Shown here in pieces: positions 1 through 64,000 of a stretch of DNA of 64,000 nt. Numbering within the stretch: the first letter of the stretch is position 1; each line of letters opens with the position of its first letter. The translations under genes were made by a program, and so were the position numbers. The DNA comes from Mycobacterium spongiae. GTDB taxonomy: Bacteria > Actinomycetota > Actinomycetes > Mycobacteriales > Mycobacteriaceae. The stretch is taken from contig NZ_CP046600.1 in assembly GCF_018278905.1 (NCBI RefSeq), forward strand, positions 4,154,001 to 4,218,000. Direction: 5' to 3'. A model generated the notes under the pieces. The model searched no databases. It worked only from the letters and a program-made list of their open reading frames with translations, and was not told the origin of the DNA.

Positions 1-1
1 C

Positions 2-214
2 GCCATGGCGATCGCCGCCTTGGTCGCGTCCGGCGTCGGTGTCTTCTGCTGCATCGGCTCGGTGGTCGGCATCGTGCTCGGCACGATCGCGATCAACCAG
101 ATCAAGCAGACTCGTGAGGACGGCTACGGGCTGGCGGTGGCAGGCATCGTGCTCGGCATCGCAACCTTGGCGGTGTATCTGATCGTCGGGATCTTCACCC
201 TGCCTTCGCGATAA
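2..214 (+). CDS. DUF4190-type small membrane protein, 3' end only
   Basis: Only the last 70 codons are present; the frame is open to the left edge, so the start lies outside the window. The visible part has two hydrophobic helices (about residues 3-32 and 43-66 of the visible part) joined by a short polar loop containing INQIKQT and a G-Y-G-LA-AG motif. This two-helix hairpin is typical of the DUF4190 tail of mycobacterial membrane proteins such as Rv1233c, which is also the expected neighbour of the next gene. No biochemical role is known to me. A Met at position 5 is internal and should not be taken as the start. Confidence 0.7.
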   Translation, partial: AMAIAALVASGVGVFCCIGSVVGIVLGTIAINQIKQTREDGYGLAVAGIVLGIATLAVYLIVGIFTLPSR

Positions 215-270
215 TGATGGCCGCCCCTCGGCACCTGCCTGCCGGCAACCGGCTGCCTAGGCTCTCCACC

Positions 271-1569
271 ATGGGATCGGTCAACAGGGTGTATGTGGCG
301 CGGCTGTCGCGGATGTTGGTACTCGGACCACTAGGCGAATCCTTCGGACGCGTCCGCGACGTGGTGATCAGCATCAGCATCGTCCGTCAACAACCACGAG
401 TCCTGGGGCTGGTCGTCGACTTGGCGACCCGCCGGAAGATCTTCATCCCGATTCTGCGGGTCGCCGCGATCGAGCCCCATGCGGTGACGCTGAGCACGGG
501 CAACGTGTCACTGCGCCACTTCGAGCAACGTCCGGGCGAGGTTCTGGCGCTGGGCCAGGTGCTCGACACACCGGTCCGGGTCAACGATCCGGAACTGCCG
601 GAGCTGGCCAGCGTCGACGTCGCGATCACCGACCTGAGTATCGAGCAAACCCGGACCCGCGATTGGCTGGTATCCCGGGTCGCCGTCCGGAGCCACCGCC
701 GGCTGAGACGACGCGGCCCCGTGCACGTCGTTGAGTGGCACAACGTGCATGGATTGACGCCGTCCGCGTTGGCGATGCCGGGTCAAGACGTGGCCCAGCT
801 CCTCGCCCAGTTCGAGGGCCGCAAGGCCGTCGATGTGGCGGACGCCATCCGCGGGCTACCACCGAAGCGCCAATACGAGGTGTTCAAGGCGCTGGGCGAC
901 GAGCGATTGGCCGACATCCTGCAGGAACTGCCCGAGCTGGATCAGGCCCAGGTGTTGTCGCAATTGGGCACCGAACGCGCGGCTGACGTCCTCGAGGAGA
1001 TGGATCCCGACGATGCCGCCGATCTGTTGGGTGTGCTGAGTCCGAACGATGCCGAGCTCCTGCTGACGCAGATGGATCCTGGGGATTCCGGTCAGGTGCG
1101 ACGGCTCCTGACGCATTCTCCCGATACCGCGGGCGGCTTGATGACGTCCGAGCCTGTAGTCCTGACCCCCGACACCTCCGTTGCCGAGGCGCTAGCCCGG
1201 GTGCGTGATCCCGAACTCACGCCTGCGCTGTCGTCAATGGTCTTTGTCGCTCGCCCACCGACGGACACACCCACGGGCCGCTATCTGGGCTATGTGCAAC
1301 TTCAGCGGCTGCTCCGCCAGCCTCCGGCCGAGCTGGTGGGCGGAATCGTCGATACCGACCTGCTGACCCTGGAACCGGAGACCCCACTGGCAGGGGTGAC
1401 CCGCTACTTCGCCGCGTACAACCTGGTTTGTGGACCGGTGGTCGACGACCAAAACCACCTGTTGGGAGCGGTGACCGTCGATGACCTACTCGATCACCTG
1501 CTGCCGCAGGACTGGCGCGTACGTATGGAGGAGTTTGACGCTGCAACCAGACGCGGGGGACCCCAATGA
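271..1569 (+). CDS. Soluble MgtE-N/CBS-domain protein (Rv1232c-like)
   Basis: The protein has about 432 residues. The first ~160 residues look like two PRC-barrel-like beta units. Then come an MgtE intracellular N-domain, with superhelical repeats of the ADVLEEMDPDDAADLL type, and a CBS pair beginning near TAGGLMTSEPVVL. Full MgtE Mg2+ channels continue into a five-helix pore; here the protein stops after the CBS pair and no membrane segment is visible, so it is more likely a sensor or regulatory subunit than a channel. I chose ATG 271 over an in-frame ATG at 214 because it gives the family length and the upstream stretch looks non-coding. The stop overlaps the next start (ATGA), implying coupling with the DUF1003 membrane protein, a possible partner. 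Confidence 0.85.
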   Translation: MGSVNRVYVARLSRMLVLGPLGESFGRVRDVVISISIVRQQPRVLGLVVDLATRRKIFIPILRVAAIEPHAVTLSTGNVSLRHFEQRPGEVLALGQVLDTPVRVNDPELPELASVDVAITDLSIEQTRTRDWLVSRVAVRSHRRLRRRGPVHVVEWHNVHGLTPSALAMPGQDVAQLLAQFEGRKAVDVADAIRGLPPKRQYEVFKALGDERLADILQELPELDQAQVLSQLGTERAADVLEEMDPDDAADLLGVLSPNDAELLLTQMDPGDSGQVRRLLTHSPDTAGGLMTSEPVVLTPDTSVAEALARVRDPELTPALSSMVFVARPPTDTPTGRYLGYVQLQRLLRQPPAELVGGIVDTDLLTLEPETPLAGVTRYFAAYNLVCGPVVDDQNHLLGAVTVDDLLDHLLPQDWRVRMEEFDAATRRGGPQ

Positions 1570-2108
1570 GTAAGTCCGCGGCGCCGCGGCGGCTGTACAC
1601 CCCACGGACGTCGCGCATTTCTGCACCGCGGGTCGACCCCGACGCGGTCGGGCAGTTCACCGAATCCATCGCGCGGTTCTTCGGCACCGGCCGCTACCTG
1701 CTCCTACAGACGATGGTGGTGGTGATTTGGATCGCGCTCAACATGTTCGCCCTCCAACTACGCTGGGACCCTTACCCATTCATCCTGCTCAACCTGGCTT
1801 TCTCCACGCAGGCGGCGTATGCGGCGCCGCTCATCCTGCTTGCCCAGAACCGGCAGGAAAACCGGGACCGCGTGGCGTTGGACGAGGATCGTCGGCGCGC
1901 GGCGCAGACCAAAGCCGACACGGAATACCTCGCCCGGGAACTGGCCGCACTGCGGCTCGCCATCGGCGAAGTACCGACGCGTGATTACTTGCGTCACGAA
2001 CTGGAGAACCTGCGCACTCTGCTGGCCGACATGCCGGCGACCAAGCCGGATGGCGGGCCACCAGTGGCGGCCGACGGAGCCGAGCGGCGGACCAAGAAGC
2101 CCGGATGA
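1566..2108 (+). CDS. DUF1003 family membrane protein (Rv1231c-like)
   Basis: This 180-residue protein has two adjacent membrane helices (about residues 45-65 and 70-92), followed by a charged coiled-coil-like segment beginning QNRQENRDRVALDEDRR and an alanine/proline-rich tail. The motif FxGTGRYLLLQT and the NLAFSTQAAYAAPLILLAQNRQ signature are characteristic of DUF1003. Its start overlaps the stop of the MgtE-N/CBS gene by ATGA, so the two are almost certainly co-translated. Function is unknown; an Mg2+-linked membrane complex with the upstream protein is an inference from this coupling only. Confidence 0.85.
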   Translation: MSKSAAPRRLYTPRTSRISAPRVDPDAVGQFTESIARFFGTGRYLLLQTMVVVIWIALNMFALQLRWDPYPFILLNLAFSTQAAYAAPLILLAQNRQENRDRVALDEDRRRAAQTKADTEYLARELAALRLAIGEVPTRDYLRHELENLRTLLADMPATKPDGGPPVAADGAERRTKKPG

Positions 2109-2218
2109 CAATCAACCCCCCATTGCGCCACTCCCGTCACAAGAGTTATGTATGGTGATCTAGTTCACGACACTGAGAAAACGTAGTTCCCGACGGCTCA
2201 CACACTGAGGACGGTCGA

Positions 2219-3682
2219 GTGCGCATAGGGGGACGCCGGGCCACAGGCCCGGCCGTCGCAACGGTGCGGCAGCGGGCACTTCGCCTGATGCGGCCAGTGT
2301 TTGGCATCGCCGTGATCACACCGTTGGTATTGGGCAGCGCGGTCAGTGCAGCGGCACCGTCTTTCACCGCACAGACACTGCCCATGCCCACCGCTATCGC
2401 CCCAATGGCTTCCGTCGCCACGTCTGCCGCCGCGGCGTCCGGCCCGGTCGTGATCGCCATCCAGCGCCCACCAGCCAGCTTCCACTTCGCCGAGTCTGCG
2501 CTTTCCGCCCCCCCGCCCCCAATGATCGTGAACTCACCGGGCCGGTTGGGCATTCCGACGATGGCGCTTACCGCCTACCGCAAGGCCGAACAGCGCATGG
2601 CCACGGCGGCCCCGGGCTGCGGCATCAGCTGGAACCTGCTGGCTGGGATCGGGCGCATCGAGTCACTCCACGCCAACGGCGGTGCCACCGATTCGCACGG
2701 CACCGCCTACCCTCCGATCTACGGCCCGGCGCTGGACGGCACCCTGCCCGGCAACGAGGTCATCATCCAGAGCCAAGTCGGCAATCGCGTCACGTATGCC
2801 CGCGCGATGGGGCCCATGCAGTTCTTGCCTGGCACCTGGGCGCGTTACGCCTCAGACGGCAACGGCAACGGCGTCGCCGACCCGCAGAACATCTTCGACT
2901 CCACGCTGGCGGCCGCCCGCTACCTGTGCAGCGGCGGGCTCAACTTGCGGGATTCGACGCAGGTCATGTCCGCGATCCTGCGCTACAACAACTCGATGCC
3001 CTACGCCCGCAACGTACTGGGATGGGCAGCGGGCTACGCCACCGGCGTGTTCCCCGTCGACCTGCCGCCGATCGTGGGACCACCCCCGCCGCTCGGCGAC
3101 GCCCACCTGGAGCATTCGGAGGGTCTTGGGCCCGGCTTGCCGATGAACATCAACGGTCTGGCCGCTGACGACCCGATGGCGCATATGCCGTTGATCAACT
3201 TCAACCCGCCCCAGTATGCCTTCAACCCGCCCCAGCTCGCCTTCAACCCGCCTCCGATGTTTCCGTGGATGGCGCCACAGACACCGCAGCCCGGCTGCAC
3301 GGTGATCTGCATAAACTCGCAGACCCCGCCGGGCGCGTTTCCCCCTGGGTTAGGTCCGTCACCCTTCCCACCGTTCGCCCCGCCGCCGGCTGCGCCCCCG
3401 CCGCCCAATCCGCTGGCCCCGCTGGCCCCTCCGCCACCGCCGAATCCGCTGGCTCCGCCGGCCGCTCCCCCGCCGCCGGATCCGCTAGCTCCGCCCGCAG
3501 CGCCACAGCCGGATCCGCTGGCACCTCCTGGCAATCCGCCGCCGGGCCTGCCGCCGGCGGAACCGCCCGCGGGTGCGCCCCCGGAGCCAGCGCCTGCTGG
3601 CCCGCCACCGCCGAATCCCCTGGGCCCGCCAGCACCCAACGCACCGGCGCCCGATGCCCCGGCGCCACCGCCGTTCGGCTGA
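2219..3682 (+). CDS. Secreted lytic transglycosylase-like protein with proline-rich tail (Rv1230c-like)
   Basis: A 487-residue protein starting at GTG. A basic N-terminus and hydrophobic stretch (about residues 24-45, ending in AVSAAAP) form a signal peptide or anchor. Residues ~110-280 resemble the SLT2/MltB-type fold, including CGISWNLLAGIGRIESLHANGG with the glutamate expected for peptidoglycan cleavage, and the later GPMQFLPGTW and GNGVADPQNIFDSTLAAARYL motifs. From about residue 320 the chain is repetitive: four NPPQ/NPPP units, then a long PP/NPLAPP tail typical of wall-spanning or surface segments. The likely role is peptidoglycan remodelling outside the membrane. The tail makes it longer than my recollection of the H37Rv protein and may vary between strains. 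Confidence 0.8.
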   Translation: MRIGGRRATGPAVATVRQRALRLMRPVFGIAVITPLVLGSAVSAAAPSFTAQTLPMPTAIAPMASVATSAAAASGPVVIAIQRPPASFHFAESALSAPPPPMIVNSPGRLGIPTMALTAYRKAEQRMATAAPGCGISWNLLAGIGRIESLHANGGATDSHGTAYPPIYGPALDGTLPGNEVIIQSQVGNRVTYARAMGPMQFLPGTWARYASDGNGNGVADPQNIFDSTLAAARYLCSGGLNLRDSTQVMSAILRYNNSMPYARNVLGWAAGYATGVFPVDLPPIVGPPPPLGDAHLEHSEGLGPGLPMNINGLAADDPMAHMPLINFNPPQYAFNPPQLAFNPPPMFPWMAPQTPQPGCTVICINSQTPPGAFPPGLGPSPFPPFAPPPAAPPPPNPLAPLAPPPPPNPLAPPAAPPPPDPLAPPAAPQPDPLAPPGNPPPGLPPAEPPAGAPPEPAPAGPPPPNPLGPPAPNAPAPDAPAPPPFG

Positions 3683-3733
3683 CCCCTCGACCGGCCTGCC
3701 GAGCGCAAGCCAAGCCGCCTAGACTCAGCGGTG

Positions 3734-4897
3734 ATGTCCGCGACCGCCAATGATGATCTGATTGCCACGATCCGCGCCGCCCTGGCGAAGGTGATCGACC
3801 CCGAACTGCGTCGCCCCATCACCGATCTTGGGATGGTCAAGAGCATCGACGTCAGCCCCCGCGGCGATGTGCACGTCGAGATCTATCTGACCATTGCCAG
3901 CTGTCCGAAGAAGTCTGAAATCAGCGAGCGCGTCACCCAGGCAGTCGCCGACGTCCCGGGCACGGCGGCGGTGCAGGTCACCCTGGATGTGATGAGCGAC
4001 GAGCAACGCACCGAACTGCGCAAGCGGTTGCGCGGCACGGGATCTGATCCCAACGGCGAACCGGTCATTCCGTTCGCCCAACCAAGCTCGCTGACTCGGG
4101 TGTATGCCGTCGCCTCCGGCAAAGGCGGAGTCGGAAAGTCCACCGTCACAGTCAACCTGGCCGCTGCGATGGCCGCTCGCGGACTCTCGGTCGGCGTGCT
4201 GGACGCCGATATCTACGGCCACTCCATCCCCCGGATGATGGGCAGCACCGACCGGCCCACCCAAGTCGAGTCCATGATCCTGCCGCCCATTGCCCATGAG
4301 GTCAGAGTCATTTCGATCGCCCAATTCACGAAGTCCAACACGGCCGTGGTGTGGCGCGGACCGATGCTGCACCGGGCACTCCAGCAGTTCCTGGCGGACG
4401 TGTATTGGGGCGATCTGGACGTACTCCTGCTTGACCTGCCACCTGGAACTGGTGACATTGCCATCTCGGTGGCCCAGCTGATCCCCAATGCCGAAATCCT
4501 CGTGGTGACCACACCCCAGCTGGCCGCCGCGGAGGTGGCCGAACGGGCCGGCAGCATCGCGCTGCAGACCCGTCAGCGCATTGTCGGTGTCGTGGAAAAC
4601 ATGTCAGGGCTCACGCTGCCGGATGGCACGAGGCTGCAGGTTTTCGGTGAGGGAGGCGGCCAGCAGGTCGCCGACCAGCTGTCCCGGGCGGTTGGCGCTG
4701 ACGTGCCGCTGCTAGGCCAGATCCCGTTGGACCCTGCGTTGGTTGCCGCCGGCGATGCGGGCGTACCCATCGTATTGAGCACACCCGACTCGAGGGCGGG
4801 CAAGGAACTGCTCGGCATCGCCGACAATCTGTCCGCGCGGCGGCGCGGACTGGCTGGCATGTCGCTGGGGCTCGATACGACGCGACGCGAACCATAG
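3734..4897 (+). CDS. mrp: Mrp/ApbC-type Fe-S cluster carrier ATPase
   Basis: About 387 residues. The N-terminal ~100 residues are a MIP18/DUF59-like domain (VIDPELRRPITDLGMV) and the rest a SIMIBI P-loop ATPase with the deviant Walker A ASGKGGVGKST, LDADIYGHSIPRMMG, and DLPPGTGD. The family loads Fe-S clusters onto target proteins in the cytosol. In many Mrp proteins the region after ENMS carries a CxxC metal-binding pair; here it reads SGLTLPDGTRLQVFGEGGG, with no cysteine. ATG 3734 follows an in-frame GTG at 3731, and either could start. In H37Rv lpqX lies next to mrp; here only 29 bp separate mrp from the PH-domain pair. Confidence 0.93.
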   Translation: MSATANDDLIATIRAALAKVIDPELRRPITDLGMVKSIDVSPRGDVHVEIYLTIASCPKKSEISERVTQAVADVPGTAAVQVTLDVMSDEQRTELRKRLRGTGSDPNGEPVIPFAQPSSLTRVYAVASGKGGVGKSTVTVNLAAAMAARGLSVGVLDADIYGHSIPRMMGSTDRPTQVESMILPPIAHEVRVISIAQFTKSNTAVVWRGPMLHRALQQFLADVYWGDLDVLLLDLPPGTGDIAISVAQLIPNAEILVVTTPQLAAAEVAERAGSIALQTRQRIVGVVENMSGLTLPDGTRLQVFGEGGGQQVADQLSRAVGADVPLLGQIPLDPALVAAGDAGVPIVLSTPDSRAGKELLGIADNLSARRRGLAGMSLGLDTTRREP

Positions 4898-4926
4898 GTC
4901 ACCCCCGATCACGTTCTCTGCTTCCA

Positions 4927-5460
4927 TTGGGCCATGCTCAAACCGTGGGAAGTGCCACGGGTCCGGGTATGAACCAGTTCACGCTGGCCGAACCGGCACA
5001 TCCGCCGAGCAGCAACGCACCGGTGATGTGGGCACTGTCGGCCGCGGTGGGCTGGGTGATCCCGGTGATCGCACAGCTCGTGTGGTGGGGGGTGCAGCCG
5101 CGACCGTTATGGCCCCACTTCGTCGCGGCCGCTGTTACCGCGGCGCTGATGGTGGCACACATCGGGGTGGTCCCGGTATGGCGCTACCGAGTGCATCGCT
5201 GGGAGATCAGCCCGCAAGCCGTCTTCACCCGCACCGGCTGGTTCGTACAGGAGCGCCGTATCGCTCCGATCTCTCGCGTGCAGACTGTCGACACCTTCCG
5301 CGGGCCAATGGACCGGTTATTCGGGCTGGCCAATGTCACGGTCACGACGGCCTCTTCGGCAGGGGCCGTGCAGATCGAGGCCCTTGACAACGACGTCGCC
5401 GATCGGGTGGTAGCCCAGCTGACCGACATCGCGGCGCTACGGGGCGAGGATGCGACATGA
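4927..5460 (+). CDS. bPH2 (DUF304) membrane protein, YdbS-like (Rv1227c-like)
   Basis: This 177-residue protein has two membrane helices (about residues 33-55 and 61-82) followed by one bacterial PH domain, including RYRVHRWEISPQAVFTRTGWFVQERRIAPISRVQTVD, the conserved core of DUF304/YdbS proteins. The family usually acts in pairs (YdbS and YdbT) at the membrane and is linked to envelope stress or resistance in other bacteria; the exact function is unknown. TTG 4927 gives the H37Rv length, but ATG 4972 (MNQFTLAEP) is a good alternative, since neither has a strong ribosome site. It overlaps the next gene by ATGA. Confidence 0.85.
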   Translation: MGHAQTVGSATGPGMNQFTLAEPAHPPSSNAPVMWALSAAVGWVIPVIAQLVWWGVQPRPLWPHFVAAAVTAALMVAHIGVVPVWRYRVHRWEISPQAVFTRTGWFVQERRIAPISRVQTVDTFRGPMDRLFGLANVTVTTASSAGAVQIEALDNDVADRVVAQLTDIAALRGEDAT

Positions 5461-6950
5461 TGACCCGACCCAACGAATGGCACCATCTGAGCCCCCGCAT
5501 GTTGCTCGTGCATCCGATTCACGAGATGTTGCGCCAGCTCCCGGTGCTCGTCGGATCGGTCGTGCTGGGGTCGGCAACCGGCAATGCGTCGTGGCCGCTG
5601 GTGGCGCTGGGCGTGACGGTGGTATTCGGTCTGCTGCGTTGGTTTTTCACCACCTACCGCATTGACGACGAGAATGTGTCCTTGCGTACCGGCGTAATGG
5701 CGCGGCGCCAGATCTCGATACCGCGCAGCCGGATTCGCTCGGTGGAGACCGAGGCGCGCCTGCTGCACCGGCTGGTCGGACTGACGGTGCTACGGGTGGG
5801 CACTGGGCAACAAGCGGGAGGCGAGGCCGCCTTCGTGCTCGACGCGGTCGAATCGGCACTAGTGCCGCAGCTGCGCGCGTCGCTGCTAGCCGAGTCGCTG
5901 GCGGATACTCCGGGCGGTGAAGCCGCCGAACCCAGTGGCCAGGTGTTGGCCCGGTGGCAGCCGTCCTGGTTGCGCTATGCGCCGCTGAGCTTTTCGGGCC
6001 TCGTCATGATCGGCGCGGTGATCGGCGTGGGGTACCAGACCGGACTGGCCCTGGGGCTGCCGGAATCGGGCTTCGCCACGTCGACGGTGGACGCCATCCA
6101 ACGAACCGGGGTGGTGTTGGTGCTGACGGTCGCGCTCGCGGTGGTGGTAGCGATCGCGGCACCGCTGGCGGTGCTGTTCTCGTGGCTAACCTACGGCAAT
6201 TTGCTCCTGCGCCGCGACACCGGACGGCAGCACGGGGTGCTGCACTTGCGCTACGGGCTGCTCAGGATCCGCGAGCGCACCTTCGACATGAGTCGACTGC
6301 GCGGCGCCACCTTGCGGGAACCGTTGCTGGTACGAGCACTTCGAGGCGCCCGACTCGATGCTGTGATGACCGGCGTACACGGCGATGGCGAGTCGGCGGT
6401 CCTGCTGCCGCCGTGTCCATCGGAGACCGCGGTAGCCGTGTTGGTGGACTTGATCGGTAACCAGGACGCGGCCGCCGGCCCGCTGCGGACGCACGGCCCG
6501 GCCGCCACTCGTCGCCGATGGACCCGCGTGCTGCTGCTGCCAGCGATCGCGGGATTTGGGCTCATCGCGACCGCGTCGACAGTCGGCGTACCGGCGTGGA
6601 CACCGACGGCGTGGGCAGTGTTGACCGCGTGCTGTGCCGGGATCGCAGCCGATCGCGCTCGATCGCTCGGCCACCGGGTCGCCGACGGCTGGCTGGTAGC
6701 CCGCGCTGGCAGCCTAGAACGTCGCCGCGACTGCATCGCGTGTGACGGGGTAATCGGCTGGACGGTGCGCCAAACGCTGTTCCAGCGCCGAGCAGGTGTG
6801 GCTACCCTCGTTGCGGCCACGGCTGCCGGTCGCAAGAGCTACCAGGTGATCGATGTGCCCACGGAGGCGGCGTGGTCGGTCGCTGGTGCCGCGTCACCGT
6901 GGGTGGCCGACAGCATGTGGGCGCGCCATGATGATGCGGGCGCCCCATGA
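5457..6950 (+). CDS. Multi-domain bPH2 membrane protein, YdbT-like (Rv1226c-like)
   Basis: The 497-residue protein is built from repeated units of a transmembrane hairpin plus a PH domain. The first is near residues 40-140, with the YRIDDENVSLRTGVMARRQISIPRSRIRSVETEARLLHRL signature (quoted in part by the family as R-x-I-P-x-x-R-I-x-S). A second follows helices near 170-250 (RDTGRQHGVLHLRYGLLRIRERTFDM is its strand region). A third follows helices near 355-400 (VARAGSLERRRDCI). The last four nucleotides overlap the HAD gene start, so Rv1227c-Rv1226c-Rv1225c homologues form one transcription unit, probably with mrp upstream. Confidence 0.85.
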   Translation: MMTRPNEWHHLSPRMLLVHPIHEMLRQLPVLVGSVVLGSATGNASWPLVALGVTVVFGLLRWFFTTYRIDDENVSLRTGVMARRQISIPRSRIRSVETEARLLHRLVGLTVLRVGTGQQAGGEAAFVLDAVESALVPQLRASLLAESLADTPGGEAAEPSGQVLARWQPSWLRYAPLSFSGLVMIGAVIGVGYQTGLALGLPESGFATSTVDAIQRTGVVLVLTVALAVVVAIAAPLAVLFSWLTYGNLLLRRDTGRQHGVLHLRYGLLRIRERTFDMSRLRGATLREPLLVRALRGARLDAVMTGVHGDGESAVLLPPCPSETAVAVLVDLIGNQDAAAGPLRTHGPAATRRRWTRVLLLPAIAGFGLIATASTVGVPAWTPTAWAVLTACCAGIAADRARSLGHRVADGWLVARAGSLERRRDCIACDGVIGWTVRQTLFQRRAGVATLVAATAAGRKSYQVIDVPTEAAWSVAGAASPWVADSMWARHDDAGAP

Positions 6951-7783
6951 AGCTCGGCGCGGGCGCCACGACGCCGTCGGGGGTGCTGTTCGACATCGAC
7001 GGCGTACTGGTGTTGTCATGGCGGCCGATTCCTGGCGCGGCCGAGACAGTGCAGCAACTGGCCAGTCATCACATCGCCTGCTCATATCTGACCAACACCA
7101 CCACGCGCACTCGTCGACAGATCGCCCAGGCGCTAGGTGAGGCCGGGATCGCCGTCGCTGCCGACGAGGTGATCACGGCGGGGGCGCTGACTGCCGAGTA
7201 TCTGCGGGCCAAATATCCCGGCAGGCGGTGCTTCCTCGTCAATAGCGGCGACATCAGCGAAGACATGTCCGGCATCAACCTCGTCTCGTCGACCGAATTT
7301 GGGCCCGCAGACCGCCCCGATACACCCGACGTCGTGGTGCTCGGCGGCGCCGGGCCGGAATTCGACCACCTCACGCTGAGCCGGGTCTACGAGTGGATGG
7401 TCGACGGCGTGCCCGTGGTCGCGATGCACCGCAGCAGGATGTGGACCACTGATAGGGGCACCCGGATCGACACCGGGACGTATCTGACGGGGTTGGAAGA
7501 GGCCTCGGGGCGCATGGCGACCGCCGTCGGCAAGCCCGCAGCCGAGGGGTTCCTCACCGCAGCGAGCCGCATCGGGGTTGACGCAGAGCGGGTGGTCATG
7601 ATCGGAGACGATCTACGCAACGATGTGGTGGCCGCCCAAGCTGTGGGTATGACCGGCGTGCTGGTACGTACCGGCAAGTTCCGCCAGGACGCGCTGGACC
7701 GCTGGGTGGCCGACGACGCGGCGACCCCACCCGACAACATCATCGACTCGGTAGCCGACCTGCCAGAGTTACTCGGGCTCTAG
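6947..7783 (+). CDS. HAD-superfamily hydrolase, NagD/CIN-type (Rv1225c-like)
   Basis: A cytosolic phosphatase-like protein of 278 residues. HAD motif I is VLFDIDGVL with Asp16 as predicted nucleophile and Asp18 as acid/base; motif II is YLTNTTTR; the C-terminal motif is VVMIGDDLRNDVVAA, with acidic residues for Mg2+. The large cap between motifs II and III fits the class IIA (NagD-like) group, which includes nucleotidase and 4-nitrophenylphosphatase-like enzymes. The physiological substrate cannot be read from the sequence. It is translationally coupled to the PH-domain gene and converges on tatB, whose stop is 12 bp away. Confidence 0.88.
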   Translation: MKLGAGATTPSGVLFDIDGVLVLSWRPIPGAAETVQQLASHHIACSYLTNTTTRTRRQIAQALGEAGIAVAADEVITAGALTAEYLRAKYPGRRCFLVNSGDISEDMSGINLVSSTEFGPADRPDTPDVVVLGGAGPEFDHLTLSRVYEWMVDGVPVVAMHRSRMWTTDRGTRIDTGTYLTGLEEASGRMATAVGKPAAEGFLTAASRIGVDAERVVMIGDDLRNDVVAAQAVGMTGVLVRTGKFRQDALDRWVADDAATPPDNIIDSVADLPELLGL

Positions 7784-7795
7784 TTCGTCGCCGAA

Positions 7796-8206
7796 CTAGG
7801 TCGCGTCGGTGTCGAAAGGGGCGGCACTTTCTGCGACATCCTCCGCGGCTTCCAGCCCGGCATGCGGCGGCACCGCCGAGCTCACCCCATCCGGCGCCGC
7901 CGACGTCGGCTTGTCAAAGTTTCCCGTGAACAACGAGTCATCGCCGTCAAGGAGATGCTTGGTCAAAGCCGCACGCGGTGTCATTCCCCGCAGCTTCTGC
8001 AGCTCTCCGAGATGTCCCCGCAGATCGTCGAATTCCGGCCCCATGTCCTCGCGCAGCTGGCTGGTCATGCCGCTGAGATAGTCCCGTGCCTGCCGCAAGG
8101 CGCTCGCCGTCCAGCGGATGGCCCCCGGCAGCCGCTCCGGGCCCAGCACCACCAGCCCGACCACGACAAGGACGAGCATTTCCCCCCAGCCGATGTTGGC
8201 GAACAC
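7796..8206 (-). CDS. tatB: Sec-independent (twin-arginine) translocase subunit TatB
   Basis: The protein (136 residues) begins [20 protein letters not shown], the single N-terminal helix of TatB, followed by the conserved LGPERLP hinge and an amphipathic helix ([18 protein letters not shown]), then a disordered acidic/alanine tail. TatB with TatC recognises twin-arginine signal peptides and passes folded proteins across the cytoplasmic membrane. It lies 2 bp after the htrA stop on the same strand, so it is probably co-transcribed with sigE-rseA-htrA or htrA; the same linkage exists in M. tuberculosis (Rv1224). Confidence 0.95.
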
Positions 8207-8208
8207 AG

Positions 8209-9810
<1,602 letters not shown>

Positions 9811-9908
9811 TCAGTGTTCACCCTAGTATCCACGGATCGCGATCAGTCGGCACGAACTCGCCGAGCCCAACACCCCGACCCGAACGCCGCAGCAAGCAGC
9901 TACGCCGC

Positions 9909-10316
9909 CTAGCGCCGCCTCGGCGAGTCGCGACCGTCACCCTCGACGAAACGATCGGTCACCGGCGCCGGTGCGTCATCGGCCGCGGCCTCGGATGGAT
10001 GGCGCGGGATCTCGGACAGCAATCCCAGCAATGCGCTGGGGATGCGGATCGGGTGTGAGTCGCGCAGCGCGCTGCGCGCCCGGCTCTGGTCATCGACCTC
10101 GGCCGCGCATTGGGGGCACAACGAAAGGTGATGGGCGGCCCGCAGGTACGCATTCATCCGCAGCTCGCCGTCCACGAACGCCGCGATCGCTTCCGTGGAG
10201 AGATGCTCAGTGGACCGGAATTGACGCGGCGCGCCGACGGGTGCGTCGCTTTGCGACGCAAACTGTGCGGGAAGCCAGGAAAACGCGCGGCGGAACACAT
10301 GTCCAGCGTCGGCCAT
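9909..10316 (-). CDS. rseA: Anti-sigma-E factor RseA
   Basis: This 135-residue ZAS-type anti-sigma factor binds SigE and keeps it inactive in the cytosol until stress. The zinc-binding motif HLSLCPQC (H-x3-C-x2-C) lies in the helix after EAIAAFVDGELRMNAYLRAAHH. I chose ATG 10316 (MADAGHVFRRAF) because AGGAG lies just upstream and it matches the H37Rv N-terminus; a further in-frame Met at 10400 lacks both. The C-terminal tail after the ISEIPRHP region is variable between species. In M. tuberculosis PknB phosphorylates RseA and ClpC1P2 then degrades it; whether the site is conserved was not checked. Confidence 0.93.
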   Translation of the reverse strand: MADAGHVFRRAFSWLPAQFASQSDAPVGAPRQFRSTEHLSTEAIAAFVDGELRMNAYLRAAHHLSLCPQCAAEVDDQSRARSALRDSHPIRIPSALLGLLSEIPRHPSEAAADDAPAPVTDRFVEGDGRDSPRRR

Positions 10317-10519
10317 CACTAGCTCCTTCCCAGCCTGTCGAGCTTTTTCGAGCGGCCGATATCTCGAATGTAGCGCGGCACCGGGCCTGTTAACCATCAT
10401 CTGTCAACAAACCCCCAGGATTTGGAACCAATTGGCAACAACACCGTGGCTAGGCCCGCAACCGGACCCCGGCTCGCCGCCGAACGAACGGGTCAGCTGA
10501 CCGCGGAGGCGCGACGCGT

Positions 10520-11284
10520 TTAGGACGCGCGTTGCAAGCCAGGTTCGGGATGGGCCGCCAGGTAATCCCGCAGCGCCTGGCGTCCTCGGTGGATCCGGCT
10601 GCGGACCGTGCCCAGCTTCACGCCGAGGGTCGCACCGATTTCCTCGTAGGACAGACCCTCGATGTCACACAGAACAACCGCGGCACGAAACTCCGGCGGC
10701 AGCGAATCCAGGGCGGCCTGCAGGTCGGGCCCGAGCCGCGAATCGTGGTAAATCTGCTCCGGGTCGGGTTCGTCGGCGGGCACCCGGTCGTAGTCATCCG
10801 GGAGGGCTTCCATGCGGATCCGGGCCCGCCGACGAACCATGTCGAGGAAGAGGTTCGTGGTAATTCGGTGCAGCCAGCCTTCGAACGTTCCGGGCCGGTA
10901 ATTCTGGACCGACCGGAACACCCTGATGAATGTCTCCTGGGTCAGGTCCTCGGCGTCCTGCTGGTTACCGGAGAGTCGATAGGCCAGCCGGTACACCCGG
11001 TCGGCGTGCTGACGCACCAGCTCATCCCACGACGGCATGGTCGTCTTGTCGCCAGTCGCATCGAATATCGCGGTCCCTTGCAACTCGTCGGCGGGCTCCG
11101 CCCACTCGTCGTCGCGGACCTGTTGGGGATGAGACATGCTGGTCGGGCTCAAGGTGGTGATGGTTGATTCCTCCGGGATTACGCTGCGCTGTAGCTTTGG
11201 CAGTTCATCAACGCCAACGCGAAGCTGCCGTCCCGTATTCCCGGCGCCACGTCGCCCAAGTTCCGCATGGATACCGTCTTCCAT
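10520..11284 (-). CDS. sigE: ECF RNA polymerase sigma factor SigE
   Basis: A 254-residue ECF sigma factor for surface stress. Region 2 spans about residues 85-155 ([20 protein letters not shown], then [14 protein letters not shown]) and region 4 about 185-245 ([32 protein letters not shown]). Residues 1-82 are a poorly conserved extension. In-frame Met codons at residue 50 (base 11137) and 83 (base 11038) match the known use of several translational starts of sigE in M. tuberculosis. The C-terminus (PGLQRAS) differs from that of the H37Rv protein. rseA, htrA and tatB follow on the same strand. Confidence 0.95.
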
Positions 11285-11328
11285 GGCATCACCGTCGCGT
11301 ACCGGCGTATGGGCGGCATATGAGCAAA

Positions 11329-11344
11329 CTGAGCTTTAGCTGAG
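11329..11344 (-). promoter_or_regulatory. Candidate MprA-type direct repeat upstream of sigE
   Basis: On the sigE strand the sequence reads CTCAG-CTAAAG-CTCAG: two CTCAG direct repeats 11 bp apart, about one helical turn, 45-60 bp upstream of the sigE ATG. MprA in M. tuberculosis binds loosely conserved tandem repeats of this kind upstream of sigE. The assignment rests on spacing, position and partial similarity only. Confidence 0.35.
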
Positions 11345-11534
11345 AAACACAACTGTTACCTACACTGTCCAGGGCATATCCTTCGATGCGCCGACGTTGA
11401 TGACAGCGGTCTCTCGGGCGTGTCGCGCCGAGCTCCACAGCTCGGACCCACGGTAGCGGCGGCGGTGTTCGGCTTGTTGTTCAGCAAGGCGCGCCTGCCT
11501 GACCCTTCCGCCAATCCGACATACGCTGCGGGGC

Positions 11535-12209
11535 ATGGAGGGCACCCCTGAACAAGACGCCACCCGTGGGCAGGAGGAGGCCAGTCGCGCCGAATCACTC
11601 TCCGCACACGCCGAGGGATCGATATCAGAGGACTCGATCCTGGCCAGCGCGCGCGAGCGCGCAATGGACGCCGGAGCCGGAGCAGTCACTCCTGCCGTGG
11701 GTGCGCTGCTGAGCCTCCTGACCAAGCTCAGCGGCGGCAAGGCGGTCGCCGAAGTAGGGACCGGGGCTGGGGTCAGCGGATTGTGGCTGCTCTCGGGCAT
11801 GGGCGACGACGGCGTCCTGACCACGATCGATATCGAGCCCGAGCATTTGCGACTCGCCAAGCAGGCATTCGCGGAAGCAGGCATCGGGCCTTCGCGGACC
11901 AGGCTGATCAGCGGACGTGCCCAAGAGGTGCTTACCAGACTCGCTGACGCATCCTACGACCTGGTTTTTGTCGACGCCGACCCTATCGACCAGCCCGATT
12001 ACGTCACCGAAGGTGTGCGGTTGCTGCGCCCTGGCGGCGCCATCATTGTCCATGGTGCCGCGCTGGGTGGGCGGGCCGGTGATCCAACAGCGCACGACGC
12101 CGAGGTCTCCGCGGTCCGCGAGGCCGCACGGCTCATTGCCGAAGACGAACGACTCACCCCGGCGCTGGTGCCGCTAGGCGACGGCCTACTGGCCGCCGTC
12201 CGCGACTAG
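11535..12209 (+). CDS. O-methyltransferase, SAM-dependent (Rv1220c-like)
   Basis: The 224-residue protein belongs to the CCoAMT/COMT-like family 3 of O-methyltransferases. SAM-binding motif I is [18 protein letters not shown], motif II the acidic [10 protein letters not shown], and the metal/substrate motif [14 protein letters not shown]. The N-terminal ~30 residues are acidic and disordered. It is divergent from sigE across a 250-bp gap, as in H37Rv. The substrate is unknown; family members methylate catechol-type hydroxyls using a divalent metal. The spot where H37Rv carries a TetR regulator and an ABC exporter (Rv1217c-Rv1219c) is empty downstream. Confidence 0.9.
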
Positions 12210-12360
12210 TTCTTGGCTTCGACGACAGTACTTCCCTGTCACCGCCCGAACGGGCATTAGTTTCCTGGCCACGCCTACAGCAAACTTCAAGCCCGAATAC
12301 CTGGACAACCGGCTAGGGTCGCGGCGCGATCTGCGCTGCTACCGTGGCCGCGGATGAACG

Positions 12361-12393
12361 CTAGGAGGGGCCTAGGAAGGGCCTAGGAGGGGC
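12361..12393 (+). repeat. Three tandem 11-bp repeats, each containing a Shine-Dalgarno-like core
   Basis: The unit CTAGGAGGGGC occurs three times head to tail at 12361, 12372 and 12383; the middle copy has one change (GGAAGGG). The third copy ends one base before the ATG at 12395. Every unit contains AGGAGG or AGGAAGG, so the gene has three stacked ribosome-binding sequences. Confidence 0.85.
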
Positions 12394-12394
12394 G

Positions 12395-13069
12395 ATGAAA
12401 ACCGGCCTGCGAGCTGCACTGTCATCAGTAGTGGGACTTGTCATCCTCGGCGTGGCCCTGTTCCTGTCCGCTGGAACGCTAAACTATTGGCAGGCATGGG
12501 TTTTCATCGCGGTCTTCGCCTTCGGAACGATCATCTCCAGCAGGTACTTGGCTCGGACAGCCCCTGCGGCTCTGCAGCGGCGCAAGCGCGGCGGCCCTCG
12601 GGCGGAGACCCGAATGGTTCAGAAGTTCATCGTCACCGCAGCCCTTCTAGGAGGGTTGACGATGATGGCATTCAGCGCAATCGACCATCGGTTTCGTTGG
12701 TCGTCTGTGCCCACCGCGGTGTCGCTGGTCGGAGTCGTCGCGATCGCAGCCGGACTCGGCATGATGACGTTGGTGATCGTCCAGAACCACTATGCTGCCG
12801 CGACGGTCACGGTTGAGACAGGCCAGAAAGTAGCCACCCACGGTCTCTACAGGTTCGTGCGGCACCCGATGTACGCCGCAAACGTGATCATGATGGTGGG
12901 TGTACCGCTGGCACTTGGCTCCTATTGGGGGCTGTTTCTGCTCATCCCCGTCATACTCGCGCTCGTCTTCCGCATCCTCGACGAAGAGACGTTGCTAACC
13001 CAAGAATTGGCGGGATACCGCGAATACACTCAACGGGTTCGCTACCGGTTGATTCCCTACGTGTGGTAG
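12395..13069 (+). CDS. Isoprenylcysteine carboxyl methyltransferase-like membrane protein (Rv1216c-like)
   Basis: This 224-residue integral membrane protein has five to six predicted helices. Its C-terminal part holds the ICMT/PEMT-type signature: KVATHGLYRFVRHPMYAAN followed by DEETLLTQELAGYREYTQRVRYRLIP, the SAM-binding RHP...E arrangement of small membrane methyltransferases. Bacteria lack prenylated CaaX proteins, so the natural substrate is unknown; a lipid or isoprenoid is a guess. The start is fixed by the triple AGGAGG repeat immediately before it. In H37Rv Rv1217c-Rv1219c separate this gene from the O-methyltransferase; here only 185 bp do. Confidence 0.85.
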   Translation: MKTGLRAALSSVVGLVILGVALFLSAGTLNYWQAWVFIAVFAFGTIISSRYLARTAPAALQRRKRGGPRAETRMVQKFIVTAALLGGLTMMAFSAIDHRFRWSSVPTAVSLVGVVAIAAGLGMMTLVIVQNHYAAATVTVETGQKVATHGLYRFVRHPMYAANVIMMVGVPLALGSYWGLFLLIPVILALVFRILDEETLLTQELAGYREYTQRVRYRLIPYVW

Positions 13070-13106
13070 GCGTGTTCACCGGGGCCCGGCCGTGCGCTGG
13101 CGGCAG

Positions 13107-16100
13107 CTAGTTAAAGAAACCCGACTGGTTGTCACCAGCGTTGAATCCTCCCGAGCTGCCGTCGCCCGAGTTGTACACGCCCGAGGTCGCGGTGCCGGCG
13201 CCCGAGTTCCCGATACCGGTGTTGCTGTTACCGGTGTTGGACAAGCCCGCGAGCAGGTCGCCAGCGTTGTTGATGCCGGAGGTGCCCGCACCGGAATTCA
13301 GCAGACCCGACGTTTCTGAGCCGGAGTTCAGCAGACCCGAGGTGTCTTCGCCGTTGTTCCGGAAGCCGGAGTTGGCAGCGAAGCCACCCGTGTTCGTGTT
13401 CTGGAAGCCGGAGTTGCCGGCGAAACCGACAGTCCCGGTGTTCTCGAACCCGGAATTGCCGTCACCGGAGTTGTTGAACCCTGAGTTGCCCGTGCCGGTG
13501 TTGCCGAAGCCCGAGTTCGCCACCGGTTGGGTCACCGAGCTGCCGAAGCCGGTGTTCAGGTCGCCGGAGTTCAACCCGCCGGTATTGGTGTTACCCGCGT
13601 TGAACAGGCCGGTGTTCGTATTGCCTGCGTTGAACAGGCCGGTGTTGGTGTCTCCCGAGTTCAGCAGGCCGGTATTTTCGTTGCCCGCGTTGAACCAGCC
13701 CGTGTTGGAGTTGCCGGCGTTGAAGTCGCCGGTGTTCTCCGAGCCCGAGTTGAAGTTGCCGGTGTTGACATCGCCCGAGTTCCCGATACCTGTGTTGGCG
13801 AAGCCCGTGTTCCCGACGCCCATATTCTGGTTGCCCGAGTTCCCGAAACCGAAGTTGGCCGAGCCCGCGTTCCCAAAGCCGGTGTTGATGGAGCCCGAGT
13901 TCCAGAAGCCCGTGTTGGTGTCTCCGGAGTTGGAGAAGCCGAAGTTGCCGTCTCCGGAGTTGAAGAAGCCGAAGTTGCCGTCTCCGGAGTTGAAGAAGCC
14001 GATGTTGTTGCTACCGGAGTTGCCGAAGCCCAGGTTCCCGATGCCCGAGTTGAGCGCGCCAATGCCTACCAGGTTGTCGCCGGTGAGCCCAAAGCCAATG
14101 TTGTTGTTACCGTTATTGCCGAAGCCCAGGTTGCCCTCGCCAAAGTTCCCAAATCCGAGGTTATTTTGGCCTTGATTTCCGAATCCGATATTGCTTTCGC
14201 CGTTGTTGCCGCTACCCACGTTGAAATCGCCGCGGTTTCCGCCACCGAAGTTGTTCTCGGAGAAGAGGGCGCCGCCACCGTTGCCGAAGCCGAAGTTCAA
14301 GTCACCGTCGTTGCCGAATCCGAAGTTGGAGTCGTTCACATTTCCAAAGCCGAAGTTGAAGTTGCCGTCGTTGCCGAAGCCGAAGCTGAAGTCGCCGTTG
14401 TTTCCGAAGCCAAAGAAGTTCATGTCGCCGGTGTTGCCGAGGCCGAAGTTCAAGAATCCGTTGTTTCCGGAACCGAAGTTCGTGTTGCCGAGGTTTCCGC
14501 CGCCGAAGTTGAAGAAGCCGTTGTTTCCGCTGCCGAAGTTTGCGTTGCCGATGTTCCCGCTGCCCAGGTTCAAGTTGCCGATGTTTCCGCTGCCCAGGTT
14601 CACGTTGCCGAAATTGCCCAGACCCAAATTCCACGCGCCGGTGTTCCCGAAGCTGGTGTCGAGGGCCGGGATCCCGGGCAGGGCGATCACCGGCGCGGCC
14701 GGCAGTCCCGCAAACAGAATGCTGGAGATGTCAAAGAAACCTGACTGATCATCAAGGGTGTTGAACCCACCCGAGCTGTTATCACCCGAGTTCGCGAAGC
14801 CCGAGGTCTCGCTGAAGCCGGGGTTGGCGGCCGAGTTGGCGATACCGCTGTTGTTCTCGCCCGTGTTGGACAATCCTGCGAGATTGTCGCCGATGTTATT
14901 GATACCGGTGTTCGATGAGCCCGAGTTGAGCAGACCGGAGTTGTCATCGCCGCTGTTCTGGAAGCCGGTGTTACCGAAGAAGCCGCCCGTGTTCGTGTTC
15001 TGGAAGCCGGAGTTGCCGAACAGGCCCATATTCGTGTTCTGGAAGCCGGAGTTGCCGATAGCACCCATGTTCGCGTTCTCGAAGCCGGAATTGCCATCAC
15101 CGGAGTTATTGAAGCCCGAGTTCCCGGCACCAATGTTGCCGAAGCCCGAATTCATCACGGGTTGGGTCACCGAGCTCCCGAAGCCCGTGTTCAGGTCACC
15201 CGCGTTCACAACGCCAGTGTTCGTGTTGCCCGCGTTGAGCAGGCCGGTGTTGGTGTTACCCGAGTTGAACAGGCCCGTGTTGGTGGTACCTGAGTTGAAC
15301 AGGCCCGTGTTGCCAAAGCCTGAGTTGAACCAGCCCGTGTTGAGGCTATCCGAGTTGAAGTCGCCGGTGTTGTCACCGCCCGAGTTGAAGTTGCCGGTGT
15401 TGTCCGAGCCCGCGTTGAAGTTGCCGGTGTTGTTAGTGCCCGAGTTACCGAGACCAGTGTTCTGGTTGCCGGCGTTCCCGAAGCCGAAGTTGCCCGAGCC
15501 CGCGTTCCCGAAGCCGGTGTTGGTGGAGCCGGTGTTCCCGAAGCCCGTGTTGATGTCGCCGGAGTTGGCGAATCCGAAGTTGCCGTCTCCGGAGTTAAAG
15601 AAGCCGATGTTGTTGCTGCCGGAGTTGAAGAAACCGATGTTATTGTCACCGGAGTTGCCGAAGCCGAAGTTACCCATACCCGAGTTCAGCGCACCAATGC
15701 CAACCAGGTTGTCACCGGTGAGCCCGAAACCAATATTGTTGTTGCCGACGTTCCCAAACCCCACGTTGCCGTCGCCAAGGTTGGCAAAGCCCAGGTTATT
15801 CGCGCCGAGATTCCCGAAACCGATATTGCTGTCGCCGTTGTTGCCGCTACCCAGGTTGAAATCGTTTAGATTTCCGAAGCCAAAGTTGTAGTTGCCGTTG
15901 TTTCCGAAGCCGAAGTTCCCAAGGTTTTCGTTTCCGAAGCCGAAGTTGTACTGGGCGTCGTTGCCGTTTCCGAAGCCGAAGTTGACGTCACCCTGGTTTC
16001 CGAAGCCGAAGTTGAAGCCACCGTTGTTGCCGAACCCAAAGAAGTTCATATTGCCGTCGTTGCCGAAGCCGAAGTTCAGGGAGCCCACGTTTCCAAAACC

Positions 16101-17108
16101 GAAGTTCGTGTCGCCGATGTTGCCGCTACCGAAGTTGAAGAAGCCCTGGTTTCCGCTGCCCAAGTTTGCGTTGCCGATGTTCCCGCTGCCCAGGTTCGCG
16201 TTGCCGATGTTTCCGCTGCCCAGGTTCAGGTTGCCGATATTGCCCAGACCTAGATTCCACGCACCGGTGTTGCCGAGACCGGTGTTAAGCGCCGGAAGCA
16301 CCGCCGCCGCCAGCCCCGCCACCGGGACACCCCCGGTGATCGGAACCGCCGCCAGCGCGCGAGAAGCCGCCGCACCAGCCCCAGTCAACGGCGCCAACAC
16401 CGGATCCACCGCAGCTGCCACCGGCGCTACCGCACGCGCCGCAGCCGTACCCACCGCAGCCAGCGGTGCGGCCACCGGACTGGCCGCCACCGCCCCGGCC
16501 AGCCGCGCCCCAGCCGCAGCCACGGGCGCCGCAACCTTGCCGGCCACGCCGAGCACCTGACCTACACCCGGCAAGGCCCCTAACCCTTGCTGCAGCCCCG
16601 TTTGCCACGGCACCAAACCCGCCGCCGCCGCCGAGGCCCCGCCGTGATAGCCGACCATCGCGGCCACATCGGCAGCCCACATCTCCTCATAGATGCCTTC
16701 GGTAGCCGCGATCGCCGGCGCGTTTTGCCCAAACAGATTCGATAACACCAACTGCACGAACGCATTGCGGTTGGCCGCGACCGCCAGCGGATGCACCGTC
16801 GCCGCCCGCGCGGCCTCAAACGCGCTCGCGGCCGCTCTCGCCTGCCCAGCAGAGCCAACGGCCCGCGCCGCCGCAGCACCCAACCAACCCGCATACGGGG
16901 CGGCCGACGCGGCCATCGCCGCCGCCGCCGCGCCCTGCCAGGACTGATCGGCCAAGCCCGCGGTCACTGCCACAAATGACTCCGCCGCCACCTCCAACTC
17001 CTCGGCCAACCCCTCCCACGCCGCCGCGGCAGACAAGATGGGCGCAGACCCCGCACCGGTAAACATCCGCAACGAATTAATCTCCGGCGGCAGCACCGAA
17101 AAGCTCAT
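13107..17108 (-). CDS. PPE family protein, MPTR subfamily, with a duplicated repeat module
   Basis: The protein has 1,333 residues. The start [15 protein letters not shown] is the classic PPE N-terminus, with Pro-Pro-Glu at residues 8-10, and the ~180-residue PPE helical domain includes a SWQG-type motif ([10 protein letters not shown]). A short alanine-rich linker follows, then about 1,030 residues of MPTR pentapeptides (NxGxGNxG, SxNxGFFN types). The MPTR part consists of two similar modules of about 545 residues, each starting [13 protein letters not shown] and ending QSGFFD/N, joined by [22 protein letters not shown] proteins are exported by ESX (type VII) systems, usually with a PE partner; no PE gene adjoins this one, whereas H37Rv has PE14 near this position. 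ATG 17108 was preferred over GTG 17117 because it gives the canonical start. Confidence 0.93.
13110..16300 (-). repeat. Two tandem MPTR modules, about 1,635 bp apart
   Basis: The DNA encoding the C-terminal module (about 13110-14700) and the preceding one (about 14730-16300) align in order. For example, the segment encoding [19 protein letters not shown] lies around 14035-14095 in one and 1,635 bp later in the other, and the SSVTQPV segment recurs near 13530 and 15160. The copies differ by scattered substitutions and small indels, so the duplication is older than the GH18 one at the window end. Confidence 0.85.
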
Positions 17109-17117
17109 GACACCCAA

Positions 17118-17509
17118 CCCCTTCCGTCAGGCCGGCCCACGCCAGGTTCCGCGTCCGGCTGCTCATCCCCCGCCGGCAACTCAGGCGATCACATCAGTGG
17201 CAATGCTAGGAGACGCACGACCCTGCCGGTCGGATATTCGCCGACTTGTGTGCATTCCAGAAACCATTGGTGGCCAATCCTCGAGCGGCAATGGTCGCCA
17301 ACCAGGGATAGCGGGTTCCGGTGAGGGGACCGGTTTGGATGGTCCAGCGGTTATGCGGCTTGGGGTTGGTGGGTCGTGGTCCCCCGAGGGCCAACTGGGT
17401 TGGGGTGAGTTCGCCGTGGCCGTAGTGGGGCCTGTGTCTTGTTGCTGCGCAACAGCACCCGGGCACCTTCGTCGCCCCAGCGAGGCCGCTAGACAAGGGG
17501 GGTAGGCAC
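17118..17509. other. Gap without a recognisable gene between PPE and glgC
   Basis: About 390 bp separate the PPE start from the glgC stop. The open frames in it, on both strands, give no recognisable motifs, and one on the minus strand simply runs out of the glgC 3' end. Base composition is as GC-rich as the surroundings. It may hold the PPE promoter and a decayed gene; I see no tRNA, repeat or terminator. Confidence 0.5.
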
Positions 17510-18724
17510 CTAAATCCAGACGCCCTTGCCGACTGCGACCACGCCGCCGGTGCTGATCGCGAACCGTTCCCGGTCCTTCTCCATGTCCACTCCGACCATT
17601 TCACCAGGTCCGACGACAACATTCTTGTCCAGGATCGCGTGGCGGACTACAGCGCCGCGGCCGACCCGAGCGCCCGGCATGATGACGCTGCCCTCGACGA
17701 TCGCGCCGTCATCGACCACAACGTTCGACGACAGCACCGAATTACGCACCGACGCCGCCGAAATGATGCTGCCGGCACCGACCACCGAGTCCTGAGCCGA
17801 GCCACCGTTGACGAACTTCGCCGGCGCCAGGTTCTCCGACTCCCCACGGATCGGCCAGCGCTTGTTGTACAAGTTGAACACCGGATGCACCGACACCAAG
17901 TCCATGTGTGCGTCGTAGAACGCATCCAGCGTCCCCACGTCACGCCAATAGCCGCGGTCGCGTTCGGTGGCGCCAGGTACTTCGTTGTCCGAGAAGTCGT
18001 AGACGGCGCCCCTGCCGTCGGCCACCAGTCGGGGAATGATGTCACCGCCCATGTCGTGATCCGAATGGTCGTCGTCGGCGTCGGCGCGAATCGCGTCGAT
18101 CAACACCTTGGTGGTGAAGACGTAGTTACCCATGGAAACGAACGTGGTCTCAGGGTCGTCGGGTGTTCCGGGCGGCTCTAGCGGCTTCTCGACAAAGCCA
18201 CGGATGACGCCAGATTCGTCGGCGTCAATACAGCCGAATGCGGTCGCGGTCGCACGCGGAACACGAATGCCCGCCACCGTTGCGCCGGCCCCGCTATCGA
18301 TATGAAACCGAACCAACTGTTCGGGATCCATCCGATAAACGTGATCGGCACCGAAAACCACTATGTACTCAGGATCTTCGTCGTAAATCAGGTTCAACGA
18401 TTGATAGATCGCGTCGGCCGATCCGGTGTACCACCGCGGACCGAGGCGCTGCTGCGCCGGTACCGGGGTGATGTATTCGCCGGCCAGACCGGACAGCCGC
18501 CAGTTCTGCGAAATGTGACGGTCCAGCGAGTGCGACTTGTATTGGGTGAGAACACAGATCCTCAGGTAGCGAGCGTTGACGAGATTCGAAAGTACGAAGT
18601 CAATCAGGCGGTAGGCACCACCGAAGGGAACGGCGGGCTTGGCACGGTCGGCCGTTAGCGGGTAAAGCCGCTTGCCCTCGCCGCCGGCCAGGACGACACC
18701 CAGCACGTGCGGCACTTCCCTCAT
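17510..18724 (-). CDS. glgC: Glucose-1-phosphate adenylyltransferase GlgC
   Basis: GlgC makes ADP-glucose from ATP and glucose-1-phosphate for glycogen, capsular alpha-glucan and maltose-1-phosphate synthesis. The 404 residues match the H37Rv length. Visible motifs are the nucleotidyltransferase signature [20 protein letters not shown] at residues 11-30, [19 protein letters not shown], the catalytic [14 protein letters not shown], and a C-terminal left-handed beta-helix ([20 protein letters not shown]). It is divergent from glgM, which uses its product, across a 402-bp gap filled mostly by 58-bp repeats. Confidence 0.96.
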
Positions 18725-18774
18725 GGCTCAAACCTATCGGCCCCCGCCAACAGCTGCCAGCCGACTCCGCCTTA

Positions 18775-19114
18775 CCGTCCGGCTGCTCCTCGTCCCACTA
18801 CGCGGGCCGCATCGTCGCCGAACACCACCCCACCGTCCGGCTCCTCCTCGTCCCACTACGCGGGCCGCATCGTCGCCGAACACCACCCCACCGTCCGGCT
18901 CCTCCTCGTCCCACTACGCGGGCCGCATCGTCGCCGAACACCACCCCACCGTCCGGCTCCTCCTCGTCCCACTACGCGGGCCGCATCGTCGCCGAACACC
19001 ACCCCACCGTCCGGCTCCTCCTCGTCCCACTACGCGGGCCGCATCGTCGCCGAACACCACCCCACCGTCCGGCTCCTCCTCGTCCCACTACGCGGGCCGC
19101 ATCGTCGCCGAACT
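18775..19114 (+). repeat. Six tandem copies of a 58-bp repeat between glgC and glgM
   Basis: Units begin CCGTCCGGCT at 18775, 18833, 18891, 18949, 19007 and 19065, a constant period of 58 bp. The copies are identical except for one base in the first (GCTGCTCC versus GCTCCTCC) and the truncated last copy, which diverges after GCCGAAC, 13 bp before the glgM ATG. Because 58 is not a multiple of three, the three forward frames cycle; none contains a stop, creating a spurious N-terminal extension of glgM. The near-perfect identity is typical of a length-variable VNTR locus. Confidence 0.97.
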
Positions 19115-19126
19115 ACGGTGCGGGGT

Positions 19127-20290
19127 ATGCGGGTGGCGATGTTGACTCGGGAGTACCCACCGGAGGTCTATGGCGGGGCGGGGGTGCATGTCACCGAACT
19201 GGTATCCCGGCTGCGGCGGCTGTGCGAGGTTGACGTGCATTGCATCGGCGCGCCCCGCGCCGGCGCGTTGGCCCATCAGCCCGACCCGCGGCTAAGCGGC
19301 GCCAACGCGGCGCTGTCCACCTTGTCGTCGGACCTCGTGATGGCAGCTGCGGTCACTGCGGCCAACGTTGTGCATTCGCACACTTGGTACACCGGCCTGG
19401 CCGGGCACTTGGCGGCGAGGCTTCACCACATCCCCCACGTCCTGACCGCGCATTCGCTCGAGCCGCGGCGGCCGTGGAAAGCCGAGCAACTCGGCGCTGG
19501 CTATCACGTGTCCACATGGGTGGAGCAGACGGCGGTGCTGGCCGCTGACGCGGTCATCGCGGTCAGCTCGAGCATGCGCGATGACATTCAGCGGGTCTAT
19601 CCGAGGTTGGATCCGAGCTTGGTGCACGTCGTCCGGAACGGGATCGACACTCACGTGTGGTACCCCACCGGGCCGACGGACGCCACGTCGGTACTGGCCG
19701 AGCTGGGCGTCGACCCGAAGCGGCCAACGGTGGCGTTCGTGGGCCGCATCACCCGGCAGAAAGGCGTTGCCCATTTGATAGCCGCCGCGCACCGATTCGT
19801 CCCCGAGGCGCAGCTCCTCCTGTGCGCCGGTGCTCCTGACACCCCGGAGATAGCCCGTGAAGTGCGCGCAGCCATCAGCGCGTTGGCCTGCAGTCGCACC
19901 GGGGTGTTCTGGGTTCGGGACCGGCTTCGGATCGAAGACTTGCGCGAAATACTTTCGGCAGCAACACTCTTCGTGTGCCCGTCGGTCTACGAGCCGTTGG
20001 GCATTGTTAATCTGGAGGCAATGGCGTGCGGGACCGCCGTTGTAGCCTCCGATGTGGGCGGGATTCCCGAAGTGGTCAGCGACGGCATCACCGGTTCGTT
20101 GGTGCATTACGCTCCTGACGACCCCGCCGCCTACGAGGCCAGATTGGCCGAGGCGGTCAATGCCCTCATCGCCGACCCGGCACGAGCGGCGCGCTACGGT
20201 CAAGCCGGGCGCCAGCGTTGTGTCGAAGAATTTTCCTGGGAACGCGCTGCCAAGCAAACCCTGGACATCTACCGGAAGGTGTGCGAATAG
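19127..20290 (+). CDS. glgM: GT4 glycosyltransferase GlgM/GlgA (maltose-1-phosphate synthase)
   Basis: A 387-residue GT-B fold enzyme with a glycogen synthase-like N-terminus (TREYPPEVYGGAGVHVTEL), a KxGG-equivalent YGGAG loop, and the C-terminal FVCPSVYEPLGIVNLEAMACGTAVVASDVGG donor-site region with the E-x7-E motif. The M. tuberculosis counterpart (Rv1212c, formerly GlgA) transfers glucose from ADP-glucose to glucose-1-phosphate, giving maltose-1-phosphate for GlgE-dependent alpha-glucan. ATG 19127 gives the exact H37Rv length; the open frame upstream is the 58-bp repeat array. Confidence 0.93.
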   Translation: MRVAMLTREYPPEVYGGAGVHVTELVSRLRRLCEVDVHCIGAPRAGALAHQPDPRLSGANAALSTLSSDLVMAAAVTAANVVHSHTWYTGLAGHLAARLHHIPHVLTAHSLEPRRPWKAEQLGAGYHVSTWVEQTAVLAADAVIAVSSSMRDDIQRVYPRLDPSLVHVVRNGIDTHVWYPTGPTDATSVLAELGVDPKRPTVAFVGRITRQKGVAHLIAAAHRFVPEAQLLLCAGAPDTPEIAREVRAAISALACSRTGVFWVRDRLRIEDLREILSAATLFVCPSVYEPLGIVNLEAMACGTAVVASDVGGIPEVVSDGITGSLVHYAPDDPAAYEARLAEAVNALIADPARAARYGQAGRQRCVEEFSWERAAKQTLDIYRKVCE

Positions 20291-20326
20291 CGCCAACGAT
20301 TCGGCGTTGGGCGATGCTAGGCCGAC

Positions 20327-20494
20327 TTAACTCGTGACGCCCTTGAGTTCGTCGCCGAGCGCAGCAGCTTCGTCGGGCGTCAGCTCGACGACGAGACGGC
20401 CACCACCCTCAAGTGGTACCCGCATCACGATGCCACGCCCCTCCTTGGTTGCTTCCAGTGGACCGTCGCCGGTCCGGGGCTTCATCGCCGCCAT
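20327..20494 (-). CDS. DUF3117 small conserved protein (Rv1211-like)
   Basis: A 55-residue protein, MAAMKPRTGDGPLE at its start and LVVELTPDEAAALGD near its end, typical of the actinobacterial DUF3117 family, which is nearly invariant across the phylum. Its function is unknown. ATG 20494 is chosen because GGAGGGAG lies 6 bp upstream and gives the family length; H37Rv annotation begins 20 codons further out (here base 20554). The stop lies close to the glgM stop, in a tail-to-tail arrangement. Confidence 0.88.
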   Translation of the reverse strand: MAAMKPRTGDGPLEATKEGRGIVMRVPLEGGGRLVVELTPDEAAALGDELKGVTS

Positions 20495-20697
20495 CGAATG
20501 CTCCCTCCAGGTTCGAGCTGGCCCGCCCTCGCAGGCCTGGTCGGCGCCGAGCATGCCCCGCGTGTGGATTTCCAGCCATACCCGACATTGAACTGCCAAA
20601 TCACCCCCCTATTGTTCCCTATTCCGGTCACCCAGGTGCACAAGGCCCGGCTGAAAAGGCCCACCGCCTCACCGAGCCCGATCGCCTGTCACCGAGG

Positions 20698-21285
20698 TCA
20701 CGAGTGAGCGGGCACCCAGCAGTCCCGAATATGGTCATCGACCATCCCGGTCGCTTGCATCAGCGCATAGACGGTCGTGGGTCCCACGAAGCGGAACCCA
20801 CGCCGCTTCAGCTCACGTGCCATCGCCTTCGATTCCGCACTTACCGAGGGAATCTCGGATAGATCGGCCGGCCGAGGCCGAGGTGGCGGCGCGAAGGACC
20901 ACATCAGCTCGGACAGGTCTTCTGAGGATCCCAGGTTCGCCGCGGCACGCGCGTTGGCGACCGTCGCCTCGATCTTGGCCCGGTTGCGGACGATCCCGTC
21001 ATCGGCCAGCAGCCGCTGCACGTCCGCATCCGTATAGGAAGCGACTGTCTCGATGTCGAACCCCGCGAACGCGCGGCGGAAATTCTCCCGCTTGCGCAGG
21101 ATGATCAGCCACGATAGGCCACTCTGGAAGGCTTCCAGGCTCAACCGCTCGAACAACGCCACCCGACCGTACAGGGGCCGGCCCCATTCGTGGTCGTGAT
21201 ACTCGCGGTAGAGCTCGGCGTCGGGCCCCGGGCGCAGTACCGCCCAGCCGCAGCGAACTTGCTCCTGGTTGTTCACGTCGCTCAC
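20698..21285 (-). CDS. tag: DNA-3-methyladenine glycosylase I
   Basis: This 195-residue DNA repair enzyme removes 3-methyladenine from alkylated DNA. Family signatures are RCGWAVLRPGPDAELYREYHDHEWG at the N-terminus (zinc/fold residues and Tag motif), FQSGLSWLIILRKRENFRRAFAGFD, and GFRFVGPTTVYALMQATGMVDDH with the C-terminal His/Cys (HIRDCW). The GTG start overlaps the stop of the DivIVA-like gene (GTGA), so it is probably translated with it. The H37Rv counterpart is Rv1210 (tagA). Confidence 0.93.
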   Translation of the reverse strand: MSDVNNQEQVRCGWAVLRPGPDAELYREYHDHEWGRPLYGRVALFERLSLEAFQSGLSWLIILRKRENFRRAFAGFDIETVASYTDADVQRLLADDGIVRNRAKIEATVANARAAANLGSSEDLSELMWSFAPPPRPRPADLSEIPSVSAESKAMARELKRRGFRFVGPTTVYALMQATGMVDDHIRDCWVPAHS

Positions 21286-21653
21286 GTGGGGCCAGAACGA
21301 TCGTGCGCGACCGGCTCGTCATCGGCAACGTTCGCGGCGTCCGGGCCGTCGACGTCTGATCGGTTGTCGGCCGCATGCATCGCGGCCAGCTCACCACGCA
21401 ACACGTCGAGCTCACGGCCGAGCCGTTCCAGCACCCAGTCCACCTCACTGGTCTTGTAGCCACGCAGTACCTGAGTGAACTTGACCGCGTCGACATCCGC
21501 GCCGGTAACCCCGTATGCGGGCAGCACCGTCGCCGTCGTCGCCCGCGGCAGGGGCGGCAACTGCTCGCCACGGCCGAAAAGTAGGCTGGCCGCTCCGAAC
21601 AAGACGATAGCCACCAGGACCAGCACCACCAGATACAGCAACACCAACGCCAC
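21282..21653 (-). CDS. Membrane-anchored DivIVA-domain protein (Rv1209-like)
   Basis: The 123-residue protein has one N-terminal membrane helix (residues 2-26, rich in L/V), then a DivIVA-type segment (VKFTQVLRGYKTSEVDWVLERLGRELDVLRGELAAM) forming a short coiled coil, and an acidic disordered tail. Proteins with this GYxxxEVDxxL motif associate with the cell pole or division machinery; the specific role is unknown. It lies between gpgS and tag on the same strand and overlaps tag by four bases. Confidence 0.82.
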   Translation of the reverse strand: MALVLLYLVVLVLVAIVLFGAASLLFGRGEQLPPLPRATTATVLPAYGVTGADVDAVKFTQVLRGYKTSEVDWVLERLGRELDVLRGELAAMHAADNRSDVDGPDAANVADDEPVAHDRSGPT

Positions 21654-21712
21654 GGAATCGATATTGCCCTACGTACTGGATGCGCCGCCGACCCCCTTGG
21701 ACCGGCGTCAGC

Positions 21713-22711
21713 TCAACGCGGCCGCAACACCTTCATAGGGGGCCGGTCTACCAGCGACACCGGCCAGGTGTGCTGGGCGTAACCGTCACCATCGGGGCCG
21801 ACAGCAAAGAACTGGGTCAACCCAGCGCCGGAATCGGGGACGCCGCAGCGCGCGAACAAGGTCGCGATGACCTGACGGCTCATTGCGCCGAGCTCGGCTA
21901 GCGGCCGGTTGCGATGCGCCCGCACGCCGAGGTTGACTTGCGCGATCCCATCCAGCCCCAGCCGGTCAAAGGTGTCGACCAGCAGGCCGATCTCCACGCC
22001 GTAGCCCGGAGCGAACGGCAGCGAGGTCAGCAGTTCCCGGGTGGCCGCGTACTCGCCGCCCAATGGCTGCAGCACGGAGCCCAGCTGGGGCCGCAGAGCC
22101 GCCAACAGCGGGCGCGCCACCAGCTCGGTGACTCGTCCACCACCGGTGGCGTCCGCGCCGCCACCCACTTCGTTGGCGTGCAGTGGGCGCCGGTAAAAGC
22201 TCTTGACCAGGTGGATGTCGTCGTCGGTCAGCAGCGGGCCGACCAACCACGGCACAAACATCGGATGCGGGTCGATCAAGTCGGAATCGACAAACACCAC
22301 GATGTCACCACTGGTGGCCGCCAACGAGCGCCACAGCGCCTCGCCCTTGCCCGGTCTTACGGGGACCTCGGGGAGCGCCTGCTCACGGCTCACAACGCGG
22401 GCGCCGGCGGCAATGGCCCGTATCTCGGTGTCGTCGGTGGACCCGGAGTCCAACACGATCAGTTCGTCGACCAGGCCCCCACGGTCGCGGACCAGCGGTG
22501 TGATGCTGCCAATCACCGATTCGACGGTTTCTTCTTCGTTGAGGGCCGGCAGCACCACCGAGACCGTCCGGCCAGCCTTGGCCGCCACCAATTCGTCGAT
22601 CGTCCAGCCGGGCCGATTCCGGCTGCGGTCGGAAAACCAGGTGTCGCCTGGCAACGCCGCGAGCACCCCGTCGGCGGCAAGATCCCCGGTAACTAGCTCC
22701 GATGCAGTCAT
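21713..22711 (-). CDS. gpgS: Glucosyl-3-phosphoglycerate synthase
   Basis: The 332-residue GT81 enzyme transfers glucose to 3-phosphoglycerate, the first step of methylglucose lipopolysaccharide synthesis, which regulates fatty-acid elongation. Visible features are the GT-A start SVVLPALNEEETVESVI, the metal-binding DSDLIDPHP (DxD-like), VKSFYRRPLH, and the acceptor region GGGRVTELVARPLLAALRPQL. Its ATG overlaps the stop of folP2 (ATGA), so the two are translationally coupled. The H37Rv counterpart is Rv1208. Confidence 0.95.
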   Translation of the reverse strand: MTASELVTGDLAADGVLAALPGDTWFSDRSRNRPGWTIDELVAAKAGRTVSVVLPALNEEETVESVIGSITPLVRDRGGLVDELIVLDSGSTDDTEIRAIAAGARVVSREQALPEVPVRPGKGEALWRSLAATSGDIVVFVDSDLIDPHPMFVPWLVGPLLTDDDIHLVKSFYRRPLHANEVGGGADATGGGRVTELVARPLLAALRPQLGSVLQPLGGEYAATRELLTSLPFAPGYGVEIGLLVDTFDRLGLDGIAQVNLGVRAHRNRPLAELGAMSRQVIATLFARCGVPDSGAGLTQFFAVGPDGDGYAQHTWPVSLVDRPPMKVLRPR

Positions 22712-23583
22712 GCAAGTCCTCGCACTGTGCGCGTCGGCGGACGCGTCCCCTGGATCGATGCCACCATCTCCAGCACCCGCCGGCTGGCTGCGACCTGGTG
22801 TACCCGGAACATGCGCACCCCAGCGGCGGCCGCCAGCGCGGTGGCCGCCAGCGTTCCCTCAAGCCGTTCGGTCAGATCCACGCCCAGAGTCTCTCCGACA
22901 AAGTCCTTATTGCTCAACGCCATGAGCACCGGCCACCCGGTCCTCACCAGATCGGCTACGTGCCGCAACAACGCCAACCCATGGAAGGTGTTTTTGCCGA
23001 AATCGTGCGCCGGGTCGATCAGCACCCGGTCACGGGCTACTCCGGCCGCAACCGCCCGCTCGGCGGCACCGGTGACCTGCTGAATCACGTCGTCCACCAC
23101 GCCGCGGGTAGTCGTACCGTAGCTCACTCGGTAGGGACGTGTCCTCGGTAGCGCCCCCCCGGTATGCGAACACACCAAGCCCGCGCCGAACTCGGCGGCG
23201 ATGTGCGGCAAGTCGGGGTCGATTCCGCCCCAGCTGTCGTTGATCAGGTCGGCACCGGTCGCGCAGGCCACCTTGGCCACCTCGGAGCGCCAGGTGTCGA
23301 CGCTGATCAGCTGGTCCGGGTAGGCACCGCGGACCCATTCGATGAACGGCACCACCCGGGCGATCTCGGCAGCGGTATCAACCCGGTCACCTGGGCCCGC
23401 TTTGACGCCACCGACATCGATGACGTCCGCCCCTTCCGCGACCGCCCGATCTACTGCGGCCTGGGCCGCCTGGTCGCTGAACGTAGCGCCCTTGTCGTAA
23501 AACGAATCCGGGGTGCGATTGACGATCGCCATGATCAGCGGGCGATCATCGGCGACCCGGCGGCCGCACAGCGTTGACTGCAC
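22708..23583 (-). CDS. folP2: Dihydropteroate synthase-like protein FolP2
   Basis: A 291-residue TIM-barrel pterin-binding protein. Recognisable are the IMAIVNRTPDSFYDKG loop, DVGGVKAGPG, ISVDTWRSEVA, DSWGG, LIDPAHDFGK and the C-terminal RVHQVAASRR. In true DHPS the second loop reads D(V/I)GGESTRPG; here it is GGVKAGPG, so the para-aminobenzoate loop is altered. As I recall, M. tuberculosis FolP2 did not show DHPS activity; it may have another pterin-related role. Coupling to gpgS is conserved. GTG 23583 is used; the H37Rv protein is longer at the N-terminus. Confidence 0.88.
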   Translation of the reverse strand: MQSTLCGRRVADDRPLIMAIVNRTPDSFYDKGATFSDQAAQAAVDRAVAEGADVIDVGGVKAGPGDRVDTAAEIARVVPFIEWVRGAYPDQLISVDTWRSEVAKVACATGADLINDSWGGIDPDLPHIAAEFGAGLVCSHTGGALPRTRPYRVSYGTTTRGVVDDVIQQVTGAAERAVAAGVARDRVLIDPAHDFGKNTFHGLALLRHVADLVRTGWPVLMALSNKDFVGETLGVDLTERLEGTLAATALAAAAGVRMFRVHQVAASRRVLEMVASIQGTRPPTRTVRGLA

Positions 23584-23636
23584 GCATCCATAGTGCCTGT
23601 TGACATTGATCGAGACCGCGCCCAGGGCGCCGGCCC

Positions 23637-25418
23637 CTAGCCCTGGGGGCGCTTACCCGACGCGACATCCTCAGCGTATTCGGCGTACCACGGCACATAA
23701 CCCTCGTCTCGACCCGCCAGCACATACACCGGGTCCACCACGTCAGCACCGTATGCCTGATTGCGCAGCTCCACCTTGCGACTCTTGAATGTCGACGTGT
23801 GGGCCAGCGAATCCACCACCCGGACGAACAGCGGCAAGGCGTAGCTGGGTAGTTCGCCGTAGACGGCTCGAGCCAATGACCGCCCATCGAATTCAGCGCC
23901 GTCGCGCAGCTTGACCGCTGCCATCCCGGCGCGCCCGCCGGTTCGCGGCACCTCGACACCGTAGACGGTGCACTCCTCCACAGCGTCATCGGCTGACAAC
24001 GCAGCCTCCACTTGCGTAGTGGCAACGTTCTCGCCTTTCCAGCGGAACGTGTCGCCCAAGCGGTCAACGAATGCCGCATGCCCTTTGCCCTGCGGGCTCA
24101 TCACGTCACCGCTGTTGAACCAACAGTCGCCATCACGGAAAGCGTTGCGCACCAACTTCTTTTCGCTGGCCGATGAATCGGTGTAACCATCAAACGGCTG
24201 CAGCCTGTTCACCGGGCTCAGCAAGAGGCCGGGCTCGCCGGCCGGCACCCGGCGCACCCGTCCACTCTCGTCACGGAGCGGGGCGCCCGTGTCCGGGTCG
24301 TATTCGACGTAGGCCAGCGGCATCGGTGAGATGCCGGTAGTGCGAGGCACGTTGAAAATATTGATGAACGCGGAGTTGCCCTCACTGGAGGCGTAGAACT
24401 CGCACACCCTGGCGATACCGAACCGGGTGGTGAACTCTGTCCAGATCTCCGGCCGCAACCCGTTGCCAGCGATCACGCGTACCTGGTGGGCACGATCAGT
24501 CGGCTTGGGATCCTGGTTGAGGAGGTACCGGCAGAGCTCGCCTATATAGATGAATGCGGTTGCCCGGCTTGCGATCACCTCATCCCAGAACCGCGACGCG
24601 GAAAACGACTTACCCAACGCGAGCGTCGCGCCCGAGTTGATCACCGACGACAGGGCGACGGTCAGCGCATTGTTGTGGTACAGCGGCAGGCAGCTGTACA
24701 GCGTGTCGGTACCTTTCAGCCGCAGCCCCAGCCCGCCGAACACGGCAAGCGCCCGCAGCCATCGATGATGGGTCATCACGCTGGCTTTCGGGAATCCCGT
24801 CGTGCCGGACGTGAAGATGTAGAAAGCCGTGCTTCCTGCCCGCACCGCCGATGCCGACGCCGGATTCACGGTCGGTGCCGTCGCCGCGTTTTGTTCTAGA
24901 TCTTCGATGGTCAGCGTGTCCGCGCCCGAGCCCCCGCATTCGCTGACGGCGCTGACGAGATCGGACTCCGCGATCAACACCTTGGCATCCAGCAAGCCCA
25001 GGCTGTGCGCGAGCACCTCGCCGCGCTGGTGGTAGTTGAGCATGCCGGCGACAGCGCCACACTTGACCGTGGCCAGCATCGTCAGTATCGCGTTGGGCGA
25101 GTTTCGCAACATGATCCCGACGACGTCGCCGGGACCGACACCGCGGGCGGCCAGCACCGCGGCGTACTGATTTGCGGTGGCGTTGGCTTCGCGGTAGGTC
25201 AACCGCTGGTCACCGAACCTGACGAAGACCCGGTCACCGTAGCGCGCAGCACGGTCTCCGAACACGGTGCCTATGGACGCCTTGGAGTTCGGCCGGGCCA
25301 GCATGCCGGTCTTCGCACCCCGCACGATCGCGGGCATGTCAGCCAACAATCCCGGCAAACCAGCCACGATATCGGTCAGCTTGACCGTTGCGCGAGCGCC
25401 ACCGCCGTGATCGGACAC
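23637..25418 (-). CDS. fadD6: Fatty-acid/very-long-chain acyl-CoA ligase FadD6
   Basis: A 593-residue ANL-superfamily enzyme of the FATP-like group. The AMP-binding P-loop is FYIFTSGTTGFPKASVMTHH, followed by the YSCLPLYHNNALTV and FYASSEGN core motifs and the hinge region DRLGDTFRWKGENVATTQVE. It activates fatty acids to acyl-CoA using ATP and CoA. GTG 25418 (MSDHGGGARATVKL) is chosen by alignment with FadD6 of H37Rv; the open frame continues 58 codons upstream only because it crosses a 15-bp tandem repeat. It may form a transcription unit with folP2 and gpgS, 50 bp away. Confidence 0.93.
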   Translation of the reverse strand: MSDHGGGARATVKLTDIVAGLPGLLADMPAIVRGAKTGMLARPNSKASIGTVFGDRAARYGDRVFVRFGDQRLTYREANATANQYAAVLAARGVGPGDVVGIMLRNSPNAILTMLATVKCGAVAGMLNYHQRGEVLAHSLGLLDAKVLIAESDLVSAVSECGGSGADTLTIEDLEQNAATAPTVNPASASAVRAGSTAFYIFTSGTTGFPKASVMTHHRWLRALAVFGGLGLRLKGTDTLYSCLPLYHNNALTVALSSVINSGATLALGKSFSASRFWDEVIASRATAFIYIGELCRYLLNQDPKPTDRAHQVRVIAGNGLRPEIWTEFTTRFGIARVCEFYASSEGNSAFINIFNVPRTTGISPMPLAYVEYDPDTGAPLRDESGRVRRVPAGEPGLLLSPVNRLQPFDGYTDSSASEKKLVRNAFRDGDCWFNSGDVMSPQGKGHAAFVDRLGDTFRWKGENVATTQVEAALSADDAVEECTVYGVEVPRTGGRAGMAAVKLRDGAEFDGRSLARAVYGELPSYALPLFVRVVDSLAHTSTFKSRKVELRNQAYGADVVDPVYVLAGRDEGYVPWYAEYAEDVASGKRPQG

Positions 25419-25486
25419 GCGATCCCTCGATTCCGTTGACGTCAAGTTCGGCGGCCAGCCTAGTGCGGCCTCATGGCAATTACATT

Positions 25487-25551
25487 GTTGCCTACATGGA
25501 GGTTGCCTATATGGAGGTTGCCTATATGGAGGTCGCCCACATGGATCTTGC
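25487..25551 (+). repeat. 15-bp tandem repeat upstream of fadD6
   Basis: Four units of the type GTTGCCTATATGGAG run head to tail from 25487 (variants: TAC/TAT, and the fourth GTCGCCCACATGGAT), followed by a decayed fifth. It fills the gap between the fadD6 start and the LOG-gene stop. In the forward frame it would encode VAYME repeats, but no gene with other support reads through it. Confidence 0.85.
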
Positions 25552-26124
25552 CTATGGAGCTCCGGCTGGCGTACACGCCCGAAGCGCATCACCGACGTTG
25601 TCGACGATGACCAGCCGCTCTAGGGCCGCATGGGAGACGTAGCCGGTATCGAGCAATCCCAGCAGCCATGTTCGCAGTCCGTCGAAATGCCCCCAGGGAT
25701 CCAACACGACGATGGGTTTGTCGTGCACGCCCAGGTAACCCTCGGTCCACACGTCCAAGAGCTCGTCCAGGGTGCCGATACCACCAGGCAGCGCGATGAA
25801 CGCGTCGGAGCGATCCTCCATGATCCGTTTGCGCTCCCACATCGTGTCGGTGACGATCAGCTCATCGGCATCGTGGTCGGCCAGCTCGCGGTACACCAGC
25901 ATCTTGGGAATCACGCCGATGGTCCAGCCGCCCCGAGCCCGCGCAGCCGAAGCAACAGCACCCATTGCCGACACGTGGCCACCGCCCCACACCAGGTTCC
26001 AACCGTGCGCGGCGATCGCCGTGCCGACTTCGGCGGCAAGCTCCAGCAGCTCCGGATGGGTCGGCGCGGCCGCGCAGTACACCGCTACGGTCCTGTTGCG
26101 GGCTGAATCCCCTTCGGCGGGCAT
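25552..26124 (-). CDS. LOG-family protein, cytokinin riboside 5'-monophosphate phosphoribohydrolase type (Rv1205-like)
   Basis: The 190-residue Rossmann protein contains the LOG signatures GGGHVSAMGAVASAA (nucleotide binding), MWERKRIMEDRSDAFIALPGG and PGGIGTLDELLDVWTEGYLG (PGGxGTxxE catalytic motif). LOG enzymes release adenine-type bases from nucleoside monophosphates, giving cytokinins. In M. tuberculosis Rv1205 is a proteasome substrate, and its accumulation is linked to nitric-oxide sensitivity. ATG 26124 (MPAEGDSARNRTVAVYC) matches family length; the upstream open frame is not conserved-looking. The start is divergent from the STAND/TPR gene 104 bp away. Confidence 0.9.
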   Translation of the reverse strand: MPAEGDSARNRTVAVYCAAAPTHPELLELAAEVGTAIAAHGWNLVWGGGHVSAMGAVASAARARGGWTIGVIPKMLVYRELADHDADELIVTDTMWERKRIMEDRSDAFIALPGGIGTLDELLDVWTEGYLGVHDKPIVVLDPWGHFDGLRTWLLGLLDTGYVSHAALERLVIVDNVGDALRACTPAGAP

Positions 26125-26227
26125 ACACCTGAACGTAGACCAAATACCTTCGAATTCGCGGACATATTTCTCCCGTGACCCCGGCGCACGCACCGCACGC
26201 AATAAGGTCCGGCGATAAAATCCGGCC

Positions 26228-28468
26228 GTGCCGATTAGATGGAACGTCCCACAGCACGCGGCGGCCCTGGAGCAATTGGACGTTTCCCTTGTTTCCCCCG
26301 CGCCCACCGAGCGGGCCGAATCACAAGGTTGGCTACCGCACGCTGGGGGACCCCGACACGGCCGGCCACCGTCGCCGGGGGCCGTCGTACTTGGACCCGA
26401 CGGCGTTGGCAAGTCCACCCTGGCCCGACTGGCCGGCGAACACTTCGTCCAGCGCAACCCGAGCACGCTCACGCGTTGGGTCACCGGCACCCCGACCGAG
26501 CGCGTGGTCCCGTTCGGTGCCTTCAGCCACTTGGTCGATATCGCCGACATCGGCAAACCGGCTGCACTATTGCGCGCCGCTCGGGCATCGCTGAGCCGGG
26601 ACGCTCGGCAGGGCGATCTGCTGCTCATCGTCGACGATGCCCACCAACTCGACATCCTGTCCGCCACACTGGTTTATCAGCTGGCCCTGGCCGGTACGGC
26701 CCGGATGATCGTCACCGCCCAAGGCCCAGACTTTGGGGCCACACCTGAGGCTATCGCCGCGCTGTGGACCGACGGCCGACTGGCGCGCATTGACATCAAA
26801 CCGCCCGGCGGGACGACCAAACAGTCCGAACCAGCTGATGTCGACGAGTTCATCGCCGAGCTCCCCGGTCCCGCGCGTGCCGTCCTGGACTATCTCGCCG
26901 TACAAGAGCCGTTGCCGCTCGCTGATCTCACGGTCCTGGCCGGCGAGGGCGCCGTCAACGATGCGCAGGATTGGGGTGCCGCGGAAACCCGGGTCCGTGG
27001 CGGACGGGCGAACGACCCCGTGGTGTACACAGCGCACCCGTTGTTTGCCGAACGTGCGCTGGCCGCCCTCGGCGACGCGGGGGCGCGGCGACGGCGCACC
27101 GAGCTGGTCGCCGTGCTGTCACAGCATTCGACCGACCACCTCAGCGACCGGCTGCGGCTGGCATCGTTGGCATTGGACAGCGACGCCCCACAACCGGTGG
27201 CCGAGGTCGCCGAGGCGGCCGAGCAGGCTCTGCGGCTCGGCGACCTGGTACTCGCGGAGCGGTTGGCCAGCTCGGCGCTGGAGCGCGCTGGCGGTCTGCC
27301 GGCGCGGCTGCCGCTGGCAAACGCATTGACCCGGCAGGGACGTGGCCGTGAAGCCGACGCACTGCTGGCCGTAGTCGACGCCGCCGCGCTATCCGAATCG
27401 GAGCTGATGTCCTGGACGCTGCTTCGGGCCGCCAATCAGTTCTTTATGCTCGGCGAACCGGAACGGGCCACCGCTTTCCTGCGGACCGTCCGCAACCGAA
27501 TCACCGATCCGGGTCCGCGCCTCACCCTGGACGCGTTGGGCGCGACCTTCGCGATGAACGCGGGCAACGTCGCGAGCGCCGTCGACATCGCGCACCAGGT
27601 GCTGACGTCACCATCGGCCGGCGACTTAGCAGTGGCCTGGGCGGCGAGCGCGGCGGCGCTGTGTTCGGCCCGACAGGGCCGTTTCGAAGACGTCGAGCCG
27701 AGCGCGCAGCGTGCGCTCGACGCCGAGCATCCCGGCTTGCTGCGCTTCACGACCGGGCTAGCCCAAACCGCGACCCTTGTGATGGCGGGTCGGCTCGATG
27801 AGGCTGCCGAACTCGCTCATCAGTTCACCGACTTTGCCGAATTGCAGCAGCCGGGTCGCGCGATCGGCGAAGTGCTGCTGGCGCACGTGCTGATCGCCAA
27901 GGGTGAATTCGGTCAAGCAGCGGCCCTGCTCGGCCCGGCAGCCGCCACACTGGAACGCAGCGGCTACTCGTGGGGGCCACTGTCGTTGATCCTGCTCGCC
28001 ACCGCGCTGGCGCAGCAGGGAGATATCGCCGGCGCGGGAATCGCCTTGAGCAGAGCGGAATCTCGACATGGAACGAAGTCGGCGCTGTTCACCCCGGAAC
28101 TCGGTCTGGCACGCGCGTGGCGGCTGGCTTCCGTCCGCGACTCACACGGCGCCGTCGCTGCCGCGCGAAACGCGGCTCGAATGGCCGAGCGCGGTGGGCA
28201 ATCGGCCGTAGCCATCCGCGCCTGGTACGAGGCCGTCCGGCTAGGAGACATCCGCGCGGCGGATCCGCTGCAGCGACTGTGTGGCGAGATCGACTGCGCC
28301 GTAGGCCGCATCGCGCTTGCCCACGCGCGGGCCTTGGCGGACGGTGACGATGAAGCGTTGCGAAAAGCGTCGAATGATCTGGCAGCGATTGGGATGCGTG
28401 CGGCAGCTGCCGATGCCAGCGCACAGGCGGAGCGGTGCAGCGGCCGCCCGCATCCAGACGGCCGCTAG
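26228..28468 (+). CDS. STAND/LuxR-type ATPase with TPR-like tail, lacking a visible HTH (Rv1204c-like)
   Basis: A 746-residue protein with an N-terminal AAA/STAND NTPase: Walker A GPDGVGKST at residues 56-64 and Walker B DLLLIVDDAHQLD near 135. Thereafter it is all alpha-helical, with alanine-rich TPR/MalT-like repeats to the end. MalT/LuxR-type regulators of this shape normally close with a C-terminal LuxR HTH; here the chain ends QAERCSGRPHPDGR soon after the repeats and no HTH is visible. My recollection is that H37Rv annotates two shorter genes here (Rv1204c and Rv1203c), so this may be the unbroken form. It starts at GTG 26228. The ligand and target are unknown. Confidence 0.75.
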   Translation: MPIRWNVPQHAAALEQLDVSLVSPAPTERAESQGWLPHAGGPRHGRPPSPGAVVLGPDGVGKSTLARLAGEHFVQRNPSTLTRWVTGTPTERVVPFGAFSHLVDIADIGKPAALLRAARASLSRDARQGDLLLIVDDAHQLDILSATLVYQLALAGTARMIVTAQGPDFGATPEAIAALWTDGRLARIDIKPPGGTTKQSEPADVDEFIAELPGPARAVLDYLAVQEPLPLADLTVLAGEGAVNDAQDWGAAETRVRGGRANDPVVYTAHPLFAERALAALGDAGARRRRTELVAVLSQHSTDHLSDRLRLASLALDSDAPQPVAEVAEAAEQALRLGDLVLAERLASSALERAGGLPARLPLANALTRQGRGREADALLAVVDAAALSESELMSWTLLRAANQFFMLGEPERATAFLRTVRNRITDPGPRLTLDALGATFAMNAGNVASAVDIAHQVLTSPSAGDLAVAWAASAAALCSARQGRFEDVEPSAQRALDAEHPGLLRFTTGLAQTATLVMAGRLDEAAELAHQFTDFAELQQPGRAIGEVLLAHVLIAKGEFGQAAALLGPAAATLERSGYSWGPLSLILLATALAQQGDIAGAGIALSRAESRHGTKSALFTPELGLARAWRLASVRDSHGAVAAARNAARMAERGGQSAVAIRAWYEAVRLGDIRAADPLQRLCGEIDCAVGRIALAHARALADGDDEALRKASNDLAAIGMRAAAADASAQAERCSGRPHPDGR

Positions 28469-28524
28469 CCGAGCCCCACCCGTCCCGTGCGGCCAGCCCC
28501 TGTAGTCCATCGGGCTGCAGAAGG

Positions 28525-29589
28525 CTACGCACTCAGGTAGCGGCGCAGTGTGGCCACGGCCTCGGTGATCGTGTCGACAGGCACGCGCTCGTCGCGACGG
28601 TGCGCCAGGTTGGGATCACCGGGCCCGTAATTGACCGCCGGAATGCCCAGGGCGGCGAATCGCGACACATCCGTCCAGCCGTATTTCGCGCGGACTTGTC
28701 CGCCGGCCGCCTCCACCAGCGCCTTGGCGGCGGGCTGCGCCAGGCCGGGTAGCGCACCCGCCGCGGCATCGGTCTGCTCGATGGCAACGTCCAGCCCAGC
28801 GAACTCGTCGTGCACGTGTTGCAGCGCCGCCGCTATCGAGCGGTCGGGGGCAAAGCGGTAATTGACGGTCACCGAAGCCACGTCCGGAACGACGTTGCCC
28901 GCCACGCCGCCGTCGACTCGCACTGCCGACAACCCCTCGCGGTACTCGCAGCCATCGATATCGACGATGCGCGCTTCGTAGGCCGCCAGCCGGTGCAGAA
29001 CCGCGCTCAGCTTGTGGATTGCGTTGTCACCCAGCCAAGAACGCGCCGAATGGGCTCGCGTCCCGGTCGCCGTGACAACGACGCGCAGCGTGCCCTGGCA
29101 ACCGGCTTCGATATAACCGGATGTGGGCTCGCCGAGGATGGCAACGTCGCCAATCAACCAGTCCGGGAGCTCACGCTCGATTCGGCCTAAACCGTTTGCC
29201 GCCGAATCGATCTCCTCGCAGTCGTAGAACACCAGTGTCAGGTCGTGCGCCGGTTCAGCCACGGTGGCGGCCAGATGCAGGAAAACCGCGTCGCCGGATT
29301 TCATGTCAGCTGAGCCGCAACCGTGCAGTTCGCCGTTCTCCCGACGGCTGGGCAGGTTGCCGGCTGCCGGCACCGTGTCCAGATGCCCGGCCAGGACCAC
29401 CCGCGAGGGCCGGTTGAGCCGCGTGCGGGCCAGCACGGCATTGCCGTTGCGGATGATCTCGAACCCCGATGTCTGGGCCCGCAACGCAGCTTCCACCTCG
29501 TCGGCAATGCGCGCCTCGTGTCGCGACTCACTGGGAATGTCGACCAGTGCCGCAGTCAATTCAACGGGATCCCCGTGCAAGTCCAGCAC
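28525..29589 (-). CDS. dapE: Succinyl-diaminopimelate desuccinylase
   Basis: This M20-family zinc peptidase fold enzyme of 354 residues hydrolyses N-succinyl-LL-diaminopimelate in lysine and peptidoglycan-precursor synthesis. Metal and catalytic motifs seen are [14 protein letters not shown] (first His and Asp), [15 protein letters not shown] (bridging Asp), [10 protein letters not shown] (Glu-Glu pair) and [11 protein letters not shown] 29589 ([15 protein letters not shown]) gives the exact H37Rv (Rv1202) length; the longer open frame upstream overlaps the divergent dapD and is rejected. dapE and dapD start 49 bp apart and share a promoter region. Confidence 0.95.
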
Positions 29590-29638
29590 CGCTCCAGGGT
29601 AGATCCCGGACGCACCCTTCCCCGGCGGGGGAAGTAGC

Positions 29639-30592
29639 GTGTCGATCGTGACTGGAGCTGCGGGCATCGGCCTGGCGACACTGGCCTCCGACGGAGCGAT
29701 CCTCGACACCTGGTTTCCGGCACCGGAGCTCACGGGTTCGGGTACCGGCGCGACGTCGCGACTGGCCGCGTCCGAGGTGCCCGCCGAGCTGGCCGCATTG
29801 GTGGGCCACGACGCCGACCGCGATACCGAGACCATCGCGGTCCGCACCGTGATCGGCTCGCTGGATGATGTGGCCGCCGACGCCTACGACGGCTACCTAC
29901 GGCTACACCTGTTGTCGCAGCGCCTGGTGGCGCCGCACGGGCTGAACGCCGGAGGCCTGTTCGGGGTATTGACCAACGTGGTGTGGACGAATCACGGACC
30001 CTGCGCCGTCGACGATTTCGAGGCGGTGCGAGCACGGTTGCGCCGCCGCGGCCCGGTCACGGTGTACGGCGTGGACAAGTTCCCCAGGATGGTGGACTAC
30101 GTCGTTCCGACCGGGGTCCGCATCGCCGACGCAGATCGGGTGCGGCTGGGCGCTCACCTGGCGCCAGGCACCACCGTGATGCACGAGGGCTTCGTCAACT
30201 ACAACGCCGGAACCCTGGGCGCGTCGATGGTCGAGGGCCGCATCTCGGCGGGCGTCGTTGTGGGCGACGGCTCCGACGTCGGAGGCGGCGCATCGATCAT
30301 GGGCACCCTGTCCGGGGGTGGGACGGCGGTCATTTCCATTGGCAAGCGTTGTCTGCTGGGCGCCAACTCCGGTCTTGGCATCTCACTCGGGGACGACTGC
30401 ATCGTTGAGGCCGGGCTCTACGTCACCGCCGGCACGAAAGTCACGACTCCGGACGGCACGTCGGTCAAGGCCCGTGACCTCTCCGGCAGCAGCAATCTGC
30501 TGTTCCGCCGCAATTCAGTGAACGGGGCAGTCGAGGTGGTCGCGCGCGACGGTCACGGCATCGCACTCAACGAGGACCTGCACGCCAACTAG
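29639..30592 (+). CDS. dapD: Tetrahydrodipicolinate N-succinyltransferase
   Basis: The 317-residue enzyme succinylates tetrahydrodipicolinate with succinyl-CoA, the step before aminotransfer by DapC and hydrolysis by DapE; all three enzymes are encoded in this window. The actinobacterial DapD form is recognised by [17 protein letters not shown], the central [16 protein letters not shown] motif, and a C-terminal left-handed beta-helix ([22 protein letters not shown] onward, [20 protein letters not shown]). The length equals Rv1201c. It begins with GTG 29639 and converges on the MarR gene 12 bp after its stop. Confidence 0.95.
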
Positions 30593-30604
30593 CCGCCGGC
30601 GGTC

Positions 30605-31105
30605 TCACCACAGGTCCGGCGCACGGTAGAGGTTGACGGGATCGAAGCCCTCCTTCCCCCACGCCGCTTCGCCAACGGCGTCGAGCACCTTGCGCAGCTC
30701 GTCTGCGCCCGTCGGGCCGACCCGCTCGCGGATCGCTTCGTCGAGCGCGGCGGCGGCGCGCCGGCGCATCGCCACATACTCGATGGCCTTTGGTGTGAGC
30801 TTGACCACTTTCTCGCGCTGATCGGTCGTCGAGGCGGCGGTCTGCACGAAGCCGCGATCGCGCAGTTCGCCAACGAGCTTGCTGGCGGCCTGGCGACTGA
30901 CATCGAACTGTCTACCCATCTGCGAAATCGTCATCGGCCCTGGTAGCGCATACAAAGCGAACACGTAGTTCATCGAAGCCCGGCGCTTGGGGAAACCCGC
31001 GGCCTCCATCTCGGTGTCCAGCCGGCGGACGTAGCTCCACCACGCCATCCGCAATGCCTGGCCGAGATCTGTCTGTGGCGAACGGAAACCGGATCCGTCA
31101 ATCAT
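30605..31105 (-). CDS. MarR-family transcriptional regulator
   Basis: A 166-residue winged-helix regulator. After an N-terminal dimerisation helix (LGQALRMAWWSYVRRLDTEM), the HTH is ISQMGRQFDVSRQAASKLVGELRDRG, followed by the wing ASTTDQREKVVKLTPKA with the conserved D-x-R-x-K. Such proteins repress neighbouring genes until a small ligand binds. ATG 31105 is the better start; ATG 31117 is possible. A 26-bp palindrome lies 34 bp upstream, between this gene and the divergent small secreted protein gene, which suggests autoregulation and control of that gene. I know of no H37Rv counterpart at this locus. Confidence 0.85.
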   Translation of the reverse strand: MIDGSGFRSPQTDLGQALRMAWWSYVRRLDTEMEAAGFPKRRASMNYVFALYALPGPMTISQMGRQFDVSRQAASKLVGELRDRGFVQTAASTTDQREKVVKLTPKAIEYVAMRRRAAAALDEAIRERVGPTGADELRKVLDAVGEAAWGKEGFDPVNLYRAPDLW

Positions 31106-31138
31106 GGTTGACAACATAGCGGATCGGCCCTAGCGTTC

Positions 31139-31164
31139 AAATTGTCAACCGCATATGACAATTT
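31139..31164. promoter_or_regulatory. Perfect 9-bp inverted repeat, likely MarR operator
   Basis: Arms AAATTGTCA (31139-31147) and TGACAATTT (31156-31164) are perfect reverse complements separated by 8 bp. The site is AT-rich in a GC-rich genome and lies between the MarR gene and the divergent secreted-protein gene. A related half-site TTGACAAC lies over the MarR start, around 31108-31115. Length, symmetry and position fit a MarR dimer operator. Confidence 0.75.
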
Positions 31165-31305
31165 AGGTGGTGAACGGTGCTCCCGGAACCCGGCATGAAA
31201 CAACCGGCCTGCCCGGTCGGTCATGTCGACAGGTCCGAGTTCTTCCGCGTCGACAACGCGGGCCTTGTTCCCGGGAACACCATCACCAACCGGAAGGGAA
31301 TAGCA

Positions 31306-31617
31306 ATGTCAAAGATCCGCACCTTGTCGGCAGGTGTTCTGTGCGCAGCTGGCTTGGCAGTAGGAGGATTACTTGTCGGACCCGCGGTAGCATCCGCCGC
31401 ACCGGGCCCCGTAGCACCTCCGCCACACCCGGGGCCAATGGCTCCTGGCCACCCCGGCCCAGTAGGTCCAGTCCATCCCCCAGAGGGTCCGTACCGCCCG
31501 GGAATTGATCCGATGCGCCCGGTCCCTCCCCCCGACCACCCCATCTACCACTACGGCGATGACGTGACTCACCCGGTGTGGTCGGTCACCCACCCCGTCT
31601 GGGCGGCGGTTCCGTAA
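31306..31617 (+). CDS. Small secreted proline/histidine-rich protein
   Basis: The 103-residue precursor has a clear signal peptide (MSKIRTLSAGVLCAAGLAVG, hydrophobic core, cleavage likely after VASA), leaving a mature peptide of about 70 residues dominated by Pro, Gly and His (repeats such as HPGPMAPGHPGPVGPVHPP) and two closing THPVWxV units. No catalytic motif is visible. ATG 31306 follows AAGGGAA by a normal distance; an in-frame upstream Met at 31195 would spoil the signal peptide. It is divergent from the MarR gene and ends at a strong terminator hairpin. The abundance of His and Pro might suit metal binding, but this is speculation. Confidence 0.75.
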   Translation: MSKIRTLSAGVLCAAGLAVGGLLVGPAVASAAPGPVAPPPHPGPMAPGHPGPVGPVHPPEGPYRPGIDPMRPVPPPDHPIYHYGDDVTHPVWSVTHPVWAAVP

Positions 31618-31630
31618 ACCGGACTGACGA

Positions 31631-31675
31631 TTCTGCCCCGGCCGTCGGCTAGTCCGGCGCCGGGGCAGAATTCTT
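31631..31675. terminator. Rho-independent-type terminator between convergent genes
   Basis: Arms TTCTGCCCCGGC (31631-31642) and GCCGGGGCAGAA (31659-31670) are perfect over 12 bp, with a 16-base loop, and the right arm is followed by TTCTT. It sits 14 bp after the small secreted gene and before the convergent fadD36 stop. The short T-run makes it an imperfect intrinsic terminator, probably acting on both strands. Confidence 0.75.
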
Positions 31676-31728
31676 GGTGCGGTCTGCATGGCCACTGCCA
31701 CCGCCATGACCACGTGGCCGCACGCCGC

Positions 31729-33156
31729 TCAGCCCTCCGAGAGCAATTGCTTCTTGAGAACCTTCCCCAGCGCGTTGCGCGGTAGTGCGTCGACGACGCG
31801 CACCTCACGCGGGCGCTTGTGCACCGAGAGTTGTTGCGCGACAAAGTTGATGAGCCCATCGGTGTCAACGCTGGCAGAGCCCACGACATAGGCGACGATC
31901 CGCTGGCCCAGATCTTCGTCCGGCAGCCCGACGACGGCCACCTCCGCCACGTCCGGATGCCCGAGCAACACCGTCTCGATTTCTCCGGCACCAATCCGGT
32001 ATCCGCCGGATTTGATCAAATCCACCGACTCGCGTCCCACGATGCGATGCATCCCATCGCCCTCGACCACCGCGACGTCGCCAGTTCGGTACCAGCCACC
32101 AGCGTCAAATGCCTCGGCGGTCGCCTCGGGTCTGTTCAGATAGCCCTCGAACAGCGTCGGGCCGCGAACCTGGATCTGGCCCAAGGTTTCCCCGTCGTGA
32201 GCTACCGCAGTTCCTGCCTCGTCCACCAGGCGAATATCCACTCCGGCCAGCGGCAGGCCAACCGAGCCGGGGCGACGTTCGCCATCAGCCCGGGTCGACA
32301 AGGTGATCAGCGTTTCCGAGGTCCCATAGCGTTCGATCGGCCGGTGCCCGGTGAGCTCCACGAGCTTGTCGAACACCGGTACCGGCAGTGCCGCGCTACC
32401 GGACACCAGCAGGCGTGCCGGCTTGAGCGCCTCGGCTGCGGGCGGATCTCCCACCACGCGAGACCACACCGTCGGCACCCCGAAATACAGTGTTCCCCCG
32501 CATTCCGCGGCGGCCTGAGCGTAGCCGGCCGGCGTTGGTTTCCCGGTGTGCACGAACCGATTTCCGACGCGCAGCGACCCCAACAAGCCCAGCACCAGGC
32601 CGTGGATGTGATAGAGCGGCAAACCGTGCACCAAGACGTCGTCGGCGGTCCACTGCCACGCTTGCGCCAGAGCGTCCAGATCGGCGGCGATTGCGCGTCG
32701 GCTCACTTGCACGCCCTTGGGCAGGCCGGTCGTGCCCGAGGTGTAGACCACCATCGCAACGGAGTCGGGTGACGGCTCCGGGTAGCGGTGCCACGACCGG
32801 GCATGCAGGCGCACCGGGATGTGCGGCAGCCCTGCCGCCGCGTCCTGATCGGGTTCCGGGCCCAGCCAGGCCTCGGCTCCCGAGTCAGTCAGCATGTGCT
32901 GCCGCTCGGTCACGCCGACATCGGCGGGTACCGGGACGATGGGCACGCCGGCAATCAGGCACCCGGTGATCGCCAGCACCGTCGAGGCGGTCGGCGTGGC
33001 CAGCACGGCGACGCGGTGGGCACCGGCGACCCGCTCGGCCACCGACGTTGCCGCGCCAACCAGATCACTTCGGCTCAGCGCCACGCCGTCAATGGTGACG
33101 GCGTCGGCGATGTCGGTGGCGGCGGCAGCGGCAGGATTCAGGGACGCCAACAGCAC
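31729..33156 (-). CDS. fadD36: Acyl-CoA ligase FadD36
   Basis: The 475-residue ANL enzyme is short for the family. Motifs are the P-loop AMVVYTSGTTGLPKGVQVS, GLPLYHIHGLVLGLLG, the adenine-binding ERYGTSETLIT, the YRTGDVAVVEGDGMHRIVGR hinge (catalytic Asp), and a C-terminal PRNALGKVLKKQL with the catalytic Lys. This matches the group of malonyl/short-chain acyl-CoA synthetases; the substrate of FadD36 is not established from sequence. It is the Rv1193 counterpart. It converges on the small secreted gene and is followed upstream by the alpha/beta hydrolase genes, as in H37Rv. Confidence 0.92.
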   Translation of the reverse strand: MLLASLNPAAAAATDIADAVTIDGVALSRSDLVGAATSVAERVAGAHRVAVLATPTASTVLAITGCLIAGVPIVPVPADVGVTERQHMLTDSGAEAWLGPEPDQDAAAGLPHIPVRLHARSWHRYPEPSPDSVAMVVYTSGTTGLPKGVQVSRRAIAADLDALAQAWQWTADDVLVHGLPLYHIHGLVLGLLGSLRVGNRFVHTGKPTPAGYAQAAAECGGTLYFGVPTVWSRVVGDPPAAEALKPARLLVSGSAALPVPVFDKLVELTGHRPIERYGTSETLITLSTRADGERRPGSVGLPLAGVDIRLVDEAGTAVAHDGETLGQIQVRGPTLFEGYLNRPEATAEAFDAGGWYRTGDVAVVEGDGMHRIVGRESVDLIKSGGYRIGAGEIETVLLGHPDVAEVAVVGLPDEDLGQRIVAYVVGSASVDTDGLINFVAQQLSVHKRPREVRVVDALPRNALGKVLKKQLLSEG

Positions 33157-33194
33157 GTCAGTGAGGCTACCGCGGCACCTGCTCGACGATCGCG

Positions 33195-34016
33195 TTAGGC
33201 GGACCGCAGATGCGGACCGCTAGGCACATACGGTGGGTCGTCCGGGCGCGGAAACAGCGGGCGCAACAACGCGGGCGGCCGGAACGGGGTCCAGGTGCCG
33301 CGCGGTTGGGCCAGCCGGTCGGTGATGGCCCAGAGTGCCGCCGGGTGGTGACCGTAGCCGACGTGACTACTGAGCACCGCGATGTTTTCAGCGCGCGCCG
33401 ATGTCGCGTCGATGCACGTCTGCCAGGCGACCATGCCGTCGTAGCGGGAATAGATCGAGGTCGCCGGCACCGGCATCGGCTCGGCTTCGCTCTCCAACGG
33501 GAACGCGTGACGCTCGGCATGCAGGTGCGTGAACCATCGGAACGTGGCGGCCGCGCGGGACTGCCCCTCATGACCGATGCGGAACGGGCTTCCCAGGGTG
33601 ATCACCTGACGCACCGCGGACGGGTGACGACGCGCCAGGGTACGGGCGAAGATTCCGCCAAGACTCCAGCCGATGAGGCTGACCGGAGCGTCGTAGCGAG
33701 CGTGCAGCTCCGCAAGACGGTCGCTGATCCCGCTGACCACTTTGTGGGTCGGGCCGATGTTCAGGCCCAGCCCCCAGCCGTGTGCGCAATAGCCGAGGCT
33801 GTCCAATAGTCGCCGCAATGGCACGGTCGAACCGTCACCGGCCAATAGGCCCGGCAACACCAGCACCGGATGCCCGTCCCCGCTGGGCAGCGTGCCTCGC
33901 AGCGGCATTGTGGCAATCATCTGCCCGAACTCGATCACCGCGCGCGGTATGTCGGTGAGGTAGAGCGCCAGGTTGGGCGGCTCTACCCATTGCTCGACCG
34001 TTTCAGCGTCGGCCAT
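33195..34016 (-). CDS. Alpha/beta hydrolase (Rv1192-like)
   Basis: A 273-residue lipase/esterase-like protein. The nucleophile elbow is SLIGWSLGG with Ser as nucleophile, preceded by the oxyanion strand HPVLVLPGLLAGDGS; the catalytic Asp/His likely lie in SIYSRYDGMVAWQ and VLSSHVGYGHHPAAL. No signal peptide is seen, so it is cytosolic. The substrate is unknown. It begins 2 bp after the stop of the following alpha/beta hydrolase gene on the same strand, implying one transcript (Rv1191-Rv1192-Rv1193 order as in H37Rv). Confidence 0.88.
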   Translation of the reverse strand: MADAETVEQWVEPPNLALYLTDIPRAVIEFGQMIATMPLRGTLPSGDGHPVLVLPGLLAGDGSTVPLRRLLDSLGYCAHGWGLGLNIGPTHKVVSGISDRLAELHARYDAPVSLIGWSLGGIFARTLARRHPSAVRQVITLGSPFRIGHEGQSRAAATFRWFTHLHAERHAFPLESEAEPMPVPATSIYSRYDGMVAWQTCIDATSARAENIAVLSSHVGYGHHPAALWAITDRLAQPRGTWTPFRPPALLRPLFPRPDDPPYVPSGPHLRSA

Positions 34017-34018
34017 GA

Positions 34019-34930
34019 TCAGACCTCCTGCTCGTCCCAGATCTTCATCAGCGTCGCCAGGATCTCCTCGCCGCGGCCCAGTCCAGCTAGGTGGCTTTCA
34101 CCCGGTAAATGATAAAGCTCGGCGTCGGGCAGCCGCGACACGACGTGCTCCCCGTGGGAGAACGGAATGATGTGGTCGTGGTCACCGTGCCACCAACGGA
34201 CTGGGACCTTGACGTCCTCGAGCCGAAATCCCCAGTCGCGGGCAAATACGATGGCATCGGCGAAAGGCGCGGCCAACTGCTTGCGGCTGCCGTTGAGCAG
34301 GTCGTCGAGAAACATGGCCTTGAACTCAGGACGGGCCAGCAAGTGGCGATCAGCTTGTGGTGAGAGCAGACCATAAACATCGAGCGCCGGCGACGCGACG
34401 GGCCGGGCCGTGCGGATCAGCATGCTGGCGGCCAGCCGAAGCGGGCTGCCGCCAAGCTGTATCAACGGTGCGATCGGTACAACGAGCCGCATCGCACCAC
34501 CGCTGATCGCGTCGGGGCCACGAGTTGGCGCTACGCCACCGAGTACCCCGGCCGCGATCACCCGGTCCGGCAACCCCGCGGCACAGGCCAAGGTGTAGGG
34601 ACCCCCTCCGGACAGGCCGACGACGGCCATCTTGTCGATTCCCAGGGTGTCGGCGATGGTGCGGAGGTCGTCGGCGAAGGAAAAGATGGTCTCGTATTGG
34701 TGTGGCGTCGACGAGCCAATGCCGGGCCGGTCGACGCCGATCAGGCGAACGCCGTGGAGTTCTGCGAAGACCCGGGCCTCGGTGGGAATCTGCCGGCGGG
34801 CGCCGGGAGTGCCATGCAACCAGAAAACAGCTCGTCCCTGGGGTACACCGAACTCGGCGAAGCCGATCTGACGGTCTTCGCCGACAGCGATGTTTCCTTC
34901 TAGCTTTGGTCGAGCAATCGCGACGGCCAT
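34019..34930 (-). CDS. Alpha/beta hydrolase (Rv1191-like)
   Basis: This 303-residue protein has the canonical fold signatures FWLHGTPGARRQ (oxyanion HG), LIGVDRPGIGSSTP, and the nucleophile elbow AVVGLSGGGPY with Ser in GLSGG. Asp and His candidates are in WHGDHDHIIPF and PGESHLAGLG. The family includes lipases, peptidases and C-C hydrolases; the specific reaction is not readable. ATG 34930 was chosen because the encoded MAVAIARPKLEGN matches the H37Rv N-terminus; the extra 12 codons upstream lack support. It is the first gene of the three-gene unit ending in fadD36. Confidence 0.88.
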   Translation of the reverse strand: MAVAIARPKLEGNIAVGEDRQIGFAEFGVPQGRAVFWLHGTPGARRQIPTEARVFAELHGVRLIGVDRPGIGSSTPHQYETIFSFADDLRTIADTLGIDKMAVVGLSGGGPYTLACAAGLPDRVIAAGVLGGVAPTRGPDAISGGAMRLVVPIAPLIQLGGSPLRLAASMLIRTARPVASPALDVYGLLSPQADRHLLARPEFKAMFLDDLLNGSRKQLAAPFADAIVFARDWGFRLEDVKVPVRWWHGDHDHIIPFSHGEHVVSRLPDAELYHLPGESHLAGLGRGEEILATLMKIWDEQEV

Positions 34931-34981
34931 GCCGAGAGCTTTACACGAGGTGCCGCCGCGGCACACCGTTTTGGGCCAGGA

Positions 34982-36463
34982 TCACCAGCATTGCTGGTGC
35001 TTTGGACCGGGGATTCCGATCGCTTTGGGCTCCATGTATTGGTGCAGTCCCCTGATTCCGCCGCCCTCGCGGCCGAATCCGCTCAGTTTGAAGCCGCCGA
35101 ACGGTGCCCCACCTGGACCGAAGCCGTTGACCGCGATCTGGCCGGTGCGGATACGGCGGGCCACCGCGACTGCCCGGTCGACGTCAGCGCCCCAGACGGC
35201 ACCGGAGAGGCCGTAGCGGGAGTTGTTGGCAATCGCGACCGCGTCGTCGTCGTCACGGTAAGGCAGCACCGCCAAGACGGGTCCGAACACTTCTTCCTGG
35301 GCAATCACCGAATCCGGGTCGACTCCGGTCAGGATTGTCGGTTCGAAGTAGAAACCGACATCCAGGCCGGCCGGCCGGCGGCCACCGGTCGCCAGCGTGG
35401 CTCCGTTGTTGACCGCCTCAGCAACATGTGTCTGTACCCGCCGCAGTTGCGCGGCGCTGATGAGTGGTCCCATCTCCACGGAAGCATCTGTGGGATCGCC
35501 GACGCGGATCGCGCGGGCGAGTGCGACCAGCCGACCAACGATCTCGTCGTGTGTGGATTCGGGTAGCAGCAGCCGGCTATGCAGGATGCAGGCCTGTCCG
35601 GCGTGCAGCGAGCAACAATCGAACAGCATCTGCTCGAGCATTTCGTCGGTGACATCCGCGTCGTCGAGAACGATGCTGGCTGACTTCCCACCGCACTCCA
35701 GCAAGATCCGCTTCATGGAGTCACCGGCGGCTCGCATGACCTCGCAGCCGACGGCCGAACTGCCGGTGAAGCTGATCATGTCGACGCGCGGATCGGTGGT
35801 CAGCAGCTTGGCGGCCTCAACCCCCGAAGGCGTGACAACGTTGACCACGCCCGGCGGGATGTCGGTGTATTCGTCGATGATCCGGGCGAGCGCTAGTCCG
35901 GCCAGCGGCGTCAACGGCGAGGGCTTGAGCACGACGGTGTTGCCCGCGGCGAGCGCATTGTTCACCTTCATGACGTTGAGACTGTGCGGGAAGTTCCACG
36001 GCGTCAGGATGGATACGACGCCGAGGGCCTCGTGCCGCAGCACCGTCGTACCGGCACCGATGCGGCTCACTGGCTCATCGTTGAGCGTCGTCGCCAGTTG
36101 CGCCGCACGCATGGACACGGGTCCAGCGCTGTCGATCTGCATGACCCGCTCGTTGGCGAGGCAGCCCCATTCCACCTGAGCAAGCGCGAAGAAATCGTCC
36201 GCGTGCTTGCTCAGGGCGTCGCCGAGCTGGGTGAGACAGCCGGCGCGCTCCTCGTGGGTCATGGCACCCCACGGTCCATCGTCGAAGGCCCGCCGGGCAG
36301 CCGCGATTGCCTCAGCGACCTGGCCGACACTCGCATCGGGAGCGGCGGCGATGACCGCCTCGGTGGCCGGGGAAATGTCGTCGTAGCGGCCGTCCTGCGG
36401 CTGGACCCACCGTCCGTCGATGTAGAGCTGATAGGTGTCGACAAGAGCGTGCGAATCAGCCAT
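34982..36463 (-). CDS. NAD(P)-dependent aldehyde dehydrogenase
   Basis: A 493-residue ALDH-superfamily enzyme oxidising an aldehyde to an acid. Active-site residues are visible: Asn157 (PWNFPHS), Glu256 (LLECGGKS) and Cys292 (HAGQACILHSR), with the EEVFGPVL motif downstream. ATG 36463 follows GGGAG. It is divergent from the MaoC-hydratase operon, across 276 bp, and both lie under a shared promoter/operator region. Together they look like a degradation pathway for an aliphatic or sterol-side-chain substrate. The H37Rv block Rv1191-Rv1187 has no ALDH here apart from rocA, so this is an accessory gene. Confidence 0.9.
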   Translation of the reverse strand: MADSHALVDTYQLYIDGRWVQPQDGRYDDISPATEAVIAAAPDASVGQVAEAIAAARRAFDDGPWGAMTHEERAGCLTQLGDALSKHADDFFALAQVEWGCLANERVMQIDSAGPVSMRAAQLATTLNDEPVSRIGAGTTVLRHEALGVVSILTPWNFPHSLNVMKVNNALAAGNTVVLKPSPLTPLAGLALARIIDEYTDIPPGVVNVVTPSGVEAAKLLTTDPRVDMISFTGSSAVGCEVMRAAGDSMKRILLECGGKSASIVLDDADVTDEMLEQMLFDCCSLHAGQACILHSRLLLPESTHDEIVGRLVALARAIRVGDPTDASVEMGPLISAAQLRRVQTHVAEAVNNGATLATGGRRPAGLDVGFYFEPTILTGVDPDSVIAQEEVFGPVLAVLPYRDDDDAVAIANNSRYGLSGAVWGADVDRAVAVARRIRTGQIAVNGFGPGGAPFGGFKLSGFGREGGGIRGLHQYMEPKAIGIPGPKHQQCW

Positions 36464-36585
36464 CTGCTCCCTCACCGAATTCAGGCATCTAGACACCCGG
36501 TGTACACCCACCGAACTCGGGCGTCAATCGCCAACGAGTTGAATTCCACTCAAGCTCAATGGGTTGTCGCTGGGTCGTCGCTCTA

Positions 36586-36615
36586 TTGACAGTGGCGGGC
36601 GCCAGAGAGTAGATA
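36586..36615 (+). promoter_or_regulatory. Sigma-A-like promoter for the MaoC operon
   Basis: TTGACA at 36586-36591 and TAGATA at 36610-36615 are separated by 18 bp, close to the SigA consensus spacing. It points toward the MaoC-type hydratase genes 125 bp downstream. Confidence 0.45.
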
Positions 36616-36640
36616 CAGTCTGCAAGACAGATCGCATGCT

Positions 36641-36670
36641 TATGTCGGATTTGCATTGCATATGTCGGAT
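36641..36670. promoter_or_regulatory. Two direct repeats TATGTCGGAT spaced exactly two helical turns
   Basis: The 10-bp word TATGTCGGAT occurs at 36641-36650 and 36661-36670, starts 20 bp apart, downstream of the candidate promoter and upstream of the hydratase start. The spacing places both on the same DNA face, a common arrangement for regulator binding; the TetR gene at the end of the operon is a candidate binder. Confidence 0.5.
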
Positions 36671-36739
36671 CACAGGCTCCACGCCGCGTTCCCGCTGCTC
36701 GAGCCCTACCAGCGCGACGTCATCACGAGGAGTACCGAG

Positions 36740-37288
36740 GTGGACACCGACCCCGCAACCGACTTTCAGGCCAAGCTACGCGCGCTCGTTGGCCAACCCA
36801 CCGGATCAGGGCAGCCGTCGCTGGCACCGGATCCGGTCAACCAACCGATGATTCGACACTGGGCGCACGCGATCGACGACATGAATCCGGTCTATCTCGA
36901 TCCGGAATTTGCCGCCGCGTCGCGTTTCGGTGGAATTGTGTCGCCACCGGTGATGCTGCAAACCTGGATCATGCCCGCGCCGCAGCTCGAGGGGATCGGC
37001 GACCGCGGCGGGTTCCCTGTCGAGGTCAAAGCCAGTCCAACGGCCTTCCTGGACGAAGCCGGCTACACCAGCACGGTAGCGACGAATTCGGAGTTCGAGA
37101 TCGAGCGCTATCCCCGGCTTGGCGATGTCATTAGCGCGACTGCCGTCTACGAATCGGTCTCGGACGAGAAGAAGACAGCAATGGGAACTGGCTTCTTCCT
37201 CACCTGGGTCACCACCTACGTCAACCAGCACGGGGAAGTGTTGGGGCGGCAGCGATTCCGGGTGCTGCGATTCAGGCCGGAGCACTGA
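36740..37288 (+). CDS. MaoC-like hydratase, ChsH2 N-domain type
   Basis: The 182-residue protein resembles the hydratase domain of ChsH2, the large subunit of the enoyl-CoA hydratase that shortens the cholesterol side chain (DPVNQPMIRHWAHAIDDMNPVYLD, FGGIVSPPVMLQTWIM, FLDEAGYTSTVATNSEFE, RVLRFRP). ChsH2 continues into a DUF35 domain of about 120 residues; here the chain stops after the MaoC part. In ChsH2 this domain lacks the catalytic His of active hotdog subunits and needs the ChsH1 partner; the same split is plausible with the next gene. GTG 36740 has GAGGAG 7 bp upstream, so it is preferred over ATG 36662. Confidence 0.8.
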   Translation: MDTDPATDFQAKLRALVGQPTGSGQPSLAPDPVNQPMIRHWAHAIDDMNPVYLDPEFAAASRFGGIVSPPVMLQTWIMPAPQLEGIGDRGGFPVEVKASPTAFLDEAGYTSTVATNSEFEIERYPRLGDVISATAVYESVSDEKKTAMGTGFFLTWVTTYVNQHGEVLGRQRFRVLRFRPEH

Positions 37289-37338
37289 GGCACAGCGCGG
37301 CCGGGCACCAGAAGCGCGACAATCGGAAGGGGACACCC

Positions 37339-37803
37339 GTGACGAAAACCACAACCCGCACCACGACCTTGAGATGGGCCGACATTCAGGTTGGCGACGA
37401 GCTCACTCCCCTTGAGATCCCCATCACCACAACGATGATCGTGGCCGGCGCGATCGCGTCGCGGGACTTCATGCCGGTGCACCACGATCGCGACTACGCG
37501 AACAAGCAGGGTTCACCCGACCTTTTCATGAACATCCTGACGACCAATGGGTATTGTGTGCGTTTCCTCACCGACTGGGCGGGACCCGAGGCAGCGGTGA
37601 AGAATCTGTCGATTCGGCTGGGCGTGCCATGCTTTCCCGACGATCCGCTTCGTTTCACCGGCTGTGTGACCGGCAAATCCGACGGCTCGACCGAACCCGG
37701 TGGCGAGAACTTCGTCGAAATCGCCTTCCAGGGCGCCAACAGCCTCGGCAACCACGTGGCCGGCACCGCGGTTCTCAGCCTCCTCAACAGCGCCGGCGCA
37801 TGA
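37339..37803 (+). CDS. MaoC-like enoyl-CoA hydratase, ChsH1-type
   Basis: This 154-residue hotdog-fold subunit closely recalls ChsH1: IASRDFMPVHHDRDYANKQGSPDLF contains the hydratase-2 catalytic Asp and His (D-x5-H), and MNILTTNGYCVRFLTDWAGPEA is the family core. With the upstream subunit it probably forms a heteromeric enoyl-CoA hydratase acting on a bulky CoA ester such as a sterol or bile-acid side chain; this is inferred from the ChsH1/ChsH2 pairing. The GTG start (37339) is 50 bp after the upstream stop, with GGAAGGGGACACCC before it. The TetR gene follows after 3 bp. Confidence 0.82.
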   Translation: MTKTTTRTTTLRWADIQVGDELTPLEIPITTTMIVAGAIASRDFMPVHHDRDYANKQGSPDLFMNILTTNGYCVRFLTDWAGPEAAVKNLSIRLGVPCFPDDPLRFTGCVTGKSDGSTEPGGENFVEIAFQGANSLGNHVAGTAVLSLLNSAGA

Positions 37804-37806
37804 GTG

Positions 37807-38430
37807 ATGACTTCGGCTGCCCCGTCCACTCAGGCGACGGATACCCGTGAGCTGATTGTCGCGTCGGCGTATGCGTGTTTCCGCAAGCACGGATTGCAGA
37901 AGGCGACGATCGTCGACATCGCAAGAGCCGCCAATGTGTCCCGCAGCACGGTCTACGAGTATTTCAGCGACAAAGGCGCAATCTTGGAGGCCTGCGCCGA
38001 ACATGCCTCCGAGCAGTTCTACCGGGAGATGGCCAAGGCGATCGACGCCGGTCGCTCATTGGAGGAAAAACTCAGCTGGGCGGCGGTATTCGTCACCCAG
38101 GCACGCCGCGCCATTGCCTCCGAGAAGTACTTCGATGAAGACGCGATCAGCCTGCTACTGACCAAGGATGCCGGAGTGTTGCTGCGCGAATGCGTCGACT
38201 TTTTTGCGCCCTACCTTGCCGCCGCCAAACTGACCGGCGAGGTCCGTAAAGACCTCGATGTATCCGCCGCCGGCGAATGGTTTGCCCGCATATTGTTTTC
38301 GCTGTTCAGCACGCCTTCTGCGGTCCGGGACGCCGACGACCCCGCCGTCGTCGCCGAGTTCGTGCGTGCTCACGTAGTGCGTGGCTTCAGCGGCGATCGC
38401 CCACGGCCGCGGCGCGGGACCGACAGGTAG
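37807..38430 (+). CDS. TetR-family transcriptional regulator
   Basis: A 207-residue regulator. The N-terminal HTH reads ATIVDIARAANVSRSTVYEYFSDKGA, the standard TetR recognition helix, and the remainder is the helical ligand-binding/dimerisation domain. It starts 3 bp after the hydratase stop (GTG 37804 also possible) and so belongs to the operon it may regulate, with ALDH on the opposite side. The inducer is unknown; the direct repeats at 36641-36670 are a candidate site. Confidence 0.87.
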   Translation: MTSAAPSTQATDTRELIVASAYACFRKHGLQKATIVDIARAANVSRSTVYEYFSDKGAILEACAEHASEQFYREMAKAIDAGRSLEEKLSWAAVFVTQARRAIASEKYFDEDAISLLLTKDAGVLLRECVDFFAPYLAAAKLTGEVRKDLDVSAAGEWFARILFSLFSTPSAVRDADDPAVVAEFVRAHVVRGFSGDRPRPRRGTDR

Positions 38431-38473
38431 CCGCCACCGTGCGGCATGCTATCGAAATGGGTCTGCTATCAAC

Positions 38474-40081
38474 GTGAAGCCGGCATGTGTTGTCTGTTTC
38501 CGCACCGCTATGGCGGCGCTCCTTGTCCTGGTCGCCGGTTGCGTCGCGCCGCGACCTAGCGCGCCGCGCGCGGAGCCACCCACCGCCACACCCATCCACC
38601 ATCTCGTCGTGATCATTCAAGAGAATGTCTCCTTCGACCACTATTTCGGAACCTATCCGCGCGCAGCGAACATCGATGGCCAACCATTCACGGCCAGGCC
38701 GGACACGCCCGAGGTCGACGGGCTGGCTGCCGAGCTGTTAACGAGCAATCCCAATGCGGCACAACCGGTGCGCCTGGGCGGCCCGGATCAACAGGTGGTG
38801 TGCGATCAGGACCACACGTACCGCACCGAGCAATTGGCTGCTAACGGCGGTGCGATGAATCGGTTTGTCGAAAACAGCCCGGACAGGCTCTGCCCCGCGC
38901 CAATCCTCAACGCTCCGTGGCTGGTCATGGCCTACTACGACGGCAACACGGTGACCGCGCTGTGGAACTACGCGCAGCACTTCTCGATCAGCGACAACTT
39001 CTACAACACGACATTCGGCCCGTCCACTCCCGGCCATATCAGTCTTGTTTCAGGCCAAACTCATGGAATAACAGCACAATTCATGCCCGGCGGACAACCG
39101 TTCCCGCCGCATGTCGTCATCGACAGCACCGACAACGGGCAAGGCACGCTGATCGGCGATCCGCAACCGCTGAGCGACGACTGCTCCACCCGCGATCAAG
39201 TGCAGTTCAGCAGCAAGAACAAGAACATCGGCGACCTACTCAATGCAAAGGGCGTCACCTGGGGCTACTTTCAGGACGGATTCAAGCCCACCGCCCGACG
39301 GGCCGACGGCACCGCCGAGTGCGGAGCGACGCACAACGTTGGTGCGATTTTGGGCGGAACCGGAAAGACCGGTGCATTGCCGTTCGGCACCAAACCTGAC
39401 TACCTTCCGCACCACGAGCCGTTCCAGTACTACGTATCGACGGCAAATCCACATCACCGACCACCGAGCGCCATCGAAAACATCGGAATCACCGACCAAG
39501 CCAATCATCAGTACGACTTGGCGGACTTTTGGGCCGCTTCCGAGGCAGGTCACATGCCATCGGTCAGCTTCCTCAAACCGCCCGCCTATCAGGACGGGCA
39601 CGCCGGCTACTCGGATCCGCTCGACGAGCAGCAGTTTCTCGTTGAAACGATCAACCGGCTGCAACGGCTTCCGGACTGGCAGGACACTGCAGCCATCATC
39701 GTTTATGACGACTCCGACGGCTTCTACGACCACAAGGCGCCGCCGACGGTATCGCCGTCCACCACAGCTGAAGACGCACTGAACGCTCCGGGGGTCTGCG
39801 GTGATCCGAACGACGCGCCCGTCATCTACCAAGGGCGGTGCGGATACGGTCCACGCCTACCGCTGCTGGTGATATCGCCATTTGCCAAAGAAAATTTCGT
39901 TGATCACACCCTTGCTGACCAAACCTCGATCCTTCGGTTCATCGAAGACAACTGGGACACCGGACGCATCGGCGATCAGTCGCTCGACGAACGCGCCGGC
40001 CCGCTGGACGCGATGTTCGATTTCACCGGTCCAAAGCAACCGACGCTGCTCCTGGATCCCCACACCGGCAACCCGACCTAA
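38474..40081 (+). CDS. Phosphoesterase-family lipoprotein (phospholipase C/acid phosphatase type)
   Basis: The 535-residue protein starts at GTG 38474. A lipobox LVAGC near residue 25 predicts lipidation and surface anchoring. The PF04185 phosphoesterase family is recognised by HHLVVIIQENVSFDHYFGTYP (ENxSFDHYFG motif), PSTPGHISLVSG and the C-terminal IIVYDDSDGFYDHK and LPLLVISPFAKENF metal motifs. Relatives are mycobacterial phospholipase C (plcA-D) and AcpA acid phosphatases; which activity applies is not decided. Mycobacterial PLCs use Tat signals; here no twin-arginine is visible, so export is likely Sec-dependent. It lies 44 bp after the TetR gene and may be an accessory acquisition. Confidence 0.82.
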   Translation: MKPACVVCFRTAMAALLVLVAGCVAPRPSAPRAEPPTATPIHHLVVIIQENVSFDHYFGTYPRAANIDGQPFTARPDTPEVDGLAAELLTSNPNAAQPVRLGGPDQQVVCDQDHTYRTEQLAANGGAMNRFVENSPDRLCPAPILNAPWLVMAYYDGNTVTALWNYAQHFSISDNFYNTTFGPSTPGHISLVSGQTHGITAQFMPGGQPFPPHVVIDSTDNGQGTLIGDPQPLSDDCSTRDQVQFSSKNKNIGDLLNAKGVTWGYFQDGFKPTARRADGTAECGATHNVGAILGGTGKTGALPFGTKPDYLPHHEPFQYYVSTANPHHRPPSAIENIGITDQANHQYDLADFWAASEAGHMPSVSFLKPPAYQDGHAGYSDPLDEQQFLVETINRLQRLPDWQDTAAIIVYDDSDGFYDHKAPPTVSPSTTAEDALNAPGVCGDPNDAPVIYQGRCGYGPRLPLLVISPFAKENFVDHTLADQTSILRFIEDNWDTGRIGDQSLDERAGPLDAMFDFTGPKQPTLLLDPHTGNPT

Positions 40082-40235
40082 CGAGCCGGTCTTGCCGGGC
40101 TCATCCCCGTGACCAGGGCAGTGCAGCCCGCGCCGAGGCCAGCTGCTGGCGTTCCAAGAATCTATTCAGAATCCGGGGATCGCGTCGCCGGAACCTTGTA
40201 CCCAGACAACGACGGGTACGACACAGGGGACGCAC

Positions 40236-41768
40236 ATGTTGATCACTCCGGCCACGCGAGAAGCTCTCGATCTGAGCAACGTCGAGAGCCAACCAGAAAC
40301 CACCGGGGTCCGCGCTGGCATGCGATCTGCGTCGCTGTCCCGATATGCCCGTCACGCCGGTTCTCTCATGGTCGCTCTGGCCGCTTTGTCGGGGATCGTC
40401 CACTCGTGCATGTCCGGTGGCTTGAGTGTGCGGGGTGCGACCACGCTCGTGGTCTTCCTCGCCACGGTCTGGATGTGGATCGCAACACCCATCAAAGACT
40501 CTCATGTGGCCCTCGGCGCGGTGGCTGTCCTGGCGGTCGCTGGCGCCATCGATGTCGGCGATGTCACCGCGGTGGTGGGCCAGGACCTTATCTGGCTGCT
40601 GATCGGGGCCTTCATCATCGCTACCGCTGTCACGGCGACCGGGCTGCCGGCCAGATACGCCGCACGACTGCTGGCAATGGCACGCACCCCTCGCCAACTC
40701 GTGCACCTTGTCACGGCCGCGCTCATCGTCGCCACATTCGCCGTTCCGGCCACATCCGGCCGGGCAGTGTTGGCCCTGCCGGTGTTCGGGGGCCTCGCTG
40801 CCGCGCTATCAGACCGCAAGCAGCTGACACGGTGCCTGGCCATGCTGATTCCGACCGTCATCCTGTTGTCGGCCATCGCCTCCCCTATTGGCGCCGGCGC
40901 ACATTTGGTGACCAACCACATCCTTGGCGAAACCGTCGGCCAAAGCATCAGCTTTCTCCAATGGCTGGCTGCGGGTCTGCCGCTGGCCGTGGTGTGGTCG
41001 CACCTTGCCGCCGAAGTCATCCTGATGCTGTTCACCAGCGCACCGGATCGACGGACTCGTCTGAGCGTGCCGGCAACCGCATTGACGTGCGACGAATCGA
41101 CCACCCCAGGTGCTCGGCTCGACGGGCCGCAACGTCGGGTCGTCGGCTTGCTCGCGATGGTCATCATCGGCTGGTGCACCGGGCCGATCCACCACATCGC
41201 TGCGGCGGTCATCGCCGTCGTCGGAGCACTGATCACTGTTGCCCCGAGATTCGGGACGACATCGGTGTCGGACGCGTTGAAGGCGGTGCCCTGGTCGCTG
41301 TTGACCTTCATGGCCGCCACGCTTGCGCTGGGAACCGCCGTGACCGACAGTGGAGCCGCGGAGTGGCTGGCACGAGCTGCCTTCAGTCCGTGCAACCTCT
41401 TGGGTAGCTGGGCCACGAGCGGTTTCGTGATCATCCTGGTCGTCGTTTCGATCGGCGCCCATCTCGTCCTGCAGTCGCGATCGGCACGGTCTGCGGTGCT
41501 GATTCCCATTGTCGTCACCATCGCACCCATGGCAGGCATCGCTCCGGTTGCCGCCGCGTTCATCTCGACGGCGGCCGCAGGCTTTTGCCTGACACTGACC
41601 AGCTCGGCCAAGCCTGTCGCGATGTTCGCCGCAACTGACGACTTCCCGGGCTACACCAGCAGGGATTTGCTTCGGCTGTCTGCCGCGCTAGCGCCGCTGT
41701 CGGCAATCCTACTGGCACTTTTCGCCTTCGACGTGTGGCCGCTGCTCGGCCTGTCGCTGTACCTGTAA
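40236..41768 (+). CDS. DASS/SLC13-type anion transporter
   Basis: A 510-residue integral membrane protein with about 12 hydrophobic segments. Family features are an N-terminal scaffold and paired hairpins with S-G-R-A type anion/Na+-binding loops (VPATSGRAVLALPVFGG near residue 170, and LQSRSARSAVLIPIVV near 412). Members import dicarboxylates, citrate or sulfate. ATG 40236 follows AGGGGA. It is 41 bp upstream of glycerate kinase on the same strand, so organic-acid uptake, possibly glycerate or a dicarboxylate, is a reasonable inference. A counterpart at this locus in H37Rv is not known to me. Confidence 0.75.
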   Translation: MLITPATREALDLSNVESQPETTGVRAGMRSASLSRYARHAGSLMVALAALSGIVHSCMSGGLSVRGATTLVVFLATVWMWIATPIKDSHVALGAVAVLAVAGAIDVGDVTAVVGQDLIWLLIGAFIIATAVTATGLPARYAARLLAMARTPRQLVHLVTAALIVATFAVPATSGRAVLALPVFGGLAAALSDRKQLTRCLAMLIPTVILLSAIASPIGAGAHLVTNHILGETVGQSISFLQWLAAGLPLAVVWSHLAAEVILMLFTSAPDRRTRLSVPATALTCDESTTPGARLDGPQRRVVGLLAMVIIGWCTGPIHHIAAAVIAVVGALITVAPRFGTTSVSDALKAVPWSLLTFMAATLALGTAVTDSGAAEWLARAAFSPCNLLGSWATSGFVIILVVVSIGAHLVLQSRSARSAVLIPIVVTIAPMAGIAPVAAAFISTAAAGFCLTLTSSAKPVAMFAATDDFPGYTSRDLLRLSAALAPLSAILLALFAFDVWPLLGLSLYL

Positions 41769-41808
41769 CGACCAACCTCCAAATCGACCCGAAAACTAAG
41801 GAGTGATG

Positions 41809-43173
41809 ATGAGCATCTACCCAGCACTACGAATCTTGGTTGCGCCCAGCGGATTCAAGGAAAGCTTGTCCGCGGAGGAGGTCGCCGACGCGATCGCCGC
41901 CGGTATCCGACGGGTGGCGCCAGCCACATCGGTGGACATCGCACCTATCCCCGACGGCGGCGAGGGAACCGCACACACCCTTGCAACAGCAACCGGTGGC
42001 GGGTTGGTTCGGGTGCCGGTCCACGGTCCGGCCGGCGGAACCGTCACAGCCCACTACGCACGCCTGGGAGGAGCAGCTTCCGGAACGGCCGTGATCGAGA
42101 TGGCGGCCGCGGCAGGACTTTCCCTAGTGCCCCGCGATCGGCGCGACCCGTGCGCGACGACCACCTACGGCGTGGGACAACTCATTGCCGCGGCCCTTGA
42201 CGACGGCGCAGACCGGATCATCGTCGGTTGCGGCGACTCCGGCACGTGCGACGGTGGCGCCGGCGCGCTGCAAGCACTCGGTGCGCGGGTGCTGGACTCC
42301 GCCGGCCGTGATCTTCCGCTGGGCGGGCGCCATCTCGCGCGGGCCGCCTCACTTGATCTCAGCGGATTGCATCGCGGGCTCGCCGGCGTCGACATTGTGC
42401 TGGCCTGCAATCCCAACAACGTGCTGTGCGGCGAAAAAGGCGTCGCGCCGGTCTTCGCCAGGCAAAAAGGCGCCAGCGACGAAGACGTCGAAGTGCTGTC
42501 GCAGGCGCTGGAAAACTGGGCAACGATTCTCAAGCGCGACGGCTACCGAGTCGCCGACATCCGCACCGGGATGGGGACGGGCGCATCGGGCGGATTGGGC
42601 GCAGGACTTGCTGCCGGCGTCGGCGCTACCCTGCTCTCCCGTTTCGATGCGCTGCTTGATTCTGGGCTGTGTGGAATTGATCTCGACACCAAGATCGCCG
42701 AAGCGGACCTCGTCATCACCGCCGAAGGATCGGTCGACTTCCAGACTCCCCGGGGGAAGGTGCCAGCTGAGGTGGCGCGGCGCGCGGAACGCGCGGGGGT
42801 ACCCGTGATCGCGCTCGCTGGTTCGATCGGCCCGGGGGCGCGGGCGGTTCACGATGTGGGTATCGAGGCCATTTCCTCGATCATGCCGGCGCCGATGTCG
42901 TTGGCCGACGCTGTCGCCGACGCCCAGCGGCTCTTGACGGACGCCGCTGAGCAGACGATGCGAACGATCCTCATCGGCGCATCGGTGACCACCCGCCAAA
43001 GTGCGAAGCGAGAAGGTAGCCGGTGGGAGCCAGCACGCAGAAGTGGGCCAGACCGTGCATACGGCAGGGCCGGTAACCGCGACGACCGCGCGTGCACGGT
43101 CACCGGCAGCACTCGACCGGGTGGCCGGCAGCGATCCCACAGGGTGGGCGACCCGCGGCACGCGCGTGCGTGA
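41809..43173 (+). CDS. Glycerate kinase (GarK type) with extra C-terminal tail
   Basis: The enzyme phosphorylates glycerate to a phosphoglycerate, feeding glycolysis. GarK-type motifs are RILVAPSGFKESLSAEEVADAI, the GGEGT loop (PIPDGGEGTA), GCGDSGTCDGGAGALQALGAR and LVITAEGSVDFQT. The protein has 454 residues; family members end at about 370-390, close to TMRTILIG here. The last ~60 residues are Arg/Gly-rich without similarity to the family, so the original stop was probably lost. AAGGAG precedes ATG 41809 by 5 bp, favouring it over GTG 41803 and ATG 41806. It is in line with the anion transporter, 41 bp upstream. Confidence 0.82.
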   Translation: MSIYPALRILVAPSGFKESLSAEEVADAIAAGIRRVAPATSVDIAPIPDGGEGTAHTLATATGGGLVRVPVHGPAGGTVTAHYARLGGAASGTAVIEMAAAAGLSLVPRDRRDPCATTTYGVGQLIAAALDDGADRIIVGCGDSGTCDGGAGALQALGARVLDSAGRDLPLGGRHLARAASLDLSGLHRGLAGVDIVLACNPNNVLCGEKGVAPVFARQKGASDEDVEVLSQALENWATILKRDGYRVADIRTGMGTGASGGLGAGLAAGVGATLLSRFDALLDSGLCGIDLDTKIAEADLVITAEGSVDFQTPRGKVPAEVARRAERAGVPVIALAGSIGPGARAVHDVGIEAISSIMPAPMSLADAVADAQRLLTDAAEQTMRTILIGASVTTRQSAKREGSRWEPARRSGPDRAYGRAGNRDDRACTVTGSTRPGGRQRSHRVGDPRHARA

Positions 43174-43196
43174 CCGATCCGCTGGCCTGATACCGC

Positions 43197-44165
43197 TCAG
43201 CCGCGGCGCTCACCCAACGCCCGCAAGAAGAACCCCAGGTTGGCCGGGCGTTCGGCCAACCGTCGGACGAAGTACCCGTACCACTCGGTGCCGAACGGTA
43301 CGTAGACGCGCACGTGGTTACCGGCGTCGGTCAGTCGGCGCTGTTCATCGTCGCGAACGCCGTACAGCATTTGATATTCGAAATCGGCTTCGGTGCGCCC
43401 AGATTCGTGAACCATCCGCGGCACCGCATCGATCACGGTCGGATCATGTGAGGCCACCATCGGATACCCGGTGCCGGCCATCAGGACCTGAAGGCACCGC
43501 AGATACGAGTCGGTGACGTCGGCTTCATCTCGATATGCCACCGCCGCCGGCTCGTCGTAGGCTCCTTTGCACAATCGGACGCGAGCACCAACGGCCGCCA
43601 GTTCGTGGCAGTCGCTAAGGGTGCGCCGCAGGTAGGCCTGCACAACCGTGCCGAGCCAAGGAAAGTCGACGCGAAGATCGCCCGCGATCGACAGCGTTGC
43701 GTCGGTGGTGGAGTGGTCTTCGGCGTCTACCGTGACCCATGCGCCCACGTGTTGGGCCCGCTCGCAGACGATGCGGGCGTTTTCCAGCGCGATCTTCTGT
43801 CCGTCGCGATCCACCGCCTGCCCTAACGCCGACAGCTTGAGCGAAACCTCTAGCGGAGGAACGCTGTTCGTTGCCGCCCCGGCTCGCTGACCCAGCGCGT
43901 CGAGGAGGTCGAGGTATGCCTGCACGGTGGCTGCGGCGTCGTCGGCGTCGGTGACGTTCTCACCCAGGTAGTCGATGCTTACGTAGCGGCCCGAATCCCT
44001 CAGCACCGAGATGGCATCCAGGACATCGCCGAGCGTGTCGCCCGGGACGAACCGCCGCACCACCCTACCGGTGATCGGCGATCGCTCGACGGAACGTCGC
44101 AGCCGCTCGGATCGGCTCGCCGCCAACAAGGCCGGCCGCAGCGTGTGGGCGAACAGAGCGGACAT
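43197..44165 (-). CDS. pruB: Proline dehydrogenase
   Basis: The 322-residue TIM-barrel flavoenzyme oxidises proline to pyrroline-5-carboxylate at the membrane. Recognised motifs are FVPGDTLGDVLDAI, SLKLSALGQAVDRDGQK, LRVDFPWLGTVVQAYLRRT, RLCKGAYDEP and YMMLYGV-like FEYQMLYGVRDDE, closing with RVYVPFGTEWYGYFVRRLAERP, the substrate-binding helix. Its ATG overlaps the pruA stop by one base (TGATG), coupling translation. It is the H37Rv Rv1188 counterpart. Together with pruA and pruC it forms the proline catabolism unit also linked to methylglyoxal/hypoxia adaptation in mycobacteria. Confidence 0.95.
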   Translation of the reverse strand: MSALFAHTLRPALLAASRSERLRRSVERSPITGRVVRRFVPGDTLGDVLDAISVLRDSGRYVSIDYLGENVTDADDAAATVQAYLDLLDALGQRAGAATNSVPPLEVSLKLSALGQAVDRDGQKIALENARIVCERAQHVGAWVTVDAEDHSTTDATLSIAGDLRVDFPWLGTVVQAYLRRTLSDCHELAAVGARVRLCKGAYDEPAAVAYRDEADVTDSYLRCLQVLMAGTGYPMVASHDPTVIDAVPRMVHESGRTEADFEYQMLYGVRDDEQRRLTDAGNHVRVYVPFGTEWYGYFVRRLAERPANLGFFLRALGERRG

Positions 44166-45796
44166 CACTCTGACGCCATGTGCGGGTAGCTGTGGTCGGT
44201 CGCTGGGACAAAAGTCTCCTTGATGCTGCGCGCGGAGGTCCAGCGCATCATGTTCATTACCGATCCGGCCTTGTCATTGGTGCCCGATCGGCGCGACCCA
44301 CCGAACGGCTGCCGCCCGACCACCGCCCCAGTGGGCTTGTCATTGACATAGAAGTTTCCAGCCGCAAAACGCAACCGCTGCTGTGCGGTCAGCACTGCAT
44401 CGCGGTCGTCGGCGATGACCGCGCCGGTCAGCGCGTAACGCGAACCGGTGTCGATGACATCCAGGATCTGCTCGTACTGCGCGTCGGGGTACACGTGCAC
44501 CGACAGCACGGGCCCGAAGTACTCGGTTGCGAAGGACTCATCCCGCGGATCGTCGGACAGCAGGACCGTCGGATACACGAAATAACCCACGCTGTCGTCA
44601 TATTCGCCGCCAGCGGCGATGGTGACGCCGGCTGCCCCCTTCGCCCGCTCGATCGCGTCGACGTTCTTGTCGAAGGCACGCCGGTCGATCAGCGCCCCGC
44701 CGAAGTTGGAGAGATCCGCGATGTCGCCGTATCGCAACTCCGAAGTCGCTTCCAGGAAGTCGTCACCCATCCGCTGCCACACCGAGTGTGCGATGAAGGC
44801 CCGCGACACCGCTGAGCATTTTTGTCCTTGGTAGTCGTAGGCGCCACGAATCAAAGCGGTGCGCAACACATCCGGATGTGCAGAGGCATGAGCGACCACA
44901 AAGTCCTTGCCCCCGGTCTCGCCGACCAGGCGCGGATAGCTCTGGTAGTGACCGATATTCGCACCCACCCGCTGCCAGAGGTGGCCGAAGGTGGCCGTAG
45001 ATCCAGTGAAGTGGATGCCGGCCAGTCGAGGATCTTCCAGCGCCACGTCGGACACGGCGAAGCCATCGCCGGTGACCAGGTTGATCACCCCGGGCGGCAA
45101 CCCGGCAGCCTCGAGCAGCTGCATGGTCAGGTAGGCCGCCAGCGTTTGGGTGATCGACGGCTTCCAGATGACGGTGTTGCCCATCAATGCCGGTGCGCTG
45201 GGCAGGTTGGCGGCGATCGAGGAGAAGTTGAACGGGGTGATCGCGTACACGAAACCGTCTAGCGGGCGGTAGTCGCTTCGGTTCCACTCCCCGGGGCCAC
45301 TGATCGGTTGCTGTTCGAGGATCTGGCGAGCGAATGCAACGTCGAACCGCCAAAAGTCGATGAGTTCGCAAACCGCATCGATCTCAGCCTGATAAGCGGA
45401 TTTGGACTGACCGAGCATGGTCGCCGCAGCGATCTTCTCCCGCCAGGGCCCCGCCAGCAGATCGGCGGCGCGCAGGAACACCGCAGCGCGTTCGTCGAAC
45501 GGAAGGTGCGCCCAGGGGTTCTTCGCGGCCATGGCCGCCTCGATCGCGGCGCCGGCATCGGCGGCCACGGCGTTGGTCAGGGTGCCCAGTCTTGCCGTGT
45601 GCCGGTGCGGCTGAACGACATCCATCGATTGGCCGTCACCCATCCGATGTTTGCCGCCAATGACATGCGGGAGGTCGATCGGGTGCGCAGCCAGCCGGGC
45701 AAGCTCGGCACGCAGCCGAGTCCGCTCCGGGCATTGGGGCGCATAGGCATGGACCGGCTCGTTGGCCGGTAGCGGCACCTGAGTAATGGCGTCCAT
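44165..45796 (-). CDS. pruA: 1-pyrroline-5-carboxylate dehydrogenase
   Basis: A 543-residue ALDH-superfamily enzyme converting pyrroline-5-carboxylate to glutamate with NAD+. Visible: Asn190 (TPFNFSSIA), Glu293 (VGETGGKD) and catalytic Cys327 (YQGQKCSAVSR), plus EYFGPVLSVHVYP and the C-terminal GGSRRSGTNDKAGS. The gene (Rv1187, also rocA) is divergent from the regulator pruC across 83 bp holding nested inverted repeats, and co-transcribed with pruB. Confidence 0.96.
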   Translation of the reverse strand: MDAITQVPLPANEPVHAYAPQCPERTRLRAELARLAAHPIDLPHVIGGKHRMGDGQSMDVVQPHRHTARLGTLTNAVAADAGAAIEAAMAAKNPWAHLPFDERAAVFLRAADLLAGPWREKIAAATMLGQSKSAYQAEIDAVCELIDFWRFDVAFARQILEQQPISGPGEWNRSDYRPLDGFVYAITPFNFSSIAANLPSAPALMGNTVIWKPSITQTLAAYLTMQLLEAAGLPPGVINLVTGDGFAVSDVALEDPRLAGIHFTGSTATFGHLWQRVGANIGHYQSYPRLVGETGGKDFVVAHASAHPDVLRTALIRGAYDYQGQKCSAVSRAFIAHSVWQRMGDDFLEATSELRYGDIADLSNFGGALIDRRAFDKNVDAIERAKGAAGVTIAAGGEYDDSVGYFVYPTVLLSDDPRDESFATEYFGPVLSVHVYPDAQYEQILDVIDTGSRYALTGAVIADDRDAVLTAQQRLRFAAGNFYVNDKPTGAVVGRQPFGGSRRSGTNDKAGSVMNMMRWTSARSIKETFVPATDHSYPHMASE

Positions 45797-45830
45797 GTAG
45801 CCAGGATCCCCGCGCCGCGGGCCGGATTGC

Positions 45831-45878
45831 TTGTCTGATCGGACAACATGATGGGGTTGTCCTAGTAAAATCAGACAA
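45831..45878. promoter_or_regulatory. Nested inverted repeats in the pruA-pruC divergent region, probable PruC operator
   Basis: Outer arms TTGTCTGAT (45831-45839) and ATCAGACAA (45870-45878) and inner arms GGACAAC (45841-45847) and GTTGTCC (45856-45862) are perfect reverse complements. All share the word TTGTC. The right outer arm touches the pruC ATG at 45880, and TAGTAAAAT just upstream looks like a -10 box, which would give a leaderless pruC mRNA. Confidence 0.8.
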
Positions 45879-45879
45879 C

Positions 45880-47508
45880 ATGAGGGTGGCTGGTGTAGGC
45901 CTGGGGCAGCTGTTGCTCGCGTTGGACGCGACAGTCGTGAGCCTGGTAGATGCGCCGCGCGGCCTGGACCTGCCGGTGTCCTCCATGGCGCTGATCGACT
46001 CCGACGATGTGCGGCTGGGCCTGACGGCGGCGGCCGGCTCGGCCGATGTCTTCTTCTTGCTCGGAGTCACAGACGACGAGGCCGTGCAGTGGCTTGACGG
46101 GCAGACCCGCGGGCGAGCGCCGGTCGCGATCTTCGCCAAACAGCCGCGGCAAGCTCTGGTGGCGAAAGCGGTCCGGGCCGGCGCAGCGGTGGTCGCCGTG
46201 GAGCCGCAAGCCCGTTGGGAGCGGCTATACCAGTTGGTGAACCACGTCTTGGAGCACCACGGCGACCGGGGCCCGGATGATTCGGGCGCCGACCTGTTTG
46301 GCCTCGCGCAGTCGCTGGCCGATCGGATTCACGGCATGGTCAGCGTCGAAGATGCCCAGTCACATGTACTCGCCTATTCGGCCTCCAACGAGGAAGCCGA
46401 CGAGCTGCGTCGGCTCTCGATCCTGGGTCGCGCCGGCCCGCCCGAGCATCTGGAATGGATCGGTCAGTGGGGCATCTTCGACGCGCTGCGGGCCAGCGCC
46501 GCGGTGGTGCGCGTTGCCGCGCGCCCGGAGCTGGGTCTGCGCCCGCGCCTGGCCATCGGGATTCATCAGCCCGCGGTCGGGACGCGGCCGCCGCCGGTGT
46601 TCGCCGGCACCATCTGGGTGCAGCAGGGCTCACAGCCGTTGGCCGACGATGCCGAGGAGATGCTGCAGGGAGCTGCGGTGCTGGCCGCCCGGCTCATGGC
46701 GCGGCTGGCGGCCCAGCCGTCCACGCACGCGCGTCGAGTGCAGCAGTTGCTCGGACTGGCCGACTCAGATGTAGCCACCGCAGCGTTCGACGTATCTGCC
46801 ATCGCCCGCGAGCTGGGCGTCGCACCGGACGGAAACGCCGCGCTGATCGGCTTCGCCACCGCCGATGCCGCGGATACCAGCGACACCGCGGACGTCGGGC
46901 CACGTCCCACCCGGCTGGCTGACGTCCTGGCTCTGAGCGCAAGCGCATTTCGCGGTGATGCCCAGGTAGCTGCGCGTGATTCAAGGATCTATGTCCTGCT
47001 GCCACAAACCACCTCGACCCGGTCCATCACCTCGTGGGCTCGTGGCACGATCGGCGCTCTTCGCACCGAGCTGGGAGTGGAGCTGCGAGCCGCGATCGCG
47101 GCCCCGGTTGCCGGGCTAACCCATGTCGCCACGGCCCGGGCCGAGGTGGACCGGGTGCTGGATAGCGCGCAACGCCATCCGATCTCGATCGGACAGGTGA
47201 CATCGCTGGCCGAAGCCCGCACCACCGTTCTCCTTGACGAGATCGTCGCGCTGATCGGCACCGACGTTCGGCTCGTGGACCCGCGGGTGGCTGATCTGTA
47301 CGCGCAGGATCCGGCGCTGGCCGACACGCTGCGCGCCTACCTGGACAGCTTTGGCGACATCGCTGCAGCGGCACACTGGTTACAGGTGCATCCCAACACT
47401 GTCCGCTATCGGGTACGGCGCATCGAGAAACTATTGGCGACCTCGCTCGCCGATCCCGAGGTGCGGCTGCTCTTTTCGCTGGGGCTGCGAGTCTGCGCCG
47501 GCCGTTGA
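45880..47508 (+). CDS. pruC: PucR/CdaR-type activator of proline catabolism
   Basis: A 542-residue regulator with an N-terminal PucR-like ligand domain (about 1-120), a central GGDEF-like/CdaR region around 330-430, and the C-terminal PucR HTH (LRAYLDSFGDIAAAAHWLQV, HPNTVRYRVRRIEKLL). In M. smegmatis and M. tuberculosis (Rv1186c) PruC activates pruAB in response to proline. ATG 45880 has no upstream ribosome-binding sequence but sits one base after a palindrome arm and 8-15 bp after a -10-like box, so a leaderless transcript is likely. Confidence 0.93.
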   Translation: MRVAGVGLGQLLLALDATVVSLVDAPRGLDLPVSSMALIDSDDVRLGLTAAAGSADVFFLLGVTDDEAVQWLDGQTRGRAPVAIFAKQPRQALVAKAVRAGAAVVAVEPQARWERLYQLVNHVLEHHGDRGPDDSGADLFGLAQSLADRIHGMVSVEDAQSHVLAYSASNEEADELRRLSILGRAGPPEHLEWIGQWGIFDALRASAAVVRVAARPELGLRPRLAIGIHQPAVGTRPPPVFAGTIWVQQGSQPLADDAEEMLQGAAVLAARLMARLAAQPSTHARRVQQLLGLADSDVATAAFDVSAIARELGVAPDGNAALIGFATADAADTSDTADVGPRPTRLADVLALSASAFRGDAQVAARDSRIYVLLPQTTSTRSITSWARGTIGALRTELGVELRAAIAAPVAGLTHVATARAEVDRVLDSAQRHPISIGQVTSLAEARTTVLLDEIVALIGTDVRLVDPRVADLYAQDPALADTLRAYLDSFGDIAAAAHWLQVHPNTVRYRVRRIEKLLATSLADPEVRLLFSLGLRVCAGR

Positions 47509-47510
47509 GA

Positions 47511-47537
47511 TTATCCACAGTGGAAAGTTTGTGCACA
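47511..47537 (+). other. Two DnaA-box-like words before the 13E12 gene
   Basis: TTATCCACA (47511-47519) matches the classic DnaA box, and TTGTGCACA (47529-47537) differs by one base from the mycobacterial TTGTCCACA. They lie between pruC and the HNH gene. Two words are too few to claim an origin. Confidence 0.3.
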
Positions 47538-47589
47538 GCCGCCGATTTCGGCCGCGCGGACGCTGCTCCTGTCCGCTAGATTCGAAAGT

Positions 47590-49101
47590 ATGTTCGATCG
47601 TGTTGCAGATCGGGTCGTGGTGTCGGAGATGGCTGATTCGGCCCGCGCCGAGGCCGCCGCGGCCGCACGCCGGCTAGCCGCGATCGCAGAGTTGGTCACC
47701 CGACACGCCGATGGCCCGGCCGACCGCGCGTACTGGTCATGCGACAACTGGGATGCGATTGCCGCCCAGGTCGCTGCAGCGCTCAACGTCAGCCACGGAC
47801 TGGCCTCGAGCCAGATGTATCTGGCGATGGCGCTACGCGACCGACTGCCCGCTGTGGCGGCTTTGTTCGCCGAGGGCACTCTCAGCCTGCGGCTGGTCTC
47901 CGCGATCGCCTGGCACACCGCCCTGATCAAAGACCCCGGCGCTCTCCGGGAGGTGGACGCCGTCTTGGCCAGCGCCGCGCGCCAGTTCGGACCGCTGTCG
48001 CAGGCAAAGACCGCTCAGGCAATCGACGCCATCGTCGACCGCTACGACCCCGCGGCGCTGCGACGCACTCGCGCCGGCGCCCGGGGGCGCGAGGTAGTGA
48101 TCGCACCGGACGACAACAACGACGGCACTGCAACGCTGTGGGGCTCACTGTTGGCCACCGACGGTGCCGTGCTGGATCGCCGGCTCGCTGAAATGGCCCA
48201 CCACGTCTGCGACGCCGATCCACGCACTATCGCCCAGCGACGCGCCGACGCCCTGGGAACCTTGGCCGCTGGGGGTGTACGGCTCACTTGCGCTTGCTCG
48301 ACCACCGGTTGTCCCGCTGCGGCCGACGCCGACCCGCGGGCCGCAGCGGTGATGATCCACGTAATCACCGACGCCGCAACACTAACCGCCCAACCGGACC
48401 CACACACCTCCGGCGAGGAACCTGCGCGGCCGATCACGCCAGGTACCTCCGTCCGCGAGGCGCTGGATCCCGACCCCGAAACACCCGAAACCCGGTTGCC
48501 GGCAGCATTCCTCACCAGCGGCGCCATGGTGCCCGCCTCACGGGTGGCCGAACTCATCGCCGGCGGCGCCACGATCCGCCGCGTGAATGCCTTCGCCGAC
48601 GCCGGGCCAGAGCCGGGGTATCGCCCCTCGGCATCACTGCAGCGCTTCATCCGATGCCGCGATATGACGTGCCGATTCCCGGGTTGCGATCGGCCCGCGG
48701 AATCCACCGATATCGACCACACCATCCCCTACCCGTACGGGCCGACCCACCCGTCAAACCTCAAGTGCCTGTGCCGCAAACACCACTTGCTCAAGACGTT
48801 CTGGACCGGACCCGGCGGCTGGCGTGACCGCCAACACCCCGACGGCACCATCACCTGGACCTCCCCCAGCGGGCACACCTACACCACCCGACCCGGCAGT
48901 CGCTTGCTGTTTCCCAGCCTGTGCCTGCCCACCGCCCAATTGCCCCTTGCCGCAACGGCGGATCGACCGCTCGGCCATCGCGGAGCCACGATGCCGACCC
49001 GCAGCCGTACCCGGCAGCAAGACCGCGCCCACCGCATCAACGCCGAGCGTGCGCTCAACGCCGGCCGCGTCGCCGAACGCAATCAACCGCCGCCGTTCTA
49101 G
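47590..49101 (+). CDS. 13E12-family HNH endonuclease domain protein (DUF222)
   Basis: An intact 503-residue member of the mycobacterial 13E12 repeat family: an N-terminal DUF222 helical domain to about residue 330 and a C-terminal HNH motif, [20 protein letters not shown] then [30 protein letters not shown], with the His-Asn-His ligands and paired Cys. The genes are multicopy in mycobacteria; REP13E12 copies serve as the integration site of prophage phiRv1. The biochemical role of the protein is not established. Its stop overlaps the PE_PGRS stop in a CTAG palindrome. It occupies a position where H37Rv carries the polyacyltrehalose genes. Confidence 0.9.
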
Positions 49102-50849
49102 GGAGTCCCGGGCGCGCCGAAGAGCAACCCACCGCTGCCACCGAGGCCGTCGGTTCCCGGCAGCTCGCCAGTGCCGCCAGACCCGCCATTGCCGCCGTTA
49201 CCGACCCACTGCGCGTTGCCGCCGTTGGCGCCATCGCCGCCGTCGCCATCGGCACCGTCGCCGATGCCGCCCTGACCGGCAACCCCGCCGTTGCCGCCGG
49301 CGCCACCATTGCCGCCGCCACCGACCAGCCCGGCGCCGCCGCCAAGAGCTCCGGCCCCACCGTTGCCGCCGGCGCCGCCTGCACCGAGACTGGTTCTCCC
49401 ACCGTTGCCGCCACCGCCCCCCGCACCGCCAGTCCCACCATCGCCATACAGCAGCCCACCGATCCCGCCATGAGCGCCGGCTCCACCGGCACCACCGGTG
49501 CCGCCATTACCCAAATTGCCTTCCCCGCCGTTGCCGCCGTCGCCGCCGATGCCACCGTCGCCACCGTTGCCGAAGTGCGATCCGCCGGCCCCACCAGGAG
49601 CGCCGGCCCCGCCCTTGCCGCCGTGGCCGCCGCTCTCGTCACCGGCGCCGGCCGTGCCGCCGGACCCACCGGCGCCCCCGACACCACCAGTGCCGATCAG
49701 CCCGGCGGCGCCACCATGAGCGCCATCTCCGCCAGCTCCGCCGGCACCACCGAAGCGAGTCCCAGCCTCGTCGATCGTAGCGCCGGCACCGCCGGCCCCT
49801 CCGGCCCCGCCACTGCCGTACAGCAGGCCGCCGGCGCCGCCGCGGGCGCCCGCCCCCCCGTCGCCTCCGGCCCCACTGGTGCCGCCGACGCCAGTGAAGC
49901 CGCCGACCTCACCTTGGCCGCCGTGCCCGCCGGCCCCACCGTCCCCGATCAGGCCGGCGGCCCCACCGATGCCGCCGACCCCGCCGGCTCCGCCGGTTCC
50001 ACCGATCCCGTCGAAGGCCATCGCCTCGCCACCAAGTCCGCCTTCGCCGCCGAACCCGCCGGCGCCGCCCGCTCCCACGAGCATCCCGCCGGCCCCGCCC
50101 GCCCCACCGGCGCCGCCGCGGCCACCCATGCCACCATCGGGGCCACTGTCGCCGGGGGCGCCCAGCCCGCCGGCCCCACCAACCCCACCTACACCGATCA
50201 ACCCGGCGGCCCCACCATTTCCGCCGGTGGCCCCGACCCCGCCGACCACGCTGCCGTTCCCGCCAACCCCACCAAAACCGCCGTTGCCGTACAGCAGGCC
50301 ACCGCGACCACCCACGCCGCCGGCCGCGCCCGTGCCGCCGACCCCACCGGCCCCGCCGTTGCCGATCAATCCGGCATCCCCGCCGCTACCACCGACTTGA
50401 CCGAAAGCGCCGGCCGCCCCGGACCCGCCGTTTCCATACAAGATTCCGCCGTCGCCGCCGTTACCACCCGGAGTCGTCGCGTTGGCGCCATCACCGATCA
50501 GGGGGCGCCCCAGCAGTGTTTGGGTGGGCGTATTGATGATGTCGAGCACCTGCTGCAAGGGTGACGCGCTGGCGGCCTCGGCGCCCGCATACGAGCCAGC
50601 ACCGGCGGTAAGAGCCTGCACAAAGTGGTAGTGAAACGCCGCTGCCCGTGCGCTCAACGCCTGATACTCCTGGGCGTAGCTGCCGAACAACGCCGCGATC
50701 GCCACAGACACCTCATCGGCGCCCGCCGCAGGCACGCGTGCGGTTGAGGCCGCCGCGGCACCATTGGCCGCGTCCAGCGCCGAGCCAACACCCGACAGAT
50801 CGCTGGCCGCCGCCAGCAGCGCCTCCGGCGCCGTCGCCATGTAGGACAT
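49098..50849 (-). CDS. PE_PGRS family protein
   Basis: A 583-residue protein. The N-terminal PE domain (~100 residues) begins [20 protein letters not shown] and contains the conserved [12 protein letters not shown], followed by the bridging [40 protein letters not shown] and about 430 residues of GGAGGxGG/GGxGGAGG repeats typical of PGRS. Export is by ESX-5 to the outer layer. ATG 50849 gives the canonical start; ATG 50858 (MTTMSYM) is possible. The repeated DNA generates many spurious frames on the other strand. There is no C-terminal unique domain. Confidence 0.93.
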
Positions 50850-51039
50850 CGTCGTCATCCCAAAAACCGGCCCCCGCTGTGGGCCAAGTGTATCGCGATC
50901 CCGCAAAGGCATTGTTGGGATGCTGACACTTGGCTACCGCGCCCGGACGGGAAGTGATGAAGTCAGGAGACGGACAATAGGGCGTCGGCTGCACCCTGAC
51001 AATCGCGGAGAGACTACGACATGCAAGGAGACCAAACCG

Positions 51040-51543
51040 GTGAAAACCCGACAAATTGCCGCGCTGTGGCCGGGATTGTGGGCCGGCGCTGCTGCTGGCG
51101 CAGCCGGCACCAGCGCACTCAATGTCATCGGCTACCTCGACATGGCAGTCCGGGGCCGCCCGGCGAGCACGACGCCGGAACGGACCGCTGAGGCGCTAGC
51201 CAGGCTGTTTCACATCACAATCCCAGGCAGCGGTGACGCCTTGGCCGGCCGAATCTCCGGCCTTGGCGCATTGAGCGGCTACACCGCCGGCATCGGCATC
51301 GGGGTGCTCCTTGGCCTGGCCTACGCGCTGGGCTGGCGACCCGGGTGGATCGTTACCGCGGCGGTCGCCACCGTCGGCGCGCTGGTCGGAACGAACGGAC
51401 CCATGATCGCTCTCGGGGTCACCGACCCGCGGACGTGGGGCTTGATCGGCTGGATCAGCGATCTCGTCCCGCACCTCGGGTATGGCGTGGTCACCGCCCT
51501 GGTCTTGCACTACCTCTACCCACCGCGCTCGACTTCGCCGTAG
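51040..51543 (+). CDS. Small membrane protein of unknown function
   Basis: The 167-residue protein has about four hydrophobic segments (around residues 7-28, 65-90, 98-125 and 135-155) rich in Gly and Ala. No family motif is recognised with certainty. GTG 51040 is preferred because AAGGAG precedes it by 9 bp; the longer open frame from 50920 is not needed. The last 53 bp overlap the convergent MFS gene tail to tail, in different frames. Confidence 0.7.
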   Translation: MKTRQIAALWPGLWAGAAAGAAGTSALNVIGYLDMAVRGRPASTTPERTAEALARLFHITIPGSGDALAGRISGLGALSGYTAGIGIGVLLGLAYALGWRPGWIVTAAVATVGALVGTNGPMIALGVTDPRTWGLIGWISDLVPHLGYGVVTALVLHYLYPPRSTSP

Positions 51544-52894
51544 CGGGCTCTTGCCAGACGCGCCGGATGTCTTCCAGCTGACGGCCTTTCGTTTCCGGGG
51601 CCAACCGGTAGACAAACACCAACGCGGCCAGTCCGAGGCTACCCAACACCGTGAAAGTGCCGGCACCCCCAAGCGAGTCCAGCAGCGTCAAGAAGACGGT
51701 GACCGTGATCGCATTGGCCACCAGATTCGAGCTGAGCATCAAGCTCGAACCCATCGAACGCATCCGCGCGGGCAGACTTTCACCGGCGTAGACGCTGACC
51801 AACGAGCCGAAGCCGAAACTGAACCCGGCGGTGAAAAGCGCGACTCCGGCCAGTCCTATCACCCCTGCCGCGGAATCCGAGCTAACCGTGAAGCCGGCGA
51901 TGAGCGCGACGTCCGCAGTGACCATCATCGCGATGCCCGACAACAGAATCGGCCTCCGACCCAATCGGTCCACAAGCATCATCGATGCGACGACTGCCGC
52001 CAACGCGGAGACTTGGGCCAATGCGGGCAGGATCGCCATAGCGAAGTTCCCACTCAATCCCATGGCCGCAAACAGGCGAGGGCTGTAGTAGACGATGGCG
52101 TTGATACCCGTGATCTGACCGAAGAAACCGAGGCCGACCACGAAGACCGTGGCGCGCAAGTATGGCGGCCGCAGCATCGTGGCGAGCACGCTGCCGCGTT
52201 CTTCCTCCTGCGCGCTGGCGATCTCGTCGAGATCGCGCTCGGCGTCCGCATCCGACTCAACGCATCGCAGAACCTGGCGTGCGGGCCCAACACGGCCCTG
52301 GAGCATGTGCCAGCGAGCGGTCTCCGGTATCAGTAGCAAGAGCGACATGATCAGCGCGGAGGGCACCGCGGCCAGGCCCAGCATCCAGCGCCAGGAATCC
52401 GAGCCGGCCAGCAGGTACGCAGCCAGGTAGCCGGCGAGGATGCCCAGGATCGTTGCCAGCTGGTACCCGACCAGAACTGAACCTCGCATCCTGGCGGGCG
52501 CGCACTCGGCCATGAAGACCGGAACCACGACGACTGACACCCCGATGGCCAGACCCACCATCAACCGGGCAACCAACAGCACCGGCACGCTGACCGCCAT
52601 CGCACCCACCACCGCAAACGCCCCGTACACGACCGTTACCAGCAGCATCGAGTACTTGCGCCCGATCGTGTTGGCGAGCGCACCACCGCCAACCGCACCA
52701 CCGATCTGTCCGATCACCCCCGCAGCGATCACCATCTCTTGGCCGCCGGTTGAGAAGTCGTACTCGTCGGCGATGTACCGCAGCGCGCTGGAGATGGTGG
52801 ACAAGTCGTAGCCGTAGATGATGCCGATGCTGGCCGCGGTCATGCCCGCGAGGGGTCCTGCCAACAACCTTTGCCATCTATCGACTTGCCCCAC
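51491..52894 (-). CDS. MFS sugar-porter-type transporter
   Basis: A 467-residue transporter with 12 predicted helices in the sugar porter family: GRKYSMLLVTVVYG (loop 2-3 signature G-R-K), ECAPARMRGSVLVGYQLAT (PESP-like R-G motif), PETARWHML (end of helix 6), and the duplicated GRRPILL and PETKGRQLEDI closing motif. Substrate and direction are unknown; a sugar or polyol taken up by proton symport is typical. GTG 52894 has GAAAGG at about 9 bp and is chosen over GTG 52918. The C-terminal tail overlaps the convergent gene by 53 bp. It is not the MHS-type Rv1200 permease of H37Rv. Confidence 0.87.
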   Translation of the reverse strand: MGQVDRWQRLLAGPLAGMTAASIGIIYGYDLSTISSALRYIADEYDFSTGGQEMVIAAGVIGQIGGAVGGGALANTIGRKYSMLLVTVVYGAFAVVGAMAVSVPVLLVARLMVGLAIGVSVVVVPVFMAECAPARMRGSVLVGYQLATILGILAGYLAAYLLAGSDSWRWMLGLAAVPSALIMSLLLLIPETARWHMLQGRVGPARQVLRCVESDADAERDLDEIASAQEEERGSVLATMLRPPYLRATVFVVGLGFFGQITGINAIVYYSPRLFAAMGLSGNFAMAILPALAQVSALAAVVASMMLVDRLGRRPILLSGIAMMVTADVALIAGFTVSSDSAAGVIGLAGVALFTAGFSFGFGSLVSVYAGESLPARMRSMGSSLMLSSNLVANAITVTVFLTLLDSLGGAGTFTVLGSLGLAALVFVYRLAPETKGRQLEDIRRVWQEPATAKSSAVGRGSARPGR

Positions 52895-53073
52895 GCTGTT
52901 GCACCTTTCGACGTGCACGAACTCTACTCGGCACGCCGCGCGGCCCCGGCCCTGTGATGCGGTCGAAGGCTGCCGCGGGGATAGGCGGCCGACGGCGAAG
53001 CACTAGCGTGGGGATCGACCAGCTGATCACCAATTCACGTACCAATCCACCCGTTCGGACGCCAGGAGGCAGC

Positions 53074-53703
53074 ATGCATCCCGCTTTACTTCGAGTCATG
53101 GCCGTGCCGTTGATCGCGCTACCAAGCTTGATTGCGGCCGGCTGCGGCTCGAATTCGACCGAGCCCGCAGCAACCAGTCAGAGCCAGACGACGTCCGATG
53201 AGTCGTCCCCGACGACGGCAACGGGGGACGTGGAAGGCTTCGACTGCCCTACAGAGACCGCGGTAACCGTCAGCTCAACGAATGGGGCGTATCCCGACGG
53301 GCTGGATTGGTCCACCGTCTACGCGGTGGCAGATCGCCCGCTTGCCGGGCTGGGCGGCGATGGCAGAGCGGTCGTGGTGTATATCGGCACCAGCGAACGC
53401 CCACTGTCGGAGCTTACGGACCCTAAAACCGAACTGAACCCCGACGAGGCGTTCCTCAAGCTCACCTTCACCGACGGCGCGCGAAGCGCGGATTCAGGCA
53501 ACTACAGCACCGCCGCCAACCCCAGTGATCCCAACACAGTTGACCTCTCCATCCGGGTCACCGGCCGAACGACCGTACAGCTGTCGCAGCCGACCGGCGA
53601 AGCGCAGCTCGTCAACAACACCAACGCGGTGTGTGGCACGTTCACGCTTGCCGATCAATGGACCGAGGCATCTGGCGCCTTTCTCGCCGATATCAGCACG
53701 TAG
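53074..53703 (+). CDS. Predicted lipoprotein of unknown function
   Basis: The 209-residue precursor has a short signal peptide with a lipobox (LIAAGC, Cys near residue 24), then a low-complexity Ser/Thr linker (TSQSQTTSDESSPTTATG) and a beta-rich domain of about 150 residues with Cys in FDCPTET and NAVCGTF that could pair. AGGAGG lies 7 bp before ATG 53074, fixing the start. No family is recognised. It converges with the next lipoprotein gene, 28 bp away, and both stand where H37Rv carries other genes. Confidence 0.8.
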   Translation: MHPALLRVMAVPLIALPSLIAAGCGSNSTEPAATSQSQTTSDESSPTTATGDVEGFDCPTETAVTVSSTNGAYPDGLDWSTVYAVADRPLAGLGGDGRAVVVYIGTSERPLSELTDPKTELNPDEAFLKLTFTDGARSADSGNYSTAANPSDPNTVDLSIRVTGRTTVQLSQPTGEAQLVNNTNAVCGTFTLADQWTEASGAFLADIST

Positions 53704-53731
53704 CTCGACCTAGCTCGGCGATCGTCAGCTT

Positions 53732-54226
53732 TCAGCTTTCGGCCGCATACTTCCACGCGGCCTCGATCTCGGTCGACGGCGAGAATGCATAGTGCCCCAA
53801 GTCGTCCAGGCGGACCTCCCCCTCCGGGTGGGCGTCCTCGGCGACATTGCCCACGAGCAGCATGAGGACGCGCGGCGCAATGCCCGACGTTTGCAACGAC
53901 CGGGCGAGCATCGTCGCAACACCCTTGAGCTGGCCACCGACCAGCCCGGGCTGGCAAATGATCACCACCACATCGATTTTCGACCGATCATCGATACTGG
54001 GTCTTTCTTCTTGACTGACGAGCGTGACCCCGGCCGGTAGCGGTGTCGATTCCAATGCCGCTCGAATCTCGCCGCTGCCGAATGACGGCGCCGTCGTCGG
54101 GCAGGCCCCGGCGGGGGCATCGCTGGACGCCGAGTGCGGCGGCGAGCTCGAGGATCCGCAGGCCCCGGTGGAGAGCAACAGCACCACGCCAACGAAGAAC
54201 ACAGCCAGCCACCTTGCGCGCGTCAT
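53732..54226 (-). CDS. Predicted lipoprotein of unknown function
   Basis: A 164-residue precursor with basic start (MTRARWLAVFF), hydrophobic helix and lipobox STGAC, so lipidated at Cys near residue 23. The mature part is short and acidic, containing PTTAPSFGSGEIRAALESTP and a C-terminal domain ending IEAAWKYAAES. No motif with known function is visible. ATG 54226 is chosen over a TTG at 54238. It is divergent from the helicase-like gene by 36 bp. Confidence 0.72.
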   Translation of the reverse strand: MTRARWLAVFFVGVVLLLSTGACGSSSSPPHSASSDAPAGACPTTAPSFGSGEIRAALESTPLPAGVTLVSQEERPSIDDRSKIDVVVIICQPGLVGGQLKGVATMLARSLQTSGIAPRVLMLLVGNVAEDAHPEGEVRLDDLGHYAFSPSTEIEAAWKYAAES

Positions 54227-54262
54227 AGTGGTTGCCAACCCTAGCTAATAGGGTGGGCTGTC

Positions 54263-57085
54263 GTGGAGCCTCGCCGCGAACTTGAGTCGCGGGGCTTCGT
54301 CGGACAATGGCGGGTGTATCAGCGTCAGGCGTTGGACGCGTTCGACGCCGATGTCGCTGCCGGAGACAACCGCGCGTATCTGGTGCTGCCCCCCGGCGCA
54401 GGCAAGACCATGATCGGACTGGAGGCCGCGCGCCGACTGGGGCGGCGGACCTTGGTGCTGGTGCCCAATACGGCGGTGCAGGCGCAGTGGGCCGCGTTGT
54501 GGGACAACAACTTTCCATCGACACAGCCATCGGCGTCTGATTGCGGCACCGAGCGTGACCTGACGTCGGCAATGAACGTACTGACGTATCAGTCCCTCGC
54601 CGTCATCGATGACGACACGGATTCCGCAGTTCGGCGGAAGGTCCTCAAGAGCCGCGATCAACAGGCCTTGCTGGGGCTGCTGCACCCCAACGGAAGGGCG
54701 TTGATCGAGCGAGCGGCGGCGCGAGGACCGTGGACGTTGGTGCTCGATGAATGTCACCACCTGCTGGCGACGTGGGGAGCGCTGGTCAGCGCGTTGGCGT
54801 CGGTACTGGGACCCCAGACGGGTCTGATCGGTCTGACAGCAACCCCACCGACAGAGCTCACGGCGTGGCAGCACACGCTTCATGACGAGCTGTTCGGCAC
54901 CGCCGATTTCGTGGTCCCGACACCCGCACTGGTCAAAGAAGGCGACCTCGCGCCCTATCAAGAGCTGGTCTACCTGACCGAACCGACGCCCGACGAGCAA
55001 GCCTGGGTCGCGACCCATCGCGCCCGCTTCGCCGAGCTCATGCTGGAGCTGATCGACCAACAGGTGGGCAGCATGTCGCTGGCCGCGTGGCTACGCGCGC
55101 GGATCGTGGATCGATCAACAGCAGAGGGCAATCAGATCGCATGGTCGACATTCGAACGCGCCGAACCCGATCTCGCGATGAGCGGACTGCGTTTCGCGTT
55201 TGACGGCATGATTCCGCTGCCCGACGGAGCCCGCCTGCGCGAACAGCACCGCGTTGCACCCGACGCACACGATTGGGTCAATGTCTTGACCGACTTCAGC
55301 ATTGGGCACCTACAACGCAGCGAGGATCCCCGCGACGGGCACGCGCTCACCGCGATCAAACGGGTGCTGCCCGGCTTGGGCTACCGGCTGACCCGCGGTG
55401 GCGTGCGTGTCGCGACCTCACCGGTGGACAGAGTCTGTGCACTCTCCGAGTCGAAGATCGCCGCGACCGCGCACATCCTCGACACCGAAGACGCCGTCCT
55501 GGGATCGCGGTTGCGGGCTCTGGTGCTCTGCGACTTCGAATCGATGTCGGGCACCCTGCCAACGTCACTGAAGGGAGCTCCCATCAGCAATCAGTCGGGT
55601 TCGGCCCAGCTGGTCACCGCCATGCTTGCGGTATCCGACGCCCGACGTAGCACCCCACTCAACGCCTTGCTGGTGACGGGGCAAACCTTCGCGTGCCCAG
55701 CTGCGATTGACGATCACCTCGTCGCGTTCTGCGCAGAGCGGGGCGCACTTGTCACCACCGAGCCGTTCGATGCCCATCCGGCGTTGCGCGTTGTCCGCGG
55801 CCGTGCGGGCGGCTTCTCCCCGCGAACGTGGGTCGCGCTGGCGACGGCATACTTCCTGTCGGGAGCCGCGCGCGTGCTGGTCGGAACCCGCGCCCTTCTG
55901 GGCGAGGGCTGGGACTGCGCGGCGGTCAACGTCAACATCGACCTGACGAGCGCAACCACGAAGGCGGCGATCACGCAGATGCGCGGCCGTGCAATCCGCA
56001 AAGATCCCAATGATGTTCACAAAGTTGCCGACAACTGGTCGGTCTGCTGTAGCACCGCAGACCATCCGCGCGGCGATGCCGACTACCTCCGCCTGGTACG
56101 CAAACACGACGACTATTTCGCGGCCAGTCCCCAGGGGCTCATCGAATCGGGTGTGACGCACTGTGATCCATCGCTTTCGCCTTACCGCCCACCGGTCACC
56201 GATGCCCACACCATCACCGCGCAGGCGCTGCGGCGCACGGCTGAACGTGCCCGGGCCCGGGCATGGTGGCGCATTGGCGAGCCCTATGAGGGGATCGACG
56301 TAGCAACCATCCGCGTGCGGTCGGGTGGTTCACTCGGGGTTGCAGCGCCTCGCATCCCGGCGTCCGCATTGACCCCACCCGTGCCAGGGCGGCTCAATCC
56401 GGTCCGACTGGCCAGGAGCGCACGCACCGGCCTATCTGCGGTCGCCGCCGGAGCCGGCGGAGTCATCGCGTACGCCAACTTTGGCCCAGTCGCCGGGGCC
56501 GCGACCGCTGGCGGCATTATCGCGACGGGCGCTGGCATAGTGACAGCCGCCGCAGTAACCGAGAGCCGCCGCCTGGAACAGGCGCCCAACGCACTCGAGC
56601 GGTTGGCCGCGGTCGTCGCGGATGCACTCCATGCGGCCGGCGGCGCCGAACGAGGTGCGGAAGCACTTCGGATCAAGGCGGACCCCGACGGCTGGATCCG
56701 GTGTGAACTCGACGGCGTACCCACCGAGCAATCCCAGCGGTTCACGGCAGCCCTCGACGAGCTACTCGCGCCTCTCGGCGAGCCGCGCTACCTCATCGGC
56801 CGCAAGATCCTGACGCCGCCGGCCACGCGCCTGGCTCGGGCAGCGTTCGCGGCGCGTGCGGTCATGGGGCTACCCGTGCCAGGCGCAGTGGCCTGGCATG
56901 CCGTACCGCGCTGGTTAGCACGAAACAAAGATCGACGGCGACATCTCGCACAGGCCTGGCGAACCCACATCGGCCCGCCCCGGCAGCTGCGAGCCGACTC
57001 ACCCGACGGCCAAGCCATCCTCGATCTGTTCCGCGGCGACAATCCGCTCGCACTCACGACCCAGCTGCGCACGACCTGGCGGTGA
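54263..57085 (+). CDS. SF2 helicase-like protein with C-terminal membrane segment (Rv1179c-like)
   Basis: The 940-residue protein starts with a superfamily 2 DEAD/DEAH-type core: motif I LPPGAGKT (Lys48), motif II DECHH (162-166), motif III TATPP (192-196), motif V GTRALLGEGWDC (541-552) and motif VI QMRGRAIRK (572-580). A long, poorly conserved insert separates the two RecA-like lobes. Residues 722-766 are Ala/Gly-rich and hydrophobic, compatible with one or two membrane helices, followed by a ~170-residue domain of unknown type (RCELDGVPTEQSQRF, LGEPRYLIGRKILTPP). Length equals Rv1179c of H37Rv. Helicase, restriction-like or phage-defence roles are possible but unproven; GTG 54263 was taken as start. 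Confidence 0.8.
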   Translation: MEPRRELESRGFVGQWRVYQRQALDAFDADVAAGDNRAYLVLPPGAGKTMIGLEAARRLGRRTLVLVPNTAVQAQWAALWDNNFPSTQPSASDCGTERDLTSAMNVLTYQSLAVIDDDTDSAVRRKVLKSRDQQALLGLLHPNGRALIERAAARGPWTLVLDECHHLLATWGALVSALASVLGPQTGLIGLTATPPTELTAWQHTLHDELFGTADFVVPTPALVKEGDLAPYQELVYLTEPTPDEQAWVATHRARFAELMLELIDQQVGSMSLAAWLRARIVDRSTAEGNQIAWSTFERAEPDLAMSGLRFAFDGMIPLPDGARLREQHRVAPDAHDWVNVLTDFSIGHLQRSEDPRDGHALTAIKRVLPGLGYRLTRGGVRVATSPVDRVCALSESKIAATAHILDTEDAVLGSRLRALVLCDFESMSGTLPTSLKGAPISNQSGSAQLVTAMLAVSDARRSTPLNALLVTGQTFACPAAIDDHLVAFCAERGALVTTEPFDAHPALRVVRGRAGGFSPRTWVALATAYFLSGAARVLVGTRALLGEGWDCAAVNVNIDLTSATTKAAITQMRGRAIRKDPNDVHKVADNWSVCCSTADHPRGDADYLRLVRKHDDYFAASPQGLIESGVTHCDPSLSPYRPPVTDAHTITAQALRRTAERARARAWWRIGEPYEGIDVATIRVRSGGSLGVAAPRIPASALTPPVPGRLNPVRLARSARTGLSAVAAGAGGVIAYANFGPVAGAATAGGIIATGAGIVTAAAVTESRRLEQAPNALERLAAVVADALHAAGGAERGAEALRIKADPDGWIRCELDGVPTEQSQRFTAALDELLAPLGEPRYLIGRKILTPPATRLARAAFAARAVMGLPVPGAVAWHAVPRWLARNKDRRRHLAQAWRTHIGPPRQLRADSPDGQAILDLFRGDNPLALTTQLRTTWR

Positions 57086-57128
57086 GCCCGGCCGCCGGTA
57101 CGTAACGCGCTTGTGGCGCACACCGGGG

Positions 57129-58223
57129 CTAGCTCAACCGTTTCACCGCAGCGGAGATGCGCTCGTCGGTAGCGGTCAGCGCCACCCGAACGTGTTGGGA
57201 GCCGCGGGGGCCGTAGAAGTCGCCAGGGGCGACCAGGATGCCGCGTTGCGCCAACCACGCGACGGTCTCGCGGCCGTCCTCCCCGCGGGTGGCCCATAGA
57301 TAGAGACCCGCCTCGGAATGGTCAACAGCAAAGCCTGCTCCGCGCAACGCCGGCAGCAGGATCGCGCGCCGCCGCGCATAACGCTCGCGCTGCAGATTCT
57401 CGTGGTCGTCGTCTTCCAGGGCGGCCACCATGGCAGCTTGGACAGGCGTCGGCACCATCATCCCGGCGTGTCTGCGCACGGCCAGCAGCTCACTGACGAG
57501 GGCTGAGTCCCCTGCGACGAAACCAGCCCGATAGCCGGCCAGCGATGAGGTCTTCGATAGCGAGTGCACCGCAAGCAACCCGGTATGGTCGCCGTCGCAG
57601 ATTGCCGGATGCAACACCGACAACGCTCCCGGAGGCTCGGCGTCCCAACTCAAACCCAAATAGCACTCGTCGGAAGCCACGATTGCGCCTCGATCGCGTG
57701 CCCACCCGACCACTTTTCGCAGGTGGTCGACGCCAAGCACCCGCCCGGTCGGGTTGCTCGGCGAGTTCAGGTAGACCAGAGCCGCCGATTGTGGGCCCAG
57801 CTGAGTCAGCGAATCCGCACGCAGCACCTGCGCTCCCGCTAGCCGGGCGCCCACTTCGTATGTCGGATATGCCAATTCGGGGACCACGACCGCGTCGGTG
57901 GTGTCCAGGCCCAGCAGCGTCGGCAACCAGGCGATGAGTTCTTTGGTGCCGATCACGGGGAGCACCGCCGCCTCGATCAAACCAGTGATCTGGTAGCGGC
58001 GAGCCAGCGCGGCCACGGCGGACTCACGCAGTCGTGGGGTACCGGCCGTAGCCGGGTAGCCAGATGCCGAACCGGCACCTGCCAGCGCTTCCTGGATCAG
58101 CGGCGCGACCGGGTCGACCGGGGTGCCGACGGAGAGATCGACGGCTCCGTCCGGATGAGCCCCGGCCAGCTCTTTGGCTGCGGCGATGGTGTCCCAGGGG
58201 AATTGCGGCAGGTTCGCCGACAC
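57129..58223 (-). CDS. dapC: N-succinyldiaminopimelate aminotransferase
   Basis: This 364-residue PLP-dependent fold-type I aminotransferase catalyses the step between DapD and DapE. Motifs: NSPSNPTG (substrate/cofactor loop), SDECYLGLSW, and the PLP-lysine region VHSLSKTSSLAGYRAGF with Lys in SLSK. It matches Rv1178. GTG 58223 (MSANLPQFPWDTIAAAKEL) is the best start; the open frame runs on into fdxC, which lies 32 bp upstream on the same strand. Confidence 0.94.
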   Translation of the reverse strand: MSANLPQFPWDTIAAAKELAGAHPDGAVDLSVGTPVDPVAPLIQEALAGAGSASGYPATAGTPRLRESAVAALARRYQITGLIEAAVLPVIGTKELIAWLPTLLGLDTTDAVVVPELAYPTYEVGARLAGAQVLRADSLTQLGPQSAALVYLNSPSNPTGRVLGVDHLRKVVGWARDRGAIVASDECYLGLSWDAEPPGALSVLHPAICDGDHTGLLAVHSLSKTSSLAGYRAGFVAGDSALVSELLAVRRHAGMMVPTPVQAAMVAALEDDDHENLQRERYARRRAILLPALRGAGFAVDHSEAGLYLWATRGEDGRETVAWLAQRGILVAPGDFYGPRGSQHVRVALTATDERISAAVKRLS

Positions 58224-58255
58224 AGGCCGGCGATCCCGGGCGTTCACCGGCCCGC

Positions 58256-58582
58256 TCAGTCGCCTTCGCCCTGCGGCGGCAAGTCCTTCACCACTTGCGG
58301 GTCGTGCTCGGTCATCCCGACCTTGGCCGCACCTCCAGGCGATCCCAGCTCGTCGAAGAAGTCGGCGTTGATCTGGGTGTACTGGCTCCACTGTTCGGGC
58401 ACGTCGTCTTCGTAGTAGATCGCCTCGACGGGGCACACCGGCTCGCACGCGCCACAGTCGACGCACTCGTCGGGGTGGATGTAGAGCATCCGGGCACCCT
58501 CGTATATGCAGTCGACCGGGCACTCCTCAATGCATGCCTTGTCTTTGATGTCGACGCAAGGTTCGGCGATCGTGTACGTCAC
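58256..58582 (-). CDS. fdxC: Seven-iron ferredoxin FdxC
   Basis: The 108-residue ferredoxin carries two clusters. Cys8-Cys16-Cys20 (CVDIKDKACIEECPVDC) and the second set CVDCGACEPVCPVEA match the [3Fe-4S][4Fe-4S] type of Mycobacterium, electron donor to cytochromes P450 or other oxidoreductases. A C-terminal helical extension ends KDLPPQGEGD. The start is GTG 58582. It precedes dapC on the same strand (Rv1177-Rv1178 order). Confidence 0.95.
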   Translation of the reverse strand: MTYTIAEPCVDIKDKACIEECPVDCIYEGARMLYIHPDECVDCGACEPVCPVEAIYYEDDVPEQWSQYTQINADFFDELGSPGGAAKVGMTEHDPQVVKDLPPQGEGD

Positions 58583-58755
58583 GGACGGCTCCTCAACGTG
58601 TCCTCTGGGTACTGCTCAGTGTGGGCTGCTGTTCACCTCGCCAGGGATCCTTCGAGGTCCCCTCGTCGTAGCCAAAGTGGCGAGGCGTTCAGTTACTGAT
58701 ACTAGACGTAGCACATACACACCGGTCAATTGGTACGCTCGCCGGCGCACCCAAC

Positions 58756-58777
58756 GCTATGCACCCAGTTGCATAGC
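58756..58777. promoter_or_regulatory. Perfect 8-bp inverted repeat before the PadR gene
   Basis: Arms GCTATGCA (58756-58763) and TGCATAGC (58770-58777) are perfect reverse complements with a 6-bp spacer, 27 bp before the PadR start codon and between it and fdxC. PadR regulators bind palindromes of this kind (ATGT...ACAT type) in their own promoters, so autoregulation is likely. Confidence 0.75.
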
Positions 58778-58804
58778 AACGCCGGCCGCCCCTATGCTTC
58801 CCGG

Positions 58805-61434
<2,630 letters not shown>

Positions 61435-61628
61435 GCTCACCTCGCCGCACCCGACAACGTCGTCGATTGTGCCGCTGACCTGCAAAAAGTTATGGCAGCG
61501 TGGAATCGTCCGATAAAGTGTTGAGACAAGCAAGCCCGCGGAGCCTGGTAATCTCGATCACAGACGGCAACCGTTGGGCAAATGTCGTCGTCTTCTTGTT
61601 GACGGTGCATTAGGGAAGGTGTCCGCAA

Positions 61629-61961
61629 ATGAGGCTGTCATTGACCAGTCTGGCCGCCGCTGCTGGCGGCGTGGCCTTAGCGTTAACCGTCGGGTCCGGT
61701 GTGGCATCCGCAGATCCGTATGACGCGGTGATTAACACCACCTGCAACTACGGGCAGGTGGTAGCTGCGCTCAACGCTCAAGATCCAGGAGCCGCCGCGG
61801 AGTTCAACGCCTCACCGGTGGCGCAAAACTATCTGCGCAATTTCCTCGCCGCGCCGCCGCCGCAGCGCGCGGCGATGGCGGCGCAACTGCAGGCCATACC
61901 TGGGGCCTCGGGATACGTGGGACTCGTCGCGGCGGTCGCCGGCTCCTGCAATAGCTACTGA
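61629..61961 (+). CDS. Secreted low-molecular-weight T-cell antigen TB8.4
   Basis: A 110-residue precursor with a Sec signal peptide (MRLSLTSLAAAAGGVALALT, cleavage after ASA before DPYDAV) and a mature protein of about 82 residues containing a Cys pair (TTCNYGQ and GSCNSY) that likely forms a disulfide. It is the Rv1174c counterpart (TB8.4), a culture-filtrate antigen whose fold resembles the small mycobacterial hemophore-like helical family; heme binding is not shown. ATG 61629 follows GGGAAGG by about 9 bp. Confidence 0.92.
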   Translation: MRLSLTSLAAAAGGVALALTVGSGVASADPYDAVINTTCNYGQVVAALNAQDPGAAAEFNASPVAQNYLRNFLAAPPPQRAAMAAQLQAIPGASGYVGLVAAVAGSCNSY

Positions 61962-61996
61962 GCTGACCGCCAGCTGCCTGCCCTCCCGCTGGGCTG

Positions 61997-64000
61997 TTAG
62001 TCCGATGCGGCCTGTTCGGCGGCGGCGTCTTCGGCGAAGTCATCGAAAATCTCGGTGAAATCCCAAGCCTGCTGCGCGATTCCACTGCCCTCGTTGTTGG
62101 CAACACCCAACACACCCTGCATATCGCGAGGAAGCTGCCACATCGACAACTCACCAATATTGTTCTGATCAGCGAACGCCGCCAGCTGCACAGCATCGTC
62201 CAGGGTAAAAACCTCACTCGGATTGTCATTGACTCCGATCATCGGCGTCACCCCCAGCATCGCCCACACCTGCTCACTGCTCAGCGACGGATACAACCCC
62301 ATCAACTGCCCATGAGTGGCCTGCGCCGCATCAATCGCCAAGGCCCCCATGTCATACGGCGCATACGTCGGATCGAAATAGTCCATCGTCATGATGTTGA
62401 CCCGCTCAATCACAACACCATTACTCTGCGCAATCTCAACAACCCGCAACCCATCAACCGTCAGACCCGTCGGCAACACCGGAAGGGTATACGACACCGT
62501 CACCGGAGTACCGTTAGCGTCCCCCCACTGCTGAGCAAGAACAATCGCCTGCGACTGCGCCTCTAGGGCCGCCACATTGGACTGCATCGCCCCCTCAACA
62601 TCGAAATCGATGTCATAGATCTCATAGGTCGTCATCACCTGCTGATACTGCAGCGCAAGCTCAGCAGGACTGACATCGTTCGCCGCGGCATACACAGCCA
62701 GATCCGTACCAGCCGCCCCACCAAAGGAAATGGTCCCGTTGATGCCCGCGCTATCCATGTTGGCAAGCTGATTATCAATAAACCAACTATGACTGCCACC
62801 GCTGACGTCGTACTCCGGATAGCCACCCCACGCCGCCTCGCCCCCAGGAGTAGCAGTGATAAAGGCCAGCGTGACATCATCGACCCCCGCCTGCGCCACC
62901 GCAGCAAAGTCAAACCCCTCATTCGACGGCCACAACGTAATATCGACATACGGCGAGAACCTCCCATACACCACCCCGTCACCCGTGCCGGTCCCGCCGC
63001 CGCTGCCGCCACTGCCGCCAGTCCCGGTGCCGCCGCCGGTTGACTGTCCGTTGACCAGGACGTTCGTCGGTTCCGAGTAGGCGCCGGTGAGCAGGGCTTG
63101 GAAGCCAACCACGACCGACTCGCCCGGCTGAATCGTTTGCGTCCAAGACTCCGGGGTGATCGTGTAGTGCGTACCATCCTGGGCGAGCTGACCACTCCAC
63201 AGATTGGTGATGGATTGGCCTGCGGCCAAATCGAATTCCACCTGCCAACCAGTCACCGCGGTCTCACCGGCATTCGAGATCGTGAAATCAGCCACGAAGC
63301 CGTTATCCCATTGCGACGTCACCGCATACGTCGCGGCCACCGCGCTATCACCAGCGCCACCATCACCCGTCCCCCCATCACCAGCGCCACCATCACCGGT
63401 ACCCCCATCCCCAGCGCCACCATCACCGGTACCCCCATCCCCAGCGCCACCATCACCCGTGCCACCGTCACCGGTACCGCCGTCACCCGTGCCACCATCA
63501 CCCGTGCCGCCATCACCGGTTGCGTCGGCCTGTTCGGCGGCGGCGTCTTCGGCGAAGTCATCGAAAATCTCGGTGAAATCCCAAGCCTGCTGCACGATTC
63601 CACTGCCCTCGTTGTTGGCAACACCCAACACACCCTGCATATCGCGAGGAAGCTGCCACATCGACAACTCACCAATATTGTTCTGATCAGCGAACGCCGC
63701 CAGCTGCACAGCATCGTCCAGGGTAAAAACCTCACTCGGATTGTCATTGACTCCGATCATCGGCGTCACCCCCAGCATCGCCCACACCTGCTCACTGCTC
63801 AGCGACGGATACAACCCCATCAACTGCCCATGAGTGGCCTGCGCCGCATCAATCGCCAAGGCCCCCATGTCATACGGCGCATACGTCGGATCGAAATAGT
63901 CCATCGTCATGATGTTGACCCGCTCAATCACAACACCATTACTCTGCGCAATCTCAACAACCCGCAACCCATCAACCGTCAGACCCGTCGGCAACACCGG
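61997..64000 (-). CDS. Modular GH18/CBM2 chitinase-like protein, 5' end outside the window
   Basis: The minus-strand frame remains open to the right edge; 667 codons are visible. From the N-terminal side of what is seen: the end of a GH18-like module (copy A, to about 63525), a ([10 protein letters not shown]) pentapeptide linker, a CBM2 carbohydrate-binding module (about 63343-63044; [10 protein letters not shown] and WSGQL aromatic residues), a Gly/Ser/Thr linker, and a full GH18-like module (62977 to about 62030; [11 protein letters not shown] with catalytic Glu and two of the DxxDxDxE Asp). The likely substrate is chitin, cellulose or a related glycan outside the cell; the signal peptide lies beyond the window. 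In H37Rv fbiC follows TB8.4 here, so this gene is an insertion relative to it. Confidence 0.85.
62011..64000 (-). repeat. Near-perfect intragenic duplication, offset 1,518 bp (copies 62011-62482 and 63529-64000)
   Basis: The 472-bp segments at 62011-62482 and 63529-64000 are identical in what I compared except for one base (GCGATT versus GCACGATT region, giving Ala versus Val in the encoded SGI-A/V-QQAW). The offset of 1,518 bp equals 506 codons, so the frame is kept. The duplicated copy ends at the window edge, so its full length is unknown. Confidence 0.9.
63344..63524 (-). repeat. 15-bp linker repeats encoding (T/A)GDGG
   Basis: About eleven to twelve consecutive 15-bp units encode TGDGG or AGDGG and link copy A of the GH18 module to the CBM2 module. 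Such Gly/Asp/Thr-rich linkers separate catalytic and binding domains in secreted glycosidases. The number of units is likely to vary. Confidence 0.85.

Follow-up and report, generated by a model that had tools for sequence, protein, structure and literature searches.

A 58-bp tandem array between glgC and glgM of Mycobacterium spongiae, adjoining the probable leaderless promoter of glgM, as a candidate copy-number tuner

The closest described systems for the array presented here are the tandem repeats at M. tuberculosis promoters and the dispersed units for which Supply et al. in 1997 reportedly used the name MIRU (mycobacterial interspersed repetitive units). The papers cited below by PMC number were available in part, and what is said of them holds for those parts. 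Promoter repeats of M. tuberculosis have units of 58 bp at lpdA, 57 bp at dop and 54-56 bp at cysG; the lpdA repeat (VNTR3690) lies 12 bp upstream of a leaderless start, lpdA with four copies was 12.5-fold above lpdA with one copy, and copy variants occurred within one culture at dop and lpdA, none being seen at cysG (PMC12817950). The lpdA repeat contains a hairpin, and lpdA mRNA in culture was higher in H37Ra (three copies) than in H37Rv (two), whereas in macrophages H37Ra had hardly any; the direction of the effect may depend on conditions, and the two strains differ elsewhere too (PMC2440308). Longer ETR-F/VNTR3239 arrays upstream of fpg1 went with modestly more mRNA (PMC2734929). A non-coding RNA is annotated over the region upstream of M. 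tuberculosis lpdA (PMC9213004), and 17 of the 24 MIRUs used in typing overlap 5' UTRs of M. bovis (PMC4128351).

The array analyzed here lies between the divergent genes glgC and glgM of M. spongiae, in a window of 64,000 nucleotides (the whole stretch of DNA that was studied), and the features of the locus are collected in Table 1. The protein encoded by glgC also matched TIGR02091 (468 bits, above the cut-off). The units begin at 18774, 18832, 18890, 18948, 19006 and 19064; five are full, units 2-5 are identical, and the sixth comprises 50 of the 58 bp, matching up to 19113. The two ATGs, at 18724 (minus strand) and 19127, are 402 bp apart; the array takes 340 bp of this gap and is separated from the glgM ATG by 13 bp (19114-19126). 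Its period-shift score reached 278 as compared with a maximum of 10 in shuffles (one shuffle for each of 176 distinct gaps), hence the array is not a product of chance, and it was confirmed as a real feature of the sequence. The copy number was taken from one assembly, a single contig of 5,581,157 bp. An earlier note on this DNA had described near-identical 58-bp repeats filling most of the gap and ending 13 bp from the glgM start. TRF and the comparison of units, which differ in one base, bore this out, only the coordinates given there (18775-19114) being off by one. The recent copy-number change that it had proposed agrees with the homogenized units in the window and with the range of about 1 to 5.9 copies at the same site across species. 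Elsewhere in the window, a 1336-aa frame with NxGxGNxG-type repeats (13107-17117, minus strand), presumably a PPE-MPTR gene, accounted for 40 of the 60 TRF rows, and a 15/30-bp tandem repeat with 11.4 copies of 15 bp was found by TRF at 63347-63517.

Table 1. Features of the glgC-glgM locus in the window (aa, amino acids; R1, covariance model of the repeat element).
Feature	Coordinates	Strand	Details	Basis
glgC, glucose-1-phosphate adenylyltransferase	17510-18724	-	404 aa	NF002023, 680 bits (cut-off 458)
Unique 49 bp, from glgC start to array	18725-18773	.	glgC core promoter inside	
Probable -10 box of glgC	18731-18736	-	TAGGTT, 6 nt before glgC ATG	
Tandem array	18774-19113	.	58-bp period, 5.9 copies, 99% matches	TRF
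Sole base differing among array units	18785	+	G in unit 1, C in units 2-6	Unit comparison
Five further element copies	18773-18825, 18831-18883, 18889-18941, 18947-18999, 19005-19057	-		R1, 59.9 to 65.5 bits
Promoter-flush element copy	19063-19115	-	TAG end at glgM -10 box, reads away from glgM	R1, 72.7 bits, E 1.1e-19
Probable -10 box of glgM	19114-19119	+	TACGGT, 7 nt before ATG, directly after array	
glgM (glgA of actinobacterial type)	19127-20290	+	387 aa	TIGR02149, 607 bits (cut-off 302)

Set beside the lpdA and dop repeats by their published descriptions of size and position, the glgM array is best read as one of the mycobacterial promoter tandem repeats of this kind. Its unit, repeated 5.9 times, falls within the 54-58 bp range, its distance from the start codon (13 bp) is close to the 12 bp reported for lpdA, and the dop gene of M. 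spongiae also carries an array of the element, with the same 57-bp spacing as the M. tuberculosis dop repeat (PMC12817950). As at lpdA, the array adjoins a probable leaderless promoter, with the -10 box immediately after its last base, a likeness noted at the sequence level, and both units carry an inner hairpin (PMC2440308). It differs in gene and species and in being placed between two divergent, probably leaderless genes. The M. spongiae lpdA, located by NF005883, has no array. A 58-bp array at 59 kb, suspected of being the lpdA array from its GACGATGCACGCCG core, was rejected; it sits behind another ORF, which we take to encode inositol-phosphate synthase. The published 19-nt core of the lpdA hairpin was present in 4 of 396 genus genomes, inside the element in G226 and G085, with partly matching flanks in G114, and without any flank match to the element in G340.

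The likeness to other repeat classes is more partial. The array shares with MIRUs a repeat of 40-100 bp, an intergenic location and both dispersed and tandem occurrence, but MIRUs are, in the accessible descriptions, mostly transcribed in operons or 5' UTRs; the strict MIRU criterion asks for a transcribed operon or a site between co-directional genes, whereas the array lies between divergent genes with the probable core promoters outside it. ETR-F/VNTR3239 is likewise a tandem repeat upstream of a gene, but it combines 55- and 79-bp units, lies between rnc and fpg1 and is reported to be confined to the M. tuberculosis complex (PMC2734929); its effects were modest, and its units are not known to belong to the glgM element. 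Myt-1 of M. tuberculosis, compared by description only, is another dispersed structured repeat, of 72 bp and with 75 members (PMC2267715). Among the papers listed in the literature searches, most subscription journals being outside their reach, no report of the glgC-glgM array or of TAG-anchored placement was found, nor did the searches give any paper joining MIRU with glgC.

Both glgC and glgM look leaderless, because TANNNT boxes adjoin their ATGs; this hexamer is the mycobacterial SigA -10 element in the accessible text of PMC4128351. The array's last base (19113) immediately precedes the glgM box. Of 137 distinct Mycobacteriaceae gaps, 128 have a TANNNT at a distance of 5-8 nt from the glgM start and 136 have one at this distance from the glgC start, as compared with 20 of 5606 shifted control positions on the glgM side. 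In the 39 other gaps it preceded glgM in 31 and glgC in 36 (control 16/1569). The set of 137 consisted of the loci outside L055-L095, plus L072, and included three MAGs labelled otherwise (L037, L041, L043) and five rows without a start codon at the aligned glgM start. A simple scan, not fitted to mycobacterial TANNNT promoters, found neither a sigma-70 consensus promoter nor a terminator-like site. In the gaps of many relatives (e.g. L108, L105), a conserved TGACGG-N5-CCGTCA palindrome and/or a CAAGG box was seen, the perfect palindrome in 11 and the CAAGG box in 39 of the 137 gaps. They make a candidate operator; both are absent from the window (18725-18773) and from six checked relatives (L016, L020, L101, L109, L112, L053).

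Both core promoters are thus probably outside the array. With the -10 boxes so placed, copy number would be unable to alter the promoter-to-gene distance, and this part of the earlier proposal, that copy number could change promoter distance and expression of both genes, had to be given up. What copy number does alter is the DNA preceding the glgM box, along with the spacing between the two promoters. Since the core promoters appear to be outside, an effect on expression is not forced; it stands as a possibility for glgM by the M. tuberculosis precedents at lpdA (PMC12817950) and fpg1 (PMC2734929), and for glgC it can at most be inferred.

The array unit is, judging from its sequence, an approximately 53-bp structured MIRU-like element plus a short linker, which on the minus strand is arranged as outer stem, GACGATGC, inner hairpin, GAGGAGGA and outer stem. 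In an alignment of 17 of the 21 extracted units (L002, L013, L206 and L207, of other length, were left out), 94.1% of cells pair in the proposed structure, a figure biased in the structure's favor, since the latter was drawn from the same sequences. Covariation gave 20 cells changed on both sides versus 5.9 in shuffles (0/500 as high), and slid partners gave at most nine such cells. Folded as DNA, the window's unit, with its weakened inner stem, reached a z-score of -0.5 (55 of 200 shuffles folded as well), the other four units -1.4 to -4.3. The covariance model R1 was built from the 17 aligned units, among them the promoter-flush unit of the window, and found at least 128 copies in the M. spongiae genome at E <= 0.01, a lower bound with only 150 candidates scored. 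Among the matches listed, the copies form 53 clusters, 33 of them with two or more copies, and 45 of the 75 spacings within clusters are 56-59 bp. The element is dispersed as a repeat of about 53 bp and is intergenic by a rough ORF filter, which placed some of the sites inside frames. The raw core GACGATGCNNNNCG occurred 194 times versus 15 for its reverse in the M. spongiae genome and exceeded the reversed control in all 118 genus genomes, an excess to which coding sequence perhaps contributes; the covariance model was used instead of this count. R1 matched in 92 of the 118 genomes (E <= 0.001, stricter filters).

A second, shorter element type, with 51-54 bp spacing and a GACGATGCAGAGCG core, was also observed in the M. 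spongiae genome (for example at L217 1551-1657, L218 1491-1644, L263 and L260). The GACGATGC..GAGGAGGAG cores are common to it and the window's type. It often lies close to, or at, the stop codon of a co-directional gene, and is presumably the classical MIRU proper.

The placement of the element across the M. spongiae genome was then compared between its two flanks. At 13 of the 53 clusters, the TAG end falls at a TANNNT hexamer, with a start codon 5-8 nt further on that opens a frame of 60 codons or more; the same arrangement was found on the opposite flank at 1/53 (Fisher p 0.0009). The test covered all 53 clusters listed and was devised after glgM and two other cases had been seen. The remaining 40 clusters are not at any detected leaderless promoter. 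Nine of the 13 flush genes were named above the cut-offs, namely glgM, dop (TIGR03688, 804 bits; three element copies 57 bp apart), mshC, mycoredoxin, RNase PH, cofD, cei, CCA tRNA nucleotidyltransferase and mptB; four fell below them (cardiolipin-synthase-like, lipid-kinase-like, nitrilase-like and fumarylacetoacetate-hydrolase-like). At 16 of the 40 non-flush clusters, a co-directional coding frame ends near the element, its stop codon falling no more than 14 bases before or 10 bases after the first base of the element, a count given without a control and with coding judged by codon-position G+C. In the longer element type, TAG stands just upstream of 22/40 first copies as opposed to 4/59 inner ones (p 2e-7), and in the shorter type of 0/11 first and 0/16 inner copies; the types were split by our own rule, which placed 126 of the 128 copies. 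These counts indicate that in many cases the outer TAG is a stop codon in the sense direction or else, read on the opposite strand, the CTA of a -10 box. The pattern CATCGTCG-N4-6-CTANNNT-N5-7-RTG gave 152 matches, a few of them overlapping, in 54 of the 118 genomes, and its reversed control three. This wider pattern, in which a single structured element adjoins many probable leaderless promoters, has the greater novelty.

The glgC-glgM gap was extracted from 187 loci (176 distinct gaps). These came from 77 of 80 named loci, the locus lacking glgC in the other three, and from 110 of the 111 genus genomes in which GlgM was matched; the exception, G068, has a match beginning at residue 41 and was left out. 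In 15 rows the gene start was extrapolated from an alignment beginning a few residues in. Tandem repeats of period 56-59 were present in 16 of the 176 distinct gaps with scores of at least 20, the highest shuffle reaching 10, and 15 of the 16 resemble the window's element by eye, the L133 array being unlike it. In one further gap the repeat period is 41, and L022, with 1.2 copies, reached a score of 11. The 16 arrays range from 1.4 to 5.9 copies, the window having the most, and one genome stands for each species in this comparison. One M. asiaticum entry (1245139.5) has 3.6 copies, and the other (1275241.6) a 95-bp gap and no array. With 160 of the 176 distinct gaps free of such an array, it must be dispensable for glgM.

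The GlgM+GlgC tree, made by a quick method with SH-aLRT support only, had 70 rows (68 different), the 80 short loci L126-L205 being left out, and included 14 of the 16 arrays. The arrays require nine state changes versus a shuffled mean of 13.1, and the starred branches force at least six. All 14 array rows fall in one clade of 47 rows together with M. asiaticum and M. colombiense, which are slow growers; a neighboring group of 18 rows with Mycolicibacterium names has no arrays. The M. spongiae row has a long end branch (0.29 vs a median of 0.071 changes per column), so its glgM and glgC either evolved fast or have no close sampled relative. Unit identity, compared for 13 of the 16 arrays (L027, L126 and L133 left out; L028 had one unit), averaged 0.947 within arrays (46 pairs) and 0.781 between species (657 pairs). 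The within-array mean exceeded the best foreign unit in 7 of the 12 arrays with two or more units, and in the other five (L107, L120, L105, L111, L020) a foreign unit was more similar. From the state changes on the tree and the identity within arrays it appears that the arrays at the glgM promoter have been gained and lost repeatedly and were often, not always, homogenized.

On the observed position, structure, genome-wide family and recurrence at the same site elsewhere, we base the reading that the array is a slippage-prone promoter element tuning glgM by copy number, with a probability of roughly 0.55, largely by analogy with the M. tuberculosis loci. The element reads away from glgM, and its TAG end coincides on the opposite strand with the CTA opening the -10 box (CTACGGT). 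In the mechanism envisaged, glgM would be transcribed from this box without a leader. Repeats would be gained and lost through slippage or unequal recombination, and each added copy would supply more upstream sequence, as binding sites or altered DNA shape, with the core promoter unmoved. Copy number might then determine how strongly glgM is expressed and perhaps how far it is independent of the divergent glgC promoter; most likely, by analogy with lpdA and fpg1, more copies would give more glgM transcript, at least in culture. The wider form of the proposal is more tentative: we regard it as possible that, in mycobacteria of the slow-growing clade, a REP-like element carries a TAG with two readings (stop codon or -10 CTA) and that arrays growing from this anchor act as genome-wide copy-number rheostats at leaderless promoters (glgM, dop, mshC, mycoredoxin, RNase PH, cofD and others), recurrent at orthologous promoters and often homogenized within species.

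The strongest of the rival explanations sees in the array a neutral minisatellite, a selfish repeat which spreads and slips and whose copy number has no effect on glgM expression. The repeated gain and loss on the tree, the many gaps without an array, the 40 clusters away from any detected leaderless promoter and the location of both probable core promoters agree with neutrality, but the enriched flush placement at -10 boxes, the covarying stems and the copy-number effects at lpdA and fpg1 of M. tuberculosis (PMC12817950, PMC2734929) do not, and we consider it rather unlikely. The array could also work as RNA, an antisense or long 5' transcript whose stem-loops would form a structured non-coding RNA or an attenuator between glgC and glgM. 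Covariation of both stems, the RNA annotated upstream of lpdA (PMC9213004) and the overlap of typing MIRUs with 5' UTRs (PMC4128351) would suit this function. However, both genes appear leaderless, and neither main transcript would then include the array; the terminator scan was negative, and no Rfam match was obtained for the array or for the repeats of eight other loci at E up to 1 (covariance models). At the scanned loci four Rfam matches were listed: ASdes, two tRNAs and a plastid family that coincides with a tRNA. An RNA role is in our judgment improbable.

The idea that the array is coding, glgM starting upstream and the repeats forming a variable N-terminal extension, goes back to the earlier note, which had pointed to forward frames without stops and to longer glgM readings in any copy number. 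The first observation is true, as all three forward frames are stop-free across 18725-19126 and an open frame begins at 18707; open frames also precede glgM in many other relatives, but in G+C-rich DNA they say little. The longer readings did not hold up. The conserved -10 box beside the ATG predicts leaderless transcription, an upstream stop must lie within a few codons in G007 and G131, where the open frame has 390 aa versus 387 for GlgM, and a 58-bp unit shifts the frame with each copy, giving unrelated peptides. In addition, the M. tuberculosis gene cloned from the equivalent ATG gave a working product that restored maltose-1-phosphate, and the gene part of the cloning primer, ATGCGGGTGGCGATGTTGACTCG, is identical to the window (PMC4981310, accessible part). 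An N-terminally extended GlgM was therefore rejected as very improbable. An assembly artefact in the copy number, for which identical repeats are a known risk, is just as improbable given the single-contig assembly and the presence of comparable arrays between glgC and glgM in other assemblies.

The findings extend promoter-repeat tuning, as a proposal, beyond M. tuberculosis and its known loci, the glgC-glgM pair being one that feeds alpha-glucan synthesis. Should copy number tune glgM, the supply of maltose-1-phosphate could vary between strains and even between cells within a culture, and such variation would be a reversible change missed by short reads. That a single structured element lies flush with so many probable leaderless promoters offers a testable rule as to which mycobacterial VNTRs may be regulatory.
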